Shown piece by piece: positions 1 to 64,000 of a DNA stretch of 64,000 nt. The DNA comes from Acidobacteriota bacterium. Its GTDB lineage: Bacteria > Acidobacteriota > Aminicenantia > Aminicenantales > Saccharicenantaceae. The stretch covers positions 62,001 to 126,000 of the forward strand of contig JAKLEN010000002.1 of assembly GCA_022711665.1 (NCBI GenBank). Reading direction: 5' to 3'. The position numbers and the translations under genes are program-made. The notes below the pieces were generated by a model that had not been told where the DNA came from, did not search any database, and worked only from the letters and a program-made list of their open reading frames with translations. Positions within the stretch are counted from its first letter, which is position 1. Each line of letters starts with the position of its first letter.

Positions 1-398
1 TCCGGCCGGGCCTCGAAGAGAGCGGCGTAGATCTCGCCCTTCTTGGCGTCGAGGAGCGGGCAGACGAGGGGCGCGGCGCCGTCCGCGGCCAGCTTCTCGG
101 CCAGGGCCAGGAGGGTCGAGACGGGGGCGACGGGCCGGCCCGAGGCGAAGGCCAGCGACTTGACCGCGCCGAGGCCGATGCGGATGCCGGTGAACGAGCC
201 CGGGCCGGCGGCCACGGCGTAGCCGTCGACGACCCGGATGTCCCGGCCGACGGCGCCGGCCAGGAAGTCGATCGAGCGGAAGAGCCGGGCCGAGTGGGTC
301 GCGGCCGACTCGACGTTGACCTCGCCCAGGAGGGCACCGTTCTCGAGCAGGGCCACGGAGCCGCCCGGCGTCGTCGTATCGACCGCGAGGATGAGCAC
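1..398 (-). CDS. tsaB: tRNA threonylcarbamoyladenosine biosynthesis protein TsaB (partial, C-terminus outside window)
   Basis: This is the N-terminal ~132 residues of TsaB, the scaffold partner of TsaD in making t6A37 in tRNAs that read ANN codons. The reading starts VLILAVDTT, then continues with a PGGSVAL stretch and the family hallmark AAGPGSFTGIRIG, as in the ASKHA-fold YeaZ/TsaB proteins. The GTG at 398 gives the usual TsaB start just before the ILAVDT strand. A second in-frame GTG at 425 would add nine residues and has no better ribosome site. The C-terminal half lies beyond base 1. An inverted repeat separates it from the dehydrogenase gene upstream. The family call is secure; the exact start is not. 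Confidence 0.88.
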   Translation of the reverse strand, partial: MLILAVDTTTPGGSVALLENGALLGEVNVESAATHSARLFRSIDFLAGAVGRDIRVVDGYAVAAGPGSFTGIRIGLGAVKSLAFASGRPVAPVSTLLALAEKLAADGAAPLVCPLLDAKKGEIYAALFEARP

Positions 399-470
399 GG
401 CCGCCGCCTGGCCCGGGCTATTCACCGGCCGGGGCGGCCGCGAACGCGGCCGGGCCGGCCGGCCCGAGGG

Positions 471-525
471 GTGAGAACGCGGGTCTTGGCTCTCCTTGTC
501 CGGCCCGGGAAGGCGGCGTTCTCAT
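471..525. repeat. Inverted repeat TGAGAACGC...GCGTTCTCA between tsaB and the leu-type operon
   Basis: TGAGAACGC at 472-480 is the reverse complement of GCGTTCTCA at 516-524, a 9-bp stem around a 35-base loop. It lies just past the stop of the dehydrogenase gene and upstream of tsaB. The same AGAACGC core occurs as an inverted repeat at 41688-41730. It may be a terminator or a REP-like element. It lacks a clear T-run. Confidence 0.5.
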
Positions 526-538
526 GGGAGCATCCCGG

Positions 539-1660
539 TCAGAGCTTGGCGGCGACGGCCCGGCCGACGTCGAGGCTCGTCGCCTTCCCGCCCATGTCGT
601 AGGTCCTGACCTCCGCTTCCTTGATGACCGCGGCCACGGCGGCTTCGATGGCCGCGCCCTTGGCCGTCTCGCCGATCCAGTCGAGCATCATCTTGGCGGC
701 CAGGATGGTGGCCAGGGGATTGACCTTGTACATCCCGGCGTATTTCGGGGCCGAGCCGTGGGTCGGCTCGAAGACGCCGTACTTGTCGCCGATGTTGCCG
801 CTGCAGGCGAAGCCCAGACCGCCGACGAGCTGGGCCGCCAGGTCGGAGACGATGTCGCCGAAGAGGTTCTCGGCGACGAGGACATCGTAGTCGTGGGGGT
901 TCTTGAGCAGCCACATGCAGATGGCGTCGACGTTGGCGTCCCAGAACTTGATGTCGGGATAGCCCTTGGCGACCTCGCGGGCCGTGTCGAGCATCAGGCC
1001 GCCGGTCTCGCGCAGGACGTTGGGCTTCTCGATCAGGGTGACCGACTTGCGGCCGTACTTGCGGGCGAACTCGAAGGCCGCCCGGACGATGCGGGCGCAG
1101 GCCGGCTTGGTCATGATGCGCGTCGAGATGGCGATCTCGTCGGCCGGGACGTCCTTGAAGCGCTTCATCTTGGGGTTGGTCAGCAGGGCGTCGCGGACGA
1201 CCTGGGGCAGGGGGAAGAACTCGACGCCGGCGTACAGGCCCTCGGTGTTCTCGCGGAAGATGACCAGGTCGATGCCTTCCTTATAGTTGAGGGGGTTGCC
1301 GGCGTAGGCCTTGCAGGGCCGCAGGTTCTGGTAGAGGTCGAACTCCTGGCGCAGGCGGACGATGGGGCTGAAGTAGGACAGGCCCTTGCCCCGGAGCGAC
1401 GGGTCGAGCTCGCGGTCGGCGTCCTCCCGGGGCTTCGAGGTGATGGCGCCGAAGAGGCAGGCGTCGGTCTCGCGCAGGAGCTTGAGGGTCCTGTCGGGAA
1501 GCGGGTTCCCTTCCTTGCGCCAGAACTCCCAGCCGATGTCGCCGTTGATGTACTGGGCGTCCAGGCCGATCTTATTGAGGACGATCATCGTCGCTTCGAC
1601 GACGTCCTTCCCCACCCCGTCGCCGGGGAGGATGGCGATCTTGTACTTGGGCATGGTCAC
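539..1660 (-). CDS. leuB: Isocitrate/isopropylmalate dehydrogenase family protein (probable 3-isopropylmalate dehydrogenase)
   Basis: This 373-residue NAD(P)-dependent beta-decarboxylating dehydrogenase carries out oxidative decarboxylation of a 2-hydroxy dicarboxylate. Visible family features are LPGDGVGKD (11-19), an arginine-rich substrate loop around 102-114 ([14 protein letters not shown]), ENTEGLYAG (137-145), the metal aspartates near 245, 269 and 273, and the nucleotide-site motif HGSAP (301-305). It is the last gene of the leuC-leuD-leuB set, and its ATG overlaps the leuD stop by 4 bp. That context favours isopropylmalate in leucine synthesis. Isocitrate or homoisocitrate activity cannot be excluded, because substrate-loop residues are not diagnostic by eye and no leuA is in the window. 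Confidence 0.82.
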
Positions 1661-2169
1661 TCCTTTGCGGTCTCGTTTTCGGCCGCGTCCAGCTTGGTTT
1701 TGGTGTATTCGATCAGGCCGCCGGCGGCGATGATGCCGAGGACGGACTCCGGCAGCGGATGGAAGCGGAAAGTGCCCTTGGCCGAGCGGATCTCGCCGCG
1801 GGCCAGGTCGACCTCGACGGCGTCGCCCGTCTCCAGCCGGTCGGCGGCCTCCTCGCTCTGGAGGACGGCCAAGCCGAGGTTGATGGCATTGCGGAAGTAG
1901 ATGCGGGCGAAGGACTTGGCCACGACGGCCTGGATCCCCGCGGCCTTGAGGCAGGCCGCGGCCTGCTCGCGCGACGAGCCGCAGCCGAAGTTCTTGCCGG
2001 CCACGATGACGTCGCCCGGCTGGACGCTCTTGGCGAAGCCGGGATCCTGGTCTTCCAGGGCGTGCCGGGCCATCTCCTCGGGCGTCATGATCTGGTAGGT
2101 GTAGCGGCCCGGGAAGATGACGTCGGTATTGACGTTGTCGCCGTATTTCCAGACTTTGCCGTGGCTCAT
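1657..2169 (-). CDS. leuD: 3-isopropylmalate dehydratase small subunit (aconitase family swivel domain)
   Basis: The 170-residue protein starts MSHGKVWKYGDNVNTD. It carries the small-subunit hallmarks NTDVIFPGRYT near the start and NFGCGSSREQA around residues 60-70, followed by AVVAKSFARIYFRNAINLG. With the large subunit it forms the hydro-lyase that interconverts 2- and 3-isopropylmalate (or homocitrate/homoisocitrate in the related HacB group). The chosen ATG at 2169 overlaps the leuC stop by 4 bp, and its own stop overlaps the leuB start by 4 bp. This implies translational coupling. A longer in-frame upstream reading exists but lies inside leuC and is not protein-like. Confidence 0.88.
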   Translation of the reverse strand: MSHGKVWKYGDNVNTDVIFPGRYTYQIMTPEEMARHALEDQDPGFAKSVQPGDVIVAGKNFGCGSSREQAAACLKAAGIQAVVAKSFARIYFRNAINLGLAVLQSEEAADRLETGDAVEVDLARGEIRSAKGTFRFHPLPESVLGIIAAGGLIEYTKTKLDAAENETAKE

Positions 2170-3419
2170 GAGAATTCCCTCGGATCGGTGATCCGGCCGG
2201 TGACGGCGGTCGCGGCCGCGGTGGCCGGCGAGGCGAGATAGATCTCTGAATCGCGGTTGCCCATGCGGCCGCGGAAGTTGCGGTTCGAGGTGCTCAGGCA
2301 GACCTCGCCGGCGGCCAGGAGCCCCTCGTGGGCGCCGAGGCACGGTCCGCAGCCCGAATTGAGGATGACGCATCCGGCCTCGACCAGGACGGCCAGGGCG
2401 CCGGAGGCCAGGGCCTCGCGGTAGACCTGCCAGGACGCCGGGATGACCAGGACCCGGACCGAGGGGTGGACCCGGCGGCCCTTGAGGATGGCCGCCGCGG
2501 CCTCCAGGTCCTCGAGGCGGCCGTTGGTGCAGGTGCCGATCAGGACCTGGTTCACGGGCTTGCCGGCGATGGCCGCGACCGGCTTGACGTTGTCGACGGT
2601 ATGCGGGCAGGCCGCCTGGGGCACCAGGGCGTCGAGGTCCACGGCCAGCACGGACTCGTACCTGGCGTCGGGGTCGGAGGCGAGGGCGGAGAAAGGCTGC
2701 CGGGCCCGGCCTTCGAGCCACTTCAGGGCCTTGTCGTCGGGAGCGAAGTAGCCGTTCTTGGCTCCCATCTCGGCCGACATGTTGGCCAGCGTCAGGCGGG
2801 CCCCGACGCTGAAGCCGCCGGCGGCCGGGCCGGCGAACTCGACGGCCTTGTAGTTGGCCATCTCCGCGCCGTGGTCGCCGATGAGCTTCAGGCTGAGGTC
2901 CTTGGCGGAGACGCCGCGGCCGAAGCGGCCGGAGAGGTCGATGCGCATGGTCTCGGGCACCCTCAGCCAGATCTCGTCGGTGGCCCAGGTGCAGGCCGTC
3001 TCCGTCCGGCCGATGCCGGCGGCGAAGGCGCCGAGGGCGCCGTAGCTCGGGGTGTGCGAGTCGCTGCCGACGATGACCAGGCCGGGCAGGGCGAAGCCCT
3101 GTTCGGGCAGGACCTGGTGGCAGATGCCGGTGTTGATGTCGAAGAAGTTGGGGATGCCCTGGGCGGCCACGAACTCGCGGATGGACTTGTGGTTCTGGGC
3201 GTATTTCTCGTCGGCCGCGGGAACGATGTGGTCGAGGACGATGACGATCTTGCCCGGGGCCCTGACCTTCCGGACGCCGAGCTTCTGGAACTCCTTGATG
3301 ATGGCCGCGGAGTTGTCGTGCGACAGGACATAATCCGGCGAGACGGTCACGACCTCGCCCGCCTGGACGTCCCGGCCGGCCTTGCGGCCGAGGACCTTTT
3401 CCGTCAGCGTCTTACCCAC
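2166..3419 (-). CDS. leuC: 3-isopropylmalate dehydratase large subunit (aconitase family, [4Fe-4S])
   Basis: This 417-residue protein is of the shorter archaeal/thermophile-type LeuC/HacA size. Cluster ligands are visible in GTCTNGR (near 295) and SGCGPCLG (near 355), and the region ends SNRNFRGRMG, the substrate-binding stretch of the family. VIVGSDSHT and FAAGIGRTE are also typical. It starts with GTG at 3419, six bases after a strong AGGAGG. It is the first gene of a three-gene operon (leuC-leuD-leuB) behind the promoter at 3441-3469. Leucine synthesis is the simplest role; the archaeal-type subunits are also used in homoaconitase. Confidence 0.88.
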   Translation of the reverse strand: MGKTLTEKVLGRKAGRDVQAGEVVTVSPDYVLSHDNSAAIIKEFQKLGVRKVRAPGKIVIVLDHIVPAADEKYAQNHKSIREFVAAQGIPNFFDINTGICHQVLPEQGFALPGLVIVGSDSHTPSYGALGAFAAGIGRTETACTWATDEIWLRVPETMRIDLSGRFGRGVSAKDLSLKLIGDHGAEMANYKAVEFAGPAAGGFSVGARLTLANMSAEMGAKNGYFAPDDKALKWLEGRARQPFSALASDPDARYESVLAVDLDALVPQAACPHTVDNVKPVAAIAGKPVNQVLIGTCTNGRLEDLEAAAAILKGRRVHPSVRVLVIPASWQVYREALASGALAVLVEAGCVILNSGCGPCLGAHEGLLAAGEVCLSTSNRNFRGRMGNRDSEIYLASPATAAATAVTGRITDPREFS

Positions 3420-3440
3420 GATCGGCCTCCTGGAAACCCC

Positions 3441-3469
3441 ATTTTAGGGGGGGCCGAAGGCCTTGTCAA
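3441..3469 (-). promoter_or_regulatory. Sigma70-like promoter of the leuC-leuD-leuB operon
   Basis: On the minus strand TTGACA (3469-3464) is followed after exactly 17 bases by TAAAAT (3446-3441). That is a perfect -35 and a five-of-six -10. The leuC GTG lies 22 bases further on, with AGGAGG between. The spacer contains a short GGCC/GGCC palindrome that could be an operator, but this is only a suggestion. Confidence 0.75.
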
Positions 3470-3475
3470 CGGAAC

Positions 3476-3500
3476 GAAAACGGGGACGTTTCTGTTTTCC
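3476..3500. repeat. Short intergenic repeat with GGACGTTTCT core, copy 1
   Basis: GAAAACGGGGACGTTTCTGTTTTCC sits between the leuC promoter and the stop of the exported-protein gene at 3502; its ends GAAAAC/GTTTTC are complementary. A close relative occurs at 44384-44431. It may be a REP-like element or a weak terminator. Confidence 0.5.
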
Positions 3501-3501
3501 G

Positions 3502-3891
3502 CTATTCGAGCCAGACCCTGATGACGGCGCCGTCGTCCTCGATCTCGACCAGGGCCAGGGGGCCGGCCTTCTTTAAAGCCGCCCAGACGGCCTTGAGATC
3601 GATCTCGCCGCAGCTCTCGTCGACCTTGAAGCGCCGGCTGTCGGACGAGGCCAGGACGACCTCGATGAGGGCGACGGGCAGGGTGATCTTGAGTGACGCC
3701 TTGTCCGAGCCGTGGTCCTTGATCAGGACCTTGAACCAGCGCGGCTCCCGTCCCTCGCGCGCCTCGGCCATCGCGCCGTTCTTGACGGCCGCCTGGATGA
3801 CCTTGAAATCGTTCTTGCGGGCCGCGGCGGCCGGGGCCGCCAGGACGGCGGCGGACAGGATGACGATGATCGCGAACGCGGTTCTCTTCAT
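3502..3891 (-). CDS. Small exported protein of unknown function (paralogous module)
   Basis: The protein has 129 residues, with a signal peptide (MKRTAFAI..., hydrophobic core, cleavage near AAPAAAA) and then about 105 exported residues. I recognise no named family. The C-terminal ~80 residues resemble the C-terminus of the next gene upstream (3910-4770): both have an IP/LP-x-AL segment, then an xxxxL-x-K helix, and both end DDGxxIxxWxE. It is the last gene of the sigma-factor cluster and has a good AAGGAG seven bases before its ATG. It is probably a periplasmic effector or sensor of the cluster, by context only. Confidence 0.7.
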   Translation of the reverse strand: MKRTAFAIIVILSAAVLAAPAAAARKNDFKVIQAAVKNGAMAEAREGREPRWFKVLIKDHGSDKASLKITLPVALIEVVLASSDSRRFKVDESCGEIDLKAVWAALKKAGPLALVEIEDDGAVIRVWLE

Positions 3892-3909
3892 GACGACGCT
3901 CCTTGTCGC

Positions 3910-4770
3910 TTATTCGATCCAGATCTCGATGAGCGAGCCGTCATCGCCGGAGATGCGCAGGATGCTCTCCTTGGACTTGGCCAGCTCGTTCATGATCCTG
4001 TTGATGTCGTAGCCCTTGTTGCGGATGGCCGCCTTGGTCTCGTCGTCCATGGCGTTCAGGGCCAGGTCGGCCAGGGCGAAGGGAATATTGACGGAGAAGG
4101 CCGGCTCCTTCTCGCCCGCCGCGCGGACGCGGATGCGGAGCATCCGGACCTTGACCTCCGCCCGGGGCTTCCTTTCTTCGGCCGACTTGAGGCTCTGCGG
4201 CGAGACGCGCAGCAGCGCGATGCGGGCCCGGTCGAGGAGCTCGGGGTCCTTCTCGGTCTCGACGACCCTCGCCAGGACCGGGGCGGCCTTGGCGGCCTCC
4301 TTCTTGTCGGAAACAAAGCTCAGCTTGTAGGCCGCGTAGTACCGGACGACCTTGTTGGCGTGGTCGAGCCGGCTCTCGATGTCCCGGAGGGCGGACTCGT
4401 CCCCGCCCTCATACAGGTCGAAAGCCAGGTCGACGATCGAACCTTCCGATTCCTCGACGAGGCTGGGTTTGGAGTCCTCCAGCCGGATATAGCTCTTGTA
4501 GGCCCGCATGGCGTCCTTCTGCCGGCCGCCCATGCCGCTCAGGCACTCGCCCTTATAAAAAAGGACCTGGCCGGCCAGCGGGCTCGAGGGGAACTTGTCG
4601 ATAAGCTCGTCGATCTTGTCGAGGGCCGCCGTCCAGCTCTTGTCGAAGACGAGGAGCTTGGCCTCGCGGAAGAGGGATTCATCCGTCGGCGCCTGCGGGT
4701 TGGCCCGGCCGGCCGCCGCGCCCGGCCCGAGAGCCAGGGCGAGGACGAGGATGAGAATGGCTTTTTTCAT
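3910..4770 (-). CDS. Exported TPR/HEAT-like repeat protein in ECF sigma cluster
   Basis: The 286-residue protein has a signal peptide (MKKAILILVLALALGPGAAAG). A tetratricopeptide-like stretch follows (about 30-85: LFREAKLLVFDKSWTAA..., FYKGECLSG), then helical HEAT-like repeats (about 100-190). It ends in a ~75-residue domain (VNIPFALADLAL ... DDGSLIEIWIE) shared with the small exported gene downstream. Its ATG lies one base after the stop of the membrane-protein gene, so it belongs to the same operon. Repeat proteins of this sort commonly act as periplasmic protein-binding scaffolds. No catalytic motif is visible. Confidence 0.72.
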   Translation of the reverse strand: MKKAILILVLALALGPGAAAGRANPQAPTDESLFREAKLLVFDKSWTAALDKIDELIDKFPSSPLAGQVLFYKGECLSGMGGRQKDAMRAYKSYIRLEDSKPSLVEESEGSIVDLAFDLYEGGDESALRDIESRLDHANKVVRYYAAYKLSFVSDKKEAAKAAPVLARVVETEKDPELLDRARIALLRVSPQSLKSAEERKPRAEVKVRMLRIRVRAAGEKEPAFSVNIPFALADLALNAMDDETKAAIRNKGYDINRIMNELAKSKESILRISGDDGSLIEIWIE

Positions 4771-4771
4771 G

Positions 4772-5572
4772 TCACACCCCGCTTTCGAGCTCTTTCTTGA
4801 CCAGGTTGATCTTGAGGAGGAGCTGGCGCTCCTCGACGAAGCCGCGGATCCGGCCGAGCTCGGCCGCCGGCAGCTCGTCGTCGATCTGGGAGAGCTCGAG
4901 GAAGAGCATCTCGATCTGATCGCAGAGGGCCTTGGCCTTGGCCATCTGGAACCGCTCCAGCTGGCCGTTGAGGTACTTCTTCTTCTGGAGCAGGTCCCGG
5001 GCCTGGGACATCCGGACCGAGGCCGGCGCGACCGGGCCGGCCTCGTCCGACCCGAAGACGTCGAGGAGCACGTACTGGCTCTTCTCCAGGTAATCCACGG
5101 CGCCGCGGCGGGCCATCTCCAGCTCGGCCCGGTCGAGGAATTCGCCGGAGGCGTAATAGGCCTCGTTCCGGCCCGGGCGCGGCCCCGGAGCCTTCAGGGC
5201 GAGATACATGGCCGCCGCGCCGACGATCAGGCCGGCGGCCAGTCCGGCCAGGGCCGGGCGCATCCGGAGCGCGGCCGGCCAGGGCAGCCGGACAGGCGCG
5301 CCCGCCTTCCGCCCGGCGGCTCCGTCCTCCGCGGCCAGGGCCCGGTCGGCGATCAGGGCCGGCAGGGCCTGCCAATCGACCGCCTCGGCCGCCCTGCGGA
5401 TCTCGTCGCGGACGGCCGCCGTCTCCCCGAGCAGGCGCTCGACGGCCTCGGCCTCGGCCCGGTCCGCCGGCGTCATCCCGCGCATCTCGTCCATGGCCCG
5501 TCTCCTTCCCTCCGCCGGGTCTCCGGCCAGGATCCCGGCCCAGCCCGTTTTCGTCGTTCCGCGGCGACTCAT
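4772..5572 (-). CDS. Membrane protein next to ECF sigma factor (possible anti-sigma factor, no zinc motif)
   Basis: The 266-residue protein has an N-terminal cytoplasmic part of ~95 residues, one transmembrane segment (RPALAGLAAGLIVGAAAMYL), and a long helical periplasmic part rich in charged residues and likely coiled coil (QKKKYLNGQLERFQMAKAKAL...). The ATG at 5572 overlaps the sigma-factor stop by 4 bp. Position and topology fit an anti-sigma factor, but the HxxxCxxC zinc anti-sigma motif is absent. An alternative is a membrane structural partner. A longer in-frame upstream reading runs into the sigma gene and is not used. Confidence 0.68.
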   Translation of the reverse strand: MSRRGTTKTGWAGILAGDPAEGRRRAMDEMRGMTPADRAEAEAVERLLGETAAVRDEIRRAAEAVDWQALPALIADRALAAEDGAAGRKAGAPVRLPWPAALRMRPALAGLAAGLIVGAAAMYLALKAPGPRPGRNEAYYASGEFLDRAELEMARRGAVDYLEKSQYVLLDVFGSDEAGPVAPASVRMSQARDLLQKKKYLNGQLERFQMAKAKALCDQIEMLFLELSQIDDELPAAELGRIRGFVEERQLLLKINLVKKELESGV

Positions 5573-6162
5573 GATCCGATCCCCAGCACCGGCGCCAGCC
5601 GCTTCCGGAGATTCTGGACGGCCTTGAAATGGAGGGATTTGGCCGTCCCGATCGAGATCTTCATGGCCTCGGAGATCTCGTTGAACTGGAGCTCGTTGTA
5701 GTGCCTCATGATGAAGACCATCTTCTGGCGCTCGGCCAGCGACTCCACCGACCGGGCGAAGGCCTGGCGCAGGTCCGCGGCGGCCGAATCGCCCTCCCGG
5801 GCCGGCCCGGCGGCGAGGGGCATCTCCTCGACCGGCGTCGTCGTCTCCCATTCCTGCTTCTTCTTCCGGTTCCGGCGGTAATGATCGATGCTGATGTTCT
5901 TGGCCATCTGCAGCAGCCAGCCCTGGAACGAGTTGCCCGGCCGGTAGAGGCCGGCCTTCTGGTAGAGCCTCAGGAAGGTCTCCTGGACGGCGTCGAGGGC
6001 GTCCTCGCGGTCGCGCAGGATGGAATAGGCCAGGACGAACACCTTGCGCTGGTAGAGCCGCGTGATGGTCATGAAGGCCTCGCGGTCCCCGGCCTGGACT
6101 TTCTCGAGGAGGGCCTCGATCGCCGCCGCGCCGGCCTGGGGCTCCGGGGAGAGTTCACTCAT
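5569..6162 (-). CDS. ECF-type RNA polymerase sigma-70 factor
   Basis: The 197-residue sigma factor has region 2 at about 25-100 (AFMTITRLYQRKVFVLAYSIL..., DALDAVQETFLRLYQK, FQGWLLQMAKNISIDHYRR). A linker follows, then region 4 at about 130-190 (LAERQKMVFIMRHYNELQFNEISE..., GTAKSLHFKAVQNLRKRL), the helix-turn-helix that reads the -35 element. It heads a four-gene minus-strand operon with a membrane protein and two exported proteins. It probably directs a small envelope-related regulon; autoregulation is typical of the family but no promoter is resolved here. Start MSELSPE has GAGG four bases upstream. Confidence 0.9.
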   Translation of the reverse strand: MSELSPEPQAGAAAIEALLEKVQAGDREAFMTITRLYQRKVFVLAYSILRDREDALDAVQETFLRLYQKAGLYRPGNSFQGWLLQMAKNISIDHYRRNRKKKQEWETTTPVEEMPLAAGPAREGDSAAADLRQAFARSVESLAERQKMVFIMRHYNELQFNEISEAMKISIGTAKSLHFKAVQNLRKRLAPVLGIGS

Positions 6163-6225
6163 GGGACCTCATAGGCATCAACGGACGCCGCGCCCGCGAA
6201 GTTTACCCCAAAGGGACAGATTTCC

Positions 6226-6248
6226 AAAAGGGCCCCCGGCCGGGGGCC
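6226..6248 (-). terminator. Rho-independent terminator after the RRM gene
   Basis: An 18-bp perfect palindrome (GGCCCCCGG/CCGGGGGCC, 6231-6248) is followed on the minus strand by CTTTTGG. It sits 30 bases beyond the stop of the RNA-binding-protein gene. The T-run is short, so efficiency is uncertain. Confidence 0.55.
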
Positions 6249-6278
6249 TCGGAGGAAGGATCGCGGTCGGAAGGGCGG

Positions 6279-6578
6279 CTAGTAGCCCGAAAAGCCTCTG
6301 CGGTCGCCGCCGCCCCCGGGGCGACCGCCGGAGCCCGGCCGCTCGGGCCGGGGCCGGGCGTCGTTGACGATCAGCTTGCGGCCGTCGAATTCGGCGCCAT
6401 TGAGCTTGCCTTTGGCGCCCTGGGCGGCCTCGGCCGTGGCCATCTCGACGAAGCCGAAACCGCGCCCCTGAAGGATGTTGACCGAGGTCACCTCGCCGTG
6501 CTGGGCGAACAGCTGCTTCAGAGCGTCTTCGGTGGTCCGGTAGTTGAGGTTCCCCACGTAGAGCTTTGAGAAGGACAT
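6279..6578 (-). CDS. RRM-type RNA-binding protein
   Basis: This 99-residue protein is one RNA recognition motif plus a Gly/Arg-rich tail, the typical bacterial Rbp/glycine-rich form. RNP2 is LYVGNL (about residues 5-10) and RNP1 is GRGFGFVEM (about 38-46). The last 25 residues are rich in R, G, P and end GFSGY. Such proteins bind single-stranded RNA and are often cold- or stress-induced. ATG 6578 is chosen because AGGAGG lies eight bases upstream; a GTG nine bases earlier would overlap that site. It is transcribed divergently from sppA. Confidence 0.9.
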   Translation of the reverse strand: MSFSKLYVGNLNYRTTEDALKQLFAQHGEVTSVNILQGRGFGFVEMATAEAAQGAKGKLNGAEFDGRKLIVNDARPRPERPGSGGRPGGGGDRRGFSGY

Positions 6579-6665
6579 TCCCCACACCTCCTGTCTCTCC
6601 CGCGCTGTCCCCCCGCTGCGAGGGAGACGCGGCGGTCCGAGAAGCCATTGTCCATATTCCGCCGA

Positions 6666-6693
6666 TTGAAATCAAGCGCGATTCTGGTAGAAT
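6666..6693 (+). promoter_or_regulatory. Promoter of sppA
   Basis: TTGAAA (6666-6671) and TAGAAT (6688-6693) are separated by 16 bases, with the sppA ATG at 6720. The palindrome TTGAAATCAA (6666-6675) also supplies a weaker -35-like TTGATT on the minus strand. That one sits 17 bases from GACAAT and could serve the divergent RRM gene. Confidence 0.6.
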
Positions 6694-6719
6694 CTGGGAG
6701 CCCGAGCGAGGGGCCTCCG

Positions 6720-8438
6720 ATGAAAAGATCCACCACCGTCGTCCTGATCGTCCTGTTCTTCCTGGCCCTGGCGGCCGTGGGAACCTTCTTCGTCCTCGTC
6801 GAGGACATCGGGGGGCGGGCCGTCGAGGTCCCGGCCCGCGGCTACCTCGACGTGACGCTGGCCGGCGAGATCGCCGAGATCGCGCCGCCGGACGCGTTGG
6901 TCTCGTTCGTCCTGGGGACCAGGCCGCTGGCCGTCCACGATTTCTGGGCCAACCTGCGCAAGGCCAAGGTCGACGGCCGCATCCAGGCCGTCGTCCTGCG
7001 TCTCGGCCTCATGCAGTGCGATTGGGCCAAGGTCAACGAGATGCGCGAGGCCGTCCTCGACTTCCGCCGCTCGGGCAAGAAGGTCTACGCCGTGATCGAG
7101 GAGGCGCCCGACTTCGACATGGAGTACTTCCTGGCCACGGCCTGCGACCGGATCATCCTCCAGCCCCTGGGCTGGCTGGGGGTCAACGGCCTCGGCGGCT
7201 ACGTTCCTTTCCTGAAAGGCGCCCTGGACAAGGCCGGCATCCGGGCCGAGTTCGAGCACGTCGAAGAATACAAGACGGCCTACAACATTTTCACCGAGAA
7301 GGGCTTCACGCCGGCCCACCGCGAGGAGGTGGAGTCCTACTACGGCGACCTCTTCGCCCAGTACGTGTCCGCCGCGGCCAAGGCCCGGGGCAAGACCGAA
7401 GCCGAGTTCCGGGCCCTCATCGACCGCGGCTTCTTCCAGGGCGAGCAGGCCAAGGCGGCCGGCCTGGTCGACGACTGCCTCTACGAGGACGGGCTCCAGG
7501 AGCTCCTGCGCCGCGGCGGCCGGGTGATCGCACCGGTCCGCTTCGACGACTATTCCCGGGTCAAGCCCTCGTCGCTCGGCCTGGAGTCGGGCCCCCACAC
7601 GGTGGCCCTGATCTACGCCGTGGGCACCATCATGACCGGCGAGAGCCTGCCCCAGATCATGGGCGGCTCGACCGTGGCCCGCTGGATCCGGACGGCCCGG
7701 ACCGATCCCGGCGTCAAGGCCATCGTCCTGCGGATCGACAGCCCCGGCGGGTCGTCGGTCGGCTCGGACGTCATCTGGCGCGAGGTCGCCCTGGCCCGGA
7801 AGGCCAAGCCGGTCATTGTCTCCATGTCGGACGTGGCGGGTTCGGGCGGCTACTGGATCGCCATGTCGGCGACCAAGATCGTGGCCGCGCCCCAGACCCT
7901 GACCGGGTCCATCGGCGTCCTGGCCGGCAAGTTCAGCATCGACGGCCTGATGGCCAAGCTCGGCGTGACCGCGGAAAAGGTCGTCTTCGGCGAAAAGGCG
8001 GATGCCTTCTCGATCTTCCGGCCCTTCACCGACGGCGAGCGCCGGATCCTCAAGGACGAGATCCTCTGGACCTACGAGCAGTTCCTGACCCGGGCGGCCG
8101 AGGGCCGGGGCCTGACCCGCGACCAGGTCCATGCCGTCGGCAAGGGCCGCATCTGGACCGGCCGGCAGGCCAAGGACCTCAAGCTCGTCGACGAGCTCGG
8201 CGGCCTGACCATGGCCATCGGCGTCGCCAAAAAGGAAGCCGGGATCGACGCCGACGAGGACGTCCGGCTGGACGTCTGGCCGCGGAAGCGGTCGTTCTGG
8301 CAGTCCCTCCTCAGCCGCCCCGGCCTGGGCGCGGAGCTCAGGAGCGCTGCGGGGAAGGACCGGATCCTGGAGACCGCCCGCCTGATGGGCCGGACGCGGA
8401 TCTGGGCCGTCATGCCCTTCTGGGTCAAACCGCGGTAA
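6720..8438 (+). CDS. sppA: Signal peptide peptidase SppA, long (67K) form
   Basis: This 572-residue inner-membrane serine protease degrades released signal peptides. An N-terminal transmembrane anchor (about 6-27) is followed by two tandem ClpP/crotonase-like domains. The catalytic lysine is K185 in VEEYKTAYN of the first domain, and the serine is S375 in AGSGGYW of the second, the arrangement of E. coli-type SppA. LRIDSPGGS (about 337-345) and LTGSIGV also match. ATG 6720 is chosen because it starts directly before the anchor; an upstream in-frame ATG would add 24 unlikely residues. It is a single gene, convergent with the helicase at 8444. Confidence 0.92.
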   Translation: MKRSTTVVLIVLFFLALAAVGTFFVLVEDIGGRAVEVPARGYLDVTLAGEIAEIAPPDALVSFVLGTRPLAVHDFWANLRKAKVDGRIQAVVLRLGLMQCDWAKVNEMREAVLDFRRSGKKVYAVIEEAPDFDMEYFLATACDRIILQPLGWLGVNGLGGYVPFLKGALDKAGIRAEFEHVEEYKTAYNIFTEKGFTPAHREEVESYYGDLFAQYVSAAAKARGKTEAEFRALIDRGFFQGEQAKAAGLVDDCLYEDGLQELLRRGGRVIAPVRFDDYSRVKPSSLGLESGPHTVALIYAVGTIMTGESLPQIMGGSTVARWIRTARTDPGVKAIVLRIDSPGGSSVGSDVIWREVALARKAKPVIVSMSDVAGSGGYWIAMSATKIVAAPQTLTGSIGVLAGKFSIDGLMAKLGVTAEKVVFGEKADAFSIFRPFTDGERRILKDEILWTYEQFLTRAAEGRGLTRDQVHAVGKGRIWTGRQAKDLKLVDELGGLTMAIGVAKKEAGIDADEDVRLDVWPRKRSFWQSLLSRPGLGAELRSAAGKDRILETARLMGRTRIWAVMPFWVKPR

Positions 8439-8443
8439 AAGGG

Positions 8444-11374
8444 TCAATAGGCGAAGGAGGCGGGGCAGATCGTCTTGAACTCGCAGGCCGAGCAGCTGTG
8501 CCAGTCGGGCCTGGCCCGGAAATCGCCGGCCCTGATCCCGGCGGCCGCCTCGCGAATCTTCTCGGCTGCCCGGGCCATCTCCCTCGGCCCCTTCACGGCC
8601 CGGCCGACGATGTCGGACTCGAGGAAATGGAGCCGCGTCTCGAAGGGCGCCGTCGCCTCGGTCTTCAGGAAGGACAGGGCGTAGACGTCCATCTGGAGAC
8701 TCTCGGCGGCGGCCCGGTCGGCGTCCTTCTGCGAGGCGACCTCGGTCGTCTTGTAGTCGATGATGACCGCCCCGGCATCTTCGAAGTCGATGCGGTCGAA
8801 GCGGCCCGAGAAGCGCAGACCGCGCTCCTGCCAGCGAAAAGGCCGCTCCAGGAAGGCCGGCCGCCGGCCCGACTCTTCTTCGCGGCGGACGAACCGCCGC
8901 AGCGCCTTCTCCCCCGCCTCCTTACGCAGCTCCTCGTGCTCGCGGCTGAGGAAACCCTCGTTGACCCAGCCGGCCCGGTAATCCTCGAGAACGTCTTCGA
9001 TCCCGACCAACCGGCCGTGCAGCCGCTTCTTGAGAAAATTGTAAACGACGCCGTGGAGGACCCGGCCGAAGACGATGGCGTGGTGGGGCAGGATGGGCAC
9101 GCGCAGGTCGTGCCGGAACTTGTACTTGAGCGGGCAGAGGAGATAGTCCTCGACCCGGACATGGCTCAGCCGCAGGAGCCCGGACGGGCGGACCGCCGCC
9201 GGGGCCGCCGGCCGGCCCGCGGCCTGGGCGTAGCGGCGGATCTCCTCCAGCACCGAGGCCTTGAGCACGTCCTCGGGCATCTTGGGGATGTCCAGGGCCT
9301 CCAGGACGAAGGGGCTGACGCGCTTGAGCCGCCGCGTGCCATAGTCCCGGGCCCAGGTCATGTAGAGAGCCCGCTTGGCCCGGGTCATGGCCACGTAGAA
9401 CAGCCGCCGCTCCTCCTGGACGTAGTTCTCCCGCCCCGGCAGGGCCTCCTTGAGGGCGCCGTCGGGAACGGGGATGCGGTCGCGCCGCTCGCGGCCGGGG
9501 AAACGGTCCTCGATCAGCCCGACGAGGAAGACCGTTCCGAATTCGAGCCCCTTGGCCTTGTGGACGGTCAGGACGTTGACGGCGTCCTCGTCGAGCTCGG
9601 CCTCCGACGTGGCCGGGTTGTCGCCGACCTCAGCCAGCAGGTCGAGGTAGCGGGCGAAGGAGCGGAGGGAATCGTCCTCGACGAACTCGGCGAAGCCCTT
9701 GATCTTGTCGAAGAACAGGCGGACGTTCCTGACCCGGACTTCGGATTCCGGGGTCATCGGCTCGACCAGGGACTTGAGGTAGCCGGTCCGCTCCAGGAAG
9801 GCGTAGACGACCTCGCCGGCGCTCTTGGACCCGGCCAGCTCGGCGAAGACGCCGATATCGGCGAAGACGCGCCCGATCGTCCCGGCCGTGGCGGCCGCGA
9901 TCTCCACCGGGCTCGTCCCGCCGGCGACGGCCTTGAAGACGTCGTGCAGGGCCAGGTTCTTCTTCTCGGCGTGGCCGGCCAAACGGCTGAGGTCGTAGGC
10001 GTCGGCCCGGTAGACGTCCGACAGGGCCAGGTGGAAGAGGTCCCGGCTGTTCTCGAAGTCCGTCAGCGCCCGGATGAAGGCGACGATGACCTTGATCTCC
10101 TCCCGCTGGTAAAGGCCGCGGCTGCCGGAGAAGCGGTAGGGCACCTGCTTCATGTTGAGGGCCCGCAGGTACGGGTCGGCGTCGGCGTTGCGGCGGACGA
10201 GCACGGCCATGTCGCTCCAGCCCCGGCCCCGGCCCCGGATCTCGAGCAGGCGCTCGGCCACGGCGTCGGCCTCGTGGGCCTGGGTGTCGAACGACAGCAT
10301 GTGGATGCTCTTGCCCCGGCCGCGGGCGGCCGCCCGGAGCCGCTTGTCGACCCGGTCCTTGAACTCGAGCCGGTTCGGGTCATTGTGGCGGATGAGGCGG
10401 TAGGAGGCGTCGAGGATGGGCTGGGTCGAGCGGTAGTTGCGGGTCAGGACGATGCGCGCCGCGTCCGGGTAGGCGGCCTCGAAGCCGAGGATGTTGCTGA
10501 GCGAGGCGCCGCGGAAGCGGAAGATGCTCTGGTCGTCGTCGCCGACGACGGTCAGGTTCAGGTGCTCCGCGGCCAGCATCTTGATGAGCTCGAACTGGAC
10601 GTAATTGGTGTCCTGGAACTCGTCGACGAGGATGTAGCGGTAGCGGCGGCGGATCTCGTCGAGGACGGCGGGCCGGCGGCGCAGGAGATCGACGACGAGC
10701 GTCACCTGGTCCTCGAAGTCGATCAGCCCCCGCGCCTTCAGCAGGGCCTGGTAGGCGGCGAAGACCCGGGCGATCTCCAGGTGCTTGCGGGCCGTCTCCC
10801 GCGCCGGCTCGTCCGGGGCCGCGCGGCCGAGCTCCTCGGCGTAGCGGACGTAGTCCTCGGGCCGGACGTCCTCCTGCTTCAGCCGGCGGATGGCCTCCAG
10901 GACCTCCTGGATATGCCGCGTCGGCTGGCCCAGGGGCCGGTAATAGTCGAGCGGCAGCCGGAAGAGGTTCTCGCGGAAGAAGACCGCCTGGTCGACGTCG
11001 GCCAGGAGCCGGAAGTCAGGCGGATAGCCGGCGTCGAGGGCGTAATCGCGCAGGACCCGCTCGCCGAAGGAGTTGAACGTGCTGATCTCGGCGAAGGACG
11101 AGGTGTAGGGCACCAGGACGTCGACCCGGGCCTCCATCTCGCTGGCCGCCTTCTCGGTGAAGGTCACGGCCAGGATCTGGTCGGGGCGGACGGCCTTGGA
11201 GGCGATGAGGCGGGCGATGCGGTGGGTCAGGACCTTGGTCTTGCCCGTCCCGGCGCCGGCGACGATGAGGAGCGGCCCCTCGCCGTGCAACACGGCCCGG
11301 CGCTGGGCGGGGTTGAGGCCCTCGAGAAGGGCCCGTTCTTCCGGCAGTCGTCGCATCGTGGCCGGCCGGGGCAT
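8444..11374 (-). CDS. UvrD/PcrA-type superfamily 1A helicase fused to a C-terminal PD-(D/E)XK nuclease with Fe-S cysteines
   Basis: The 976-residue protein has Walker A AGAGTGKT (39-46), motif II VDEFQDTN, motif III GDDDQSIFRFRGA, motif IV-type TRNYRST, motif V VHKAKGLEF and motif VI YVAMTRAK, so it is a complete 3'-5' helicase. The C-terminal ~230 residues are a RecB-like nuclease: GRFDRID (857-863), then IIDYKT with D873 and K875. Cysteines C747 (LLCPLKYKF) and C961, C964, C970 fit the four-cysteine [4Fe-4S] staple of AddB/RecB-like nucleases. It is a probable DNA end-processing or repair enzyme. Its ATG follows directly after the stop of the FtsB-like gene; an alternative ATG is at 11356. 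Confidence 0.88.
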   Translation of the reverse strand: MPRPATMRRLPEERALLEGLNPAQRRAVLHGEGPLLIVAGAGTGKTKVLTHRIARLIASKAVRPDQILAVTFTEKAASEMEARVDVLVPYTSSFAEISTFNSFGERVLRDYALDAGYPPDFRLLADVDQAVFFRENLFRLPLDYYRPLGQPTRHIQEVLEAIRRLKQEDVRPEDYVRYAEELGRAAPDEPARETARKHLEIARVFAAYQALLKARGLIDFEDQVTLVVDLLRRRPAVLDEIRRRYRYILVDEFQDTNYVQFELIKMLAAEHLNLTVVGDDDQSIFRFRGASLSNILGFEAAYPDAARIVLTRNYRSTQPILDASYRLIRHNDPNRLEFKDRVDKRLRAAARGRGKSIHMLSFDTQAHEADAVAERLLEIRGRGRGWSDMAVLVRRNADADPYLRALNMKQVPYRFSGSRGLYQREEIKVIVAFIRALTDFENSRDLFHLALSDVYRADAYDLSRLAGHAEKKNLALHDVFKAVAGGTSPVEIAAATAGTIGRVFADIGVFAELAGSKSAGEVVYAFLERTGYLKSLVEPMTPESEVRVRNVRLFFDKIKGFAEFVEDDSLRSFARYLDLLAEVGDNPATSEAELDEDAVNVLTVHKAKGLEFGTVFLVGLIEDRFPGRERRDRIPVPDGALKEALPGRENYVQEERRLFYVAMTRAKRALYMTWARDYGTRRLKRVSPFVLEALDIPKMPEDVLKASVLEEIRRYAQAAGRPAAPAAVRPSGLLRLSHVRVEDYLLCPLKYKFRHDLRVPILPHHAIVFGRVLHGVVYNFLKKRLHGRLVGIEDVLEDYRAGWVNEGFLSREHEELRKEAGEKALRRFVRREEESGRRPAFLERPFRWQERGLRFSGRFDRIDFEDAGAVIIDYKTTEVASQKDADRAAAESLQMDVYALSFLKTEATAPFETRLHFLESDIVGRAVKGPREMARAAEKIREAAAGIRAGDFRARPDWHSCSACEFKTICPASFAY

Positions 11375-11668
11375 CTATTTCGTCGGGGCGGGAGGGGCCG
11401 GATCGACGACGACCTTTTCGCCCGGCGCGGCCAGCCCGAGCTTCTCCCGGGCGGGCTTCTCGACGGCCCGCGGATCGCTCTCGAGCCGGCGGATCTCCGC
11501 CTCGAGGCGGTCCCTCTCGGCTTCCAGGGCCCTGATCCGTTCCGCGCGGGCGGCCAGGGTCCGCCGGGACCGGCCGAGCTCCATGACGCCCTTCTTGCCG
11601 AACAGGGCGGTGAAGACCATGATCAGGAGGACGCAGACGCCCCCGAGGATGAGGATCTTCTTCTTCAC
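11375..11668 (-). CDS. FtsB/DivIC-like septum-formation initiator protein
   Basis: The 97-residue bitopic protein has a short basic N-terminus (KKK), one transmembrane helix (ILILGGVCVLLIMVFTALF), and then a coiled coil (RTLAARAERIRALEAERDRLEAEIRRLESD) ending in the KPAREKLGLAAPGEKV stretch typical of DivIC/FtsB. These proteins join FtsL and FtsQ in the divisome. GTG at 11668 overlaps the phosphohexomutase stop by 4 bp (GTGA). The stop directly abuts the helicase ATG, giving a three-gene translationally coupled run. Confidence 0.8.
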   Translation of the reverse strand: MKKKILILGGVCVLLIMVFTALFGKKGVMELGRSRRTLAARAERIRALEAERDRLEAEIRRLESDPRAVEKPAREKLGLAAPGEKVVVDPAPPAPTK

Positions 11669-13068
11669 CGGACCGCCTCGATCCCCTTCTTCAGGATGGA
11701 CTCGACCTCTTCCGCCGTCTCGGCCTCGGCGTAGCAGCGGATGAGGGGCTCGGTCCCCGACACGCGGACGACGACCCAGCGGCCTTCTCCGAAATCGAGC
11801 CGGAGCCCGTCGAGCGTGTCCGCGGACTCGACCTTGCGCCGGCCCAGCTTGGCCGGAGGAGCCTGAACCAGAGCCTTGAGCTTCTTGACCCGTTCCGGGG
11901 TTAGGGCCAGGGTCCTCTGGCCGCCGGTCAGCGGGCCGTAATCCCTGAACAGCTCCTGGCGCAGGTCCCCCAGGCCGCGGCCGGTCACGGCGATCATCTC
12001 GGCCACCAGCAGCCCGGCGAAGATGCCGTCCTTCTCGGGCAGGTGGTCCTTGACGGCGATGCAGGCGCTCTCCTCGCCGCCGAACATGATCCGGCCCTTG
12101 AGGTAGAGGTCGGCCATGTACTTGAAGCCGACCTTCGTCTCGGTCAGGGGCAGGTCGTGGCGGCCGGCGATGCGGTCGAGGAGATGGGTTGTCGTGAAAG
12201 ACCTGGCGACGCCGCCGCGCCAGCCCTTGCCCTCGACGAGATAGCGGAGGAGCAGCGCCAGGATGACGTTCGGGTGAACGAATGCCCCCTTCTCGTCGAC
12301 GATGCCGAAGCGGTCGCCGTCCGCGTCGGTGGCCAGGCCGAGGCGGCAGCCGGTGGCGACGACGTGGGCCTTGAGCTCGGCCAGGTTCTCCTCGGTGCAG
12401 GACGGGCTGACGCCGCCGAAATAGGGATCGACGTAGCCATGGAGGCCTTCGACCTCGATCCCGTTCTCCTCGAGGATCTCGTCCAGGTACTCCCGGCTGG
12501 TGCCGTAGAGCGGATCGGCGGCCACCTTGAGACCGGCCCGGCGGATGGCGTCGAAGTCGATGCGGTCCTGGAGGTGGGCCAGGTAGTCCGCCTGGAGGTC
12601 GATGCGGGTGACATCGGCGTCGAGGAGATGGGTCGTCAGCCTGGAGAAGCCGGGCATCAGCCGGCGGACCTCCTCCTCGATGGCCTCCGTCACCTCGGGC
12701 AGGGCCGGGGCGCCGGTGGCCGCGTTGAACTTGAGGCCGTTGTACCGCGGCGGGTTGAACGAGGCGGTGAAGTTGATCCCGCCCTGGCAATTCCGCCTGA
12801 TGATCTGGCAAGCCAGGGCCTGAGACGGCGCGTCGCGGTCGGCCAGGAGGACCCCGATGCCGTTGCGGGCCAGCAGCTTGGCCGCCTCGAGGGCGTAGCG
12901 GTCCGACAGGAACCGGGTATCGTATCCGACGACGACGGCGATGGGCGCTTCGCCGTACTTGGCCTTGAGGTAGTTGGCGGCGGCCTGGATGACGACGCGG
13001 ACGTTGGCGAAGGTGAATTCCTCGCCCATCACGCCGCGCCAGCCCGAGGTCCCGAATCGGATCATCAT
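11665..13068 (-). CDS. Phosphoglucomutase/phosphomannomutase (alpha-D-phosphohexomutase family)
   Basis: The 467-residue protein has the four domains of the family. It starts IRFGTSGWRG; the phosphoserine loop reads TASFNPPRYNG rather than the usual TASHNP. The metal loop is DADGDRFG, the sugar loop GGEES, and the C-terminal phosphate-binding loop RVSGTEPLIR. It interconverts hexose 1- and 6-phosphates for cell-wall or polysaccharide precursors; glucose versus mannose versus glucosamine cannot be decided. The S, D-x-D-x-D and GEES residues are intact, so it is probably active. The start could be either of two adjacent ATGs (13068 or 13065); no clear ribosome site is present. Confidence 0.88.
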   Translation of the reverse strand: MMIRFGTSGWRGVMGEEFTFANVRVVIQAAANYLKAKYGEAPIAVVVGYDTRFLSDRYALEAAKLLARNGIGVLLADRDAPSQALACQIIRRNCQGGINFTASFNPPRYNGLKFNAATGAPALPEVTEAIEEEVRRLMPGFSRLTTHLLDADVTRIDLQADYLAHLQDRIDFDAIRRAGLKVAADPLYGTSREYLDEILEENGIEVEGLHGYVDPYFGGVSPSCTEENLAELKAHVVATGCRLGLATDADGDRFGIVDEKGAFVHPNVILALLLRYLVEGKGWRGGVARSFTTTHLLDRIAGRHDLPLTETKVGFKYMADLYLKGRIMFGGEESACIAVKDHLPEKDGIFAGLLVAEMIAVTGRGLGDLRQELFRDYGPLTGGQRTLALTPERVKKLKALVQAPPAKLGRRKVESADTLDGLRLDFGEGRWVVVRVSGTEPLIRCYAEAETAEEVESILKKGIEAVR

Positions 13069-13128
13069 TGCCAGAAAATTAGCACAGACTCCCCTCAAAA
13101 GCAACGCGCTTCGCCGCCCGGGCGGATC

Positions 13129-13905
13129 TCAATTTTTCCTCAAGATCTCGCCGGTCATGGGGACGAAGCGGACGTCGAGGATGCGCTCGACGCGGGGCCG
13201 GCCGTCCTTTTTCGTGATCACGGTCAGCCGCTGGAAGGTCGCCGGATCGCCGAGCGGCATGACCAGCCGGCCGCCCTCGGCCAGCTGGGCAAAGAGGGCC
13301 GGCGGCACTTCCGCGGCGGCGGCGGTGACCATGACGGCGTCGAAGGGCGCCTCGTCCGGCCAGCCGAAGAAGCCGTCGCCGGCCCGGACGCGGACGTTGG
13401 CGAAGCCCAGCCGCTCGAGGAGGGCCGCCGCCCGGCCGGCCAGGCCGGCGTTGATCTCGATGGTGAAGACGCTCGCGGCCAGCCGGCCGAGCACCGCCGC
13501 CTGGTACCCCGAACCGGTCCCGATCTCGAGCACCTTTTCCCGGCCGCGAAGCCTCAGGCACTCGGTCATGAAGGCGACGATATAGGGCTGGGAGATGGTC
13601 TGCCCCTCCCCGATCGGCAGGGGGCCGTCTTCGTAGGCCCGGCCGGCCAGGCCGGCGGGCACGAAGAGGTGGCGGGGGATCTCGGCCATGACGGCCAGGA
13701 CGCGGGCGTCGCGGACGCCGCGGGCCGCGATCTGGTCGGCCACCATGGCCTTCCTGCGGGCCGAGAAGTCGGTCTCCGTCTGGGCCAGGCCGGCCGCGGC
13801 CAGCGCCAGGCCCAGGAATATCACCGCCGGCGGTGACACCCGGTTAGGATGGAGGGGAGGCCGGTCCCTCCCATGCGAGCCCCCCTCGCCGGACGAGCCC
13901 TTCAT
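13129..13905 (-). CDS. pcm: Protein-L-isoaspartate O-methyltransferase with N-terminal export signal
   Basis: The 258-residue protein carries family motifs VMAEIPRHLFVP, IGEGQTISQPYIVA, the SAM loop VLEIGTGSGYQAAVL and MVTAAAAEVPPAL. It repairs isoaspartyl residues by methylation. Unlike cytosolic Pcm, it begins with ~20 polar residues and a hydrophobic segment (PPAVIFLGLALAAAGLAQ), which suggests export to the periplasm or membrane anchoring. ATG 13905 has GGAGGG seven bases upstream; a GTG at 13839 would leave just the signal peptide. It is divergent from coaD. Confidence 0.88.
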   Translation of the reverse strand: MKGSSGEGGSHGRDRPPLHPNRVSPPAVIFLGLALAAAGLAQTETDFSARRKAMVADQIAARGVRDARVLAVMAEIPRHLFVPAGLAGRAYEDGPLPIGEGQTISQPYIVAFMTECLRLRGREKVLEIGTGSGYQAAVLGRLAASVFTIEINAGLAGRAAALLERLGFANVRVRAGDGFFGWPDEAPFDAVMVTAAAAEVPPALFAQLAEGGRLVMPLGDPATFQRLTVITKKDGRPRVERILDVRFVPMTGEILRKN

Positions 13906-13991
13906 CGACGCGCCCTCCGCCCCCGATTATGGCACATCCCGGGCCCCTCCGCCAAGCCCCCCCGGCGGGCCGTTCCTGCCCATGATTTTCG

Positions 13992-14020
13992 TTGACAATC
14001 GCCTGATTTCATGATATTTG
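13992..14020 (+). promoter_or_regulatory. Promoter of coaD-pil operon
   Basis: A perfect TTGACA (13992-13997) is followed after 17 bases by an extended -10 of form TGaTATTTG (14012-14020). The -10 hexamer itself is weak, but the TG extension and AT-rich context support it. The coaD ATG is at 14059. Confidence 0.55.
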
Positions 14021-14058
14021 GATAAGCAAATCGGTTGTGGAACTAACTGGGAGTCGAG

Positions 14059-14565
14059 ATGCCGGAAACCAGCGCTATTTATCCCGGATCTTTCGACCCC
14101 ATCACCAACGGGCATGTGGACATCATCGAGCGGGGTCTCAGGGTCTTCGACCGGGTGGTCGTGGCCGTCCTGAAAAACCCCAAAAAACGCCCTCTCTTCA
14201 CGACTAAAGAAAGGGTAAGAATGATCCACGAGATTTTCGCCTCAAGGAGCGAGGTCGAGGTCCGGGCCTTCGATGGCCTGCTCGTCGATTTCGCCCGGTC
14301 CCAGGGGACGGGTGTGGTCATCCGGGGCCTCCGGGCCGTCTCGGACTTCGAGTACGAGTTCCAGATGGCCCTGATGAACCACAGCCTGGCGCCGGACATT
14401 GAGACATTCTTCATGATGCCGAGCGTCGACTATACGTTCCTCAGCTCGAGCATGGTCCGCGAGATCGCCGAGCTCGGCGGTCCGATCGAAGGCCTCGTTC
14501 CCGGCCCCGTGGCCCGCAAGCTCCGGGACCGCATCCGCGGCGCGAAAAAGGTCCAAATCCCATAA
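14059..14565 (+). CDS. coaD: Pantetheine-phosphate adenylyltransferase
   Basis: The 168-residue protein catalyses the fourth step of coenzyme A synthesis (4'-phosphopantetheine + ATP to dephospho-CoA). The nucleotidyltransferase motif is PGSFDPITNGH near residues 9-19, followed by IRGLRAVSDFEYE and the C-terminal SSSMVREIAELGG. Length and motifs are fully typical. It is followed after 12 bases by pilM, so it probably shares its transcript with the pilus genes. CoaBC, another enzyme of the pathway, is encoded at 23418-24620. Confidence 0.95.
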   Translation: MPETSAIYPGSFDPITNGHVDIIERGLRVFDRVVVAVLKNPKKRPLFTTKERVRMIHEIFASRSEVEVRAFDGLLVDFARSQGTGVVIRGLRAVSDFEYEFQMALMNHSLAPDIETFFMMPSVDYTFLSSSMVREIAELGGPIEGLVPGPVARKLRDRIRGAKKVQIP

Positions 14566-14577
14566 AGGCAGGCAAAC

Positions 14578-15657
14578 ATGTTCGGACTCTCTCGGGAAAA
14601 AAGCGTTGTCGGGCTGGACATCGGCTCTTATTCCGTCAAGGCCGTCGAGCTCCGGCCCCGGAAGAAGGGCGGTGAGGAGGCCTACGACCTGGTCAAGATC
14701 GGCTACGAGCCCCTGCCCCATGACGCCATCGTCGAGGGCACGATCATCGATTCGTCGGCGGTCGTCGAGACCATCCGCCTGGTCTTCGAGGAGAACAAGT
14801 TCTCGACCAGGGACGTGGCCATCTCCATCTCCGGCAACTCGGTCATCATCAAGAAGATCTCCCTGCCGGTCATGGAGAAGCAGGAGCTGGCCGAGAGCAT
14901 CATCTGGGAGGCCAAGCACAACATCCCCTACCCCTACGAGGAGACGAACGTCGATTACGCCATCCTCAAGCCGTCGCGGGCCACCGACGAGAAGAACCTC
15001 GACATCCTGCTGGTGGCCGCCAAGAAGGACAAGATCGCCAACTACAGCAACGTCATCGCCCAGGCCCGGAAGAACCTCCAGAGCATCGAAGTCGACGTCT
15101 TCGCCCTCCAGAACGTCCTGGAGGTCTGCTATCCCGAGAGCTTCTCGTCCAAGACCATCGCCCTGATCAACATCGGGGCCAACATCACCAACGTCGTCAT
15201 CGTCGAGCACGGCATGCCGCAGCTGTTCCGCGACCTGTCCCTCGGCGGGTTCTTCTTCACCGAGAACATCCGCAAGGAGCTCAGCATCTCCTTCGAGGAG
15301 GCCGAGAAGCTCCTCAAGGGCATCCCCGGCAAGGCCGCGGCCCCGGACCAGTTCGCGACGCTCCTGTCGATGAACGTCCGCGACCTCCTCGACGAGATCG
15401 AGAAGACCTTCTCCTTCTACGAGGCCTCGGAGAAGCGGGAACGGAAGATCGAGCAGATCATCCTCAGCGGCGGGCTGGCCAACGTCCAGAACATGGTCAG
15501 CGCCTTCGAGACCAAGTTCCGGATCAAGACCGAGATCCTCAATCCCTTCCGCAATATCCGGGTCGATGACAAGAAGTTCGACGCGGTCTACTTCACCGAC
15601 ATGGCGCCGATCTTCGGTGTCGCCGTCGGCTTGGCAACCCGAAAGGTGGAGAAGTAA
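14578..15657 (+). CDS. pilM: Type IV pilus assembly protein PilM
   Basis: This 359-residue actin-like ATPase-fold protein starts MFGLSREKSVVGLDIGSYSVKAVEL; the GLDIGSYSVK loop is the phosphate-1 motif of PilM. INIGANITNVVIVE and ILSGGLANVQN are further ASKHA-fold loops. PilM sits in the cytoplasm and binds the N-terminal tail of PilN, forming the inner-membrane alignment complex. It is the first gene of pilMNOPQ, with two bases before pilN. Confidence 0.93.
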   Translation: MFGLSREKSVVGLDIGSYSVKAVELRPRKKGGEEAYDLVKIGYEPLPHDAIVEGTIIDSSAVVETIRLVFEENKFSTRDVAISISGNSVIIKKISLPVMEKQELAESIIWEAKHNIPYPYEETNVDYAILKPSRATDEKNLDILLVAAKKDKIANYSNVIAQARKNLQSIEVDVFALQNVLEVCYPESFSSKTIALINIGANITNVVIVEHGMPQLFRDLSLGGFFFTENIRKELSISFEEAEKLLKGIPGKAAAPDQFATLLSMNVRDLLDEIEKTFSFYEASEKRERKIEQIILSGGLANVQNMVSAFETKFRIKTEILNPFRNIRVDDKKFDAVYFTDMAPIFGVAVGLATRKVEK

Positions 15658-15659
15658 CC

Positions 15660-16310
15660 ATGATACGGATCAACCTGCTCAAGCCGGAAACGAAGGACAA
15701 GGAACCGGTCCTCGCCCCGGGCGCCATCGAGGAGGGCGGCAAGGCGGGTCCGAAGGGCCCGAACGTCGGCAACCTGATCTTCCTGGCCCTGGTCATCGCC
15801 CTGGGGGCCGGCTATTTCTTCCAGAAGAAGGCCATGGACCAGGAGCGGAACCTTCTGGCCGCGGCCCGGCAGGAGAAAGCCAAGCTCCAGTATGTCGAGG
15901 CCAAGCTCGAGGAGCAGCGCGCGGTCCGGGAGTCGCTCGACCGCAAGATCACCCTCATCGAGAACCTCAACGCCCAGCGCGACCTGGCCCCCCGTCTCAT
16001 GGACGAGATCAGCCGCCGGCTGCCGGACTGGGTCTGGCTGACCGAGGTCGTCTATGACGCCAAGGGCATCTCGATCAAGGGCCGGGCCCTGTCCAACAAC
16101 CTCATCGCCGACTACATCGGCGGGCTCGAGGCCAGCCCCCAGATCATGAACGTCAACCTCATCGCCTCGACGCAGAAGACCCTCCAGGGCGACCAGTACC
16201 TGGAATTCCAGTTGCGGGCCGTCATCGAGCGCAAGCCCGAGCCCGTCCCGCCGCCCGGCACGGCCGCGCCTGGGGCGAAGCCGGCCGCCACGAAAGGGGT
16301 GCAGAAATGA
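15660..16310 (+). CDS. pilN: Type IV pilus assembly protein PilN
   Basis: The 216-residue bitopic protein begins MIRINLLKPE, the conserved PilN tail that docks into PilM. A transmembrane helix follows at about 42-58 (NLIFLALVIALGAGYFF), then a coiled coil and a ferredoxin-like periplasmic domain. The tail is rich in P, A, K. Together with PilO it forms the periplasmic collar of the pilus alignment complex. Its stop overlaps the pilO start by 4 bp. Confidence 0.9.
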   Translation: MIRINLLKPETKDKEPVLAPGAIEEGGKAGPKGPNVGNLIFLALVIALGAGYFFQKKAMDQERNLLAAARQEKAKLQYVEAKLEEQRAVRESLDRKITLIENLNAQRDLAPRLMDEISRRLPDWVWLTEVVYDAKGISIKGRALSNNLIADYIGGLEASPQIMNVNLIASTQKTLQGDQYLEFQLRAVIERKPEPVPPPGTAAPGAKPAATKGVQK

Positions 16311-16891
16311 AGAACTGGCCCTGGTACGGATACCTGGTCTTCGCCATCTTCATCTTCGCGCTGGCCTTCCTGTTCTACTTCAAGCCCCAGGACGCCAAGC
16401 TCAAGGTCCTGAAGGCCGACCGGGTCAAGGTCGAGCAGGAGGTCCAGAACCTGAAACAGAAGAAGAGAGAGCTGGACAAGATCGAGGCCGATATCGCCGC
16501 CATGACGGCCAAGCTCAAGACCCTGGAGGTCAACATCCCCCAGCGGAAAGAGACGGCCGACATCCTGCGGCAGATCCAGGCCCTGGCCTACGACTCGCGG
16601 CTGGACATCCTTCGCTTCGCTCCGGGCCAGGAGATCAACAAGGACTTCTACGCCGAGTGGCCCATCCCCATCCAGGTCTCCGGGAACTACCACAGCCTGG
16701 GGCTGTTCTTCGACAAGCTTAGCAAGTTCGCCCGGGTCTTCACCATCGAGAACTTCACCATCAAGGTCCTGCCCCGTCAGACGGAGCTGAACACGGTTTC
16801 CGCCAACTGGACGGCCAAGACCTACTTCTTCGCCGAGCCGGCGGCGGCCGCCGCGCCGGCTAAAAAGAAAGCAGCGAGGCCCAAGCGATGA
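16307..16891 (+). CDS. pilO: Type IV pilus assembly protein PilO
   Basis: The 194-residue protein has a short cytoplasmic N-terminus, a transmembrane helix (YLVFAIFIFALAFLFYF), a coiled coil (about 30-75) and a periplasmic ferredoxin-like domain containing VSGNYHSLGLFFDKLSKF, typical of PilO. It heterodimerises with PilN. It is translationally coupled by 4-bp overlaps at both ends. Confidence 0.9.
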   Translation: MKNWPWYGYLVFAIFIFALAFLFYFKPQDAKLKVLKADRVKVEQEVQNLKQKKRELDKIEADIAAMTAKLKTLEVNIPQRKETADILRQIQALAYDSRLDILRFAPGQEINKDFYAEWPIPIQVSGNYHSLGLFFDKLSKFARVFTIENFTIKVLPRQTELNTVSANWTAKTYFFAEPAAAAAPAKKKAARPKR

Positions 16892-17340
16892 GAAAAGCCG
16901 CCATCCTTCTTCTCGGCATCGTGTGCGCGGGCCTGGTCCCGCTCCTGGCCCAGGAGACGGCCCAGACCGAGCCCCCGTCCGCGACCGTGCCGGCCCTGAC
17001 CGTCCAGACGGGCTTCACCTACAGCCCGGAGGGCCGCCGGGACCCGTTCAAGGACCTCCTGGCCGGGCGGGACATCCGCGAAAAGAACGCCGTCGGCGAG
17101 GAGCAGTTCTTCATCGACGACCTTATCCTGTTCGGCATCGTCAAGACCAAGAACGTCTTCACCGCCCTGATCGGCCAGCCCCAGGGCTTTCCCATGTTCG
17201 CCAAGGTCGGCGATCGCTTCGCCGACGGCTACGTCCTGTCCATCACCGAAACGCAAGTGGTCCTGCGGAAGACCCACGAGCGGGGGATACCCCTCATGAG
17301 GCCGCGAGACGTCATCAAGGAAATCACGGAGGAGCTGTAA
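16888..17340 (+). CDS. pilP: Type IV pilus assembly protein PilP
   Basis: The 150-residue exported protein has a signal segment (AAILLLGIVCAGLVPLLAQ) without a convincing lipobox, although PilP is a lipoprotein in some species. The core YSPEGRRDPFKDLL followed by a beta-rich HR domain (FGIVKTKNVFTALIGQPQG..., VGDRFADGYVLSI) is diagnostic. It links PilNO to the secretin PilQ. It is one base from pilQ. Confidence 0.88.
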   Translation: MRKAAILLLGIVCAGLVPLLAQETAQTEPPSATVPALTVQTGFTYSPEGRRDPFKDLLAGRDIREKNAVGEEQFFIDDLILFGIVKTKNVFTALIGQPQGFPMFAKVGDRFADGYVLSITETQVVLRKTHERGIPLMRPRDVIKEITEEL

Positions 17341-17341
17341 C

Positions 17342-19693
17342 ATGAACAAGAGAACCCTTCCGGCCGTCCTGGCCGGTCTGTGCGTCCTGGGCCTCCTCGG
17401 CCTGTACGCCCAGGCGCCGGCCCCCGCCGTTCATATCAGCAGGATCCAGGTCCAGCCGGGCGCCCTGGCGACCAGGCTGGTCCTCGAGACCGACGGGCCG
17501 CTGGCCGTCGACCGGGCCTACTACGCGGCTGAGACGCCGCGGACGCTCGTCCTCGACATCTCCGGCGCCTCGACGGCCGCCGTGCCGGCCCTCCCCTCCT
17601 CCGGAACGGGGCTGGTCCGCGACGTCCAGGTCGAGAAGGCCGGGTCCGGCTCGCTCCGCATCCTCGTCCGGCTGGCCGAGCGCGTCCCGGCCCGCATCGT
17701 CCATGAGGCCGGGCGGGCGGTCGTCGAGCTCAACGGCATCCAGAGGGGCCAGGGCGGCTACGTCATCGACGCCGCCACCCAGGCCGCCCTCGACCGCACG
17801 GCCAAGAGCGACATCCGCCTCAGCCGGGTCGAGACCGCCGCCGGCGCCGAATCCCTGTCGGTCACGGCCGCCTTGAACGGCGCGGTCATCACCCAGGTCT
17901 TCGCCCTGGAGAACCCGCCCCGCCTGGTCGTCGACCTCTTCGACACGCTCCTGGCCGCCAAGTCCGACGTTTGGCCGATCGACGATCCGCGGTCGACGGT
18001 CCAGCGCGTCCGGGTGGCCCAATTCCAGACCGCCGGCCCGCGGCCCATCACCCGCATGGTCTTCGACCTGAAGGAGCCCGGGCTCTACGCCCTGGATTCC
18101 CGCAGCGACGGCCTGATCGTATCCTTCTTCCCGGCCGCCGCTCCGGCCGCGCTGGTGCAACCGGCCCCGGCCTCCGCCCCGGCCCCGCTGCCCGCGCCCG
18201 TCCGCGTCGAGCCGGCCCGGGTCGAAACCGCCCCGAAGGCCGAGCCCAAGGCGGAAGCCAAGGCTCCGACCAAGGCCGCGGCCAGGGAGGTCCCGGTGAC
18301 GACGATCTGCCCTCCGTCGCCGGCCCCGGCCCCGGAAGCCGCCCCCGCCGCCGCCCCGAAGGCCCAGGAGAAGGCCGTCGTCGTCGACGACAAGTCGGTC
18401 AAGTTCCAGCCGAAGACGATCGCCGCCGACGAGGATAAGTACTCCGGCGAGGTCCTGAGCCTGAAGCTCAAGGACTCCGACCTCCGCGACGTCGTCCTCT
18501 ACCTGGCCGAGTTCGCCGGCCTGAACGTCGTCTTCGATCCCGACGTTCGCGGCACGGTCACCGTCAACCTCCAGCTCGTCCCCTGGGACCAGGCCCTGGA
18601 CATCATCCTCAAGCAGAACAAGATGGGCAAGACGATCGAGGGCAACATCCTGCGCGTCGCCCCCGTCTCCATCCTGACGCGCGAGGAAGAGGAGCAGCGC
18701 CGGCTCAAGGAGAGCAAGGAGCTTTCCGGGCCGGTCACGGTCAAGACCATCACCTTGTCCTATTCCAAGGCCAAGGACGTCGCCACACTGCTGCGCTCCA
18801 AGATCTCAACCCGGGGCGAGATCATCGTCGACGAGCGGACCAACACCCTGCTCATCTCCGAGGTCCGCGACAAGCTCGAGCTCCTGGAGAAGCTGATCGG
18901 TGTCGTCGACACGCCGACGCCCCAGGTCTCCATCGAGGCCCGCGTCGTCGAGGCCTCGACCACCTTCATCCGCAACCTGGGCATCCAGTGGGGCCTCAAC
19001 GCCGAGGCCAGCCAGGCCTACGGCAACGCCACCAACCTCCAGTTTCCCAACAGCATCCAGGTCGACGGCGCCATGATCCCCCAGGGCACCGTGACCAAGG
19101 GCATCGGCGGGCCCCTCGGCGGCTACGCCGTCAACCTGCCCGCCCCGTCCTTCAACTCGGCCCTCGGCCTGTCGTTCGCCAACGTCCTCGACTCCTTCCG
19201 CGTCGACGTCGCCCTTTCGGCCCTGGAGACGGCCGGCGACGGCAAGATCATCTCCCGGCCCTCGGTCGTCACCCAGAACAACCAGCAGGCCGAGATCCTG
19301 CAGGGCCGCCAGATCCCCGTCCAGACCGTGGCCAACTTCACCGTGACCACCCGGTACGTCAACGCCGCCCTCGAGCTGCGGGCCACGCCGCAGATCACGG
19401 CCGAGGGGACGATCATCATGAACATCGAGATCCAGAACAACGCGGCCGACTTCGCCAACCTGGTCAACGGCATCCCGCCGATCACCATGCAGAGCGCCAA
19501 GACCACGGTCATGGTCCCCGACGGCGGCACGACGGTCATCGGCGGCATCTACCGGACCGAGGATTCGGTGACGCGGGAGCGCACGCCGTTCCTGAACCAG
19601 ATCCCGATCCTGGGCAGCCTCTTCAAGAATTACGCCCGGAACAAGACCAGCCGGGAGCTGCTCATCTTCATCACGCCCCGGATCATCAAGTAA
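17342..19693 (+). CDS. pilQ: Type IV pilus secretin PilQ
   Basis: The 783-residue outer-membrane secretin forms the pilus exit channel. After the signal peptide, two AMIN-like beta domains (about 30-120 and 155-255) bind peptidoglycan. A low-complexity Ala/Pro/Lys linker runs to about 345, and the secretin-TonB N0 domain begins near 365 (YSGEVLSLKLKDSDLRDVV). An N1 domain follows, then the secretin core with VPDGGTTVIGGIYR and LLIFITPRIIK at the very C-terminus. It is in one operon with pilMNOP; a lipoprotein gene follows 16 bases later. Confidence 0.94.
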   Translation: MNKRTLPAVLAGLCVLGLLGLYAQAPAPAVHISRIQVQPGALATRLVLETDGPLAVDRAYYAAETPRTLVLDISGASTAAVPALPSSGTGLVRDVQVEKAGSGSLRILVRLAERVPARIVHEAGRAVVELNGIQRGQGGYVIDAATQAALDRTAKSDIRLSRVETAAGAESLSVTAALNGAVITQVFALENPPRLVVDLFDTLLAAKSDVWPIDDPRSTVQRVRVAQFQTAGPRPITRMVFDLKEPGLYALDSRSDGLIVSFFPAAAPAALVQPAPASAPAPLPAPVRVEPARVETAPKAEPKAEAKAPTKAAAREVPVTTICPPSPAPAPEAAPAAAPKAQEKAVVVDDKSVKFQPKTIAADEDKYSGEVLSLKLKDSDLRDVVLYLAEFAGLNVVFDPDVRGTVTVNLQLVPWDQALDIILKQNKMGKTIEGNILRVAPVSILTREEEEQRRLKESKELSGPVTVKTITLSYSKAKDVATLLRSKISTRGEIIVDERTNTLLISEVRDKLELLEKLIGVVDTPTPQVSIEARVVEASTTFIRNLGIQWGLNAEASQAYGNATNLQFPNSIQVDGAMIPQGTVTKGIGGPLGGYAVNLPAPSFNSALGLSFANVLDSFRVDVALSALETAGDGKIISRPSVVTQNNQQAEILQGRQIPVQTVANFTVTTRYVNAALELRATPQITAEGTIIMNIEIQNNAADFANLVNGIPPITMQSAKTTVMVPDGGTTVIGGIYRTEDSVTRERTPFLNQIPILGSLFKNYARNKTSRELLIFITPRIIK

Positions 19694-19709
19694 CAGGAGC
19701 AAACGAGCC

Positions 19710-20309
19710 ATGAACAAGACGACAATGACTCTCAAGGTTCTGGCGGTCGCGGCCGCCTTCCTGGCGCTGGCCGGCTGCAACAAGATCTCGCGCGACGCCG
19801 AATCCAGCAGCGTCATCATCATCGAGAGCCTGACCGGCACCACCGTCGATGGCGAGGACGCGGCCTATCTCCAGTCCGACGTCCTCGACGCCGACGGCCT
19901 CGTCCGGCTCAACAACGCCACGGCCAACCTCGTCGTCCGGCTGATCAGCCCCAACGCCTCGGCTCCCTCGCAGTTCAACGACGTCGTCCTGACCACGTAC
20001 CGGGTGACCTACGAGCTGCCGACCGGCCCCGGCACGCCGGGCACCGACGTCCCCATGCCCTTCGACGGCAATTTCTCGACGATTCTCTGCCCGGTCGACG
20101 ATACGACCACCGTCCCGTTCGTGGTCGTCCTCGAGTCGGCCAAACAGGCCGCGCCCCTGGTCGGCCTGATCGGCACGTCCACGGTCCTGGAACGGCGGGC
20201 CAAGATCGAGATCTTCGGCCACGACCTCAGCGACCGCCAGGTCTCGGCGACCGGCTACCTGACGATCTATTTCGCCGATTACCAGACCACGGCGCCGGTC
20301 AAGAAGTAG
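19710..20309 (+). CDS. Lipoprotein of unknown function in pil operon
   Basis: The 199-residue protein has a type II signal peptide ending LALAGC (lipid cysteine C23), then a mainly beta-rich mature part with many T, V, D residues (immunoglobulin-like in appearance). No family is recognised. It is the last gene before the terminator at 20335-20364 and so is probably cotranscribed with pilMNOPQ. A role with the secretin, such as a pilotin-like helper, is possible but rests on position alone; classical pilotins are TPR proteins and this is not. Confidence 0.75.
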   Translation: MNKTTMTLKVLAVAAAFLALAGCNKISRDAESSSVIIIESLTGTTVDGEDAAYLQSDVLDADGLVRLNNATANLVVRLISPNASAPSQFNDVVLTTYRVTYELPTGPGTPGTDVPMPFDGNFSTILCPVDDTTTVPFVVVLESAKQAAPLVGLIGTSTVLERRAKIEIFGHDLSDRQVSATGYLTIYFADYQTTAPVKK

Positions 20310-20334
20310 CTTTTTACCGCCTGCGTCAGACCAC

Positions 20335-20364
20335 GGCCCGTCCTTCGGGACGGGCCTTTTTTTT
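20335..20364 (+). terminator. Rho-independent terminator of the coaD-pil operon
   Basis: A perfect 9-bp GC stem (GGCCCGTCC / GGACGGGCC) around a stable TTCG tetraloop is followed by eight T residues. It lies 26 bases after the lipoprotein stop, between convergent operons. Confidence 0.92.
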
Positions 20365-20399
20365 GTAGGAACGCCCCCATTTGCCGGTCAGGGCGGCGG

Positions 20400-22592
20400 T
20401 CAGGCGGCGTTTGAGGGAGGGTCCCCGAAGGGCGAGTAGGAAAAAGTCACGGTCTTCTTCAGGCGGATCTTCGGCAGGGTCCCGTCGAGAGCCCGGTCGA
20501 GCTCCGGCCGGCCGGCGGCCTTGAGGATGAACTGGACCCGGGAAACGTCCCGGACCCGGGCCACCGGGGCGAAGGCCGGCCCGAGGACCTCGATGCCCGG
20601 CCCGGCCTTCTGGAGCAAAGCCCGCAGCTCGCGCGACTTGGCGCCCAGCGCCCGGACATCGCGTCCCTGCAGGACCACTTCCGCCAGGGCGGCGAAGGGC
20701 GGGTAGCCCAGGACCCGGCGGAACTCGATCTCCCGGCCGTAGAAGGCCTCGTAGTCGCCGGCCGCCGCCGCCGCCACGGCGAAGTGGGCCGGGCCGGCCG
20801 TCTGGATGACGGCCTCGGCGTCGGCGGCGTCGCGGACGAACCCGAGCATGGCCGAGACGGCCTCGAACGTCTTCTGCGCCGCCCGGTAATCGGAAAAGCC
20901 CAGGAGGTATTCGGGCCGGAGGATGCCGACCAGGCCGGCCTTGGGCACGCCGGGCTGGTGGACCAGGAGCTGGGTGCCGACGAGGATCGGCGCCTGACCC
21001 TTGGCGAACCCGGCCAGGAGGCGCTCCCGCTCGCCGGGACTGGAGGCCGCGTCGGCGTCGAAGCGGGCCACCGGAACCTTGGGGAAGAGCCGGGCCAGCT
21101 CCTCCTCGACGGCCTGCGTTCCCGCGCCCCGGCGGACGACCAGCTCGCCGCCGCACTTGTCGCAGGCCCGGCCCGCGTCCACCGCGTGATTGCAGTAATG
21201 GCAGATCAGGCGGTCCCCGGTCTTGTGGTAGACCAGGGCGATGTCGCAGCGGGGGCAGCGCGGCGTCCGGCCGCAGGTTCGGCAAACGACCTGGGCGGCA
21301 TAGCCCCGGCGGTTGAGAAAGAGGATGGCGGGGTCGCCCTTCTCGAGCCGGGCCCGGAGGCGGCGCTCGAGCTCGCGGGAGATGATCGGGGCGTCGCCGG
21401 CATGATCGACCACGGTCACGGCCGCCCGCCGCGGCTCCGTCCCCACGTCGACGAGCAGGCCGCGCCGGCGGGCCTCGGCCATGGCCTCGACCGTCGGCCG
21501 CGACGAGCCGAGAACGGCCACGGCGCCTTCCGCCTCGGCCCGCAGCACGGCTCCGCGGCGGGCGTCGTAGGCCGGGCTCTCGGCCTGGAGATAGGACTCT
21601 TCCTGTTCGCCGTCGACGGCTACCAGGCGCAGCGGCCCGGTCTCGAGGAAGAGGGCCGAGCGCGTCCCGGCGGCCAGGGCGGCCCGGCCGCTCTGGAGCG
21701 TCCGCCAGGCGTCTTCCCGCTGCCGGCCGGTCATCCGGCCGTGAAAGACCACGGCCTGCCGCCCGTAATCGGCCTTGAAGCCCGCAGCCAGGGACTCCGA
21801 GGGAGCCACCTCGGGCTGGAGGAAGAGGACCCGGCCTCCCGCGGCGACGGCCCGCCTCACCAGGGCCTGGAAGGCCGCCCGGCGCGGCCGGTCCGAGCCG
21901 AAGACGTACCAGGCGCCGGCCCGGCCGTCGACGATGGCCCTCTCGACCGGGTCCAGGACGCCCGCCTGGCGCAGCGACTCAGGGAAGGCCAGGCCGAGCT
22001 GGACCGCTCCGGCCGCGCCTTCCACGTCCCGGTCCGGCCTCGGCCCCGGGCCGGCCTTGTGCTCCACCGCGACCAGGCCGGTCTTCTCCATCCGCGAAAC
22101 GAGGCCCGAGATGTCGCCGCCGCCCAGGCGCCGCCGCAGGGCCAGGGGGCTCAAGCCCTTGGGCGCGACGACCAGGGCCCGGGCCAGGAGCCGGGCCTTC
22201 GGGCCGAGGCCCCCCTTCTCCAGCGCCTCGCGGCCCGCCTCGGTCAGGACGACGGCCATCCGGGTCTTGCCGGAAAGCGAAGGCGGCAGGGCCGTCTGGA
22301 GGATCTCGCCCCAGGAGGAACGGAACTCGGCGCTCAGGCGGCCGGTGAATTCGAGGAAGCGCTCGTCCCGGAAGGGCCGGTCGTCAAGGACCTGGAGGAG
22401 GTTCTTGACCTTGATCCCGGCCGCGGGCGGCTCGTCCGTGACGGCGACGATGAAGCCGTTCTGCCGGCGAGCCCCGAGCGGCGCGACCACCCGCGCCCCC
22501 GGCCGGGCGGCCTCCCGGAAGGCCTCGGGAACGGCGTAGAGAAAGGCCTGCTCGAGGGGCAGGGGGAAGACGACCCGGGCGAAAACGGTCAT
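20400..22592 (-). CDS. priA: PriA-like primosomal protein N' with degenerate helicase motifs
   Basis: The 730-residue protein has the full PriA architecture: N-terminal 3'-DNA-binding domain (FARVVFPLPLEQAFLYAVP), winged helix, helicase lobes, an intact eight-cysteine zinc module (CRTCGRTPRCPRCD ... CHYCNH ... CDKCGG) and a C-terminal domain. The ATPase sites are lost. The Walker A region (around 231-239) reads FGSDRPRRA with no GKT, the DEAH box is DGEQ (327-330), and the RAGR motif VI is replaced by GFVRDA. It probably keeps fork binding and DnaB-loading contacts without unwinding. The ATG overlaps the stop of the uracil-DNA glycosylase gene by 4 bp. Confidence 0.88.
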   Translation of the reverse strand: MTVFARVVFPLPLEQAFLYAVPEAFREAARPGARVVAPLGARRQNGFIVAVTDEPPAAGIKVKNLLQVLDDRPFRDERFLEFTGRLSAEFRSSWGEILQTALPPSLSGKTRMAVVLTEAGREALEKGGLGPKARLLARALVVAPKGLSPLALRRRLGGGDISGLVSRMEKTGLVAVEHKAGPGPRPDRDVEGAAGAVQLGLAFPESLRQAGVLDPVERAIVDGRAGAWYVFGSDRPRRAAFQALVRRAVAAGGRVLFLQPEVAPSESLAAGFKADYGRQAVVFHGRMTGRQREDAWRTLQSGRAALAAGTRSALFLETGPLRLVAVDGEQEESYLQAESPAYDARRGAVLRAEAEGAVAVLGSSRPTVEAMAEARRRGLLVDVGTEPRRAAVTVVDHAGDAPIISRELERRLRARLEKGDPAILFLNRRGYAAQVVCRTCGRTPRCPRCDIALVYHKTGDRLICHYCNHAVDAGRACDKCGGELVVRRGAGTQAVEEELARLFPKVPVARFDADAASSPGERERLLAGFAKGQAPILVGTQLLVHQPGVPKAGLVGILRPEYLLGFSDYRAAQKTFEAVSAMLGFVRDAADAEAVIQTAGPAHFAVAAAAAGDYEAFYGREIEFRRVLGYPPFAALAEVVLQGRDVRALGAKSRELRALLQKAGPGIEVLGPAFAPVARVRDVSRVQFILKAAGRPELDRALDGTLPKIRLKKTVTFSYSPFGDPPSNAA

Positions 22593-23437
22593 TTTCTGCC
22601 GAGCAGGGCCATGACCTTCTGCATGTCCTCCCAGACCATCCGCCGGAGCTCGCGGTTGCCTTCGTTCCGGACGAGGTAGGACGGGTGGAACGTCGGCATG
22701 ACCGGGATGCCGCGATAGTCGCCGAAGCGGCCGCGGCGGGCCGTCATGCCCTCGCGCCCGGGCGCGAAGCAGTCCGTCGGCGTCTTGCCCAGGGTGACGA
22801 TGACCCTCGGCCGGATGAGCTCGATCTGGCGGGTGAGGTAGGGCGAGCAGGCCTCGATCTCATCGAGGTGCGGCACGCGGTTCTCCGGCGGCCGGCATTT
22901 GACCATGTTGGCGATGTAGACTTCGTCCTCGCGGAAGGTCATGGCGGCGATGATCTTGCGCAGCAGCTGGCCGGCCCGGCCGACGAACGGCCGGCCCTGG
23001 AGGTCTTCGTCGCGCCCCGGCCCCTCGCCGATGAACATCAGCTCGGCCGCGGGATTCCCCTCGCCGGGCACGGCCTTCGTCCGGAACCTGTGCAGGGCGC
23101 AGCGCGTGCAGGCCCGGACCTGGCGGGCGACCTCCTCGAGGGCGGCCCGCTCGGCGTCCGTCTGCGGCAGCCGTTCGGCCAGGGAGGGCAGGACGGACGG
23201 GGGCGCTGACGCGGCCGCGGCCGGAGCGGGCCGGCCCCGCGTCTCGCCGCGGGACGAGGGCCCCGGCGTCGCGGCGGGCCGGGCCGAGGCCCGGGCCGCC
23301 GGCCGGACCGGCGGCTTGGCCGGCTCGCGGCGGGCCTCCTCCCCCGGTCGGCTCAGCACGAAGCCGGCCCCGGCCTCCTCCAGGAAGTCGAGGTGGGCCT
23401 TGAGGTCTTGGCGGAGCTCAGCGGCGCTTTTTTTCAA
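22589..23437 (-). CDS. Uracil-DNA glycosylase, family 4 type, with Fe-S cluster
   Basis: The 282-residue protein has a family 4 UDG core preceded by a ~100-residue Pro/Ala/Arg-rich tail. The cluster ligands are C110, C113, C181 and C197, with the spacing expected for family 4. Motif I is GEGPGRDEDLQGRPFVG (138-154), and the C-terminal motif is HPSYLVR. It removes uracil from DNA, starting base-excision repair. The long disordered N-terminus may bind partners. It overlaps coaBC by 20 bp and priA by 4 bp. Confidence 0.92.
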   Translation of the reverse strand: MKKSAAELRQDLKAHLDFLEEAGAGFVLSRPGEEARREPAKPPVRPAARASARPAATPGPSSRGETRGRPAPAAAASAPPSVLPSLAERLPQTDAERAALEEVARQVRACTRCALHRFRTKAVPGEGNPAAELMFIGEGPGRDEDLQGRPFVGRAGQLLRKIIAAMTFREDEVYIANMVKCRPPENRVPHLDEIEACSPYLTRQIELIRPRVIVTLGKTPTDCFAPGREGMTARRGRFGDYRGIPVMPTFHPSYLVRNEGNRELRRMVWEDMQKVMALLGRK

Positions 23438-24620
23438 GGAGGGCCTCGATGCGGTCGAAGATGAGCCGGGCGATCTCGCGCTTGCTGAGCGGGCCGGCGG
23501 CCTGAACGGGTCCGGACGGGGCGATGATCAGGACCTCGTTGGTCTCGGTCCCGAAGCCCCGGCCGGCGCCGACGGCGTTGGCGACCATCAGGTCGGCTTT
23601 CTTGGCCGCCATCTTCCGCCGGGCGTGGGCGGCGACGTCGTGGGTCTCGGCGGCGAATCCGACCAGGACCTGGCCGGGCTTCTTGGCCCGGCCCAGCCGG
23701 GCCAGGATGTCGGGGGTCCGTTCGACGGCCAGGGAAAGGCCGATCTCCTCCTTGGCCGATTTGCGGCCGCGCGGCTCCTTGAACCGGAAATCGGACACCG
23801 CGGCGGCCATGACCACGATGCCAGCCTTGGGGAAAGCCTTCAAACAGGCCTTTTCCATCTCGGCCGCGGAGACGACACTCTCCGTCATCGCCCCCGCCGG
23901 CGGGACGAGCCCCGTCGGGCCGGAGACGAGGATCGTCCGGGCGCCGCGGGCGACCGCTTCGCGGGCCAGCTCGTAGCCCATCTTGCCCGACGACGGGTTG
24001 GAGAGGAAGCGGACGGGGTCGAGGTGTTCCCGCGTCGGCCCGGCCGTGACCAGGACGGTCCGGCCGGCCAGGCTCGAGGTCCGGGCCAGGATGCGCAAGC
24101 CTTCCCGGACGATGGCTTCGGGCTCGGCCAGCCGCCCCCAGCCGGCGTCGCCGCAGGCGAGATAGCCCTTCTCCGCCTCGACGAACTCCGCGCCCAAAGC
24201 CTTGAGGCGGTCCATGTTGGCCTGGGTCGTCCGGTCGAGATACATGGCCTCGTTCATGGCCGGGGCGATGAGCACGGGGGCCGTCGTGGCCAGGAACAGG
24301 GTCGACAGGAAGTCGTCGGCGACGCCGCCGGCGAACTTGCCGATGACGTTGGCCGTGGCCGGGGCGACGCAGAGGAGCGCGATCTCCCTGGCCAGGGCCA
24401 CGTGCCGGATCGACCGCCCGGCCGGCTCCTCGAACATCTCGACGATGGTCTTCGTGCCGGCCAGCGAGCTGAAGAGCAGGGGCGAGATGAGCCGGGCCGC
24501 GTTCGGGGTCATGACCACCTGGACCTCGACGCCGGCCTTCTGGAAGCCGCGGACGATCTCGCAGGCCTTGTAGAGGCCGATGGACGAGGACACGCCCAGG
24601 GCGACCTTGGTCCTGGTCAT
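23418..24620 (-). CDS. coaBC: Bifunctional phosphopantothenoylcysteine decarboxylase/phosphopantothenate-cysteine ligase
   Basis: The 400-residue flavoenzyme makes 4'-phosphopantetheine. The CoaC half (1-190) shows the flavin-site histidine in IRHVALA, PAMNEAMY, and the active-site cysteine in LACGDAGWGRLAE. The CoaB half starts near 190 with VLVTAGPTREHLDPVRFLSN and contains SSGKMGYELA and the catalytic lysine region AAVSDFRF. Length is normal. It sits directly after gmk (4-bp overlap). The rpoZ gene often found between gmk and coaBC is absent. Confidence 0.95.
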   Translation of the reverse strand: MTRTKVALGVSSSIGLYKACEIVRGFQKAGVEVQVVMTPNAARLISPLLFSSLAGTKTIVEMFEEPAGRSIRHVALAREIALLCVAPATANVIGKFAGGVADDFLSTLFLATTAPVLIAPAMNEAMYLDRTTQANMDRLKALGAEFVEAEKGYLACGDAGWGRLAEPEAIVREGLRILARTSSLAGRTVLVTAGPTREHLDPVRFLSNPSSGKMGYELAREAVARGARTILVSGPTGLVPPAGAMTESVVSAAEMEKACLKAFPKAGIVVMAAAVSDFRFKEPRGRKSAKEEIGLSLAVERTPDILARLGRAKKPGQVLVGFAAETHDVAAHARRKMAAKKADLMVANAVGAGRGFGTETNEVLIIAPSGPVQAAGPLSKREIARLIFDRIEALLEKKRR

Positions 24621-25225
24621 GGCCGGCCCTTGGCGAAGCTGCGCAGGATGGGCTTCAGCCCGGCGGCCATGGCCTCGGGGCGGTGCCGGGCCGCCGCGAT
24701 GACCGTCCGGAGCTCGGCCGCGGCCCGGGCGAGGTCGTCGTTGACGACGACGTAGTCGAACTCGGCGTAGGCCCGGACCTCGGCCCGGGCGTTCCGCAGC
24801 CGGCGGGCGACGGCCTCGCGGCTGTCTTCGCCGCGGGCCCTGAGGCGGCGCCGCAGCTCGGCCGCGACCGGCGGCATGATGAAGATGAGGACGGCCCCCT
24901 CGACGCGGGCCCGGACCTGCCGGGCGCCCTGGACGTCGATGTCGAGGATGACGTCCCCGCGGCGGCCCTTGGTCTCGACCTCGGCCCGCGACGTCCCGTA
25001 AAGGTTGCCGTGGACCCGGGCGTGCTCGAGGAAGCGCTTCTCCCGGGCCAGGCGCTCGAAGACGCGCTCGGAGACGAAATGGTAGTCCACGCCGTCCTTC
25101 TCCGACGGCCGCGGCGGCCGAGTGGTGTGGGATACGGAGAACTCCAGGCCGCCGACGGCCCGGCGGACCCGCTTGATGAGGGTCGATTTGCCGCAGCCGG
25201 ACGGGCCGGTGATGACGAAGACCAT
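24617..25225 (-). CDS. gmk: Guanylate kinase
   Basis: The 202-residue protein phosphorylates GMP to GDP. The P-loop GPSGCGKSTLI is at residues 7-17, followed by the GMP-binding stretch SHTTRPPRPSEKDGVDYHF and ILDIDVQGARQVR. All are canonical. It is twelve bases downstream of the YicC gene, the common yicC-gmk pairing. Confidence 0.95.
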   Translation of the reverse strand: MVFVITGPSGCGKSTLIKRVRRAVGGLEFSVSHTTRPPRPSEKDGVDYHFVSERVFERLAREKRFLEHARVHGNLYGTSRAEVETKGRRGDVILDIDVQGARQVRARVEGAVLIFIMPPVAAELRRRLRARGEDSREAVARRLRNARAEVRAYAEFDYVVVNDDLARAAAELRTVIAAARHRPEAMAAGLKPILRSFAKGRP

Positions 25226-25237
25226 CGCTCGACTCCC

Positions 25238-26116
25238 CTATTCGATGTTCTGGACGTGCTGGCGGATGCTCTCCAGCTCGTTCTTGATGGCCAGGCTCTC
25301 GCGGGTGATGCGGATATCCTGGGACTTGGAGGCCAGCGTGTTGGCCTCGCGGTTGAGCTCCTGGGCCAGGAAATCGAGCTGCCGCCCGACGGGTTCGACG
25401 ACCTTGGGCGAGAGGAAGGCCTCGAACGAGTCGAGGTGGGTCTTGAGCCGGCCGATCTCCTCGGCCAGGTCGTAGCGCTGGGCCAGGATCGAAGCCTCCT
25501 CGGCCAGCTTGCCCTCGGAGACGGCCGCGCCGCCGTTGAGGTCGGCCAAGCGCTTCTCGATCCGGGCCTTGAACCGGGCCGGCTGGCGCCTGAAATGCGC
25601 TTCGGCCCGGGCGACGGAGCGCCGCACGGCGGCGATGTGCTTCCGCAGCAGCCGGGCGGTCTCGCGGCCCTCGCGGCGCCGCAGCAGGAGGACGTCCTCG
25701 AGGATCCGCTGGAACGAGCGCACGACGAAGGCCACGTCGGCCGGGCCGAGGGCCTTGCGCCCGACCTCGATCAGCTGGGGGACACGGAAGAGGCTGTCGA
25801 GCGAGATCTCGAGCCGCAGCCCGGTCCGCCGGCTGGCCCGGTCGAGGGAGCGGAGGACTTTCTCGAGCAGGCCCTCGTTCAACGAGAAGTCCCAGCCCGC
25901 GGCGCCGAGCGGCGTCAGGTCGACGAAGACCTCGACCCGGCCGCGCCGGATCATTTTTTCGCAGAGGCTCCGCAGGCGGCCTTCGGCCTCGCCCAGGGGG
26001 GCGCCCTTGTAGGACCAGTCGAAGAAGCGATGGTTCAGCGTTTTGACGCTGATCTTCAGCCGCAGCGAGGGCGAGGCGAAGCTCCTCTCGGCGAATCCGG
26101 TCATGCCCAGGATCAT
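25238..26116 (-). CDS. yicC: YicC family endoribonuclease-type protein
   Basis: The 292-residue protein has the YicC N-terminal domain (MTGFAERSF..., KTLNHRFFDWSYKGAP) and a C-terminal DUF1732 domain ending in REANTLASKSQDIRITRESLAIKNELE, which holds conserved acidic and basic residues. E. coli YicC has been linked to RNA decay; a stress-related RNase role is therefore likely but inferred from the family. Its position before gmk is conserved in many bacteria. Confidence 0.92.
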   Translation of the reverse strand: MILGMTGFAERSFASPSLRLKISVKTLNHRFFDWSYKGAPLGEAEGRLRSLCEKMIRRGRVEVFVDLTPLGAAGWDFSLNEGLLEKVLRSLDRASRRTGLRLEISLDSLFRVPQLIEVGRKALGPADVAFVVRSFQRILEDVLLLRRREGRETARLLRKHIAAVRRSVARAEAHFRRQPARFKARIEKRLADLNGGAAVSEGKLAEEASILAQRYDLAEEIGRLKTHLDSFEAFLSPKVVEPVGRQLDFLAQELNREANTLASKSQDIRITRESLAIKNELESIRQHVQNIE

Positions 26117-26159
26117 GATGCGCTCTCCTCGATCGTTCCGCCCCGGGGGCCCGCTCCGC

Positions 26160-27182
26160 TCAATCGCCCCCGAACAGGGCCCGGGCGATGCCGTAGGCGT
26201 TCAGGCTCGAACCGACGGTCAGGTTATCGGCCACGGCCCAGAACCAGAAGCCGCGGGCCAGGAACGGGTCCTTCCTGACCGGTCCCAGGTGGATGCGGTC
26301 CTGGCCGGCGACGGCCGCGGGCGAGGCCGCCGCATCGCCGGCCGCCGGCAGGCACAGGAGGGGGTCCTTCCCGAGGACGGCCTCGACCTCTTCGGCCGAA
26401 GCGTCGCGGCCGAGCTCGGCGTGGACCATGATCGAATACGTGTGGAAAACGGGGGCCAGGACGATGGACAGGGCCAGCGGGACCGGCTCGGGCCCGAGGA
26501 CCCGGCCGACCTCGGCGGCCACCCGGTTCTCGAGGGCCGCGAAGCCGTTCTTGTCCGGCTTGGCCGGGCGGGTCAGGTTGAAGGCCACCTGTTCGCCGAA
26601 GACCTTCTTCGACATGGCCGTGCTGCCGAGCAGGGCGTAGCTCTGTTCGGCCAGCTCCTGGATGGCTTCCTCGGCGTAGGCCGAAACGGGCTCGAGGACG
26701 AAGGCGACGGCCTGTTCGACGCCGAAGCCGGTCCGGAGGCCGGCCAGCAGGTGCGCCAGGATGATGGTCGCGGGATGGGGGTTGGCCACGAGCGAGGTCC
26801 GCGTCCGCCGCAGCGCGGCGTCGTTGACGCCGGCCACGACGAGCGGCACCTTCGGGTCGGCGTTGAAGGTCCCGGACAGGTCGAGGGCCAGGTAATCCTT
26901 CCTGCCGGCCAGGCGGCCGTAGCGCAGGTTGGTCTTTTCGTCGGCGGCCAGGAAGACGAGGTCCAGGCCCTCGAGCGCCGCCGGCGTCAGGGCGTGGACG
27001 ACCTGGGCCTGGCCGCGGAACTGGCCGAGCTTGCTGTACTCCTCCTCGACGTCGGGGTCGAAGAGCTCGAGCGAGGCCAGGGGGAACTTCCGGACCGTCA
27101 GGACCTCGAGGATCTCCTTGCCGCGGAGCGAATCGGAGCCGACGACGGCGAGACGGGGCTTGCGGGTGCGGGGCGGGGTCAT
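26160..27182 (-). CDS. Aspartate-semialdehyde dehydrogenase/Usg-like protein lacking the catalytic cysteine
   Basis: The 340-residue protein has the ASADH fold: the N-terminal Rossmann start LAVVGSDSLRGKEILEVL, DLVFLAADEKTN, LDLSGTFN, and a C-terminal dimerisation domain. The active-site stretch, normally NPNCST, reads NPHPAT (134-139), so the nucleophilic cysteine is replaced by P137. This resembles the Usg group of non-catalytic ASADH paralogues. A true Asd would be expected elsewhere. It could act as a dehydrogenase with altered chemistry or be structural. It is fifteen bases after the YdcH-like gene. Confidence 0.8.
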   Translation of the reverse strand: MTPPRTRKPRLAVVGSDSLRGKEILEVLTVRKFPLASLELFDPDVEEEYSKLGQFRGQAQVVHALTPAALEGLDLVFLAADEKTNLRYGRLAGRKDYLALDLSGTFNADPKVPLVVAGVNDAALRRTRTSLVANPHPATIILAHLLAGLRTGFGVEQAVAFVLEPVSAYAEEAIQELAEQSYALLGSTAMSKKVFGEQVAFNLTRPAKPDKNGFAALENRVAAEVGRVLGPEPVPLALSIVLAPVFHTYSIMVHAELGRDASAEEVEAVLGKDPLLCLPAAGDAAASPAAVAGQDRIHLGPVRKDPFLARGFWFWAVADNLTVGSSLNAYGIARALFGGD

Positions 27183-27197
27183 CGGATTCCTCTGTTC

Positions 27198-27419
27198 TTA
27201 CCGGGTCCGGAGGTAATCGGCCATCAGGCGGTACATCCTGTCCTTGAGCGCGAGCTTCTTTTTCTTGAGCTCCCGCTCCCGGTCGGCGTCGGCCGGCGAG
27301 GGATGGGACTTGGCCCGGAGCGCCTCGAGGGCCTTGTCGCAGGCCTGGTGGTCCTCATGGACCCGGCGGAATTCCGCGTTCTCCTTGAGGAGAATCGCTT
27401 TGAGCGCCTGTTCATCCAT
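27198..27419 (-). CDS. YdcH-like DUF465 small helical protein
   Basis: The 73-residue protein is all helical and highly charged, with the typical middle (VHEDHQACDKALEALRA) and tail (RERELKKKKLALKDRMYRLM) of DUF465 proteins, whose function is unsettled. ATG 27419 is used because GGAGGG lies five bases upstream and the protein then starts MDEQ; a longer upstream reading has no support. It is the first gene of the minus-strand chain that runs to priA. Confidence 0.8.
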   Translation of the reverse strand: MDEQALKAILLKENAEFRRVHEDHQACDKALEALRAKSHPSPADADRERELKKKKLALKDRMYRLMADYLRTR

Positions 27420-27518
27420 CCGGTCGGTCCCTCCGCCGGTCAGGATAGCATATCGACCGGGCCGTTTCAATTTGCCGGGAACGGCTTTCGGGGGCTTCGG
27501 GGCATCCGGCTCGGAATA

Positions 27519-27547
27519 TTGACTTTATCGGGTGGAATATCTATACT
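27519..27547 (+). promoter_or_regulatory. Promoter of tRNA-Phe
   Basis: TTGACT (27519-27524) and TATACT (27542-27547) are 17 bases apart, each matching five of six consensus bases. The tRNA begins 35 bases downstream. A short GC-rich stretch follows the -10, as in many stable-RNA promoters. Confidence 0.75.
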
Positions 27548-27582
27548 TGTCCCGCCGTCGGGCGCTCGTTCGGCGGTCCAAT

Positions 27583-27655
27583 GGCTAGGTAGCTCAGTTG
27601 GTAGAGCGAAGGACTGAAAATCCTTGCGTCGGCGGTTCAATTCCGTCCCTAGCCA
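27583..27655 (+). tRNA. tRNA-Phe (anticodon GAA)
   Basis: This is a complete 73-base cloverleaf. The acceptor stem GGCTAGG (27583-27589) pairs with CCTAGCC (27648-27654), with discriminator A at 27655. The D arm is GCTC/GAGC, the anticodon stem AAGGA/TCCTT around loop CTGAAAA with anticodon GAA, and the T arm GGCGG/CCGTC around TTCAATT. The CCA end is not encoded. Its 3' part is duplicated at 34862-34916, marking it as the attachment site of the element downstream. Confidence 0.96.
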
Positions 27656-27669
27656 TTTTCCTTTTCCCT
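27615..27669 (+). repeat. attL: 55-bp direct repeat overlapping the tRNA-Phe 3' end
   Basis: Bases 27615-27669 run from the anticodon loop through the tRNA end and 14 bases beyond. They are identical to 34862-34916; identity stops at 27670 versus 34917. Duplication of a tRNA 3' segment is the signature of tyrosine-recombinase integration. Confidence 0.93.
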
Positions 27670-27843
27670 CCCCATATAAAGCCTGAGGTCAAGATCAAGC
27701 GGGTTCTTCAGCATAACGACCATCTGCTCTTATTTACGGACAACCGGGATTTCCCGGGATATCCGCGAGCTCTGTGCCTGAAGGAACTGAACTACAACCC
27801 GATCTGCGGGAAGGTAGTCTGGACCTGGAATAGGCTCGATTAG
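27670..27843 (+). pseudogene. Start-less coding remnant at the left end of the island
   Basis: One frame reads on from the tRNA end without a stop to 27843. Its last ~50 residues look like real protein (VLQHNDHLLLFTDNRDFPGY ... KVVWTWNRLD). No ATG, GTG or TTG precedes that part within the island, so it looks like the 3' end of a gene cut by integration. No family is recognised. The remaining bases to 27902 hold a weak 6-bp hairpin (27848-27866) and the ribosome site of the next gene. Confidence 0.4.
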
Positions 27844-27902
27844 CGACACCCCTAGGAACCAGGGGTTGAGCATATTTCGTCCGGCTGAGGAGGTACAGAA
27901 CA

Positions 27903-28094
27903 ATGATTCAAGTTATTGGACTAATGATCGCGTTCTATATCATTACGAGGATGCTCCACATGCTCATTGATAAATCTAAAGAGATTAATACCGTCACCAT
28001 GCTTTTTTGTGTGCTAACAATCCTTGTCTCGATTTACGGGATTTACTCCCTTCTCACTTCAGGGTCCGAGATATCACAGTCTTTGCTCAGATAG
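27903..28094 (+). CDS. Small membrane protein of unknown function
   Basis: The 63-residue protein has two hydrophobic helices (IGLMIAFYIITRMLHMLI and VTMLFCVLTILVSIYGIYSLL) separated by a charged turn (DKSKEIN). It has a good GGAGG nine bases before ATG 27903. It is AT-rich like the rest of the island. No family is recognised; small two-helix proteins next to nuclease-like genes can be anchors or toxins, but nothing here decides that. Confidence 0.6.
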   Translation: MIQVIGLMIAFYIITRMLHMLIDKSKEINTVTMLFCVLTILVSIYGIYSLLTSGSEISQSLLR

Positions 28095-28125
28095 GAATAT
28101 TACGGCGAGTGTTCGCCGAATACCG

Positions 28126-28245
28126 GTGAAGGCGGGAGAATTGAAATTCGTCGTCGCCATCGATCCTAAGACCCTCAAGGACGAATCCTTCCCCTACCTC
28201 GAGCCAGATCCCGTTCCGGCGATCATAAACCCCGAGAATCCATAA
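28126..28245 (+). CDS. Possible very small protein or gene remnant
   Basis: A 39-residue reading from GTG 28126 (KAGELKFVVAIDPKTLKDE ... IINPENP) looks protein-like in its last 30 residues but has no clear ribosome site. It may be the C-terminal remnant of a longer gene, because the frame is open further upstream. The 82 bases between it and the next gene contain only that gene's leader. Confidence 0.25.
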   Translation: MKAGELKFVVAIDPKTLKDESFPYLEPDPVPAIINPENP

Positions 28246-28327
28246 AAGGCTAAGCATAGCGGGCCCCCTGATATGACGGCTGAGCATTCGGACAAGATCT
28301 CAAAGAGCCCCAACTAAGGAGAGCTTA

Positions 28328-29680
28328 ATGGATATTAAGATCCTGGTGATCCTTGCCTTGATTGGACTGCTCATTTGGGCCATAACGCAGCTTCTGAAGG
28401 CCAAAAAGGGGTATGCGTCTCTCCAAGAAAAGTATTCTCCAATCACCGATCTCGAGGCTCACAAGGATAAGCTCAAAGACGAAGCAGCAGCCACCGAGGT
28501 AGAGATCTCGACGCTGAAGGAGGATTACCGCAACAAAAAGGAAATCTATGATTCGCTCATTAAGGAGCTCGCGTTATATGAGGAAGAGGTCGAAATAAGC
28601 TCGTATGGACTTTATAAGCCTCATTTTGATTTCCAGACCTCAGAGCAATATAAAGAAATGCTCGAAGAGATCAAGAAAAAAGAGAAGCTGCTTATAACGG
28701 ATGAAGGCGCCTACTATTGTGGTACTCAATGGACGGTCAACAATAGTAGGACCGAAGGGAAGCGGCAGACCAAGCAGTACGGGAAGCTGATGCTCAGGGC
28801 GTTCAACGGAGAGAGCGATGCTCTGATTTCCAATGTCCGCTGGAATAATATTGCGAAGTCTGAAGAACGACTTGAGAAATCGTTTGAAGTGATAAATAAA
28901 CTCGGTACAACTCATCACATAGAGATCACAAAGAAGTACTACGATCTCAAGCTCGAGGAACTCAGGCTTACTTACGAGTATGAGGAAAAGCGTCATCAAG
29001 AAAAGGAAGAGCAGCGCCGCATCCAAGAACAAATCCGCGAAGAAGAAAAGGCACAGCGGGAATATGAGAAGGCGCTGAAGGAAACTGAAGAAGAGGAAAA
29101 GCGTTATAACAAGGCCCTTGAACAGGCACGGTCTGAACTAGGAACTGCTCAAGGCGCCAAGCTTGATGATTTGAATTTAAAGATCGCTACCCTTGAGACT
29201 CAGCTGAAGGGAGCTCAGGAAAAAGAAAGGGCCCTATCCCAAGCACAACTCACCAAATCCGGCCACATCTATGTCATTTCCAACATAGGCGCCTTTGGAG
29301 AGGATGTCTTCAAGATCGGGATGACCCGACGCCTCGAGCCAGAAGAACGAATCAAAGAGCTTGGCGATGCCTCCGTGCCCTTCGAGTTCGATATCCATGC
29401 GATGATCCATTCTGACAACGCGCCCGAACTGGAGGGCCAGATTCACAAGCGAATCGAGGGCAAGAAGATCAACCTCCTGAACAACCGAAGAGAGTTCTTC
29501 AAGATCAATATGGTTGAACTTGAGAATATAATCCATGAATTCAAGGCCGACATCGAGCTCACTAAGGTTGCAGAAGCAAGAGAGTACCGGGAGACCTTGG
29601 CGATGAGAGAAAAGGTATCGGTGAGTAATGCCGAACCAGTTCCCCCGCCAGCAACGGCTAAGTTCCCTGAAAGCATCTAG
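28328..29680 (+). CDS. Membrane-anchored DUF4041/T5orf172 (GIY-YIG-like) protein
   Basis: The 450-residue protein has an N-terminal transmembrane helix (3-22) and a coiled coil (30-90). A conserved central DUF4041-type domain follows (about 100-200, with TKQYGKLMLRAFNGESD), then a very charged coiled coil (205-310) and a C-terminal T5orf172/Mug113 domain (312-400). That domain reads GHIYVISN ... DVFKIGMTRR ... RREFF, a GIY-YIG-like nuclease fold with the tyrosine and arginine retained. Related proteins occur in phages and mobile islands; their function is not firmly known. A trailing 40 residues are low-complexity. Membrane anchoring of a nuclease-like domain is notable. Confidence 0.8.
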   Translation: MDIKILVILALIGLLIWAITQLLKAKKGYASLQEKYSPITDLEAHKDKLKDEAAATEVEISTLKEDYRNKKEIYDSLIKELALYEEEVEISSYGLYKPHFDFQTSEQYKEMLEEIKKKEKLLITDEGAYYCGTQWTVNNSRTEGKRQTKQYGKLMLRAFNGESDALISNVRWNNIAKSEERLEKSFEVINKLGTTHHIEITKKYYDLKLEELRLTYEYEEKRHQEKEEQRRIQEQIREEEKAQREYEKALKETEEEEKRYNKALEQARSELGTAQGAKLDDLNLKIATLETQLKGAQEKERALSQAQLTKSGHIYVISNIGAFGEDVFKIGMTRRLEPEERIKELGDASVPFEFDIHAMIHSDNAPELEGQIHKRIEGKKINLLNNRREFFKINMVELENIIHEFKADIELTKVAEAREYRETLAMREKVSVSNAEPVPPPATAKFPESI

Positions 29681-29773
29681 CTTAATCATGATCCGCCAGA
29701 TCAGCCAGCCGTTTAAAAACATGGAGAGGCATCGCCCGAAGGACGGGGAGCAACTGGAAATTAAGGAAGAATC

Positions 29774-30376
29774 ATGAACTCGAGCCCGGAGGACAGCATT
29801 GAACTCCTGAAGCTATTTGTTGAGCGTGTCGAAAAGCTAGATGGTTCTTCATATATCAAGACAATCCGCGAAAACCATCTGAAGCTTAGTATTAAAGCGA
29901 GCTTCGTCGACAGGACCATACGGTTTACTAATTCCGCCCCAAACTCAGAGTATCTTGATGCATTTCTTTTCACGCTCCGGCTCTTCATGCAGAAGAAGGA
30001 TTCTATTTCTATCGTTAAGACGGCCGACATGATTGAAGCCCTGAACGTCAGCCAGGAGGCTAAAGATCGGTTTTTCAGACAGCAAAACTTCCTAGATAAA
30101 TTCCTTGAAGAACCTAGCATGATTATGATTGACGGCAGGGCGATTAATAACAATGAACTCCTGGAGACCATTCTCTATGGTTATCGTGGCCATTTGAAGA
30201 TCAGCCAGCCCTTATATAAACAGTACAAAGAGTGGGCAGCGAATCCAATTGCGACAAACATAGTTGGCTTCGCTTTCAACAATGTCCTTGTTACCTATTT
30301 TGAAGCGCTCTGTGTTATGGCCGGGAATTGCCGGCTTATGCTAGCGGAGCTACAGGCCAAAACAGAAGCTGGATAA
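29774..30376 (+). CDS. Hypothetical island protein
   Basis: The 200-residue, mostly helical soluble protein has no signal peptide. The ribosome site AAGGAAG lies four bases before ATG 29774. The C-terminal ~70 residues are more hydrophobic (NPIATNIVGFAFNNVLVTYFEALCVMAG) and may be membrane-associated. I do not recognise a family. It is followed directly after its stop by a GC-rich palindromic repeat (30377-30408). Confidence 0.65.
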   Translation: MNSSPEDSIELLKLFVERVEKLDGSSYIKTIRENHLKLSIKASFVDRTIRFTNSAPNSEYLDAFLFTLRLFMQKKDSISIVKTADMIEALNVSQEAKDRFFRQQNFLDKFLEEPSMIMIDGRAINNNELLETILYGYRGHLKISQPLYKQYKEWAANPIATNIVGFAFNNVLVTYFEALCVMAGNCRLMLAELQAKTEAG

Positions 30377-30408
30377 GGCGCCAGGCCCCAGGCAGGCGGC
30401 CGCGGGTA
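30377..30408. repeat. GC-rich post-stop palindromic repeat, copy A
   Basis: This 32-base element begins GGCGCCAGG and ends GGCCGCGGGTA directly after the TAA at 30374-30376. It is closely related to copies at 30845-30877 and 37177-37209. It stands out as strongly GC-rich inside AT-rich island DNA. Confidence 0.6.
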
Positions 30409-30449
30409 AAGGATAGCTGCTAAAGGATTGTTCTCAGGGAGCCAGTAAG

Positions 30450-30827
30450 ATGCAGTACAAGAAGGCGGTTGAGGTAATTGGCTTCAATAAGCTTAGGGTG
30501 CGAGCCATAGGATTCATGTCGTTTCCGGTCTTCTTAGGGATTGGAATTATCGGCTCTATCAAATGGAAGTGGTATGCGCTGCCGTTGGCTATGTTTACGG
30601 GATGGCTATTAGGAAACGTATTCTCTTTTTTCATGATTAAAAGAATGAAAAAAATCACCGGCTTGGACCTAAATAGCCAGATAATCGCCTATCACGAAAG
30701 CCTTGCATGCAGACAACATCCTATAGCAAAGGATTATCGAGCATATCGTTCGCTAATTGAATCTATGGCGGACGAAGAGGACTCTGCCTGGCCGACCTAT
30801 GAGGGAAGCAATGATGATAATGGTTGA
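30450..30827 (+). CDS. Two-helix membrane protein of unknown function
   Basis: The 125-residue protein has two hydrophobic segments (FMSFPVFLGIGIIGSI and YALPLAMFTGWLLGNVFSFFMI) and then a soluble helical tail (ACRQHPIAKDYRAYRSLIE...) ending in an acidic stretch. GGGAG lies eight bases before the ATG. No family is recognised. Copy B of the palindromic repeat follows 17 bases after the stop. Confidence 0.62.
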   Translation: MQYKKAVEVIGFNKLRVRAIGFMSFPVFLGIGIIGSIKWKWYALPLAMFTGWLLGNVFSFFMIKRMKKITGLDLNSQIIAYHESLACRQHPIAKDYRAYRSLIESMADEEDSAWPTYEGSNDDNG

Positions 30828-30844
30828 TGATCACCATAGTCTGA

Positions 30845-30877
30845 GGCGCCAGGGCCCGGGCCGGCGGCCGCGGGCTA
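30845..30877. repeat. GC-rich post-stop palindromic repeat, copy B
   Basis: This 33-base element matches copy C (37177-37209) at 28 positions and shares the GGCGC start and GGCCGCGGGCTA end. It lies between the small membrane protein and the TcmP-like gene. Internal inverted repeats (GGCCCGGGCC) allow a strong hairpin but no T-run follows. Confidence 0.6.
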
Positions 30878-30902
30878 GGCTTTGACAAGGAGGGTCTGCC
30901 AG

Positions 30903-31997
30903 TTGTCAAGGATAACCTCAACGAGATGGCCTATTGAGCCGCATACGGCAGCTAAACATGCAATTCTTAAGAAATACCTCCATGCCTGGCTGCCAATCAT
31001 GTCAAGCAGAGGGGGCTCTATCAATTATGTTGATGGTTTTTCTGGCCCCGGCGAGTATACGGGAGGCGAAGAAGGCTCTCCGCTCATTGCTATAAGGGCT
31101 ATTGTGGAGCGGGCTACTCCCCTGGCGGCGAAATGCACTCTAACTTTCATAGAGGCCGACAGGTCACGCTATGAATATTTAGCACAGAAGATCGCAGGAA
31201 TCACGCTACCGAATAACGTCAGAGCCGGCTGCTACTGCGACCGGTTTGAAACAATAATGACAGCTGAGCTCGACAGGCTTGAAGGAGAAGGCAATGTAAT
31301 CGCCCCTGCATTTGTCTTCATTGATCCATTCGGCTTCTCTGGTGTCCCCATGTCACTTATTAGGCGCATTATGAACAATCCTCACTGCGAGGTTCTTATC
31401 ACGTTTATATACGAGGAACTCAACAGGTTTATTAGCCTGGAGAGCCTTTGGCCTGCCGCCACTGCCCTATTTGGCAACGATGAATGGCGGAGAGTAATGA
31501 ACGTAACTGAATCCAGGCTCCGAGAATCTACTCTTCATGGAATCTATCAAACCCAGCTGCGAGCGGCTGCCGGGATCCGTCACGTTTTGTCTTTTAAGAT
31601 GAAGAACAGGTCGAACACGACTGATTATTTTCTTTTCTTTGGCACTAACCATATCCTCGGACTTAAGAAGATGAAGGAGGCTATGTGGAACGTTGATGAA
31701 TCTGGCTCTTTCCTATTTTCCGATAATACGCACAATCCTTCTCAACCCGTGCTCTTTCAACAAGAACCTGACTTCGGACTTCTTAAGCATTTATTGCTTG
31801 CCCGCTTCAGAGGTTCTGCGCCGACTGTAGGCGAGTTAGAAGAGTACGTACTGACCGAAACACCATTCAGGGAGACGCATTATAAGAGACAAGTCCTCAA
31901 GCCAATGGAGCAGACAGAGGAAATCCGTGTTCGTTGCCCGAGGCGAGATAGAAGAAAGGGATCATTCCCTGAAGACTGTATCATAGAATTTCCATAG
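30903..31997 (+). CDS. tcmP: Three-Cys-motif partner protein TcmP-like
   Basis: The 364-residue protein has the typical N-terminal PIEPHTAAKHAILKKYLHAWLPI, YVDGFSGPGEY, and later FIDPFGFSGVP, all hallmarks of the TcmP family, which is found beside radical-SAM-like phage Gp37/Gp68-type proteins. The DGFSGPG and FIDPFG loops suggest a methyltransferase-like Rossmann core, an inference. TTG 30903 is the chosen start because AAGGAGGG lies eight bases upstream; the TTG at 30882 would precede that site. Its partner gene follows 39 bases downstream. Biochemical role unknown. Confidence 0.85.
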   Translation: MSRITSTRWPIEPHTAAKHAILKKYLHAWLPIMSSRGGSINYVDGFSGPGEYTGGEEGSPLIAIRAIVERATPLAAKCTLTFIEADRSRYEYLAQKIAGITLPNNVRAGCYCDRFETIMTAELDRLEGEGNVIAPAFVFIDPFGFSGVPMSLIRRIMNNPHCEVLITFIYEELNRFISLESLWPAATALFGNDEWRRVMNVTESRLRESTLHGIYQTQLRAAAGIRHVLSFKMKNRSNTTDYFLFFGTNHILGLKKMKEAMWNVDESGSFLFSDNTHNPSQPVLFQQEPDFGLLKHLLLARFRGSAPTVGELEEYVLTETPFRETHYKRQVLKPMEQTEEIRVRCPRRDRRKGSFPEDCIIEFP

Positions 31998-32036
31998 TCC
32001 GTTATGTTAGCATGAGTAATAAAAACGGAGAGCGAC

Positions 32037-32891
32037 ATGGACAAGATAGTCAGAAAATCTCTGCTATATAAAAGCCAAGTCGAATACGGTGACTTCTGTA
32101 TAAACCACGTTGAGGGATGCGCTCATGGATGCAAGTTCCCATGCTACGCGATGCTCCTCAAGAGACGGTGCGGCATAATAAGAGATTATCAAGAATGGAT
32201 TAAGCCGAAGATCGTTTCGAACGCTCTAGATCTCCTTCAAGCTGAACTGCCAAGATACGGGAATAGGATTAATCGTGTTCATCTTTGTTTTTCGACTGAC
32301 CCTTTTATGTTTGGCTATCCAGAGGTGTCTGATCTTAGCACGCGGATCATAGAGGAATTGAACAATAGCGACATTAGGTCGATTGTACTAACGAAAGGTG
32401 TCTTGCCTGCGACCCTGGCGACCATCGGCCGGCAAAAAAAGAATGAATTTGGCATTACCTTAGTCTCATTAGACGAGAACTTCCGCGCCGCCTATGAACC
32501 TTATTCTGCCCCATATTCGGAAAGAATCAGTTCGCTGAGGCAATTACATCAACGAGGCCTAAAAACGTGGGTGAGTATCGAGCCCTTCCCTACTCCCAAT
32601 ATCGGTGAGCAAGACCTTTCAGCGATCCTCCAGAAAATTTCTTTCGTTGATAAAATTGTATTTGGCAGGATGAATTACAATCCGCAGGTTCTTCGCTACC
32701 GGGATTGGCAGGCATTTTATGAAATGTGCACGTGTTTAGTGACGGACTTTTGTAAAAAGCAAAAAATCGATGTGCACATTAAGAGGGGCACGTCCGCAAT
32801 CTATGATGAGAGCCTAAAGCAATCTGTAGTTCAAGATTGGAAAGGTGCTAAAGGCTCCTCCTCTGAATATCGGCCAACACTATTTGAATAG
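32037..32891 (+). CDS. Radical-SAM-like protein, partner of TcmP, with CX3CX3C motif
   Basis: The 284-residue protein resembles spore-photoproduct-lyase/COG1533-like radical SAM proteins. The N-terminal GCAHGCKFPCYAM (about residues 27-39) corresponds to the usual GCxHGCxYCYA, but has one extra residue, making C-x3-C-x3-C. Later strands HLCFSTDPF, IVLTKG, GITLVSLDE, WVSIEPFPTPN and the terminal half fit a TIM-barrel. GGAGAG lies just before the ATG. With the adjacent TcmP it forms a conserved mobile pair of unknown function. Whether it binds a [4Fe-4S] cluster needs testing because of the spacing. Confidence 0.78.
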   Translation: MDKIVRKSLLYKSQVEYGDFCINHVEGCAHGCKFPCYAMLLKRRCGIIRDYQEWIKPKIVSNALDLLQAELPRYGNRINRVHLCFSTDPFMFGYPEVSDLSTRIIEELNNSDIRSIVLTKGVLPATLATIGRQKKNEFGITLVSLDENFRAAYEPYSAPYSERISSLRQLHQRGLKTWVSIEPFPTPNIGEQDLSAILQKISFVDKIVFGRMNYNPQVLRYRDWQAFYEMCTCLVTDFCKKQKIDVHIKRGTSAIYDESLKQSVVQDWKGAKGSSSEYRPTLFE

Positions 32892-32961
32892 GATATGTGA
32901 CATCGTTGGCTGCCACGCCTTCCTCGACATTCGTTCTCCTGAAATCCTGCCGGGGTAGCCG

Positions 32962-33226
32962 TTGATTAGGAAGCACGGCCCCCTCTACCGGCTTGATATC
33001 CGTGTCGACGGGAAGCGCGTCCGGCGCTCCCTTAAGACCGGCGCGCAGGGCATGGCCCTTGAGCGTGCCCGCGAGATCGAGCGCGAGCTCCGGGAACCGA
33101 AGGCTCCTGGTGTCGATATCAGGGACTTTTCTCTTAAAGTACCTGAACTGGGCCTGGGTCACGAAGCCGGCCTCGGCCGACCAGGAATCCCGCCGGATGA
33201 AGAAAATCCTCCCAGGAGCGAGCTGA
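32962..33226 (+). pseudogene. Frameshifted and truncated tyrosine recombinase (integrase) remnant
   Basis: From TTG 32962 the frame reads RKHGPLYRLDIRVDGKRVRR ... ERAREIERELRE, the arm-type DNA-binding domain of a phage-like integrase. Around 33121-33135, at a TTTT run, the coding signal moves to the next frame: KYLNWAWVTKPASADQESRR, then MKKIL, the start of the core-binding domain, which ends at a TGA (33224-33226). The catalytic domain with R...HxxR...Y is absent. This is therefore the dead integrase of the island, broken by at least one indel and a deletion. Confidence 0.78.
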
Positions 33227-33280
33227 TCGTTGAATGCCAGTACTTCCTTTTTACCGCCGACTAATTTATAAGGAGGTTTC

Positions 33281-34576
33281 ATGACAGCCGAAATCGCGGT
33301 TCTCAACAAGGAAGCCATCGCCTTGGCTGCGGATAGCGCGGTAACTATGTCAGGACCGTCGGGCCGGAAGATCTTTCAGTCGGCAAATAAAATATTTGCC
33401 TTATCCAAGCGCTATCCAGTAGGCATCATGGTGTTTGGCAATGCAAACTTCATGGACGTTCCTTGGGAGACGATCATAAAGAAGTATCGCAGTTCGCTTG
33501 GAGAAAAGGGATTTGATGATTGCGAAGATTACGCAAAGGACTTCTTTTCATATTTAACAAAAGCGAGCCGTCTTTTCCCAGCTTCTCAGCAGGATAAATA
33601 TTTCTCCAATACTCTAGAGAGCTATTTTACCCACCTGAGAACTCAGATAATTAAGAAGGTTCAAAGCCGTCAAGAACAAGCAGGATCTATAGACGAAGAA
33701 CAAGTACGCCTTTTGGTATCAGAGAGGATATCTGCTCTTCATGAGAAGCTGGGCAAATACACTTACCTTCCGAAAATGGATGCAAAATTCGAGGCGAGTC
33801 TGGCAACGAAATATAGGCTGAAGATCGAAGAAATCAGAGGAAAGGTTTTTGAACAGCTTCCTTTGTCTGAAACGGATTCTCTGAAGCTTAAAGATATCGC
33901 GGTGGAAATCTTTTGCAGGATGGGTCAAGATGTCTTCCATTCGGGGATATCCGGGGTGGTTATCGCTGGCTTTGGCCATGACGACATTTTTCCACGCCTG
34001 TATGCATATTACGCCGAAGGGATAGTCAGAAAGCGGGTTAAATATTTTAAATCGGGAGAGCAAGTAATTAGTCACGATTCGGCATCAGCGATAATGCCCT
34101 TCGCCCAAGATGAAATGGTCTGTTCGTTCATGGAAGGAGTTGTTCCAGGCTATGAAAAAGAAATTGAGAGGTACCTAAACGATATATGCCATGAATATCC
34201 CAAGGCCATCTTGGACAGTATTGTCTCTCTAGCAGAGGAAGAAAGAAACCGAATTAAAGAGAACCTTGGCCAGCTCAGCGAGGAATGGCTAAAGAATTAC
34301 AAAAAGCGGCTGGATACATACAGAACCGAGCATTTCGTCGATCCTGTAATAAACGTTGTTTCAGTCCTTCCCAAAGACGAACTGGCCACGATGGCCGAAA
34401 CCCTCGTGAACTTGACATCCTTCAGAAAAAAAGTCACTATTGAAGAAGAAACCGTAGGAGGTCCAATAGACGTTGCTGTCATCTCCAGGGGGGATGGGTT
34501 CATTTGGATCAAGAGAAAACACTATTTTAAGCCTGATTTAAACCAAAATTTCTTTTCAAATTACCGGAGACATTAG
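33281..34576 (+). CDS. Proteasome/HslV-like Ntn-hydrolase homologue with large helical insertion
   Basis: The 431-residue protein starts with Met then Thr. Counting that Thr as 1, it aligns without gaps to HslV of this same genome (56231-56758): T1, V6, K9, A13, AAD with D17, and VTM at 20-22. A lysine in NKIF (K37 of the precursor) corresponds to catalytic K33 after a three-residue insertion, and FGNANF matches the glycine loop. Residues ~60-220 are an inserted helical domain. The fold resumes at GVVIAGFG (225-232) with FPRLYAYYAEG and ends GGPIDVAVISRGDGFIWI. This suggests a threonine protease. It is preceded by AAGGAGG and followed by a 60-residue gene. No unfoldase partner is nearby. Confidence 0.72.
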   Translation: MTAEIAVLNKEAIALAADSAVTMSGPSGRKIFQSANKIFALSKRYPVGIMVFGNANFMDVPWETIIKKYRSSLGEKGFDDCEDYAKDFFSYLTKASRLFPASQQDKYFSNTLESYFTHLRTQIIKKVQSRQEQAGSIDEEQVRLLVSERISALHEKLGKYTYLPKMDAKFEASLATKYRLKIEEIRGKVFEQLPLSETDSLKLKDIAVEIFCRMGQDVFHSGISGVVIAGFGHDDIFPRLYAYYAEGIVRKRVKYFKSGEQVISHDSASAIMPFAQDEMVCSFMEGVVPGYEKEIERYLNDICHEYPKAILDSIVSLAEEERNRIKENLGQLSEEWLKNYKKRLDTYRTEHFVDPVINVVSVLPKDELATMAETLVNLTSFRKKVTIEEETVGGPIDVAVISRGDGFIWIKRKHYFKPDLNQNFFSNYRRH

Positions 34577-34580
34577 AAAA

Positions 34581-34763
34581 ATGCAAAAAGTTCAGACCAA
34601 AGAATCCCGGAAGTTTGAGAGAATCGAGGAGTTCGAGCGGACCTACTTTCCAGAGTACTCTCGGCATAAGGCAGAAAAAGCAAAAGCTGAAAAGCCAGGT
34701 GCGTTCGGTCATGCACTCGCTAACGAATTTATTACCAAGGTAAGATCTGCCTTAAGGAAGTAA
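34581..34763 (+). CDS. 60-residue companion protein of the Ntn-hydrolase homologue
   Basis: The small, very charged helical protein (QKVQTKESRKFERIEEFERT ... FITKVRSALRK) starts four bases after the upstream stop, so the two are probably cotranslated. It has no recognised family. Size and coupling suggest a regulator, adaptor or substrate of the protease-like protein, by context only. The ribosome site is weak (GGAG 13 bases upstream), consistent with translational coupling. The following 98 bases to the repeat hold nothing I can name. Confidence 0.6.
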   Translation: MQKVQTKESRKFERIEEFERTYFPEYSRHKAEKAKAEKPGAFGHALANEFITKVRSALRK

Positions 34764-34861
34764 AGAGTCGGAACCAGCAGGGCACGATTCTGGACGCAGA
34801 CGCAGGGATGTTTTCTTTATGGGGATGATATTAAATCTGTTATTGCTTTCATCCTCCGGAG

Positions 34862-34916
34862 TGAAAATCCTTGCGTCGGCGGTTCAATTCCGTCCCTAGC
34901 CATTTTCCTTTTCCCT
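34862..34916 (+). repeat. attR: 55-bp direct repeat of the tRNA-Phe 3' end
   Basis: This is identical to 27615-27669 and contains only the 3' half of tRNA-Phe, so it is not a tRNA gene. It marks the right end of the island. Confidence 0.93.
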
Positions 34917-35472
34917 TCCCAAGCCGCGTGACGGCGCTTCCCCCTCGGTCGTCCTGGGTCGGGCTCGAGACCCGTTCCCTGATCGACGGCTCGGAGGACT
35001 GGGAAAGCGGCCGGAGCTGCATCAAACTGGAATACTCCCTGGGGGCCCCGGAGAACAACCGGAGCTTCCTGACGGCTCGGCCGGCGGGCTGAAGAGCATC
35101 ACGACGGCCCCTCCCAGTATCTAAGAAGCCATAAATTCCTATTAGGCCTCCTTTTAGTATTATCTCCTCGGGTAAATTCGAATTTTTAAATATTTTTTGG
35201 GTGGACGACGATTTTTGCGGTCCCGACATGTCTTTGTCCTTAGGGAGGCGCGTATCCGGGGAAAAAGGCAAGCTACGTCCAAGGGGGAATATGCACGACA
35301 CCATAAGCGGGAGCCATGCTTCCGAGGCGAAACGGCAAACATCGGTCATTCAGGTAGAAGATACCGCTTCTTTTTGTTCCTTATGAGGTCCTGGCGAAGC
35401 ATAAAATTGGGACGTCGATTTCGGGCAGAAAGCCTGCTACGGCTCCCTTATATTCATCACAAAGGAGACATC
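34917..35472. other. Intergenic transition zone right of the island
   Basis: The first ~175 bases are GC-rich. In one frame they read like the end of a host protein (LETRSLIDGSEDWESGR ... NNRSFLTARPAG, stop at 35090-35092) without a start, possibly a remnant. From about 35100 to 35472 the DNA is AT-rich with no convincing gene; it includes an A/T-rich block (35140-35200) and the leader of the outer-membrane protein gene. Confidence 0.35.
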
Positions 35473-36420
35473 GTGCTAAAAAAGCTGGTTAATGTAGCGT
35501 TATTTCTAATCAGCCTGCTTTTTATAATCGTCAACGACGCTAGTACGGCGCAAACAAGGTTCAGCTTGGCACTCCGGGAAGGTTTTGGATCCATGAAGAT
35601 CGGTGATCTAAATACCACTCTGGAGTCCTATAATAATAACCCTGCCTTAGAAGACACTCGTCAATATTATCCAGATCGTTGTATTGGCGAATTCCTCCCT
35701 ATAAAGGATCGGTTCACTCATTGGGAAGCGGAGATCCGGTCCTATATCTGGGGTGGATTCAGTCTTGGCATTTCGATAGAAGAAAAGACGCATTTCAGCG
35801 GACAGAGCTCTTTACTCTACACAATCGTTGATTACCCCGGCACGCAGACCATGAACCAAACCCTGACCTCCGATATCGACATCTCCTCTCCTATTCGGTT
35901 TCATCTCTACTATTCGCGCCATATCCTCGCCGGTTTCCATCTCTATGCGAACGGGGGCATCGGCTTCTATCGAGCCCGCATGAGGCAAGACCAGGATTGG
36001 TATAACCGATTTCCGTCCAGCGCTATTCAGGTCATTGAGAACTACTGGGACGTCAAGGGGAAGTGCCGCGGCTATCACTACGGGATCGGGCTTGAATATC
36101 GGATGAACAAGAGAATGTCGTTGCTCGCAGAAGCCCGATGGATTCAGGCTAAGATCGAAACCCTAAGCGGAGAAGCGCAGCAGAATATCAGATTCTACAA
36201 TCCGGAAGGTACACTTACAGAGACGGTTACCCACACAAATGAGGGGCCCCTCTTTCATTATATTGGGGAAGATCTTGATTATGGGGGATGGCACGAAAAG
36301 CTGATCGTCAATGAAGAGATCTGGCAGGTTGGGACTGACGGTCCCTATGGTATCAGGCAAGCCTTCCTTGACTTAAGCGGCTTCACGCTCAGGATCGGCT
36401 TGAAGATCGGGCTATTCTAG
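35473..36420 (+). CDS. Predicted outer-membrane beta-barrel protein
   Basis: The 315-residue protein has a signal peptide (LKKLVNVALFLISLLFIIVNDAS, cleavage near STAQ). The mature part is rich in aromatic, alternating beta-strand patterns (FHLYYSRHILAGFHLYANGGIGFYRAR, GYHYGIGLEYRMNKRMSLLAEARW) and ends FTLRIGLKIGLF, the C-terminal strand with a terminal Phe expected for outer-membrane barrels. GTG 35473 is chosen because AAGGAG lies five bases upstream and the signal peptide starts there. Codons are AT-richer than in the host, suggesting transfer. A hairpin follows at 36446. Confidence 0.75.
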   Translation: MLKKLVNVALFLISLLFIIVNDASTAQTRFSLALREGFGSMKIGDLNTTLESYNNNPALEDTRQYYPDRCIGEFLPIKDRFTHWEAEIRSYIWGGFSLGISIEEKTHFSGQSSLLYTIVDYPGTQTMNQTLTSDIDISSPIRFHLYYSRHILAGFHLYANGGIGFYRARMRQDQDWYNRFPSSAIQVIENYWDVKGKCRGYHYGIGLEYRMNKRMSLLAEARWIQAKIETLSGEAQQNIRFYNPEGTLTETVTHTNEGPLFHYIGEDLDYGGWHEKLIVNEEIWQVGTDGPYGIRQAFLDLSGFTLRIGLKIGLF

Positions 36421-36445
36421 GGAAAGTCGATAAGAGCAGAGAACG

Positions 36446-36499
36446 CCCATCGCCGCCGCAAGAGGGGATCCCGGCGATGGGAGAGGCTCTGTTTATTTT
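36446..36499 (+). terminator. Probable terminator after the outer-membrane protein gene
   Basis: A 10-bp perfect stem (CCCATCGCCG 36446-36455 / CGGCGATGGG 36472-36481) is followed by a T-rich stretch (TGTTTATTTTT, to 36499). The 16-base loop and the 8-base gap to the T-run make it less than ideal. Confidence 0.55.
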
Positions 36500-36610
36500 T
36501 CCCCGCCGGTAATTTTCGCCACCCCGAACGGTCTTTTATATATGATGGCCGTTTTGCCCGCAGCCGGAAGGAAGGAAAGAAGGGCCGGAAGGGAGAAGGA
36601 GAACAGGACA

Positions 36611-36910
36611 TTGAGCAAGCCAAGCCGCGTCATCCTCGTCCGGCCCGGAGGGGTCGAGACGCGATATCCGGCGATGGAGGAAGCGACCGCCGCCGGCGAG
36701 GCGTTCCTGCTCGAGCACCCGTCGGAGTGCGGCGTCACGCTCTATGAAGTCGACGAGAACGGCCGGGAGGGCCGGACCCGGAAGATATTCCACTGGCGGG
36801 ACGAGTTCTTCCATTATCTGGATATGCCGGGGGGAGGTCACGGCGTCGGACGGATCTTCAAGAGGCCCTGCCGTCGAACGGCGGGAGCCAAGGAATGCCG
36901 CGAGGCCTGA
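36611..36910 (+). CDS. Small hypothetical protein
   Basis: The 99-residue protein from TTG 36611 has AAGGAG nine bases upstream. It reads SKPSRVILVRPGGVETRYPA, a helical AMEEATAAGEAFLLEHPSE segment and VTLYEVDENGREGRTRKIFHWRDEFFHYL. ATG 36542 in the same frame is possible but has no ribosome site. No family is recognised. It overlaps the possible extended start of the next small gene and may be coupled to it. Confidence 0.5.
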   Translation: MSKPSRVILVRPGGVETRYPAMEEATAAGEAFLLEHPSECGVTLYEVDENGREGRTRKIFHWRDEFFHYLDMPGGGHGVGRIFKRPCRRTAGAKECREA

Positions 36911-36939
36911 GGAAGACAAGGCCGATCAGAGAGGACAGG

Positions 36940-37176
36940 ATGCTGCGCTTTCACTCCCCCTTCGACGGAAGAAGGTTCATCGGGGACAACCGGCTGAAGA
37001 TCTTCCATGATTCCGTCTACGAGGCGCCGGTGCGGGCGTCGGGCGGCTGCGGCATCGACCGGATCCCCGCGGAAGAGATCCGGATCTTCGCGCCGGACAC
37101 GGCCGGCGAGGCCAAGAAGCGCGGCTTCGTCCCCTGCCCCTGCTGCGGGCACATCGACCGGCACCTGCACGAGTGA
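36940..37176 (+). CDS. Small protein with Ada-like zinc-binding pattern
   Basis: The 78-residue protein has FIGDNRLKIFHD, then a GGCGIDRIPAEEIRIF stretch, AGEAKKRGFVPCPCCGHIDRH and a terminal HE. The succession of one Cys, R-I-x-x-E-x-x-I-F, an A/G-x-K-x-G helix and P-C-x-C-C resembles the metal-binding domain of Ada, though cysteine spacing is not identical. This is only a resemblance. ATG 36940 is preceded by GAGGA four bases upstream; an in-frame ATG at 36895 is also possible. Repeat copy C lies directly after the stop. Confidence 0.5.
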   Translation: MLRFHSPFDGRRFIGDNRLKIFHDSVYEAPVRASGGCGIDRIPAEEIRIFAPDTAGEAKKRGFVPCPCCGHIDRHLHE

Positions 37177-37209
37177 GGCGCGCCGGCCCCGGCCGGGGGC
37201 CGCGGGCTA
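37177..37209. repeat. GC-rich post-stop palindromic repeat, copy C
   Basis: This 33-base element directly follows the TGA at 37174-37176 and reaches the stop of the convergent porin gene. It matches copy B at 28 of 33 positions. GGCCCCGGCCGGGGGCC inside it can form a strong hairpin, so it may act as a two-way terminator here. Confidence 0.55.
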
Positions 37210-38505
37210 GAACTTGTAGCTGACCGCGATCGAGGGGACGACGATGTTCATGCCGTACGTCCCCGGCATGGAGCCCGCCGACGCCCCCGCGCAGGTCCTC
37301 TCGCGACCCGTATAATACTCCAGGCCGAGATCGATCTGCAGGCCGTCGAAGCTCTTGCCCACGCCGGCGCAGATCGTGTTGTAGGCGAAGTTGGGCAGGA
37401 GGGCGTTGAGGGTCGCGTCCGGCCCCGGCGCCGGGTCATGGTAGTAGCCGGCCCGCAGGGCCGTCGTCGCGTTCACCCGGAATTCCGCGCCGAACCGGAA
37501 CTGGGCCTTGTCGGACCAGCCCATGCCGCGGACGTCGTTGCCGCTCGCGCCCATGAGGATCGCCCAGACGGCATCCAGATAGTCGGTCGTGATCCGGTCG
37601 AGCTTCGACCATTGGGTCCACTGGACGTCGGCGCTGAGGAGAAGGCGCTCGAAGGGCCGGAAGGCGACGCCGCCGGCGATCCAGAGCGGCCAGGTGATCT
37701 TGCGTTCGAGGTCGGAGGAGCCGGGCAGGCCGTAGGGAGAAAGATTGGGCAGCAGGGCGGAGCCCTTGTAGGCCAGGGTCGACGGCGTCCGCACGGTCAG
37801 GCCGAGGCTGAGCTTGTCGATGGGCTTGGCCAGGACGCCGAAGGTCGCCCCGATCCCCCAGCCGTGCATGTTCTCCTCGTACTGGCCCAGGTCCACCGTC
37901 CCCCCGCCCAGGTCGGCGGAACCGGCCGGCATCTTGAGCCGGAAATTCCCGTACTGGACGTCGACCGTGGCCCCGACGGAAAGCCAATCGTTGAGCCGGA
38001 CGGCGACGAGCGGCGAGGCGGTGAAGACCTCGATCTTGCTCGACCAGTCGTAGGCCGTTCCGCCGGACAGATCGGTGAAATCCGCCCCGTTCCATTTCGT
38101 TCCCAGGCCCGAAGGCGTGCCGATGCCCAGGCCGACCACGACCTTGGAGCTGATCGGCTTATAGTAGGCGCCCAGGAAGCCCAGGTAATGGGCCTTCTTG
38201 GTCTCGGCCGCGACGGTGGGCGGCGGGTACTCGGGGATATACACGAGGTCCGGCGGGATGGACAGGTTGTAGCTCGTCTTCGGCATGAGGTCCGTCGTGT
38301 AGAAGCCGAAGATCGTCCGCTTGAACCCGGCCGCGCCGGCGGGATTCCAGAACACGGCGCTGAAGTCGTCGGCGACGGCGACGAACGCGCCGCCCATGCC
38401 CTGGGACCGCGAGCCCAGGCCGTTCAGGTTGAGCCCGTTGGCCGGGGCCAGCGAGGGCAGAAGGATAAGGGCCGCCAGGCCCGCGATGAGGATCTTCTTG
38501 ATCAT
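37207..38505 (-). CDS. OMPP1/FadL-family outer-membrane transport protein
   Basis: The 432-residue protein has a signal peptide (MIKKILIAGLAALILLPSLAPA), then NGLNLNGLGSRSQGMGGAFVAVADDFSAVFWNPAG, the conserved N-terminal hatch region of FadL/TodX-type channels for hydrophobic substrates. Alternating beta strands follow, and it ends PSIAVSYKF with a C-terminal aromatic residue. ATG 38505 is used because the signal peptide starts there and GGAG lies nine bases upstream; the frame is open further but runs into clpB. Monocistronic; substrate unknown. Confidence 0.88.
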   Translation of the reverse strand: MIKKILIAGLAALILLPSLAPANGLNLNGLGSRSQGMGGAFVAVADDFSAVFWNPAGAAGFKRTIFGFYTTDLMPKTSYNLSIPPDLVYIPEYPPPTVAAETKKAHYLGFLGAYYKPISSKVVVGLGIGTPSGLGTKWNGADFTDLSGGTAYDWSSKIEVFTASPLVAVRLNDWLSVGATVDVQYGNFRLKMPAGSADLGGGTVDLGQYEENMHGWGIGATFGVLAKPIDKLSLGLTVRTPSTLAYKGSALLPNLSPYGLPGSSDLERKITWPLWIAGGVAFRPFERLLLSADVQWTQWSKLDRITTDYLDAVWAILMGASGNDVRGMGWSDKAQFRFGAEFRVNATTALRAGYYHDPAPGPDATLNALLPNFAYNTICAGVGKSFDGLQIDLGLEYYTGRERTCAGASAGSMPGTYGMNIVVPSIAVSYKF

Positions 38506-38588
38506 CGTCAGTGTCTCCAGTGCGCGAAGGCGCGCCCTATTATATACGAACCGGGCAAAAGAAAAACAAGAAGGAAGGAACCGTCCGC

Positions 38589-41171
<2,583 letters not shown>

Positions 41172-41201
41172 CGGGGGGCCTCCTCTCGCTCGATAGTCCT
41201 T

Positions 41202-41230
41202 ATTAAAGGCGTCCGGCCGCGGGCTGTCAA
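41202..41230 (-). promoter_or_regulatory. Promoter of clpB
   Basis: On the minus strand TTGACA (41230-41225), a 17-base spacer and TTTAAT (41207-41202) precede the clpB ATG at 41171. The -35 is perfect and the -10 matches five of six. No CIRCE-type inverted repeat is visible. Confidence 0.78.
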
Positions 41231-41270
41231 GCCGTCCGGAACCGGCCGCGCGGCGGGCCGCGTTCCCCCC

Positions 41271-41298
41271 TTGACAAGCGTCGAAAAAAGATTATCTA
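41271..41298 (+). promoter_or_regulatory. Promoter of the acidic-protein gene
   Basis: A perfect TTGACA (41271-41276) is followed after 16 bases by TATCTA (41293-41298), a weak -10 in a locally AT-rich stretch. It is divergent from the clpB promoter, 41 bases away. Confidence 0.5.
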
Positions 41299-41319
41299 TC
41301 TATTGTCGAAGAGGCGCTC

Positions 41320-41673
41320 ATGGAAGAAATGGAAATCAGAAGCTGGCTGACGCTCGACGCGATCCGGAAGACGAAGGGCGCCGAGGTCGTGGAAACCGTC
41401 GGCAACCTGCAGACCGGGCACACGAAGTCCGTATTCGTCGTCATCGAAGACGACTACCTGGAGCTCGTATACAGCGACGCCGCCTCCAACACCGTCCGCC
41501 GCTTCGACGACCGCGACGAGCTCGACGAGGCCGTCGAGGAGCGACGCTCCGAGAACGGCGAGGAGAACTTCTCGGACAACGGCGACCAGGACTACGACAA
41601 GGACGAGGACGAAGAGGACGACGAGGACCTCGAGGACGGCTTCTCCGTCGAGGACGAGTCCGAATCCTATTGA
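41320..41673 (+). CDS. Acidic small protein of unknown function
   Basis: The 117-residue protein has a folded-looking N-terminal ~70 residues (SWLTLDAIRKTKGAEVVETV, KSVFVVIEDDYLELVYSD) and then a strikingly acidic, probably disordered tail of D/E repeats (DKDEDEEDDEDLEDG). AGAGG lies before the ATG, and a TTGACA promoter lies upstream. No family is recognised. Acidic tails of this kind can mimic nucleic acid or bind basic partners; that is speculation. Confidence 0.7.
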   Translation: MEEMEIRSWLTLDAIRKTKGAEVVETVGNLQTGHTKSVFVVIEDDYLELVYSDAASNTVRRFDDRDELDEAVEERRSENGEENFSDNGDQDYDKDEDEEDDEDLEDGFSVEDESESY

Positions 41674-41687
41674 CCCGGCCGATTCCT

Positions 41688-41730
41688 GAGAACGCCCCGC
41701 TTTCCCCCTTCTCTTTGAGAGGGCGTTCTT
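41688..41730. repeat. Inverted repeat AGAACGCCC...GGGCGTTCT between convergent genes
   Basis: AGAACGCCC (41689-41697) pairs with GGGCGTTCT (41721-41729), a 9-bp stem overlapping the last bases of mutS. The core is shared with the inverted repeat at 471-525. It may serve as terminator for the acidic-protein gene and mutS. Confidence 0.5.
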
Positions 41731-44362
41731 ACCCTTCGGGAGAACCGAGCCGGCCCTTGAGCCCGGCCAGGATATTCAGCGCTTCGATGGGCGTCAGGGA
41801 GGCCGGGTCCAATCCTTCGATCTCATCCCGCAGCTCGCGCAGCAGGGCGGATTCCCGGTCCTCGGCGAAGAGCAGGAGCTGGTTCCGGTCACCGGACGGC
41901 CGGGCCCGCCGGGCCAGGCGCGGCAGCCCCGCCTCGTCGAGCTCCTGCTTCTCCAGGTTGAACAGGATCTCCCGGGCCCGTTCGATGACATCCCGGGGCA
42001 GCCCGGCCAGCTTGGCCACGTGGATGCCGTAGCTCCGGTCGGACGGGCCGGCGACGATCTTGCGCAGGAAGACGACCTCGTCCCGCCATTCCTTGACCGA
42101 GACGTGGAAATTCTTGATCCGCGGCAGGGTCAGGGCCAGCTCGGTCAGCTCGTGGTAATGGGTGGCGAACAGCGTCCGCGGCCGGATGTCCGGCCGCTCG
42201 TGGAGCCGCTCGGCCACGGCCCAGGCGATGCTCAGGCCGTCGAAAGTGCTGGTGCCCCGGCCGACCTCGTCGAGAAGGATGAGGCTGCGCGAGGTGGCGT
42301 TGTGGAGGATGGCCGCCGTCTCCAGCATTTCGACCATGAAGGTCGACTGCCCGACGCTGAGGAAGTCCATGGCCCCGATGCGGGTGAAGATCCGGTCGGC
42401 CAGGCCGACCCGGGCCGACTTGGCCGGGACAAAGGCCCCCATCTGGGTCAGCAGGACGATGAGCGCGGCCTGGCGCAGGAAGGTCGACTTGCCGCCCATG
42501 TTCGGGCCGGTGATGATCAGGACCTGGTTCTCGGCGGCGTCGAGCTCGAGGTCGTTGGGGATGAACGGCTCGGCCTGGCTCGTCTCGATGACCGGGTGCC
42601 GGCCGGCCTCGATGCGCAGGACGTCACCCTCGTCGACGACCGGGCGGACGTAGCCGCGGCGGGCGGCGCACTCGGCCAGGGCCAGGAGGACGTCCAGGGC
42701 GGCGACGTCGGCGGCGATGCGCTGGAGGCGCGCCGTTTCCCGAGCCAGGGTCTCGCGGACCTCGAGAAAAAGGCGGTGCTCGAGCTGGCCGATGCGCTCC
42801 TCGGCGTGAAGAACCTTGTCCTCGTACTCCTTGAGCTCGGGCGTCAGGAAGCGCTCCGAGTTGACCAGCGTCTGCTTGCGCATATAGTCGGCCGGGACCT
42901 GGGGCAGGTTGGGCTTGGTCACTTCGATGAAGTAGCCGAAGATCTTGTTGTAGCGGACCTTGAGCGAGCCGATGCCGGTACGGGCCCGCTCGCGGCTCTC
43001 CAGCTCGGCGATGAAGCCCTTGCCCGAGCGGCTGACCGCGCGCAGCTCGTCGAGCTCGGCGTTCCAGCCGTCCTTGATCAGGCCGCCCTCGGTCAGCAGG
43101 AAGGCCGGCTCGTCGAGGATGGCCCGGTCGACGAGGCCGGCGACGTCGGCGGCGTTGTCCCAGCGCCCGGCCATGTCCCGGAACAGGCCGCAGGCAAAGC
43201 CCCGCAGCTCGCGCTCGATCGACGGCAGCGGGACGAGCGAGGCCTTGAGGGCGACCAGGTCCCGCGGCTGGGCGGCGGACAGGCCGATCTTGCCGACGAG
43301 GCGCTCCAGGTCGTGGACGCTCTTGAGCGTCTCCCGGATCTCGCGGCGGGCGATGGTCGCGGCCAGGGCCTCGGCCACGGCGTCCTGGCGGCCGGCGATG
43401 GCCGCCGCGTCGCAGAGCGGCCGGAGGAGCCAGGCCCGGAGCAGGCGGCCGCCCGGCGACGTGACCGTGAAGTCGATGACGTCGAGCAGCGTGCCCTTGA
43501 CCTTGCCGTCGCGGAGGTTGCGGACGAGCTCGAGGTTGCGGACGGTCGCGGCGTCGAGGACGAGATAGCCGGCCGCGTTGAGGTAGGACAGGCGCCGGAC
43601 GAGCTCCAGGGAATCCTTGCGGACGCGCTTGACGTAGGCCAGGAGGGCCCCGGCGGCAGCCGCGGCCCGGGGCTTGTCCTCGAGCCCGAAGCCGGCCAGG
43701 GACCGGGCGCCGAAGTGTTCCAGGACGGCCCGGGCCGCCTGGGGCGGGTCGAAAAGCCAGCCCTCGGCCGGGCTCAGCGCGGCGCCGTTGGAGGCCTCGG
43801 CCGGCAGGACGCGCCGCAGGGCGTCCTCGGCGCCCTCGGGATAGACGATCTCCCGCGGCCCGGCCTTGAAGATCTCGTCGGCCAGCAGCTTGGCTTCGGG
43901 CCAGCCGCCCTCGAGGGTCCGCACCTCCCCCGCCGCCAGGTCGAGCAGGGCCAGGCCCCAGCCGCCGTCCTCGAGGGCCAGCGAGGCGATGAAGGTGCTC
44001 TCCTTGGCCTCCTCGGCCTCGACCTCGACGGCCGTGCCGGGCGTCAGGACCTTGATGACTTCCCGCCGGACGACGCCCTTGGCCGCCTTGGGGTCCTCGA
44101 CCTGCTCGCAGATGGCCACCTTGAAGCCCTGCTTGAGCAGCTTGGGCACGTAGGCGTTGACGGCGTGATAGGGCACGCCGCACATGGGCACCTTCTGCCG
44201 CGAGGTCAGGGCGATGTCCAGGACCGGCGCGGCCGTCCGGGCGTCGTCGTAGAACATCTCGTAGAAATCGCCCAGGCGGAAGAACAGCAGCGCCCCGGGA
44301 TGGAGCTCCTTGATGCGGAAATACTGCTCCATCATCGGGGTCAGGGAGGTGTCGTTGGCCAT
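41729..44362 (-). CDS. mutS: DNA mismatch repair protein MutS
   Basis: The 877-residue protein has the N-terminal mismatch-recognition domain with GDFYEMF (the Phe-x-Glu wedge). Connector, lever and clamp domains follow. The ATPase has GPNMGGKSTFLRQ (K at about 625), DEVGRGTSTFDGLSIAWA and the helix-turn-helix ATHYHELTEL region. A C-terminal tail ends the protein. It finds mismatches and small loops with MutL. ATG 44362 is preceded by GAGGG seven bases upstream; a longer frame reaches 44575 but runs through the repeat region and is rejected. Confidence 0.96.
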   Translation of the reverse strand: MANDTSLTPMMEQYFRIKELHPGALLFFRLGDFYEMFYDDARTAAPVLDIALTSRQKVPMCGVPYHAVNAYVPKLLKQGFKVAICEQVEDPKAAKGVVRREVIKVLTPGTAVEVEAEEAKESTFIASLALEDGGWGLALLDLAAGEVRTLEGGWPEAKLLADEIFKAGPREIVYPEGAEDALRRVLPAEASNGAALSPAEGWLFDPPQAARAVLEHFGARSLAGFGLEDKPRAAAAAGALLAYVKRVRKDSLELVRRLSYLNAAGYLVLDAATVRNLELVRNLRDGKVKGTLLDVIDFTVTSPGGRLLRAWLLRPLCDAAAIAGRQDAVAEALAATIARREIRETLKSVHDLERLVGKIGLSAAQPRDLVALKASLVPLPSIERELRGFACGLFRDMAGRWDNAADVAGLVDRAILDEPAFLLTEGGLIKDGWNAELDELRAVSRSGKGFIAELESRERARTGIGSLKVRYNKIFGYFIEVTKPNLPQVPADYMRKQTLVNSERFLTPELKEYEDKVLHAEERIGQLEHRLFLEVRETLARETARLQRIAADVAALDVLLALAECAARRGYVRPVVDEGDVLRIEAGRHPVIETSQAEPFIPNDLELDAAENQVLIITGPNMGGKSTFLRQAALIVLLTQMGAFVPAKSARVGLADRIFTRIGAMDFLSVGQSTFMVEMLETAAILHNATSRSLILLDEVGRGTSTFDGLSIAWAVAERLHERPDIRPRTLFATHYHELTELALTLPRIKNFHVSVKEWRDEVVFLRKIVAGPSDRSYGIHVAKLAGLPRDVIERAREILFNLEKQELDEAGLPRLARRARPSGDRNQLLLFAEDRESALLRELRDEIEGLDPASLTPIEALNILAGLKGRLGSPEG

Positions 44363-44383
44363 CGGCGAACCCTCACTATACCC

Positions 44384-44431
44384 GAAAAATGAGGACGTTT
44401 CTATTTTCCCGTAAAATGGGGACGTTCCCGG
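44384..44431. repeat. Short intergenic repeat with GGACGTT core, copies 2a and 2b
   Basis: GAAAAATGAGGACGTTTC followed by TATTTTCC (44384-44409) is nearly the same as the element at 3476-3500. A partial second copy GTAAAATGGGGACGTTCC follows directly (from 44411). They lie in the divergent mutS/pgsA promoter region. Confidence 0.55.
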
Positions 44432-44453
44432 CTTCGCGGGCCCTGGCGGAGGT

Positions 44454-44480
44454 TTGACACCCGAGGGGCGCTGGTGTAAT
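44454..44480 (+). promoter_or_regulatory. Promoter of pgsA (possibly giving a leaderless message)
   Basis: TTGACA (44454-44459) is perfect. TGTAAT (44475-44480), five of six to consensus, follows after 15 bases. Start of transcription would fall near the GTG start codon at 44489, and no ribosome-binding site precedes that GTG. Confidence 0.5.
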
Positions 44481-44488
44481 CTCGGGGC

Positions 44489-45034
44489 GTGAATGTCCCC
44501 AACGCCCTCAGCCTGGCGAGGATCGTGGCCATCCCGGTCATGGTCGCCGCCATGCTGATCCCCTTCGAAGGGCACGACCTGGCCGCCTGCGCCATCTTCG
44601 TCTTCGCCTCGCTGACGGATTGGCTGGACGGCTGGCTGGCCCGCCGCAAGGGGCTGGTCACCGTCCTGGGGCAGCTCCTCGATCCCACGGCCGACAAGCT
44701 CCTCATCGCCTCGGCCCTCATCTGCCTGGTCGAGCTCGGCCGGGTGCCGGCCTGGGCGGCCATCGTCATTGTCGGCCGGGAGATCGCCGTGACCGGCTTC
44801 CGGGCCATGGCTTCGTCCAAGGGCATCAACATCCCGGCTTCGGCCTTCGGCAAGGCCAAGATGGGCAGCGAGTCGTGGATCATCGGGGCCCTGGTCCTGG
44901 GCCCGCTCTACCTGGGGAAATTCTATATCGCGGCCAAGATCGGGCTGTGGCTCGTCTTCGCCCTGGCCGTCCTCTCGGCCGTCGAGTATTTCGTCCGTTT
45001 CGGGCCGCGGGTCATCTCACAGCCCGCCGAATAG
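44489..45034 (+). CDS. pgsA: CDP-diacylglycerol-glycerol-3-phosphate 3-phosphatidyltransferase
   Basis: The 181-residue inner-membrane enzyme makes phosphatidylglycerol phosphate. The CDP-alcohol phosphotransferase motif D-x2-D-G-x2-A-R-x8-G-x3-D-x3-D is intact (DWLDGWLARRKG ... GQLLDPTADK, about 43-69). Four or more transmembrane helices surround it. N-terminal NVPNALSLARIVAIP is typical. The start is GTG without a Shine-Dalgarno. Its last 18 bases overlap the 3' end of the convergent fabD gene. Confidence 0.93.
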   Translation: MNVPNALSLARIVAIPVMVAAMLIPFEGHDLAACAIFVFASLTDWLDGWLARRKGLVTVLGQLLDPTADKLLIASALICLVELGRVPAWAAIVIVGREIAVTGFRAMASSKGINIPASAFGKAKMGSESWIIGALVLGPLYLGKFYIAAKIGLWLVFALAVLSAVEYFVRFGPRVISQPAE

Positions 45035-45946
45035 GGCCGCCCGGACCTTCTCCGCTCCCTCCCGGTCCTCGACGTTGTGGATCGCCGGCGCCTGGGGCCA
45101 GCCCCGGGCCAGCCTCTTGAGGAGGCCGGACAGGACCCGGCCCGGCCCGCACTCGACGCAGGCCCCGACCCCCATGTCCTTCAGCACGGCCATAGACCGC
45201 GTCCACAGGACCGCCCGGCTGACCTGGCGCTTGAGGGCCTCCCGAGCCTCCTCCCCCGTCCGGACCACGGCGGCGTCGACGTTGCTGACGACGGGGAAGC
45301 GCAGCGGGCCGAAGGCCGTGGCCTTGAGGTCGGCGGCCAGGCGCTCCTCGGCCGGCTTCATCAGCCGGGAATGGAAAGGGGCGCTGACCGGCAGCACAAC
45401 CGAGCGCGGCGCCTTGATCAGGGCCAGCGCCTCCTCGACTGCGGCTTTCTCGCCGGAGATGACGGTCTGATCGTCGCTGTTCCAGTTGGCGATCTGGACG
45501 ACGCCCGAGCGCACCTCGGCCAGGCGCCGCTCGATCTCCTGGCCCGGCACGCCCAGCACGGCGGCCATGGCCCCGGCCCCCACGGGCACGGCTTCCTGCA
45601 TGTAGCGGCCGCGCCTGTGGACCAGCCGGACGGCGTCCTCGAAGCCCAGGCTGCCGGCGGCCACCAGGGCCGAGTACTCGCCCAGGCTGTGGCCGGCGGC
45701 CACGGCCGGGTCGCGGCCCAGGAGCCGGCAGGCGGCGGTGCTGACGACGAGCAGGGCCGGCTGCGTGTTCCGGGTCAGCCGCAGCTCCTCCTCCGGGCCC
45801 TCGAAACAGAGCTTGGAGAGGGAGAACCCGAGGGCCTCATCGGCCCTCTCGAAGAGGTCCCTGGCCTCGGCCGAGCCGTCGTAGAGGTCGCGGCCCATGC
45901 CGACGGCCTGCGAGCCCTGGCCGGGGAAGAGGTAGGCGATGGTCAT
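45017..45946 (-). CDS. fabD: Malonyl-CoA:ACP transacylase
   Basis: The 309-residue protein loads malonyl groups onto acyl carrier protein for fatty-acid synthesis. The N-terminal motif is FPGQGSQ, the nucleophile S87 is in GHSLGEY, the active-site histidine is in SAPFHSRLM, and ECGPGRVLSGLLKR is near the end. ATG 45946 overlaps the SurA-like gene stop by 4 bp, with AAGGA nine bases upstream. It is the last gene of the long hslV operon; no other fab genes are adjacent. Confidence 0.94.
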   Translation of the reverse strand: MTIAYLFPGQGSQAVGMGRDLYDGSAEARDLFERADEALGFSLSKLCFEGPEEELRLTRNTQPALLVVSTAACRLLGRDPAVAAGHSLGEYSALVAAGSLGFEDAVRLVHRRGRYMQEAVPVGAGAMAAVLGVPGQEIERRLAEVRSGVVQIANWNSDDQTVISGEKAAVEEALALIKAPRSVVLPVSAPFHSRLMKPAEERLAADLKATAFGPLRFPVVSNVDAAVVRTGEEAREALKRQVSRAVLWTRSMAVLKDMGVGACVECGPGRVLSGLLKRLARGWPQAPAIHNVEDREGAEKVRAALFGGL

Positions 45947-46578
45947 TGCAGGCAATCCTTCCTGATCTGGATATCGGCCCTGTTCCGCAGGTCGCGGAGG
46001 AAGGCGGACGTCTGCTGGGCCAGGCGCTCGCCGCGGATCCGGGTCTCGATGGCCCCGTCGACCCGGTCGAGCGGCTCGGCCGCGACGCCCCGCTGGGCCT
46101 GCTCGGGCGCGTAGATATCGCGGTAGTACCTCTCGATCTCCGTCATCGAGACGGGCAGGGACTGGCTGAAGCGCACGTCGAGGGCCCGGCGGAAAAGGAG
46201 GCGCTCCTCGAGATAGGGCTCGAGGTCGGCCGCGGTCAGGCCGAACTTGCGGAGCCCGGCGGCGAAGGCCGCCTCGCCGACGTCCCGCCGCAGCTCGGCC
46301 AGCGCGGCGTCAAGCTCCTCGCCGCTCACGCCCCGGGCCTCGTGGGACAGGTCCAGGACGATCTTGCGGTCGATCAGCGCGTCCAGGGCGGCCCGGCGCG
46401 GGTCCGCGCCCGGCTCGGCGCCCGGCCCGCCGGCCAGGCCGAAATAGACGGCGATCTCGACGTCGAGCCGGGTGATGATCTGGCCGTTGACGACGGCCGC
46501 CACGCAGTTGACCGTCTGGGCCGGCGCGGCGGCCGAGGCGAGCGCCAGGGCCAGGAAAAGCGGGATCCGTTTGATCAT
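45943..46578 (-). CDS. SurA-N-like periplasmic chaperone without a PPIase domain
   Basis: The 211-residue protein has a signal peptide (MIKRIPLFLALALASAAAPAQ). The SurA/PpiD N-terminal start VAAVVNGQIITRLDVE follows, then helices (ALDALIDRKIVLDLSHEARG, ERLLFRRALDVRFSQSLPVS). A parvulin domain is missing. It would bind unfolded outer-membrane proteins in the periplasm, consistent with its position 15 bases after the BamA gene. It may be a short chaperone complete in itself. Confidence 0.78.
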   Translation of the reverse strand: MIKRIPLFLALALASAAAPAQTVNCVAAVVNGQIITRLDVEIAVYFGLAGGPGAEPGADPRRAALDALIDRKIVLDLSHEARGVSGEELDAALAELRRDVGEAAFAAGLRKFGLTAADLEPYLEERLLFRRALDVRFSQSLPVSMTEIERYYRDIYAPEQAQRGVAAEPLDRVDGAIETRIRGERLAQQTSAFLRDLRNRADIQIRKDCLQ

Positions 46579-46593
46579 CCTCGTCGTCCCTCG

Positions 46594-49368
46594 CTAGAAG
46601 ATGTTGCCGATCGTCAGGAAGATGAGCGGCCGGCGGCGCTTGTCCTGGAGGTCGAAGTCCCAGAGCTTCCAGGCCATCTCCAGCCGGATGGGGCCGAGGG
46701 CCGTCTTGTAGCGGATGCCGCCGCCGACGGCGCCCTGGAGCGTGAACGGGCGGAAGTCCTTGAGGGCGGCATAGACGTTGCCGAGGTCGAAGAAAGCGGC
46801 CAGGCGCAGGGTCCGCCAGGCGCGGAAAACGGGGAAGGTCAGCTCGGTGTTGATCAGCAGCAGGGCCTCCCCGCCGTAGGGCTTGTACGTGATCGGCGTG
46901 GTCGTCGAGGCCGAGATGGGCCCGAGCATCTCGAACTCCTCGCCCCGGAAGGTGTTGCTGCCGCCGGCAAAGAACCGCTCCGGCAGGTGGCTCAGGCCGT
47001 TGGCCAGCCCGAGCCGGGCGGTCAGGCCGAGGTTGAAGGTCGAGGTCAGGGGTCGGAAGTACTGGCCCTTGAGGAAGATCTTCTGATAGTCGGACTCCGT
47101 CCCGAACAGCCGCAGGCCCACTTCCCCGACGGCGCTCAGGAACCAGCCCCGGGTCGGGTTCAGGGTATCGTCGCGCCGCTCCCAGCTCATGCTGACGGAG
47201 GCCAGCGCGGCCGAGTACGGCAGGAACTGGCGGTCGACGTCCTCCGGCAGCGTGGCCAGGTCGGGCGTCTTGGGCAGGGACGTCCGGGTCAGGCTCAGCG
47301 ATCCCAGGATCAGGCGCGACCGGCTCAGGGCCTTGACCGCGCTCAAGCTGACGCCGCGGCGGTCGAGGACGAAGGCCGTCCGGTCCTCGCGCTCCACCCA
47401 GGCCAGGACCGTCATCGGCAGGGACAGGCCGAAGAAGTAAGGCTGGGTCCAGGAGAGGACGGCCCGGCTCTCGACGACGCTCGTCTGGCCGACCAGCCCC
47501 GCCTGGGCGCCCAGGCCGAAGACGTTGCTGCGGATGTATTCGGCCGTGCCGCGCAGCCGGAAGTCCTCCGGCCCGATGCCGGCCAGAGAGCCGATCACCG
47601 GGTCCTTCGATTCGACGCCCAGGCCGACGCCGGCGTAGTTCTTCTCGCCTTCCCGGACCTTGACGACGACGACCTCGCCGCTGGGCTCGGTCTGGACCTC
47701 GTCGACCTGGACCTCGGAGAAGATGCCCAGGGCCTCCAGCCTCCGTTTCGAGGCCTGGATCCTGGAGTAGTCGGCCGGGTCGCCCTTGCCGACGCGCAGC
47801 TCCCGGCGGACGACGCCCGGGCGGGTGACGCGGTTGCCGGCGAGGAAGACGTCCCGGATGGCCACCGGCGCGCCTTCGTCGATCTCGTAGACAAGGGTGA
47901 CCCGGTGCTCCGGCGAGCGCTCGATCCGGGCCGTGACCTCGGTGCCGCGGACGCCGCGGTTGAGGTAGGAGGTCTCGATCTGGCTGACGTCCCTCTGAAC
48001 GTCGGGCGGGAAGTAGGCCCCGCCCTCGCGGCTGACCAGCTCGCGGAGGAGCGCCGCCGCGGGGATGATCCCGGCGCCCAGGATGCGGATGGCCTCGACG
48101 GTCGTCCGCGGCCCCTCCTGGACGTCCATGACCGCCTGGACGCCCTCGCGCCCGGGCGCCAGGTCGAGCCGGACCTGGACGTCGGCGAACCCATTCTCCT
48201 TGTAGAACTCCTCGACCTGGCGGGGGATGCCGAAGACGCGGTCGTAGCTGAGGAACGAGAACAGCGGCACGCCCGCGCGAACGGCCAGCCGGGTTTTCAG
48301 GTCGAAGCTGGAGAAGGCCGTGTTGCCGCGGAAGTCCACGCCCATGATCTTGGACTTCTTGCCGGGCACGACCTCGTGGACGATGCGCGTCTCGTTCGGG
48401 CCCCGCTCGACGCGGCTCCGGACCGTGGCGAAAAGGTACCCCTTGCGGCGGACATAGTTGAGGATCCTGGCCTCGCCCTCGGCCAGGCCCCACTGCTCGA
48501 AGACGCGCTCCGCCCAGATCGGCTCGAGAAGGCGGACCGGGACCTTGGCGCCCAGGACCTGGATGGCGATCTTCTCCTGGGGCACGATCTCGACGCGGAG
48601 ATCGACGCGGCGGTTCTGATCGTCGAAGCTCTCCCCGGCCAGCCGGACCTCGGCCCGCCGGTAGCCGGCCCGGGCCAGGCGGTCCAGAAGGGCTTGCAGG
48701 TCGTCCCCCAGGACCTGGGGGACATAGACGTCGCCGACGTCCGTTCTCATCTTCTCGAGCAGGTCCCGCTCGGGGATCTCGGCCTTCCACTCGACCTCGA
48801 GCCCGCCGACCCGGTAGCTCTTCCAGTCGTGCGTCCGGAAGACCAGGACGGCCGTCGAGGCCTGGTCGTTCTTCACGACCTCGCAGGTCACGACGGCGTC
48901 GAAATAGCCCGCCTGCCGCAGCCCCCGCCGCACTTCCTCGACGGCCTGCCCCAGGCGGTCCTCCTGCAGGAAGGCGCCGGGCCGCTGGGACGTCAGGGCC
49001 TCGCGCAGCCGCGCCGCCGGCACCGCGGCGCCGCGGAACCGGACGGCGTCGATGAAGACCTTGCGGACCAGGTCGAAAACGAGGTCGATCCGCCCGGCGC
49101 CCGTCCGGGAGGCGCGGACATCGGCGAACAGGCCGGTCTTGAAGATCTGCTTGACGGCCTGATCGACCAGGCGGGCGGAGAAGGCGTCCCCCGGCTTGAT
49201 GGGGATGAGCCCGAGCAGGCCGGCTTCGCCGGGCCGGCCGTCGACGCGGACGACGATCCGCTCGACCACGGCGTCGTCCTGGGCCAGGACGGCGGGCGCA
49301 AACGCGGCCAGGAGGACGGCCAGGGTCAGGACCAGCCCGGCCCCGGCCCGCGCGGCCGCCCGCCGCAT
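46594..49368 (-). CDS. bamA: BamA/TamA-family outer-membrane assembly protein with multiple POTRA domains
   Basis: The 924-residue protein has a signal peptide (AGLVLTLAVLLAAFAPAVLAQ). About 530 residues of repeated POTRA domains follow (for example IKPGDAFSARLVDQAVKQIFKTGLFADV, a VDFRGNTAFSS strand, and LRVGKGDPADYSRIQ). A C-terminal 16-strand barrel with the surface-antigen pattern (LNPTRGWFLSAVGEVG) ends FLTIGNIF. The N-terminal part is longer than five POTRAs would need. It inserts barrel proteins into the outer membrane. Adjacent tamB upstream makes a TamA-type role equally possible. ATG 49368 is one base after the tamB stop. Confidence 0.88.
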   Translation of the reverse strand: MRRAAARAGAGLVLTLAVLLAAFAPAVLAQDDAVVERIVVRVDGRPGEAGLLGLIPIKPGDAFSARLVDQAVKQIFKTGLFADVRASRTGAGRIDLVFDLVRKVFIDAVRFRGAAVPAARLREALTSQRPGAFLQEDRLGQAVEEVRRGLRQAGYFDAVVTCEVVKNDQASTAVLVFRTHDWKSYRVGGLEVEWKAEIPERDLLEKMRTDVGDVYVPQVLGDDLQALLDRLARAGYRRAEVRLAGESFDDQNRRVDLRVEIVPQEKIAIQVLGAKVPVRLLEPIWAERVFEQWGLAEGEARILNYVRRKGYLFATVRSRVERGPNETRIVHEVVPGKKSKIMGVDFRGNTAFSSFDLKTRLAVRAGVPLFSFLSYDRVFGIPRQVEEFYKENGFADVQVRLDLAPGREGVQAVMDVQEGPRTTVEAIRILGAGIIPAAALLRELVSREGGAYFPPDVQRDVSQIETSYLNRGVRGTEVTARIERSPEHRVTLVYEIDEGAPVAIRDVFLAGNRVTRPGVVRRELRVGKGDPADYSRIQASKRRLEALGIFSEVQVDEVQTEPSGEVVVVKVREGEKNYAGVGLGVESKDPVIGSLAGIGPEDFRLRGTAEYIRSNVFGLGAQAGLVGQTSVVESRAVLSWTQPYFFGLSLPMTVLAWVEREDRTAFVLDRRGVSLSAVKALSRSRLILGSLSLTRTSLPKTPDLATLPEDVDRQFLPYSAALASVSMSWERRDDTLNPTRGWFLSAVGEVGLRLFGTESDYQKIFLKGQYFRPLTSTFNLGLTARLGLANGLSHLPERFFAGGSNTFRGEEFEMLGPISASTTTPITYKPYGGEALLLINTELTFPVFRAWRTLRLAAFFDLGNVYAALKDFRPFTLQGAVGGGIRYKTALGPIRLEMAWKLWDFDLQDKRRRPLIFLTIGNIF

Positions 49369-49369
49369 C

Positions 49370-52300
49370 CTAGAAGCGCCTGCGGAACTTGACATCGAAA
49401 CCCAGCCTTCCCCGGTCGTCACGCCCGCCCACGAGCGAGAAGCGCCGGCTGATATCCCATTCCATCCGGAAAATGGGGGATTCGTCGATCATGCTCCTGA
49501 CGCTCGAATTGGCCAGGATGGTCGAATACAGGACCAGGAGGTTGTTGGAGATCTTCTTGCCGACCGTGATGCGGGCCCCGATGCCGCCCGGGCCGCTCTC
49601 CGGGACGTAGGGGTCGATGCGGAAGCGGTCCAGGGAGAAGAGCCCGCCCGTGCGCCGCTTGGCCAGGTCGGCGATCTGGTAGGTCAGCAGCGAGGCCGTG
49701 TTCAGGGCCGTGCTGCGGTCGCCCGAGTAGGAATAGTACATTCGCCGGAAGGAGTCGCCCAGGGCCAGGAGCGACAGGATCTCCTCCGGCGGCAGCGGCG
49801 GCGAGGAGCTGAACTCCGGCTTGAGCCGGCTGACCGGGCCGCTCATGTTCAGCGTCACCCGGTAGTCCTTGACGTAGGTCTCGCCGCGGAAATCCAGGAA
49901 GGGCTCGGCGTTGACCGGGTCGGCGAAGCCCAGCCGGCCGTGGATGACGCGGAAGCTGCGGTCCTGGAAGTAGAAATCGCCGTTGAGGAGGTCGATGTCT
50001 CCGAGAAGCGCGGGCTCGTCGAAGTCGCCGACGACGGTCAGGTTGAAGCGGGCGCCGAAGCGGCCCAGCGAGTTCTCGATCGCCGCGTTCTCGTCGCCGC
50101 GCAGGCGGATGTTGAGGGTCATGCCGTCGAAGAAGGACGGCCCCGGCGTCTCGGCCGGCGTCTGCGACGAGAAGCTGAAACCTTCGTAGATCTCGCGGCG
50201 CCAGGTCAGCCGGTTGAACAGCAGCTCGCCCTCGGTGACGAAGCGGCGGGGGCCCTTGAGCAGGCGCAGGGAGCCGTCCACCTGGGCCCTCATCCGCTCC
50301 ATGGGCGAGAGGACCATGTCCTTGCCCTCGAGGCGGAGGTCCATGGCGGCGATGCCCTCCTGGCCGAGGCCGACCGTGCCCGAGCCGGTGAGCGTGCCGC
50401 CGCCGAGCCTGCCGGCGAAGGACTTGATGGTCAGGACGCCGTCGGCGTAGGCCATGGGCGAGACGAAGCTCGTCACGGCGTAAGGGAAACCCGGCAGCGG
50501 CATGACCGGCGCGTCGACGTCCAGGGACACGGCCAGGCCGGCCCCGGCCGGGGTCGAAACGATGCGGGCGGCATAATCGATCCGGCCCTGGGCCCCGTCC
50601 CAGGGGACGACGAGGTCGAGGTCCGTGACCCGGCCCGTGACGGTCCCGCTCCACGGCTCGCCGGATACGGGGAACTCGAAGACGCCGTCGAAGGGGTTGT
50701 CGCCGGGGACGAGGCCGCCCTTGAGGCCGAGCGAGATCCTGCCGCCGGCCACGCCCACCGCCAGCTCGCCCCGGGCTTCCGTCCGGTCGATCGGCGCAAG
50801 CAGCATGTCCTTGACGTCGAAGAGGCCGGACAGTCGGTCCCGGCCGAAGACGCCGCGGCCGGCGAGCGACAGCGACAGCTGCCCCGACGCGGAGGGAACG
50901 ATCCGGGAGAAGTCGAGCTCCTCGCCGCGAAGGTCGAAATCAAAATCGCCGGCGGACGGCGCGATGAGGAACCGTCCTTCGAGGCGGCCGCCGTCGAAGT
51001 CCATGGCCAACTCGGGGAAAGACAGCCGGCCGGCCTTCCAGGCGAGGCGGCCGCTGACGTTCGAGCCCGTCTGGCCGAAGAACTTGACCTCGGGGCTGGT
51101 GAACGTCCCCTCGAATTCCTGGTCGCCGCCGTTCTTCCAGGTCATCCGGAAGTCGCCCGCCACCCGGCCGGACAGCGACACGGGGATCTCGAGGGCGGGC
51201 AGGATGCGGGCCAGCTCGCCCTCGCTTTTCCCGACGTCGACGGCCAGATCGCCCGCCGCGGCCCTGACCTCGACCTGCCCCATGAGCTCCGGGTCGTCGA
51301 TATCGAAGCGCCCTTCGAACACGTTCCCGGCGAAGGTCAGGCCGGCCTCGACGGAGGCGGCGTCGAACAGGCCGAAGCCGCCCGGGGCCAGGGTGGCCCG
51401 GAGGTCCAGCGCCGGCGAGGCCGAGCGGCCGGTGAGATGGGCGTCGGCGTAGCCCCGGCCCCGGACCTCCCCGAAACCGAAGGTCTGATCGAGCATGGCC
51501 TGGACGAATTCCCGCGTTTCGCGGACATCGGCGATCGGGCCCCGGATGCGGGCGTCCAGGTCGCCCTTGAGGTCGATCCTGGCCGTCGCTTCGAGGCGGC
51601 CGAAATCCGATTCCAGCCCGGGCGTCTCGACGGTCACGATGTGGCCGGGGAAATCGACGCCGACCTTGACGGCGCCGCGGAAGGCGTAGATGCCGTTCCG
51701 GCGCTCGAGCGCGTCGTCGCGGAACTCGGCCTCGACCGACAGCTGCTTGTGGGCCAGGGTGAAAGTGCCCCAGGCCGCGGATCGGACCGGCCAGGGGATG
51801 GAGATGTCGCGGAAGACGGGATCGACGATCATCGGGGCGGCCCGGCCCTCGACCCGCCCCCCGGCGAAGGTCAGGATCAGGCTCTCGGCCGGCCGGTCCG
51901 GCTTGCTCAGGCCGAGCTCGAGCCGGCCTCCCGTTTCCGGCGCCAGCTCGAACCGGCCGCGGATCCGGCCCATGGGCACCTCGTTCACGGCCAGGGTGTC
52001 GGAGGCGACGCTCGTCGTGATTGCCAGGCGGCGGTCCCGGCGCTCGACGCGGGCTTCGCCGTTGATCCGCCCCCCCCAGCCGAACGGCATGCGCAGCAGG
52101 TCGTCGAGGATGTCCGCGCCGACGTCGAAGCGGGCGTCCATCTCGAAGGCCGGATCGAGGATCGTCCGGACCCGGCCCGTGGCCGTGACCGAGAGGCCCG
52201 GACCCTCGAACGAGAGCCGGCTGACGGTCGCGTCCTCGCCCCTGCCGTTCAGGATGACGGTCAGGGCGCCGAGCGGGATGGGGCCGTGCTGCGGCTTGGT

Positions 52301-52867
52301 GTAGCGGCTCGATTCGGCGGTGGCCCGGACGGCGTAGGCCTCGCCGCTCTGGGTGACGAGGGCCCGGAGGCCGCGGGCCTCGATGGTGACGCCCTGGCCC
52401 TCGTAGACGAACACGCCGTCCTCGACGACGCCGCGCGAGACGATGAACGGCAGCTCCAGCAGGGACAGCGGCGGCCGGGCCTTGCGGCGGGGCGTCCCGG
52501 CCGCGGCCGGTGACGGGCGGACGCGGATCTCCGGCGACTGGATGACGACGGACAGGATGCGGCGGTTCCGCAGGAGCGAGAGGTAGGGGATCTCGATCCG
52601 GATCCGGCGGGCCCGCAGGAGCGGCGCCGGACCGAGGGAGCGGAAGTTCTCGATGACCAGGGCCGGAGGGAAGTAGGATACGCGGAGACGGTCGTAGGCG
52701 AACTTCTTGTGGACCTGGCTGCCGATCTCCCGGACCAGGGCGTTCTTGGCGACGATGACGCTCGTCGCCAGGACGGCCAGGACGAGGAGGAACACGGCCG
52801 CCCGGCGGATCCGCCGGGCGAGCGTCCGGGCCCGCTCGCCCAGCCGGAGGATGGCCTGGATCCTCAC
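49370..52867 (-). CDS. tamB: TamB/DUF490 family translocation and assembly protein
   Basis: The 1165-residue protein has a single N-terminal transmembrane helix ([19 protein letters not shown]), then a long repetitive beta-strand body typical of AsmA/TamB bridge proteins. It has the C-terminal DUF490 domain (about 900-1165: [27 protein letters not shown]-like [29 protein letters not shown]). Such proteins span the periplasm and move lipids or help barrel insertion. GTG 52867 overlaps the transaldolase stop by 4 bp (GTGA). Its position directly before the BamA/TamA gene fits a Tam pair. Confidence 0.9.
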
Positions 52868-53508
52868 TTCTTGACTTTTCTCCAGTCGGCCAGGAAGCGC
52901 TCGACGCCGATGTCGGTCAGGGGATGGCGGACGAGCTTCTCCATGACCCCGAAGGGGACGGTGGCGATGTCGGCGCCCAGCCGGGCCGCCTCGATGACGT
53001 GGCGGGGGTGGCGGACGCTGGCCACGATGACCTCGGTCTTGATGTCGTAGTTGTCGAAGATCTGGACGATCTCGTCGATCAGGGCCATGCCGTCCTCGGA
53101 GACGTCGTCGAGGCGGCCGATGAACGGGCTGACGAAGCGGGCCCCGGCCTTGGCCGCGAGCAGGGCCTGGCCGGCCGAGAAGATCAGGGTCATATTGACG
53201 GCGATGCCCTCGGCGGCCAGCCGCTTGGCGGCCTTGAGCCCTTCGACGCCGACCGGGATCTTGACGGCGATGTTGGGGGCCAGCTTGGCCAGGGCCCGGG
53301 CTTCGGGCACGATCGCATCGGCCTGGAGCGAGACGCACTCGGCGCTGACCGGTCCCGGGGTCAGGGCGCAGATGGCCCGGATGTTCTCCTCGAAGCCGGC
53401 GCTCTCCTTGGAGCAGAGCGAGGGATTGGTCGTCACGCCGTCGAGAACGCCCCAGCCGGCGACCTCGCGGATCTCTTCGATGTTGGCGGAATCCAGGAAC
53501 AGTTTCAT
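52864..53508 (-). CDS. tal: Transaldolase (TalC/FSA-type small form)
   Basis: The 214-residue protein is the short class 3/4 transaldolase of the pentose phosphate pathway. It starts [13 protein letters not shown], then GVTTNPSL and [12 protein letters not shown] with the Schiff-base lysine in VKIP, and later [14 protein letters not shown]. Fructose-6-phosphate aldolase activity is an alternative within this family. It overlaps the FAH-family gene by 4 bp and tamB by 4 bp. Confidence 0.93.
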
Positions 53509-54284
53509 GCGAACTCCTTGCCGCCCGGGCGGCTGAACGTGTTGGAGAGCACGCCGATGCCTTCGATCTGGACGTCGACCCGGTCGCCAGGGGCCGCGGG
53601 CCCGACCCCGGCCGGCGTGCCGGTGGCGATGATGTCGCCGGGGTTGAGGGTCATGATCCGCGAGACGTAGCGGACGAGGAAAGGAATGGAAAAGATCAGG
53701 TCGGCCGTCGTCCCGGACTGGACGAGCTTGCCGTTGAGGAAGGTCTTCAGCCGGATCGCGGCCGGGTCGAGCCCGGTCGCGACGCAGGGCCCGACCGCGG
53801 CGAACGTGTCGAAGCCCTTGGCCCGGGTGAACTGGACGTCCTTGGCCTGCAGGTCCCGGGCGGTGACGTCGTTGAAGCAGGTGTAGCCGAGGATGACGTC
53901 GTCGACGGGATCGCCGTCGCCGAGCTGGCGGGCCCGGCGGCGGATGACGACGCCGACCTCGCCTTCGTAATCGACGCGCCGCGAGGCCGGCGGCTGGACC
54001 ACGGCGTCGAGGTGGCCGGCGACGGCCGTCGGGGGCTTGAGGAAGATGAGCGGTTCCTCCGGCAGCGGGTTGCCCAGCTCCCGGGCGTGCTCGCGGTAGT
54101 TGCGGCCGATGCCGACGATCTTGGTCGGCAGGACGGGCGGCAGGACGCGCACGTCGCCGATGGGCACCGGGCTCGACGCCAGGCTGAAGTCGCCGAAGAT
54201 CGAGCCGACGACCGGGAAGAGGAACTCCTCCTTGAGGACGCCGGTGAGGACCCTGCGGCGGTAGCGGAAGCGGTAGATCTTCAA
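53505..54284 (-). CDS. Fumarylacetoacetate hydrolase family protein
   Basis: The 259-residue protein carries family motifs [24 protein letters not shown], the metal ligands in [32 protein letters not shown] and [12 protein letters not shown]-fold enzymes cleave C-C bonds in acylpyruvates or decarboxylate oxaloacetate; the substrate cannot be read from sequence. TTG 54284 is chosen because AAGGAG lies seven bases upstream; an in-frame GTG at 54311 overlaps the lipoprotein gene. Confidence 0.88.
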
Positions 54285-54300
54285 CGGCCTGCTCCTTCTC

Positions 54301-54834
54301 TCAGCATACACCCGGGGCGGCCGGCCGGTCGACCCCCGGGGCCCGGCCGGGGGCCTCGACGACCGCCGGGGCGGCGAAGTCCGAGAATCGTCCCTTGCGG
54401 TCGACCACCCGGACGGTGAAAGCGAGCTTGGCCGGGACGGCCGTTCCGGGCGGCAGATCGTAGGTGAAGGTCATGACCCCGCTCCCCTCCCCCGCCGCGC
54501 CGCGATGGGCCGCGAACTCGGCCGCCGGGATACGGCCGGCCAGGCGGGCCGTCTTCTCGACGGCCCCGGCCGTGAGCGGAACGCCGGCGGCCGGCAGGCC
54601 CTTGTCGAAGACCCAGATCTCGACGGCGGCCAGGGGGCCGACGGGCCGGCCGGAGACCGTCTTGACGGGATCGATCCAGCGCAGGACGACCGCGCCCCGG
54701 CCGGCGGCGGCGGACAGCTCCGCGACCGGCAGGGGCGCCCGGCCCGGCGGCAGGATGAGCGGGCCCTTGCGGCCGCAGGCGGGGATCACGGCCAGGCACA
54801 GCCCGGCCAGGAGCATCGCGATCCGTTTATCCAT
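54301..54834 (-). CDS. Lipoprotein with fibronectin-like domain
   Basis: The 177-residue protein has a type II signal peptide ending in VIPAC (lipid cysteine C20), followed by CGRKGPLILPPG, a start seen in small LptM-like lipoproteins. A beta-sandwich, fibronectin type III-like body then follows (VVLRWIDPVKTVSG, AFTVRVVDRKGRFSD). Function unknown. It lies between hslU (1-bp overlap) and the FAH gene and is probably exported to the outer membrane. Confidence 0.78.
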   Translation of the reverse strand: MDKRIAMLLAGLCLAVIPACGRKGPLILPPGRAPLPVAELSAAAGRGAVVLRWIDPVKTVSGRPVGPLAAVEIWVFDKGLPAAGVPLTAGAVEKTARLAGRIPAAEFAAHRGAAGEGSGVMTFTYDLPPGTAVPAKLAFTVRVVDRKGRFSDFAAPAVVEAPGRAPGVDRPAAPGVC

Positions 54835-56231
54835 CAGAGGATGAAGCGCCGCAGGTCCTGGCTGACGAGGATGTCCTTCAGGTGCTCCTGGACGTAGGTC
54901 CGGTCGATCTTGATGGCCTTCGGGGCGATGTTCGGGGCGGCGAAGGAGATGTCCTCCATCACCTTTTCGACGACCGTGTGGAGGCGGCGGGCGCCGATGT
55001 TCTCGGCGTCGGCGTTGACCTTCTCGGCGATGTCGGCGATCTCCTCGACGGCGTCCGGCGTGAACGAGACCTTGACGCCCTCCGTGCCCATGAGCGCCTC
55101 GTATTGGCGGATGAGGGCGTTCTCGGGCTCGGTCAGGATGCGGACGAAGTCGTCCTTGGTGAGGGGCGTGAGCTCGACCCGGATGGGGAAACGGCCCTGG
55201 AGCTCGGGGATGAGGTCGGAGGGCTTGGCGACGTGGAAGGCCCCGGCCCCGATGAACAGGATGTGGTCGGTCCGGACGAGGCCGAAGCGGGTGTTGACGG
55301 TCGTGCCCTCGATGATCGGCAGGAGGTCGCGCTGGACGCCCTCCCGGCTGACGTCGGGGCCGCGGCCGGACTCGCGGCCGGCGATCTTGTCGACCTCGTC
55401 GAGGAAGATGATGCCCGACTGCTCGACCCGCTCGATGGCCAGGCGCGAGACCTGGTCCATGTCCACCAGGCGCTTCTCCTCCTCCTCGAGCAGCAGCTCG
55501 CGGGCTTCCTTGACCTTGACCCGGCGGCGCTTGGTCCGGCCGCCGAGGAAGCCGGGCAGGAACTCCTGGATCTGGAAGCCGATCTCCTCGATCCCCTGGT
55601 TCGAGACGACCTCGAGGGGCGGCGTCGTCTTTTCCTTGACCTCCATCTCGACCCAGCGCTCCTCGAGGAGGCCCTGGCGGAGCTGGGCCCGGAGCTTTTC
55701 CCGCGTCTCGACCGGGGCGGGGCCGGCCTCGGCCGCCCCGTCGCCGGCGTCCTCGCGCTTCCGGGCCGGCGGCAGGAGGATGTCGAGAAGCCGCTCCTCG
55801 ACGGCGGCCCGGGCCTTGCCCTCGATGGCCGCGATCTCCTCCTGCTTGACCATGTCGACGGAGATGCGGACGAGATCGCGGATCATGGACTCGACGTCGC
55901 GGCCGACGTAGCCGACCTCGGTGAACTTGCTGGCTTCAATCTTGAGGAAGGGGGATGAGGTCAGCTTGGCCAGGCGGCGGGAGATCTCGGTCTTGCCGAC
56001 GCCGGTCGGGCCGATCATGAGGATGTTCTTGGGCGCGATCTCGTCGGCCAGGGCGGGCGGCAGCTTGCGGCGCCGGAAGCGGTTGCGCAGGGCGATGGCC
56101 ACGGCCTTCTTGGCCGCCTTCTGGCCGATGATGTACTTGTCGAGCTCGGCCACGATCTCCTGCGGCGTCAGTTCGGCGTCGGGAGGCTCGACCGGGGGCG
56201 CTTCGAGCGATTCGGGCAGGTGGATGGGCAT
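54834..56231 (-). CDS. hslU: ATP-dependent protease ATPase subunit HslU
   Basis: The 465-residue AAA+ unfoldase has [17 protein letters not shown], Walker [17 protein letters not shown], Walker [14 protein letters not shown], an I-domain between about 110 and 240, sensor residues near [12 protein letters not shown], and a C-terminus ending DLRRFIL. The last residues dock into HslV to activate it. It overlaps hslV by one base. Confidence 0.96.
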
Positions 56232-56758
56232 CAGAGCTCCTCGACCGTGATCTCGGCGTTGGTGTAGACGCAGATGTCGGCGGCGATGCGCAGGGCCTCC
56301 TCGGCGATGGCCCGGGCGTCGAGGTCCGTGTGTTTGATCAGGGCCCGGGCCGCGGCCAGGGCGTAGGAGCCGCCCGAGCCGATGGCCAGGATGCCGTCGT
56401 CGGACTCGATGACATCGCCGGTGCCCGAGATCAGAAGCGAGGAGTCCTTGGAGGCCACGATGAGCAGGGCGTCGAGCTGGCGCAGGGCCTTCTCCATGCG
56501 CCAGTCCTTGGCCAGCTCGATGGCCGCCCGGGCCAGGTTGCCGCGGTGCTCCTCGAGCTTGGTTTCGAAACGTGCGAACAGGGCGAAGGCGTCGGAGGTG
56601 GCCCCGGCGAAGCCGGCCAGGACGTCCCCTTTGCCCAAGCGACGGATCTTGGTGGCGGTCTTCTTGAGGACGGTCTGCCCCATGGTCACCTGGCCGTCGG
56701 CGGCCATGGCCGTTTTCCCCTTATGGCGGACGCAGATGACGGTCGTCGAACGGATCAT
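56231..56758 (-). CDS. hslV: ATP-dependent protease peptidase subunit HslV
   Basis: The 175-residue threonine protease is the bacterial proteasome beta homologue. After a four-residue propeptide (MIRS) the catalytic Thr begins [20 protein letters not shown]17 and K33 of the mature form are present, along with [13 protein letters not shown]. It forms a dodecamer capped by HslU. It is the first gene of a nine-gene minus-strand run. It gives an internal reference for the HslV-like island protein at 33281-34576. Confidence 0.96.
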
Positions 56759-56783
56759 CGATTCACCTTTTTGAGATGCTCCA

Positions 56784-56812
56784 ATGATATCGGATAGAAG
56801 GGGTGAAGTAAA
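56784..56812 (-). promoter_or_regulatory. Promoter of the hslV operon
   Basis: On the minus strand TTTACT (56812-56807), a 17-base spacer and TATCAT (56789-56784) precede hslV by 25 bases, with AAGGTG before the ATG. The -10 matches five of six and the -35 four of six. The rest of the 169-base gap to 56928 shows only the ribosome site of the next gene. Confidence 0.6.
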
Positions 56813-56927
56813 GGAACCGGGGCCCTCCGGCGCCGAGGAGCCGGCCTCGGGGCCGGCGGGATTGACCCGGCCCGAAGCGTTCTATTAAGATACCGCCGGG
56901 CCGAGGCCCCAAGAGAGAGGAGATGCC

Positions 56928-57884
56928 ATGGCGTCGTTAACCCTGGTGGTGATGGCCGCCGGCCTGGGCAGCCGCTACGGCGGACTGAAGCAGATCGATC
57001 CCGTCGGCCCGAGCGGCGAGGTCGTGCTCGATTACTCCGTCTACGATGCCCTGCGGGCCGGGTTCGACCGCGTCGTCTTCATCATCCGCGAGGATATCGA
57101 GACGGCCTTCCGGGAGAGGATCGGCCGGCGGATCGAGGGCGCGGCCGACACGGCCTACGTTCTCCAGTCGCTGGACCGGCTGCCGCCGGGTTTCGCCGCG
57201 CCCGCCGGGCGGACCAAGCCCTGGGGCACGGCCCAGGCCATCCTGGCCTGCCGGGACGCCGTCACGACGCCGTTCCTGGCCGTGAACGCCGACGACTATT
57301 ACGGCCGGAGCGCTTTTGAGGCGATGGCCGGCTATCTCGGCCGGGGGCCCGGCGGCCCGGACCCCGGTTACGCCATGGTCGGCTACCGGCTCGAGAACAC
57401 GCTGTCCGAGCACGGCACCGTGGCCCGGGGCGTCTGCGAGGCCACGGCCGATCTCGAGCTCGTCGGCATCCGCGAGCTGCTGAAGATCCGACGCTTCCCG
57501 GACGGCGTCAAACACACCCTGAACGGCTCCGACTGGCAGCCGCTCGACGCGGCCAGCTGGACATCCATGAACTTCTGGGGCTTCACGCCCGCGCTCTTCG
57601 CCGAGCTCGAGCGCCTCTTCCCGGAGTTCCTCCGCCGCAACGAGGCCGATATCCTCAAGGCCGAATTCCTCATCCCCGAGGTCGTCGGCCGGCTCATCCG
57701 GGAGAAGCGGGCCCGGGTCCGCGTCCTGCCGACCCGCGAGCGCTGGTTCGGCATGACCTATCCGGAAGACCGGCCCCTGTTCAAGGCGGCCATCCTGGAG
57801 CTCGTCGAGGCGGGAGCCTATCCGCGCGATCTCTGGAGCGGGCGCCCGGCCTCCCGGGTCCCCGGGGGAACCAAGACCCGATAG
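56928..57884 (+). CDS. Sugar nucleotidyltransferase-like protein
   Basis: The 318-residue protein has the N-terminal nucleotidyltransferase signature MAAGLGSRYGGLKQIDPVGP (about 9-28) and the metal-binding VNADDYYG (about 122-129). This is the GT-A-fold group of NTP-sugar pyrophosphorylases, in the variant that starts with a GSRYGGLKQ loop. It probably activates a sugar phosphate, but substrate and nucleotide are unknown. GAGAGGAG lies five bases before ATG 56928. It is 12 bases upstream of the beta-galactosidase gene, so the two are probably cotranscribed. Confidence 0.85.
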   Translation: MASLTLVVMAAGLGSRYGGLKQIDPVGPSGEVVLDYSVYDALRAGFDRVVFIIREDIETAFRERIGRRIEGAADTAYVLQSLDRLPPGFAAPAGRTKPWGTAQAILACRDAVTTPFLAVNADDYYGRSAFEAMAGYLGRGPGGPDPGYAMVGYRLENTLSEHGTVARGVCEATADLELVGIRELLKIRRFPDGVKHTLNGSDWQPLDAASWTSMNFWGFTPALFAELERLFPEFLRRNEADILKAEFLIPEVVGRLIREKRARVRVLPTRERWFGMTYPEDRPLFKAAILELVEAGAYPRDLWSGRPASRVPGGTKTR

Positions 57885-61052
<3,168 letters not shown>

Positions 61053-61108
61053 GCCCCCCCGGCCGCGGAAACCAAACGGGAGCGCCGGGCGTATTTTCTT
61101 ATGGGTTT

Positions 61109-61117
61109 TGATATAAT
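61109..61117 (+). promoter_or_regulatory. Extended -10 promoter of the kinase gene
   Basis: A perfect TATAAT (61112-61117) is preceded by TGA (61109-61111), giving an extended -10. No good -35 is present at the usual distance. The kinase ATG is 46 bases downstream. Confidence 0.65.
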
Positions 61118-61162
61118 CGGACCGGCTGTCATCCTTATATATTGGAGAGCCTGCCGCCGCCC

Positions 61163-63145
61163 ATGAAATGCCCGCGCTGCCAGAACGACAATCCCGAGGG
61201 GACCCGTTTCTGCGGCCACTGCGGCCGGGCGCTCGCCGATCCCAACGAGACCGCGGCCGCGGCGACCGCGACCTTCCAGACGCCGACGAAGGGCCTGGAG
61301 CGCGGCACGACCTTCGCCCGCCGCTTCGAGATCATCGAGGAGATCGGCCAGGGCGGCATGGGCACGGTCTACAAGGCCTACGACAGCAAGATCCGCGAGG
61401 TCGTGGCCCTCAAACTCCTCAAGCCCGAGATCGCCTCCGACCTCGAGGTCATCGAGCGCTTCCGCAACGAGATCAAGCTGGCCCGCCAGGTCGCCCACCG
61501 CCACGTCTGCCGGATGTACGACATCGGCGAGGAATGGCTGACCATCTACATCTCGATGGAGTACGTCCCCGGCGAGGACCTCAAGAGCTTCATCCGCCGC
61601 TCCGGCCACCTGACCGAGGCCAAGGCCGTTTGGCTGGCCAGGCAGATCGCCGAAGGCCTGGCCGAGGCCCACCGCCTCGGCGTCGTCCACCGCGACCTCA
61701 AGCCCCAGAACGTCATGATCGACAAGGACGGCAACGCCAAGATCATGGACTTCGGCATCGCCCGCTCCCTCCACACCAAGGGCGCCACCGGGACCGGGGT
61801 CATCATCGGCACGCCGGAATACATGGCTCCGGAGCAGGCCGAAGGCCGGGAGGTCGACCAGCGCGTCGACATCTACGCCCTCGGAGCCATCCTCTTCGAG
61901 ATGGTCACCGGCCGGGCGCCTTTCGAGGGCGCGACGCCGTTGAGCATCGTCCTCAAGCATCGCAGCGAGCCGCCGGCCGACCCCTCGACGATCAACGCCC
62001 AGATCTCGGCCGGCCTGAGCCGGATCATCCTGAAGTGCCTGGCCAAGTCGCGGGACGACCGTTACCCGTCGGCCGCCGGGGTCCTCGAGGACCTGACGGC
62101 CGTCGAGCAAGGTCTGCCGGTAACGGGCCCGGTGACGCGCCGGGCCAGTCCGGCCACGGCCAGGACCAGGCCCCTGACCGGTCGCGAGATCACCGTCAAG
62201 CTCAACCTCAAGAAGATCCTGATCGAGGCCCTCGTCGTCATCGCCCTGGTCGTCCTCGGGATCGTCATCGCCACGAATAAGCGCGGCCAGGCCGGCCCCT
62301 CCGGCCGGCGCGGGCTCATCGTCTCGTCCCGGGAGAGCGGCCAGGGGCTGGCCGTCCCCGAAGCGCCCGCGGGCGGTCCGCTTCCCGGCTTTTCCTCCCA
62401 GAGCGCGGGCGCGGCCATCATGGGCTACCTGGCGCCGTTCCTGAAGGACCCGCAGAAGCTCATGAGCGAGAAGGACGCCCTGGAGTTCGAAAAGGCTTTG
62501 GGGACGATCAAGGAAAAATACCCGGAGGAAGCCGCCGCGCTGTCCCGCTGGATCGACAGCATCCGGGACAGGATCGCCGAAGGCCGGAAGCAGAAAGCGG
62601 AAGGGAACCTGGCCGCCTCGAAGCGGAGCTACGACCGGGGCGAGTCGGAGATGCGCAAGCTCCTGGCCCAGGTCAGCGAGCGAGAGCGGGCCGAGACCGC
62701 TTTCCGGGAACTCCAGGAGGCCAAGCGCAGGGCCGCCGGTCCGGCATCCTCGGGCCGGATGAACCTCCTGACCTGGATCGCCCTGGAAAAGGAAAAGGAC
62801 GCCTCGGACGCCTTCTCCAAGAACGATTTCTCGGGCGCCCGCATCCTCTGCGGCATCCTGGCCCAGGTCCACGCCCTGAGCCCCCGGATCGAGGGCGAGG
62901 ACGAGGGCCTGACGGCGCTCCGCGATCTGGCCGTCGGCAAGCGCCAGGACGCCGAAGCCGCCCGGGCCCCGGCCAAGCAGGCCTGGCTCTACGAGCGGGC
63001 CGTGTCCCAGGAAGAAAGCGCCGGCCAGATGGTCCGCGACGGCCTCGTCCCCCAGGCGGCCGAACAATACATCCTGGCCGCGTTCCTCTACGAGAAGGCC
63101 AAGGAAGTCGCCGTCGAGAGCGCCCAGGCCGGACCGCGGGGATGA
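61163..63145 (+). CDS. Membrane Ser/Thr protein kinase with N-terminal zinc ribbon
   Basis: The 660-residue protein has a zinc ribbon CPRCQ ... FCGHCG (3-24) and a Hanks-type kinase domain (about 50-320). The kinase has GQGGMGTVYKAYD, K84 in VALKLL, D178 in HRDLKPQN, D196 in DFG and the APE-type GTPEYMAPEQ. A transmembrane helix (about 355-373) follows, then a ~285-residue extracytoplasmic part with helical, possibly TPR-like repeats. All catalytic residues are present. ATG 61163 is preferred over TTG 61142. The stop overlaps the phosphatase start by 4 bp. Confidence 0.92.
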   Translation: MKCPRCQNDNPEGTRFCGHCGRALADPNETAAAATATFQTPTKGLERGTTFARRFEIIEEIGQGGMGTVYKAYDSKIREVVALKLLKPEIASDLEVIERFRNEIKLARQVAHRHVCRMYDIGEEWLTIYISMEYVPGEDLKSFIRRSGHLTEAKAVWLARQIAEGLAEAHRLGVVHRDLKPQNVMIDKDGNAKIMDFGIARSLHTKGATGTGVIIGTPEYMAPEQAEGREVDQRVDIYALGAILFEMVTGRAPFEGATPLSIVLKHRSEPPADPSTINAQISAGLSRIILKCLAKSRDDRYPSAAGVLEDLTAVEQGLPVTGPVTRRASPATARTRPLTGREITVKLNLKKILIEALVVIALVVLGIVIATNKRGQAGPSGRRGLIVSSRESGQGLAVPEAPAGGPLPGFSSQSAGAAIMGYLAPFLKDPQKLMSEKDALEFEKALGTIKEKYPEEAAALSRWIDSIRDRIAEGRKQKAEGNLAASKRSYDRGESEMRKLLAQVSERERAETAFRELQEAKRRAAGPASSGRMNLLTWIALEKEKDASDAFSKNDFSGARILCGILAQVHALSPRIEGEDEGLTALRDLAVGKRQDAEAARAPAKQAWLYERAVSQEESAGQMVRDGLVPQAAEQYILAAFLYEKAKEVAVESAQAGPRG

Positions 63146-63591
63146 CGGCCGAAGCCAAGACGGCCAGGGCGGCGAAGCGGCTGCTCTTCGTCTGCTACGG
63201 CAACATCTGCCGCAGCCCGATGGCCGAGGGGATCGCCCGGCGGCGGCTCGGGGCGGCCGTCGAGGTGGCCAGCGCCGGCATCGGCGCGACCGGCGGGCCG
63301 GCCTCCGAAGAGGCCGTGCTGGTCATGAAGCACGTCTACAAGACCGACATCTCGTCCCACGTGGCCCGCCCGGTCGGCGCCTACGACCTCGGGACCTTCG
63401 ATTACATCGTCGCCCTGGACCCGTCCATCTACCACCAGCTCCGCGATTACTGGCAGGTGCCGGAGGAGGTCCTCTACGGCTGGGACATCGAGGACCCGCT
63501 CGGCTCGGGCTACCAGGCCTACAGGGAAGCGGCGCTCGCGATCGAGCGGCGGCTGGGGCAGTTCCTGGCCGCGGTCGGCCTCGAGCCCTGA
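63142..63591 (+). CDS. Low-molecular-weight protein-tyrosine phosphatase
   Basis: The 149-residue protein has the P-loop VCYGNICRSP with nucleophile C18 and R24, and the general-acid D118 in EDPLG (family: DP). The arsenate-reductase-like fold is complete. It is translationally coupled to the Ser/Thr kinase (4-bp overlap), suggesting a shared signalling function although it should act on phosphotyrosine; a role in arsenate or polysaccharide pathways is less likely from context. Confidence 0.9.
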   Translation: MTAEAKTARAAKRLLFVCYGNICRSPMAEGIARRRLGAAVEVASAGIGATGGPASEEAVLVMKHVYKTDISSHVARPVGAYDLGTFDYIVALDPSIYHQLRDYWQVPEEVLYGWDIEDPLGSGYQAYREAALAIERRLGQFLAAVGLEP

Positions 63592-63604
63592 GGCCCGTTC
63601 CGCC

Positions 63605-64000
63605 TCAACGGTCCATCATCGCCCCGAGGGGGCGCAGGGCCGGCACGTTGTCGAAGACGATTCTCGCCGCCGTCAGCGACGGCACGGCCACGATCATTCC
63701 GGTCAGGCCCCACAGCCAGCCTCCGAAGAACAGGGAAAAGAGCACCAGCAGCGGCGACAGGCTGATCTCCTTGGCCATCAGCCGCCGTTCCAGGAGCCGG
63801 CTGACGGCGACGTGGATCCCCGCGAGCAGGACCAGGACGGCCAGGACCTTGATCGTCAGGCCGCCCTCGAGGAAAACGGCCAGCAGCGTCGGCGCGGCGA
63901 CCGAGGCCGCCGGGCCGAGGGCGGGGATGTAGTTGAACAACACGGCCAGCACCCCGAAGAGCACCGCGAAGCGCACGCCCAGGACGGCCAGGACGGCCGC
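63605..64000 (-). CDS. AI-2E family transporter (partial, N-terminus outside window)
   Basis: These are the last ~131 residues of a multi-pass membrane protein. LFNYIPALGPAASVAAPTLLAVFLEGG and the later LSLFFGGWLWGLTGMIVAVPSLTAARIVFDN-type region match the conserved C-terminal part of the AI-2E/PerM (UPF0118) family. The frame runs off the window edge at 64000. It is convergent with the phosphatase gene. Substrate unknown; the family includes Na+(Li+)/H+ antiporters and the AI-2 exporter. Confidence 0.85.
   Translation of the reverse strand, partial: AAVLAVLGVRFAVLFGVLAVLFNYIPALGPAASVAAPTLLAVFLEGGLTIKVLAVLVLLAGIHVAVSRLLERRLMAKEISLSPLLVLFSLFFGGWLWGLTGMIVAVPSLTAARIVFDNVPALRPLGAMMDR

Follow-up and report, generated by a model that had tools for sequence, protein, structure and literature searches.

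In the window, that is, the whole 64,000-nucleotide stretch of DNA analysed, an island of 7,247 bp is integrated in tRNA-Phe. Its last cargo is a pair of adjacent genes, the first encoding a proteasome-like Ntn hydrolase and the second a protein of only 60 residues. The features of the island, and the HslV and HslU genes of the window, are listed below.

27582..27656, + strand: tRNA-Phe(gaa), the integration target
27611..27674, + strand: attL-like copy of a 64-nt direct repeat (tRNA 3' end)
28328..29680, + strand: cargo gene for a DUF4041 + T5orf172 protein (PADLOC PD-Lambda-1, E 2e-164)
30882..31997, + strand: cargo gene for the three-Cys-motif partner TcmP (PADLOC candidate PDC-M30A, E 7e-73)
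32037..32891, + strand: cargo gene for a radical-SAM/DUF5131-like protein, directly after TcmP and pairing with it
32962..33264, + strand: probable integrase remnant, directly 5' of the Ntn gene (weak Arm-DNA-bind match, E 0.02, below cut-off)
33270..33276, + strand: AAGGAGG, ribosome-binding site of the Ntn gene, just 5' of its ATG
33281..34576, + strand: gene for the proteasome-like Ntn hydrolase (most likely PMI-4-type; PHROG 5990), 431 aa, with predicted catalytic residues Thr2 (exposed once Met is gone), Asp18 and Lys37
34581..34763, + strand: small partner gene (MQKVQTKESRKFERIEEFERTYFPEYSRHKAEKAKAEKPGAFGHALANEFITKVRSALRK), 60 aa, 4 nt past the Ntn stop; basic tail and three helices predicted
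34858..34921, + strand: attR-like copy of the 64-nt repeat, 97% identical, 94 nt past the partner gene
54834-56231, - strand: HslU, adjoining HslV
56231-56758, minus strand: HslV of the window

The first-pass annotation of this DNA had placed the reading frame 33281-34576 on a tRNA-integrated island beside nuclease-like and TcmP genes. This placement is borne out by the 64-nt repeats, by the family matches and by the GC content, which is 0.44-0.50 within the island vs about 0.66-0.70 in the flanks, and the exact coordinates of the frame (+ strand, 431 aa) were confirmed. The small gene at 34581-34763 was absent from that annotation. With regard to the remaining cargo, the DUF4041/T5orf172 gene (28328-29680) is of a known phage-defence type, and the TcmP and radical-SAM/DUF5131-like genes (30882-32891) form a candidate two-gene defence pair. 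Two other island genes, at 29774-30376 (200 aa) and 30450-30827 (125 aa), could not be convincingly assigned to a family by Pfam, NCBIfam, PADLOC or PHROGs. A GC-rich repeat of 37 nt, with copies 81-86% alike, is found twice in the AT-rich island (30374-30410 and 30842-30878) and once outside it (37174-37210).

Fold, active site and family of the Ntn protein

The relation of the Ntn protein to the proteasome is apparent at its N-terminus, which had been aligned without gaps to the HslV of the window; all the shared positions named at the time (T1, V6, K9, A13, AAD17 and VTM) are correct, and so is the position of HslV, to which its minus-strand orientation and the adjoining HslU can now be added. 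Pairwise BLASTP of the two proteins gives E 0.006, and a profile of the Ntn family matches HslV over residues 2-47 with E 1.5e-4. Compared with all PDB sequences, the same profile ranks an archaeal proteasome beta subunit at the top, with two collinear matching segments, namely the T1-K33 region and the strand SGGMIDVAVI (also given as SGG-IDVAVI). The AlphaFold2 model of the protein (pLDDT 92.5, pTM 0.88) was superposed by VIA-align on the archaeal 20S beta subunit 3h4p_a (Z 16.7, 189 residues, 3.8 A) and on 5fmg_I (Z 16.6, 176 residues, 2.8 A), with model residue 2 falling on beta residue 1 (Thr1); a Foldseek search with the model found Anbu and 20S beta. The alpha-beta-beta-alpha fold of proteasome type anticipated from the N-terminus is thus what the predicted structure displays. 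A chance match to HslV was considered and rejected on the basis of the profile E-values, the ranking of PDB sequences and the structural alignment.

The model also refines the architecture. A large helical insertion is present, as previously claimed, but the span assigned to it, residues 60-220, was too wide because residues 62-94 form the canonical helices H1/H2. The insertion covers residues about 97-215 (helices 101-212), after H1/H2, and a second insertion, which had been overlooked, covers residues about 289-362, between the helices at 278-285 (H3) and 365-385 (H4).

Relatives of the protein were collected from a genome scan (224, of which 80 were kept) and from IMG/VR (51). The conservation of T2, D18 and K37, on which the earlier reading had been staked beforehand, held across an alignment of 77 homologs: Thr2 is present in 76 and replaced by Ser in one, while Asp18 and Lys37 are each found in 77/77. 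The same three positions (Thr2/Ser2, Asp18, Lys37) remain intact even in homologs of about 30% identity, whether bacterial, archaeal or from phages. A methionine followed by threonine is a predicted target of methionine aminopeptidase, and therefore the Ntn protein needs no propeptide; removal of Met1 would leave Thr2 as the nucleophile, and Asp18 and Lys37 would complete the triad. Hydrolysis by the proteasome is assisted by Ser129 and Ser169. In sequence comparisons no invariant Ser was found at these two positions in the Ntn family, and the equivalent of position 169 is Val392 (98%), which follows Glu390 and Thr/Ser391. As for its chemistry, the enzyme, put forward in the first-pass annotation as an active or adapted threonine protease, may be a peptidase, an amidase or a ligase. 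The changed residues at the auxiliary positions are what might be expected of a catalytically dead fold acting as a binding scaffold, but the retention of Thr2/Ser2, Asp18 and Lys37 in 77/77 homologs, with Ser2 as the single exception to threonine, makes such a scaffold very improbable.

The Ntn protein is without a match over the cut-off in Pfam, NCBIfam and PADLOC, the last of which has no model for the enzyme. PF00227 does not match it at E <= 1, whereas the HslV of the window scores 3e-23. A full-length match (E 1e-124) was obtained with PHROG 5990, which is the same family, although the PHROGs entry gives no function, fold or partner. A computational description of 22 proteasome-like homologs (Fuchs, Alva and Lupas 2021; PMC8665760) includes PMI-4, represented by HDY66466.1 and the most numerous novel homolog by the counts given there, with 501 sequences at 90% identity from most bacterial phyla, Euryarchaeota and phages; it has a long insertion after H1/H2, another between H3/H4, and a function described as unknown, neither genomic context nor co-occurrence having hinted at one. 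The same layout of insertions is found in the Ntn model, and the relatives collected here cover the same range (many bacterial phyla, Euryarchaeota and phages). Judged by architecture and phyletic range against that description, the Ntn protein most likely belongs to PMI-4. The statement in the first-pass annotation that no system with such a layout had been described is accordingly withdrawn, since the protein fits PMI-4 (PMC8665760) and belongs to PHROG 5990. The likeness to PMI-4 extends to the proteasome beta core with Thr/Asp/Lys, to both insertions and to the range; the difference is the small downstream partner gene, unmentioned in the available text of PMC8665760. No experimental work on the Ntn family was found in the literature, as covered by open-licence papers. 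The fold family is already described; what is new is that a small partner accompanies the enzyme almost universally and that the two genes form a mobile unit.

The other known proteasome relatives differ more clearly. HslV and the 20S beta subunits share the fold and the catalytic triad with the Ntn protein, which differs from them in its two large insertions and in lying below PF00227 detection. HslV is a compact subunit paired with HslU, whereas the Ntn protein has 431 aa and two insertions, and no HslU or AAA+ gene is adjacent to the module. The two helical insertions would hinder the assembly of a double ring of the HslV type, following Fuchs et al., and the enzyme is therefore probably a monomer or a small oligomer. 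Connectase, a proteasome relative presented in PMC8665760 as a sequence-specific ligase, also has a proteasome-like Ntn fold, helical insertions and no propeptide; however, its two-helix insertion lies between S3 and S4 and it lacks H1/H2, whereas in the Ntn model the S3/S4 loop is short and both H1 and H2 are present at residues 62-94.

The small partner gene

The partner gene lies directly 3' of the Ntn gene, usually overlapping it or only a few bases apart. A small ORF in this position (45-95 aa, starting -60 to +30 nt) was found at 76/79 homologous genome loci with enough sequence, the ORF picked being wrong or doubtful in some of them, vs 97/490 control genes, which were other genes of the same loci. 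Under a strict criterion (ATG only, start -35 to +15, 50-80 aa), the counts were 65/79 loci and 21/490 controls (p 1e-52). Two of the exceptions, L033 and L076, have a partner of the main class behind a frameshift, and L044 is the only one of the 79 loci without a partner ORF. The nucleotide changes in the partner fall mainly at third positions, and dN/dS values of 0.06-0.28 were obtained for the scorable related pairs, a few other pairs being saturated at synonymous sites; on these sequence comparisons the partner gene is under purifying selection. Genetic distances of enzyme and partner correlate (r 0.81). Such a correlation is expected of any linked genes, as of a jointly inherited unit. 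Terminator-like hairpins are located 3' of the partner at 41/111 loci vs 30/555 random stretches, a contrast somewhat flattered because the random stretches include coding DNA.

The main class of partners comprises 56/114 distinct sequences and is characterized by a basic tail, an amphipathic helix at the C-terminus and the motif ....S..EFE..(Y/F)FP(K/N/E), whose Pro is invariant; for the main-class partner, three helices are predicted by AlphaFold2 (pLDDT 83.6). Of 37,660 six-frame segments, 54 were matched at E <= 0.01 by a profile of the main class, built from 40 partners and used at round 1 only. The labelling script placed 51/54 of these adjacent to the Ntn gene, and the other three (L019, L049 and L033) are the partner too, lying immediately 3' of the Ntn gene within segments that are longer or frameshifted. 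Iterated profiles were discarded, having drifted to the 3' end of the Ntn gene read in a shifted frame.

Across the loci, the partners are helical and about 35-75 aa long. Elsewhere, in types from Bacteroidota, Bacillota and gammaproteobacterial phages, the partner is divergent beyond recognition while size and position remain constant; in E. coli, partners are as short as 34-49 aa. Searches of ten partner proteins against Pfam and PHROGs gave nothing convincing, no peptide motif common to all partner classes was found, and the partner alignment had no stretch conserved enough to search viral contigs. When L006 was read through an in-frame stop, the partner rows were left unaligned in the partner region. 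The partner classes beyond the main one are so divergent that they may or may not share an ancestor with it.

Two loci show other arrangements. In a genome of the same phylum (G073), in which no enzyme was found, an ORF of 69 aa (L155, 4215-4424) consists of the first ten residues of the enzyme, MTAEIAILNK, followed in frame by partner sequence. It has the appearance of a remnant, left when the enzyme was deleted in frame and the partner was spared, and is the only case found of a partner without the enzyme. At L146 (G176), a shorter proteasome-like relative (850-1710, 286 aa, starting MT) overlaps a downstream ORF of 107 aa (1707-2030). Partner genes may also accompany other PMI types.

The small protein, translated right after the enzyme, would be its dedicated partner. 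It would most likely be a regulator of the enzyme, binding it so as to keep it from acting or to bring it to a target, and less likely a substrate. As a dedicated substrate or acceptor it would be cleaved or ligated by the enzyme, in the manner of connectase acting on a specific sequence. PMC8665760 offers in connectase a relative that is a sequence-specific ligase, a (Y/F)FP(K/N/E) motif with its invariant Pro is conserved in the main class of partners, and invariant Ser residues were not found at the Ser129/Ser169 positions; yet the enzyme has H1/H2 and not the S3-S4 insertion of connectase, and the partner varies strongly among classes that have no motif in common. A substrate role of this kind appears unlikely. 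The explanation preferred here, and held with moderate confidence, is a regulated mobile module of two genes, a threonine hydrolase and a dedicated small partner.

Mobile carriage and the possible role of the pair

The distribution of the Ntn family is very patchy. Among 297 genomes of the phylum, it was found in the genome of the window, in one other genome as a split copy and in three more as distant relatives, and none was present in three genomes of the same genus. Copies from archaea and from bacteria are intermixed in the tree, whose well-supported branches require at least four changes of label. The Ntn gene is the last or near-last cargo in Streptococcus satellite phages, follows the lysin in Streptococcus phage Javan85, and is also found in phages of Providencia, Stenotrophomonas and Porphyromonas and in an E. 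faecium plasmid. In E. coli it is present in 22/5426 genomes, and the three loci inspected all lie in prophages. Within Rac-like prophages of E. coli, a variable slot after the repressor houses the pair; in other prophages that slot is occupied by a HicB-type pair, a HipA-like pair (PADLOC candidate PDC-M66A, E 2e-6) or coiled-coil pairs. These alternatives are typical accessory cassettes expressed in the lysogen. At many loci, prophages, phage satellites, plasmids or islands carry the pair as accessory cargo.

Many chromosomal copies, on the other hand, lie amid housekeeping or metabolic genes, and this, together with the unfoldase-free roles that Fuchs et al. suggest for proteasome homologs (PMC8665760), would suit a general peptidase of housekeeping type that clears unfolded proteins, with the small protein as its structural subunit or assembly chaperone and no part in conflict. 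The patchy distribution, the carriage by mobile elements, the spread between domains and the cargo slot in prophages all argue against such an enzyme, which is considered improbable. A mobile module with a regulatory partner, the preferred reading, would protect the host or the resident element, and its likeliest single role would be anti-phage defence of an abortive or toxin-antitoxin type. As in the toxin-antitoxin layout, the unit is compact and consists of two genes, with a small, adjacent and co-inherited partner. The pair resembles toxin-antitoxin and superinfection-exclusion cassettes in its small size, in having two genes and often a terminator to itself, and in occupying the cargo slot of prophages and satellites; it differs from them in that the Ntn module contains no family known for toxins, antitoxins or exclusion.

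From such comparisons of genes and their neighbourhoods, a role in defence or of a toxin-antitoxin-like kind would be plausible. It is favoured by the cargo positions, by the alternative cassettes and by the PD-Lambda-1 and TcmP/radical-SAM genes of the island, and weakened by the ordinary chromosomal neighbours and by PADLOC matches, whose frequency beside the module does not clearly exceed that at a distance of 5 or more genes. Among the larger genes nearby, none is conserved across the loci. It is only tentatively proposed that the module, as present in bacteria, archaea, prophages and satellites, is a conflict system in which the hydrolase is controlled by, or acts through, its partner.

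Surveys of gene context can miss such partners when the gene is too short for annotation. In the 2021 description, the 22 homologs are without a functional clue, and the near-universal partner would be the first testable handle on the function of PMI-4. If the proposed role is true, the Ntn enzyme would be the first proteasome relative acting in conflict between phage and host or between elements.
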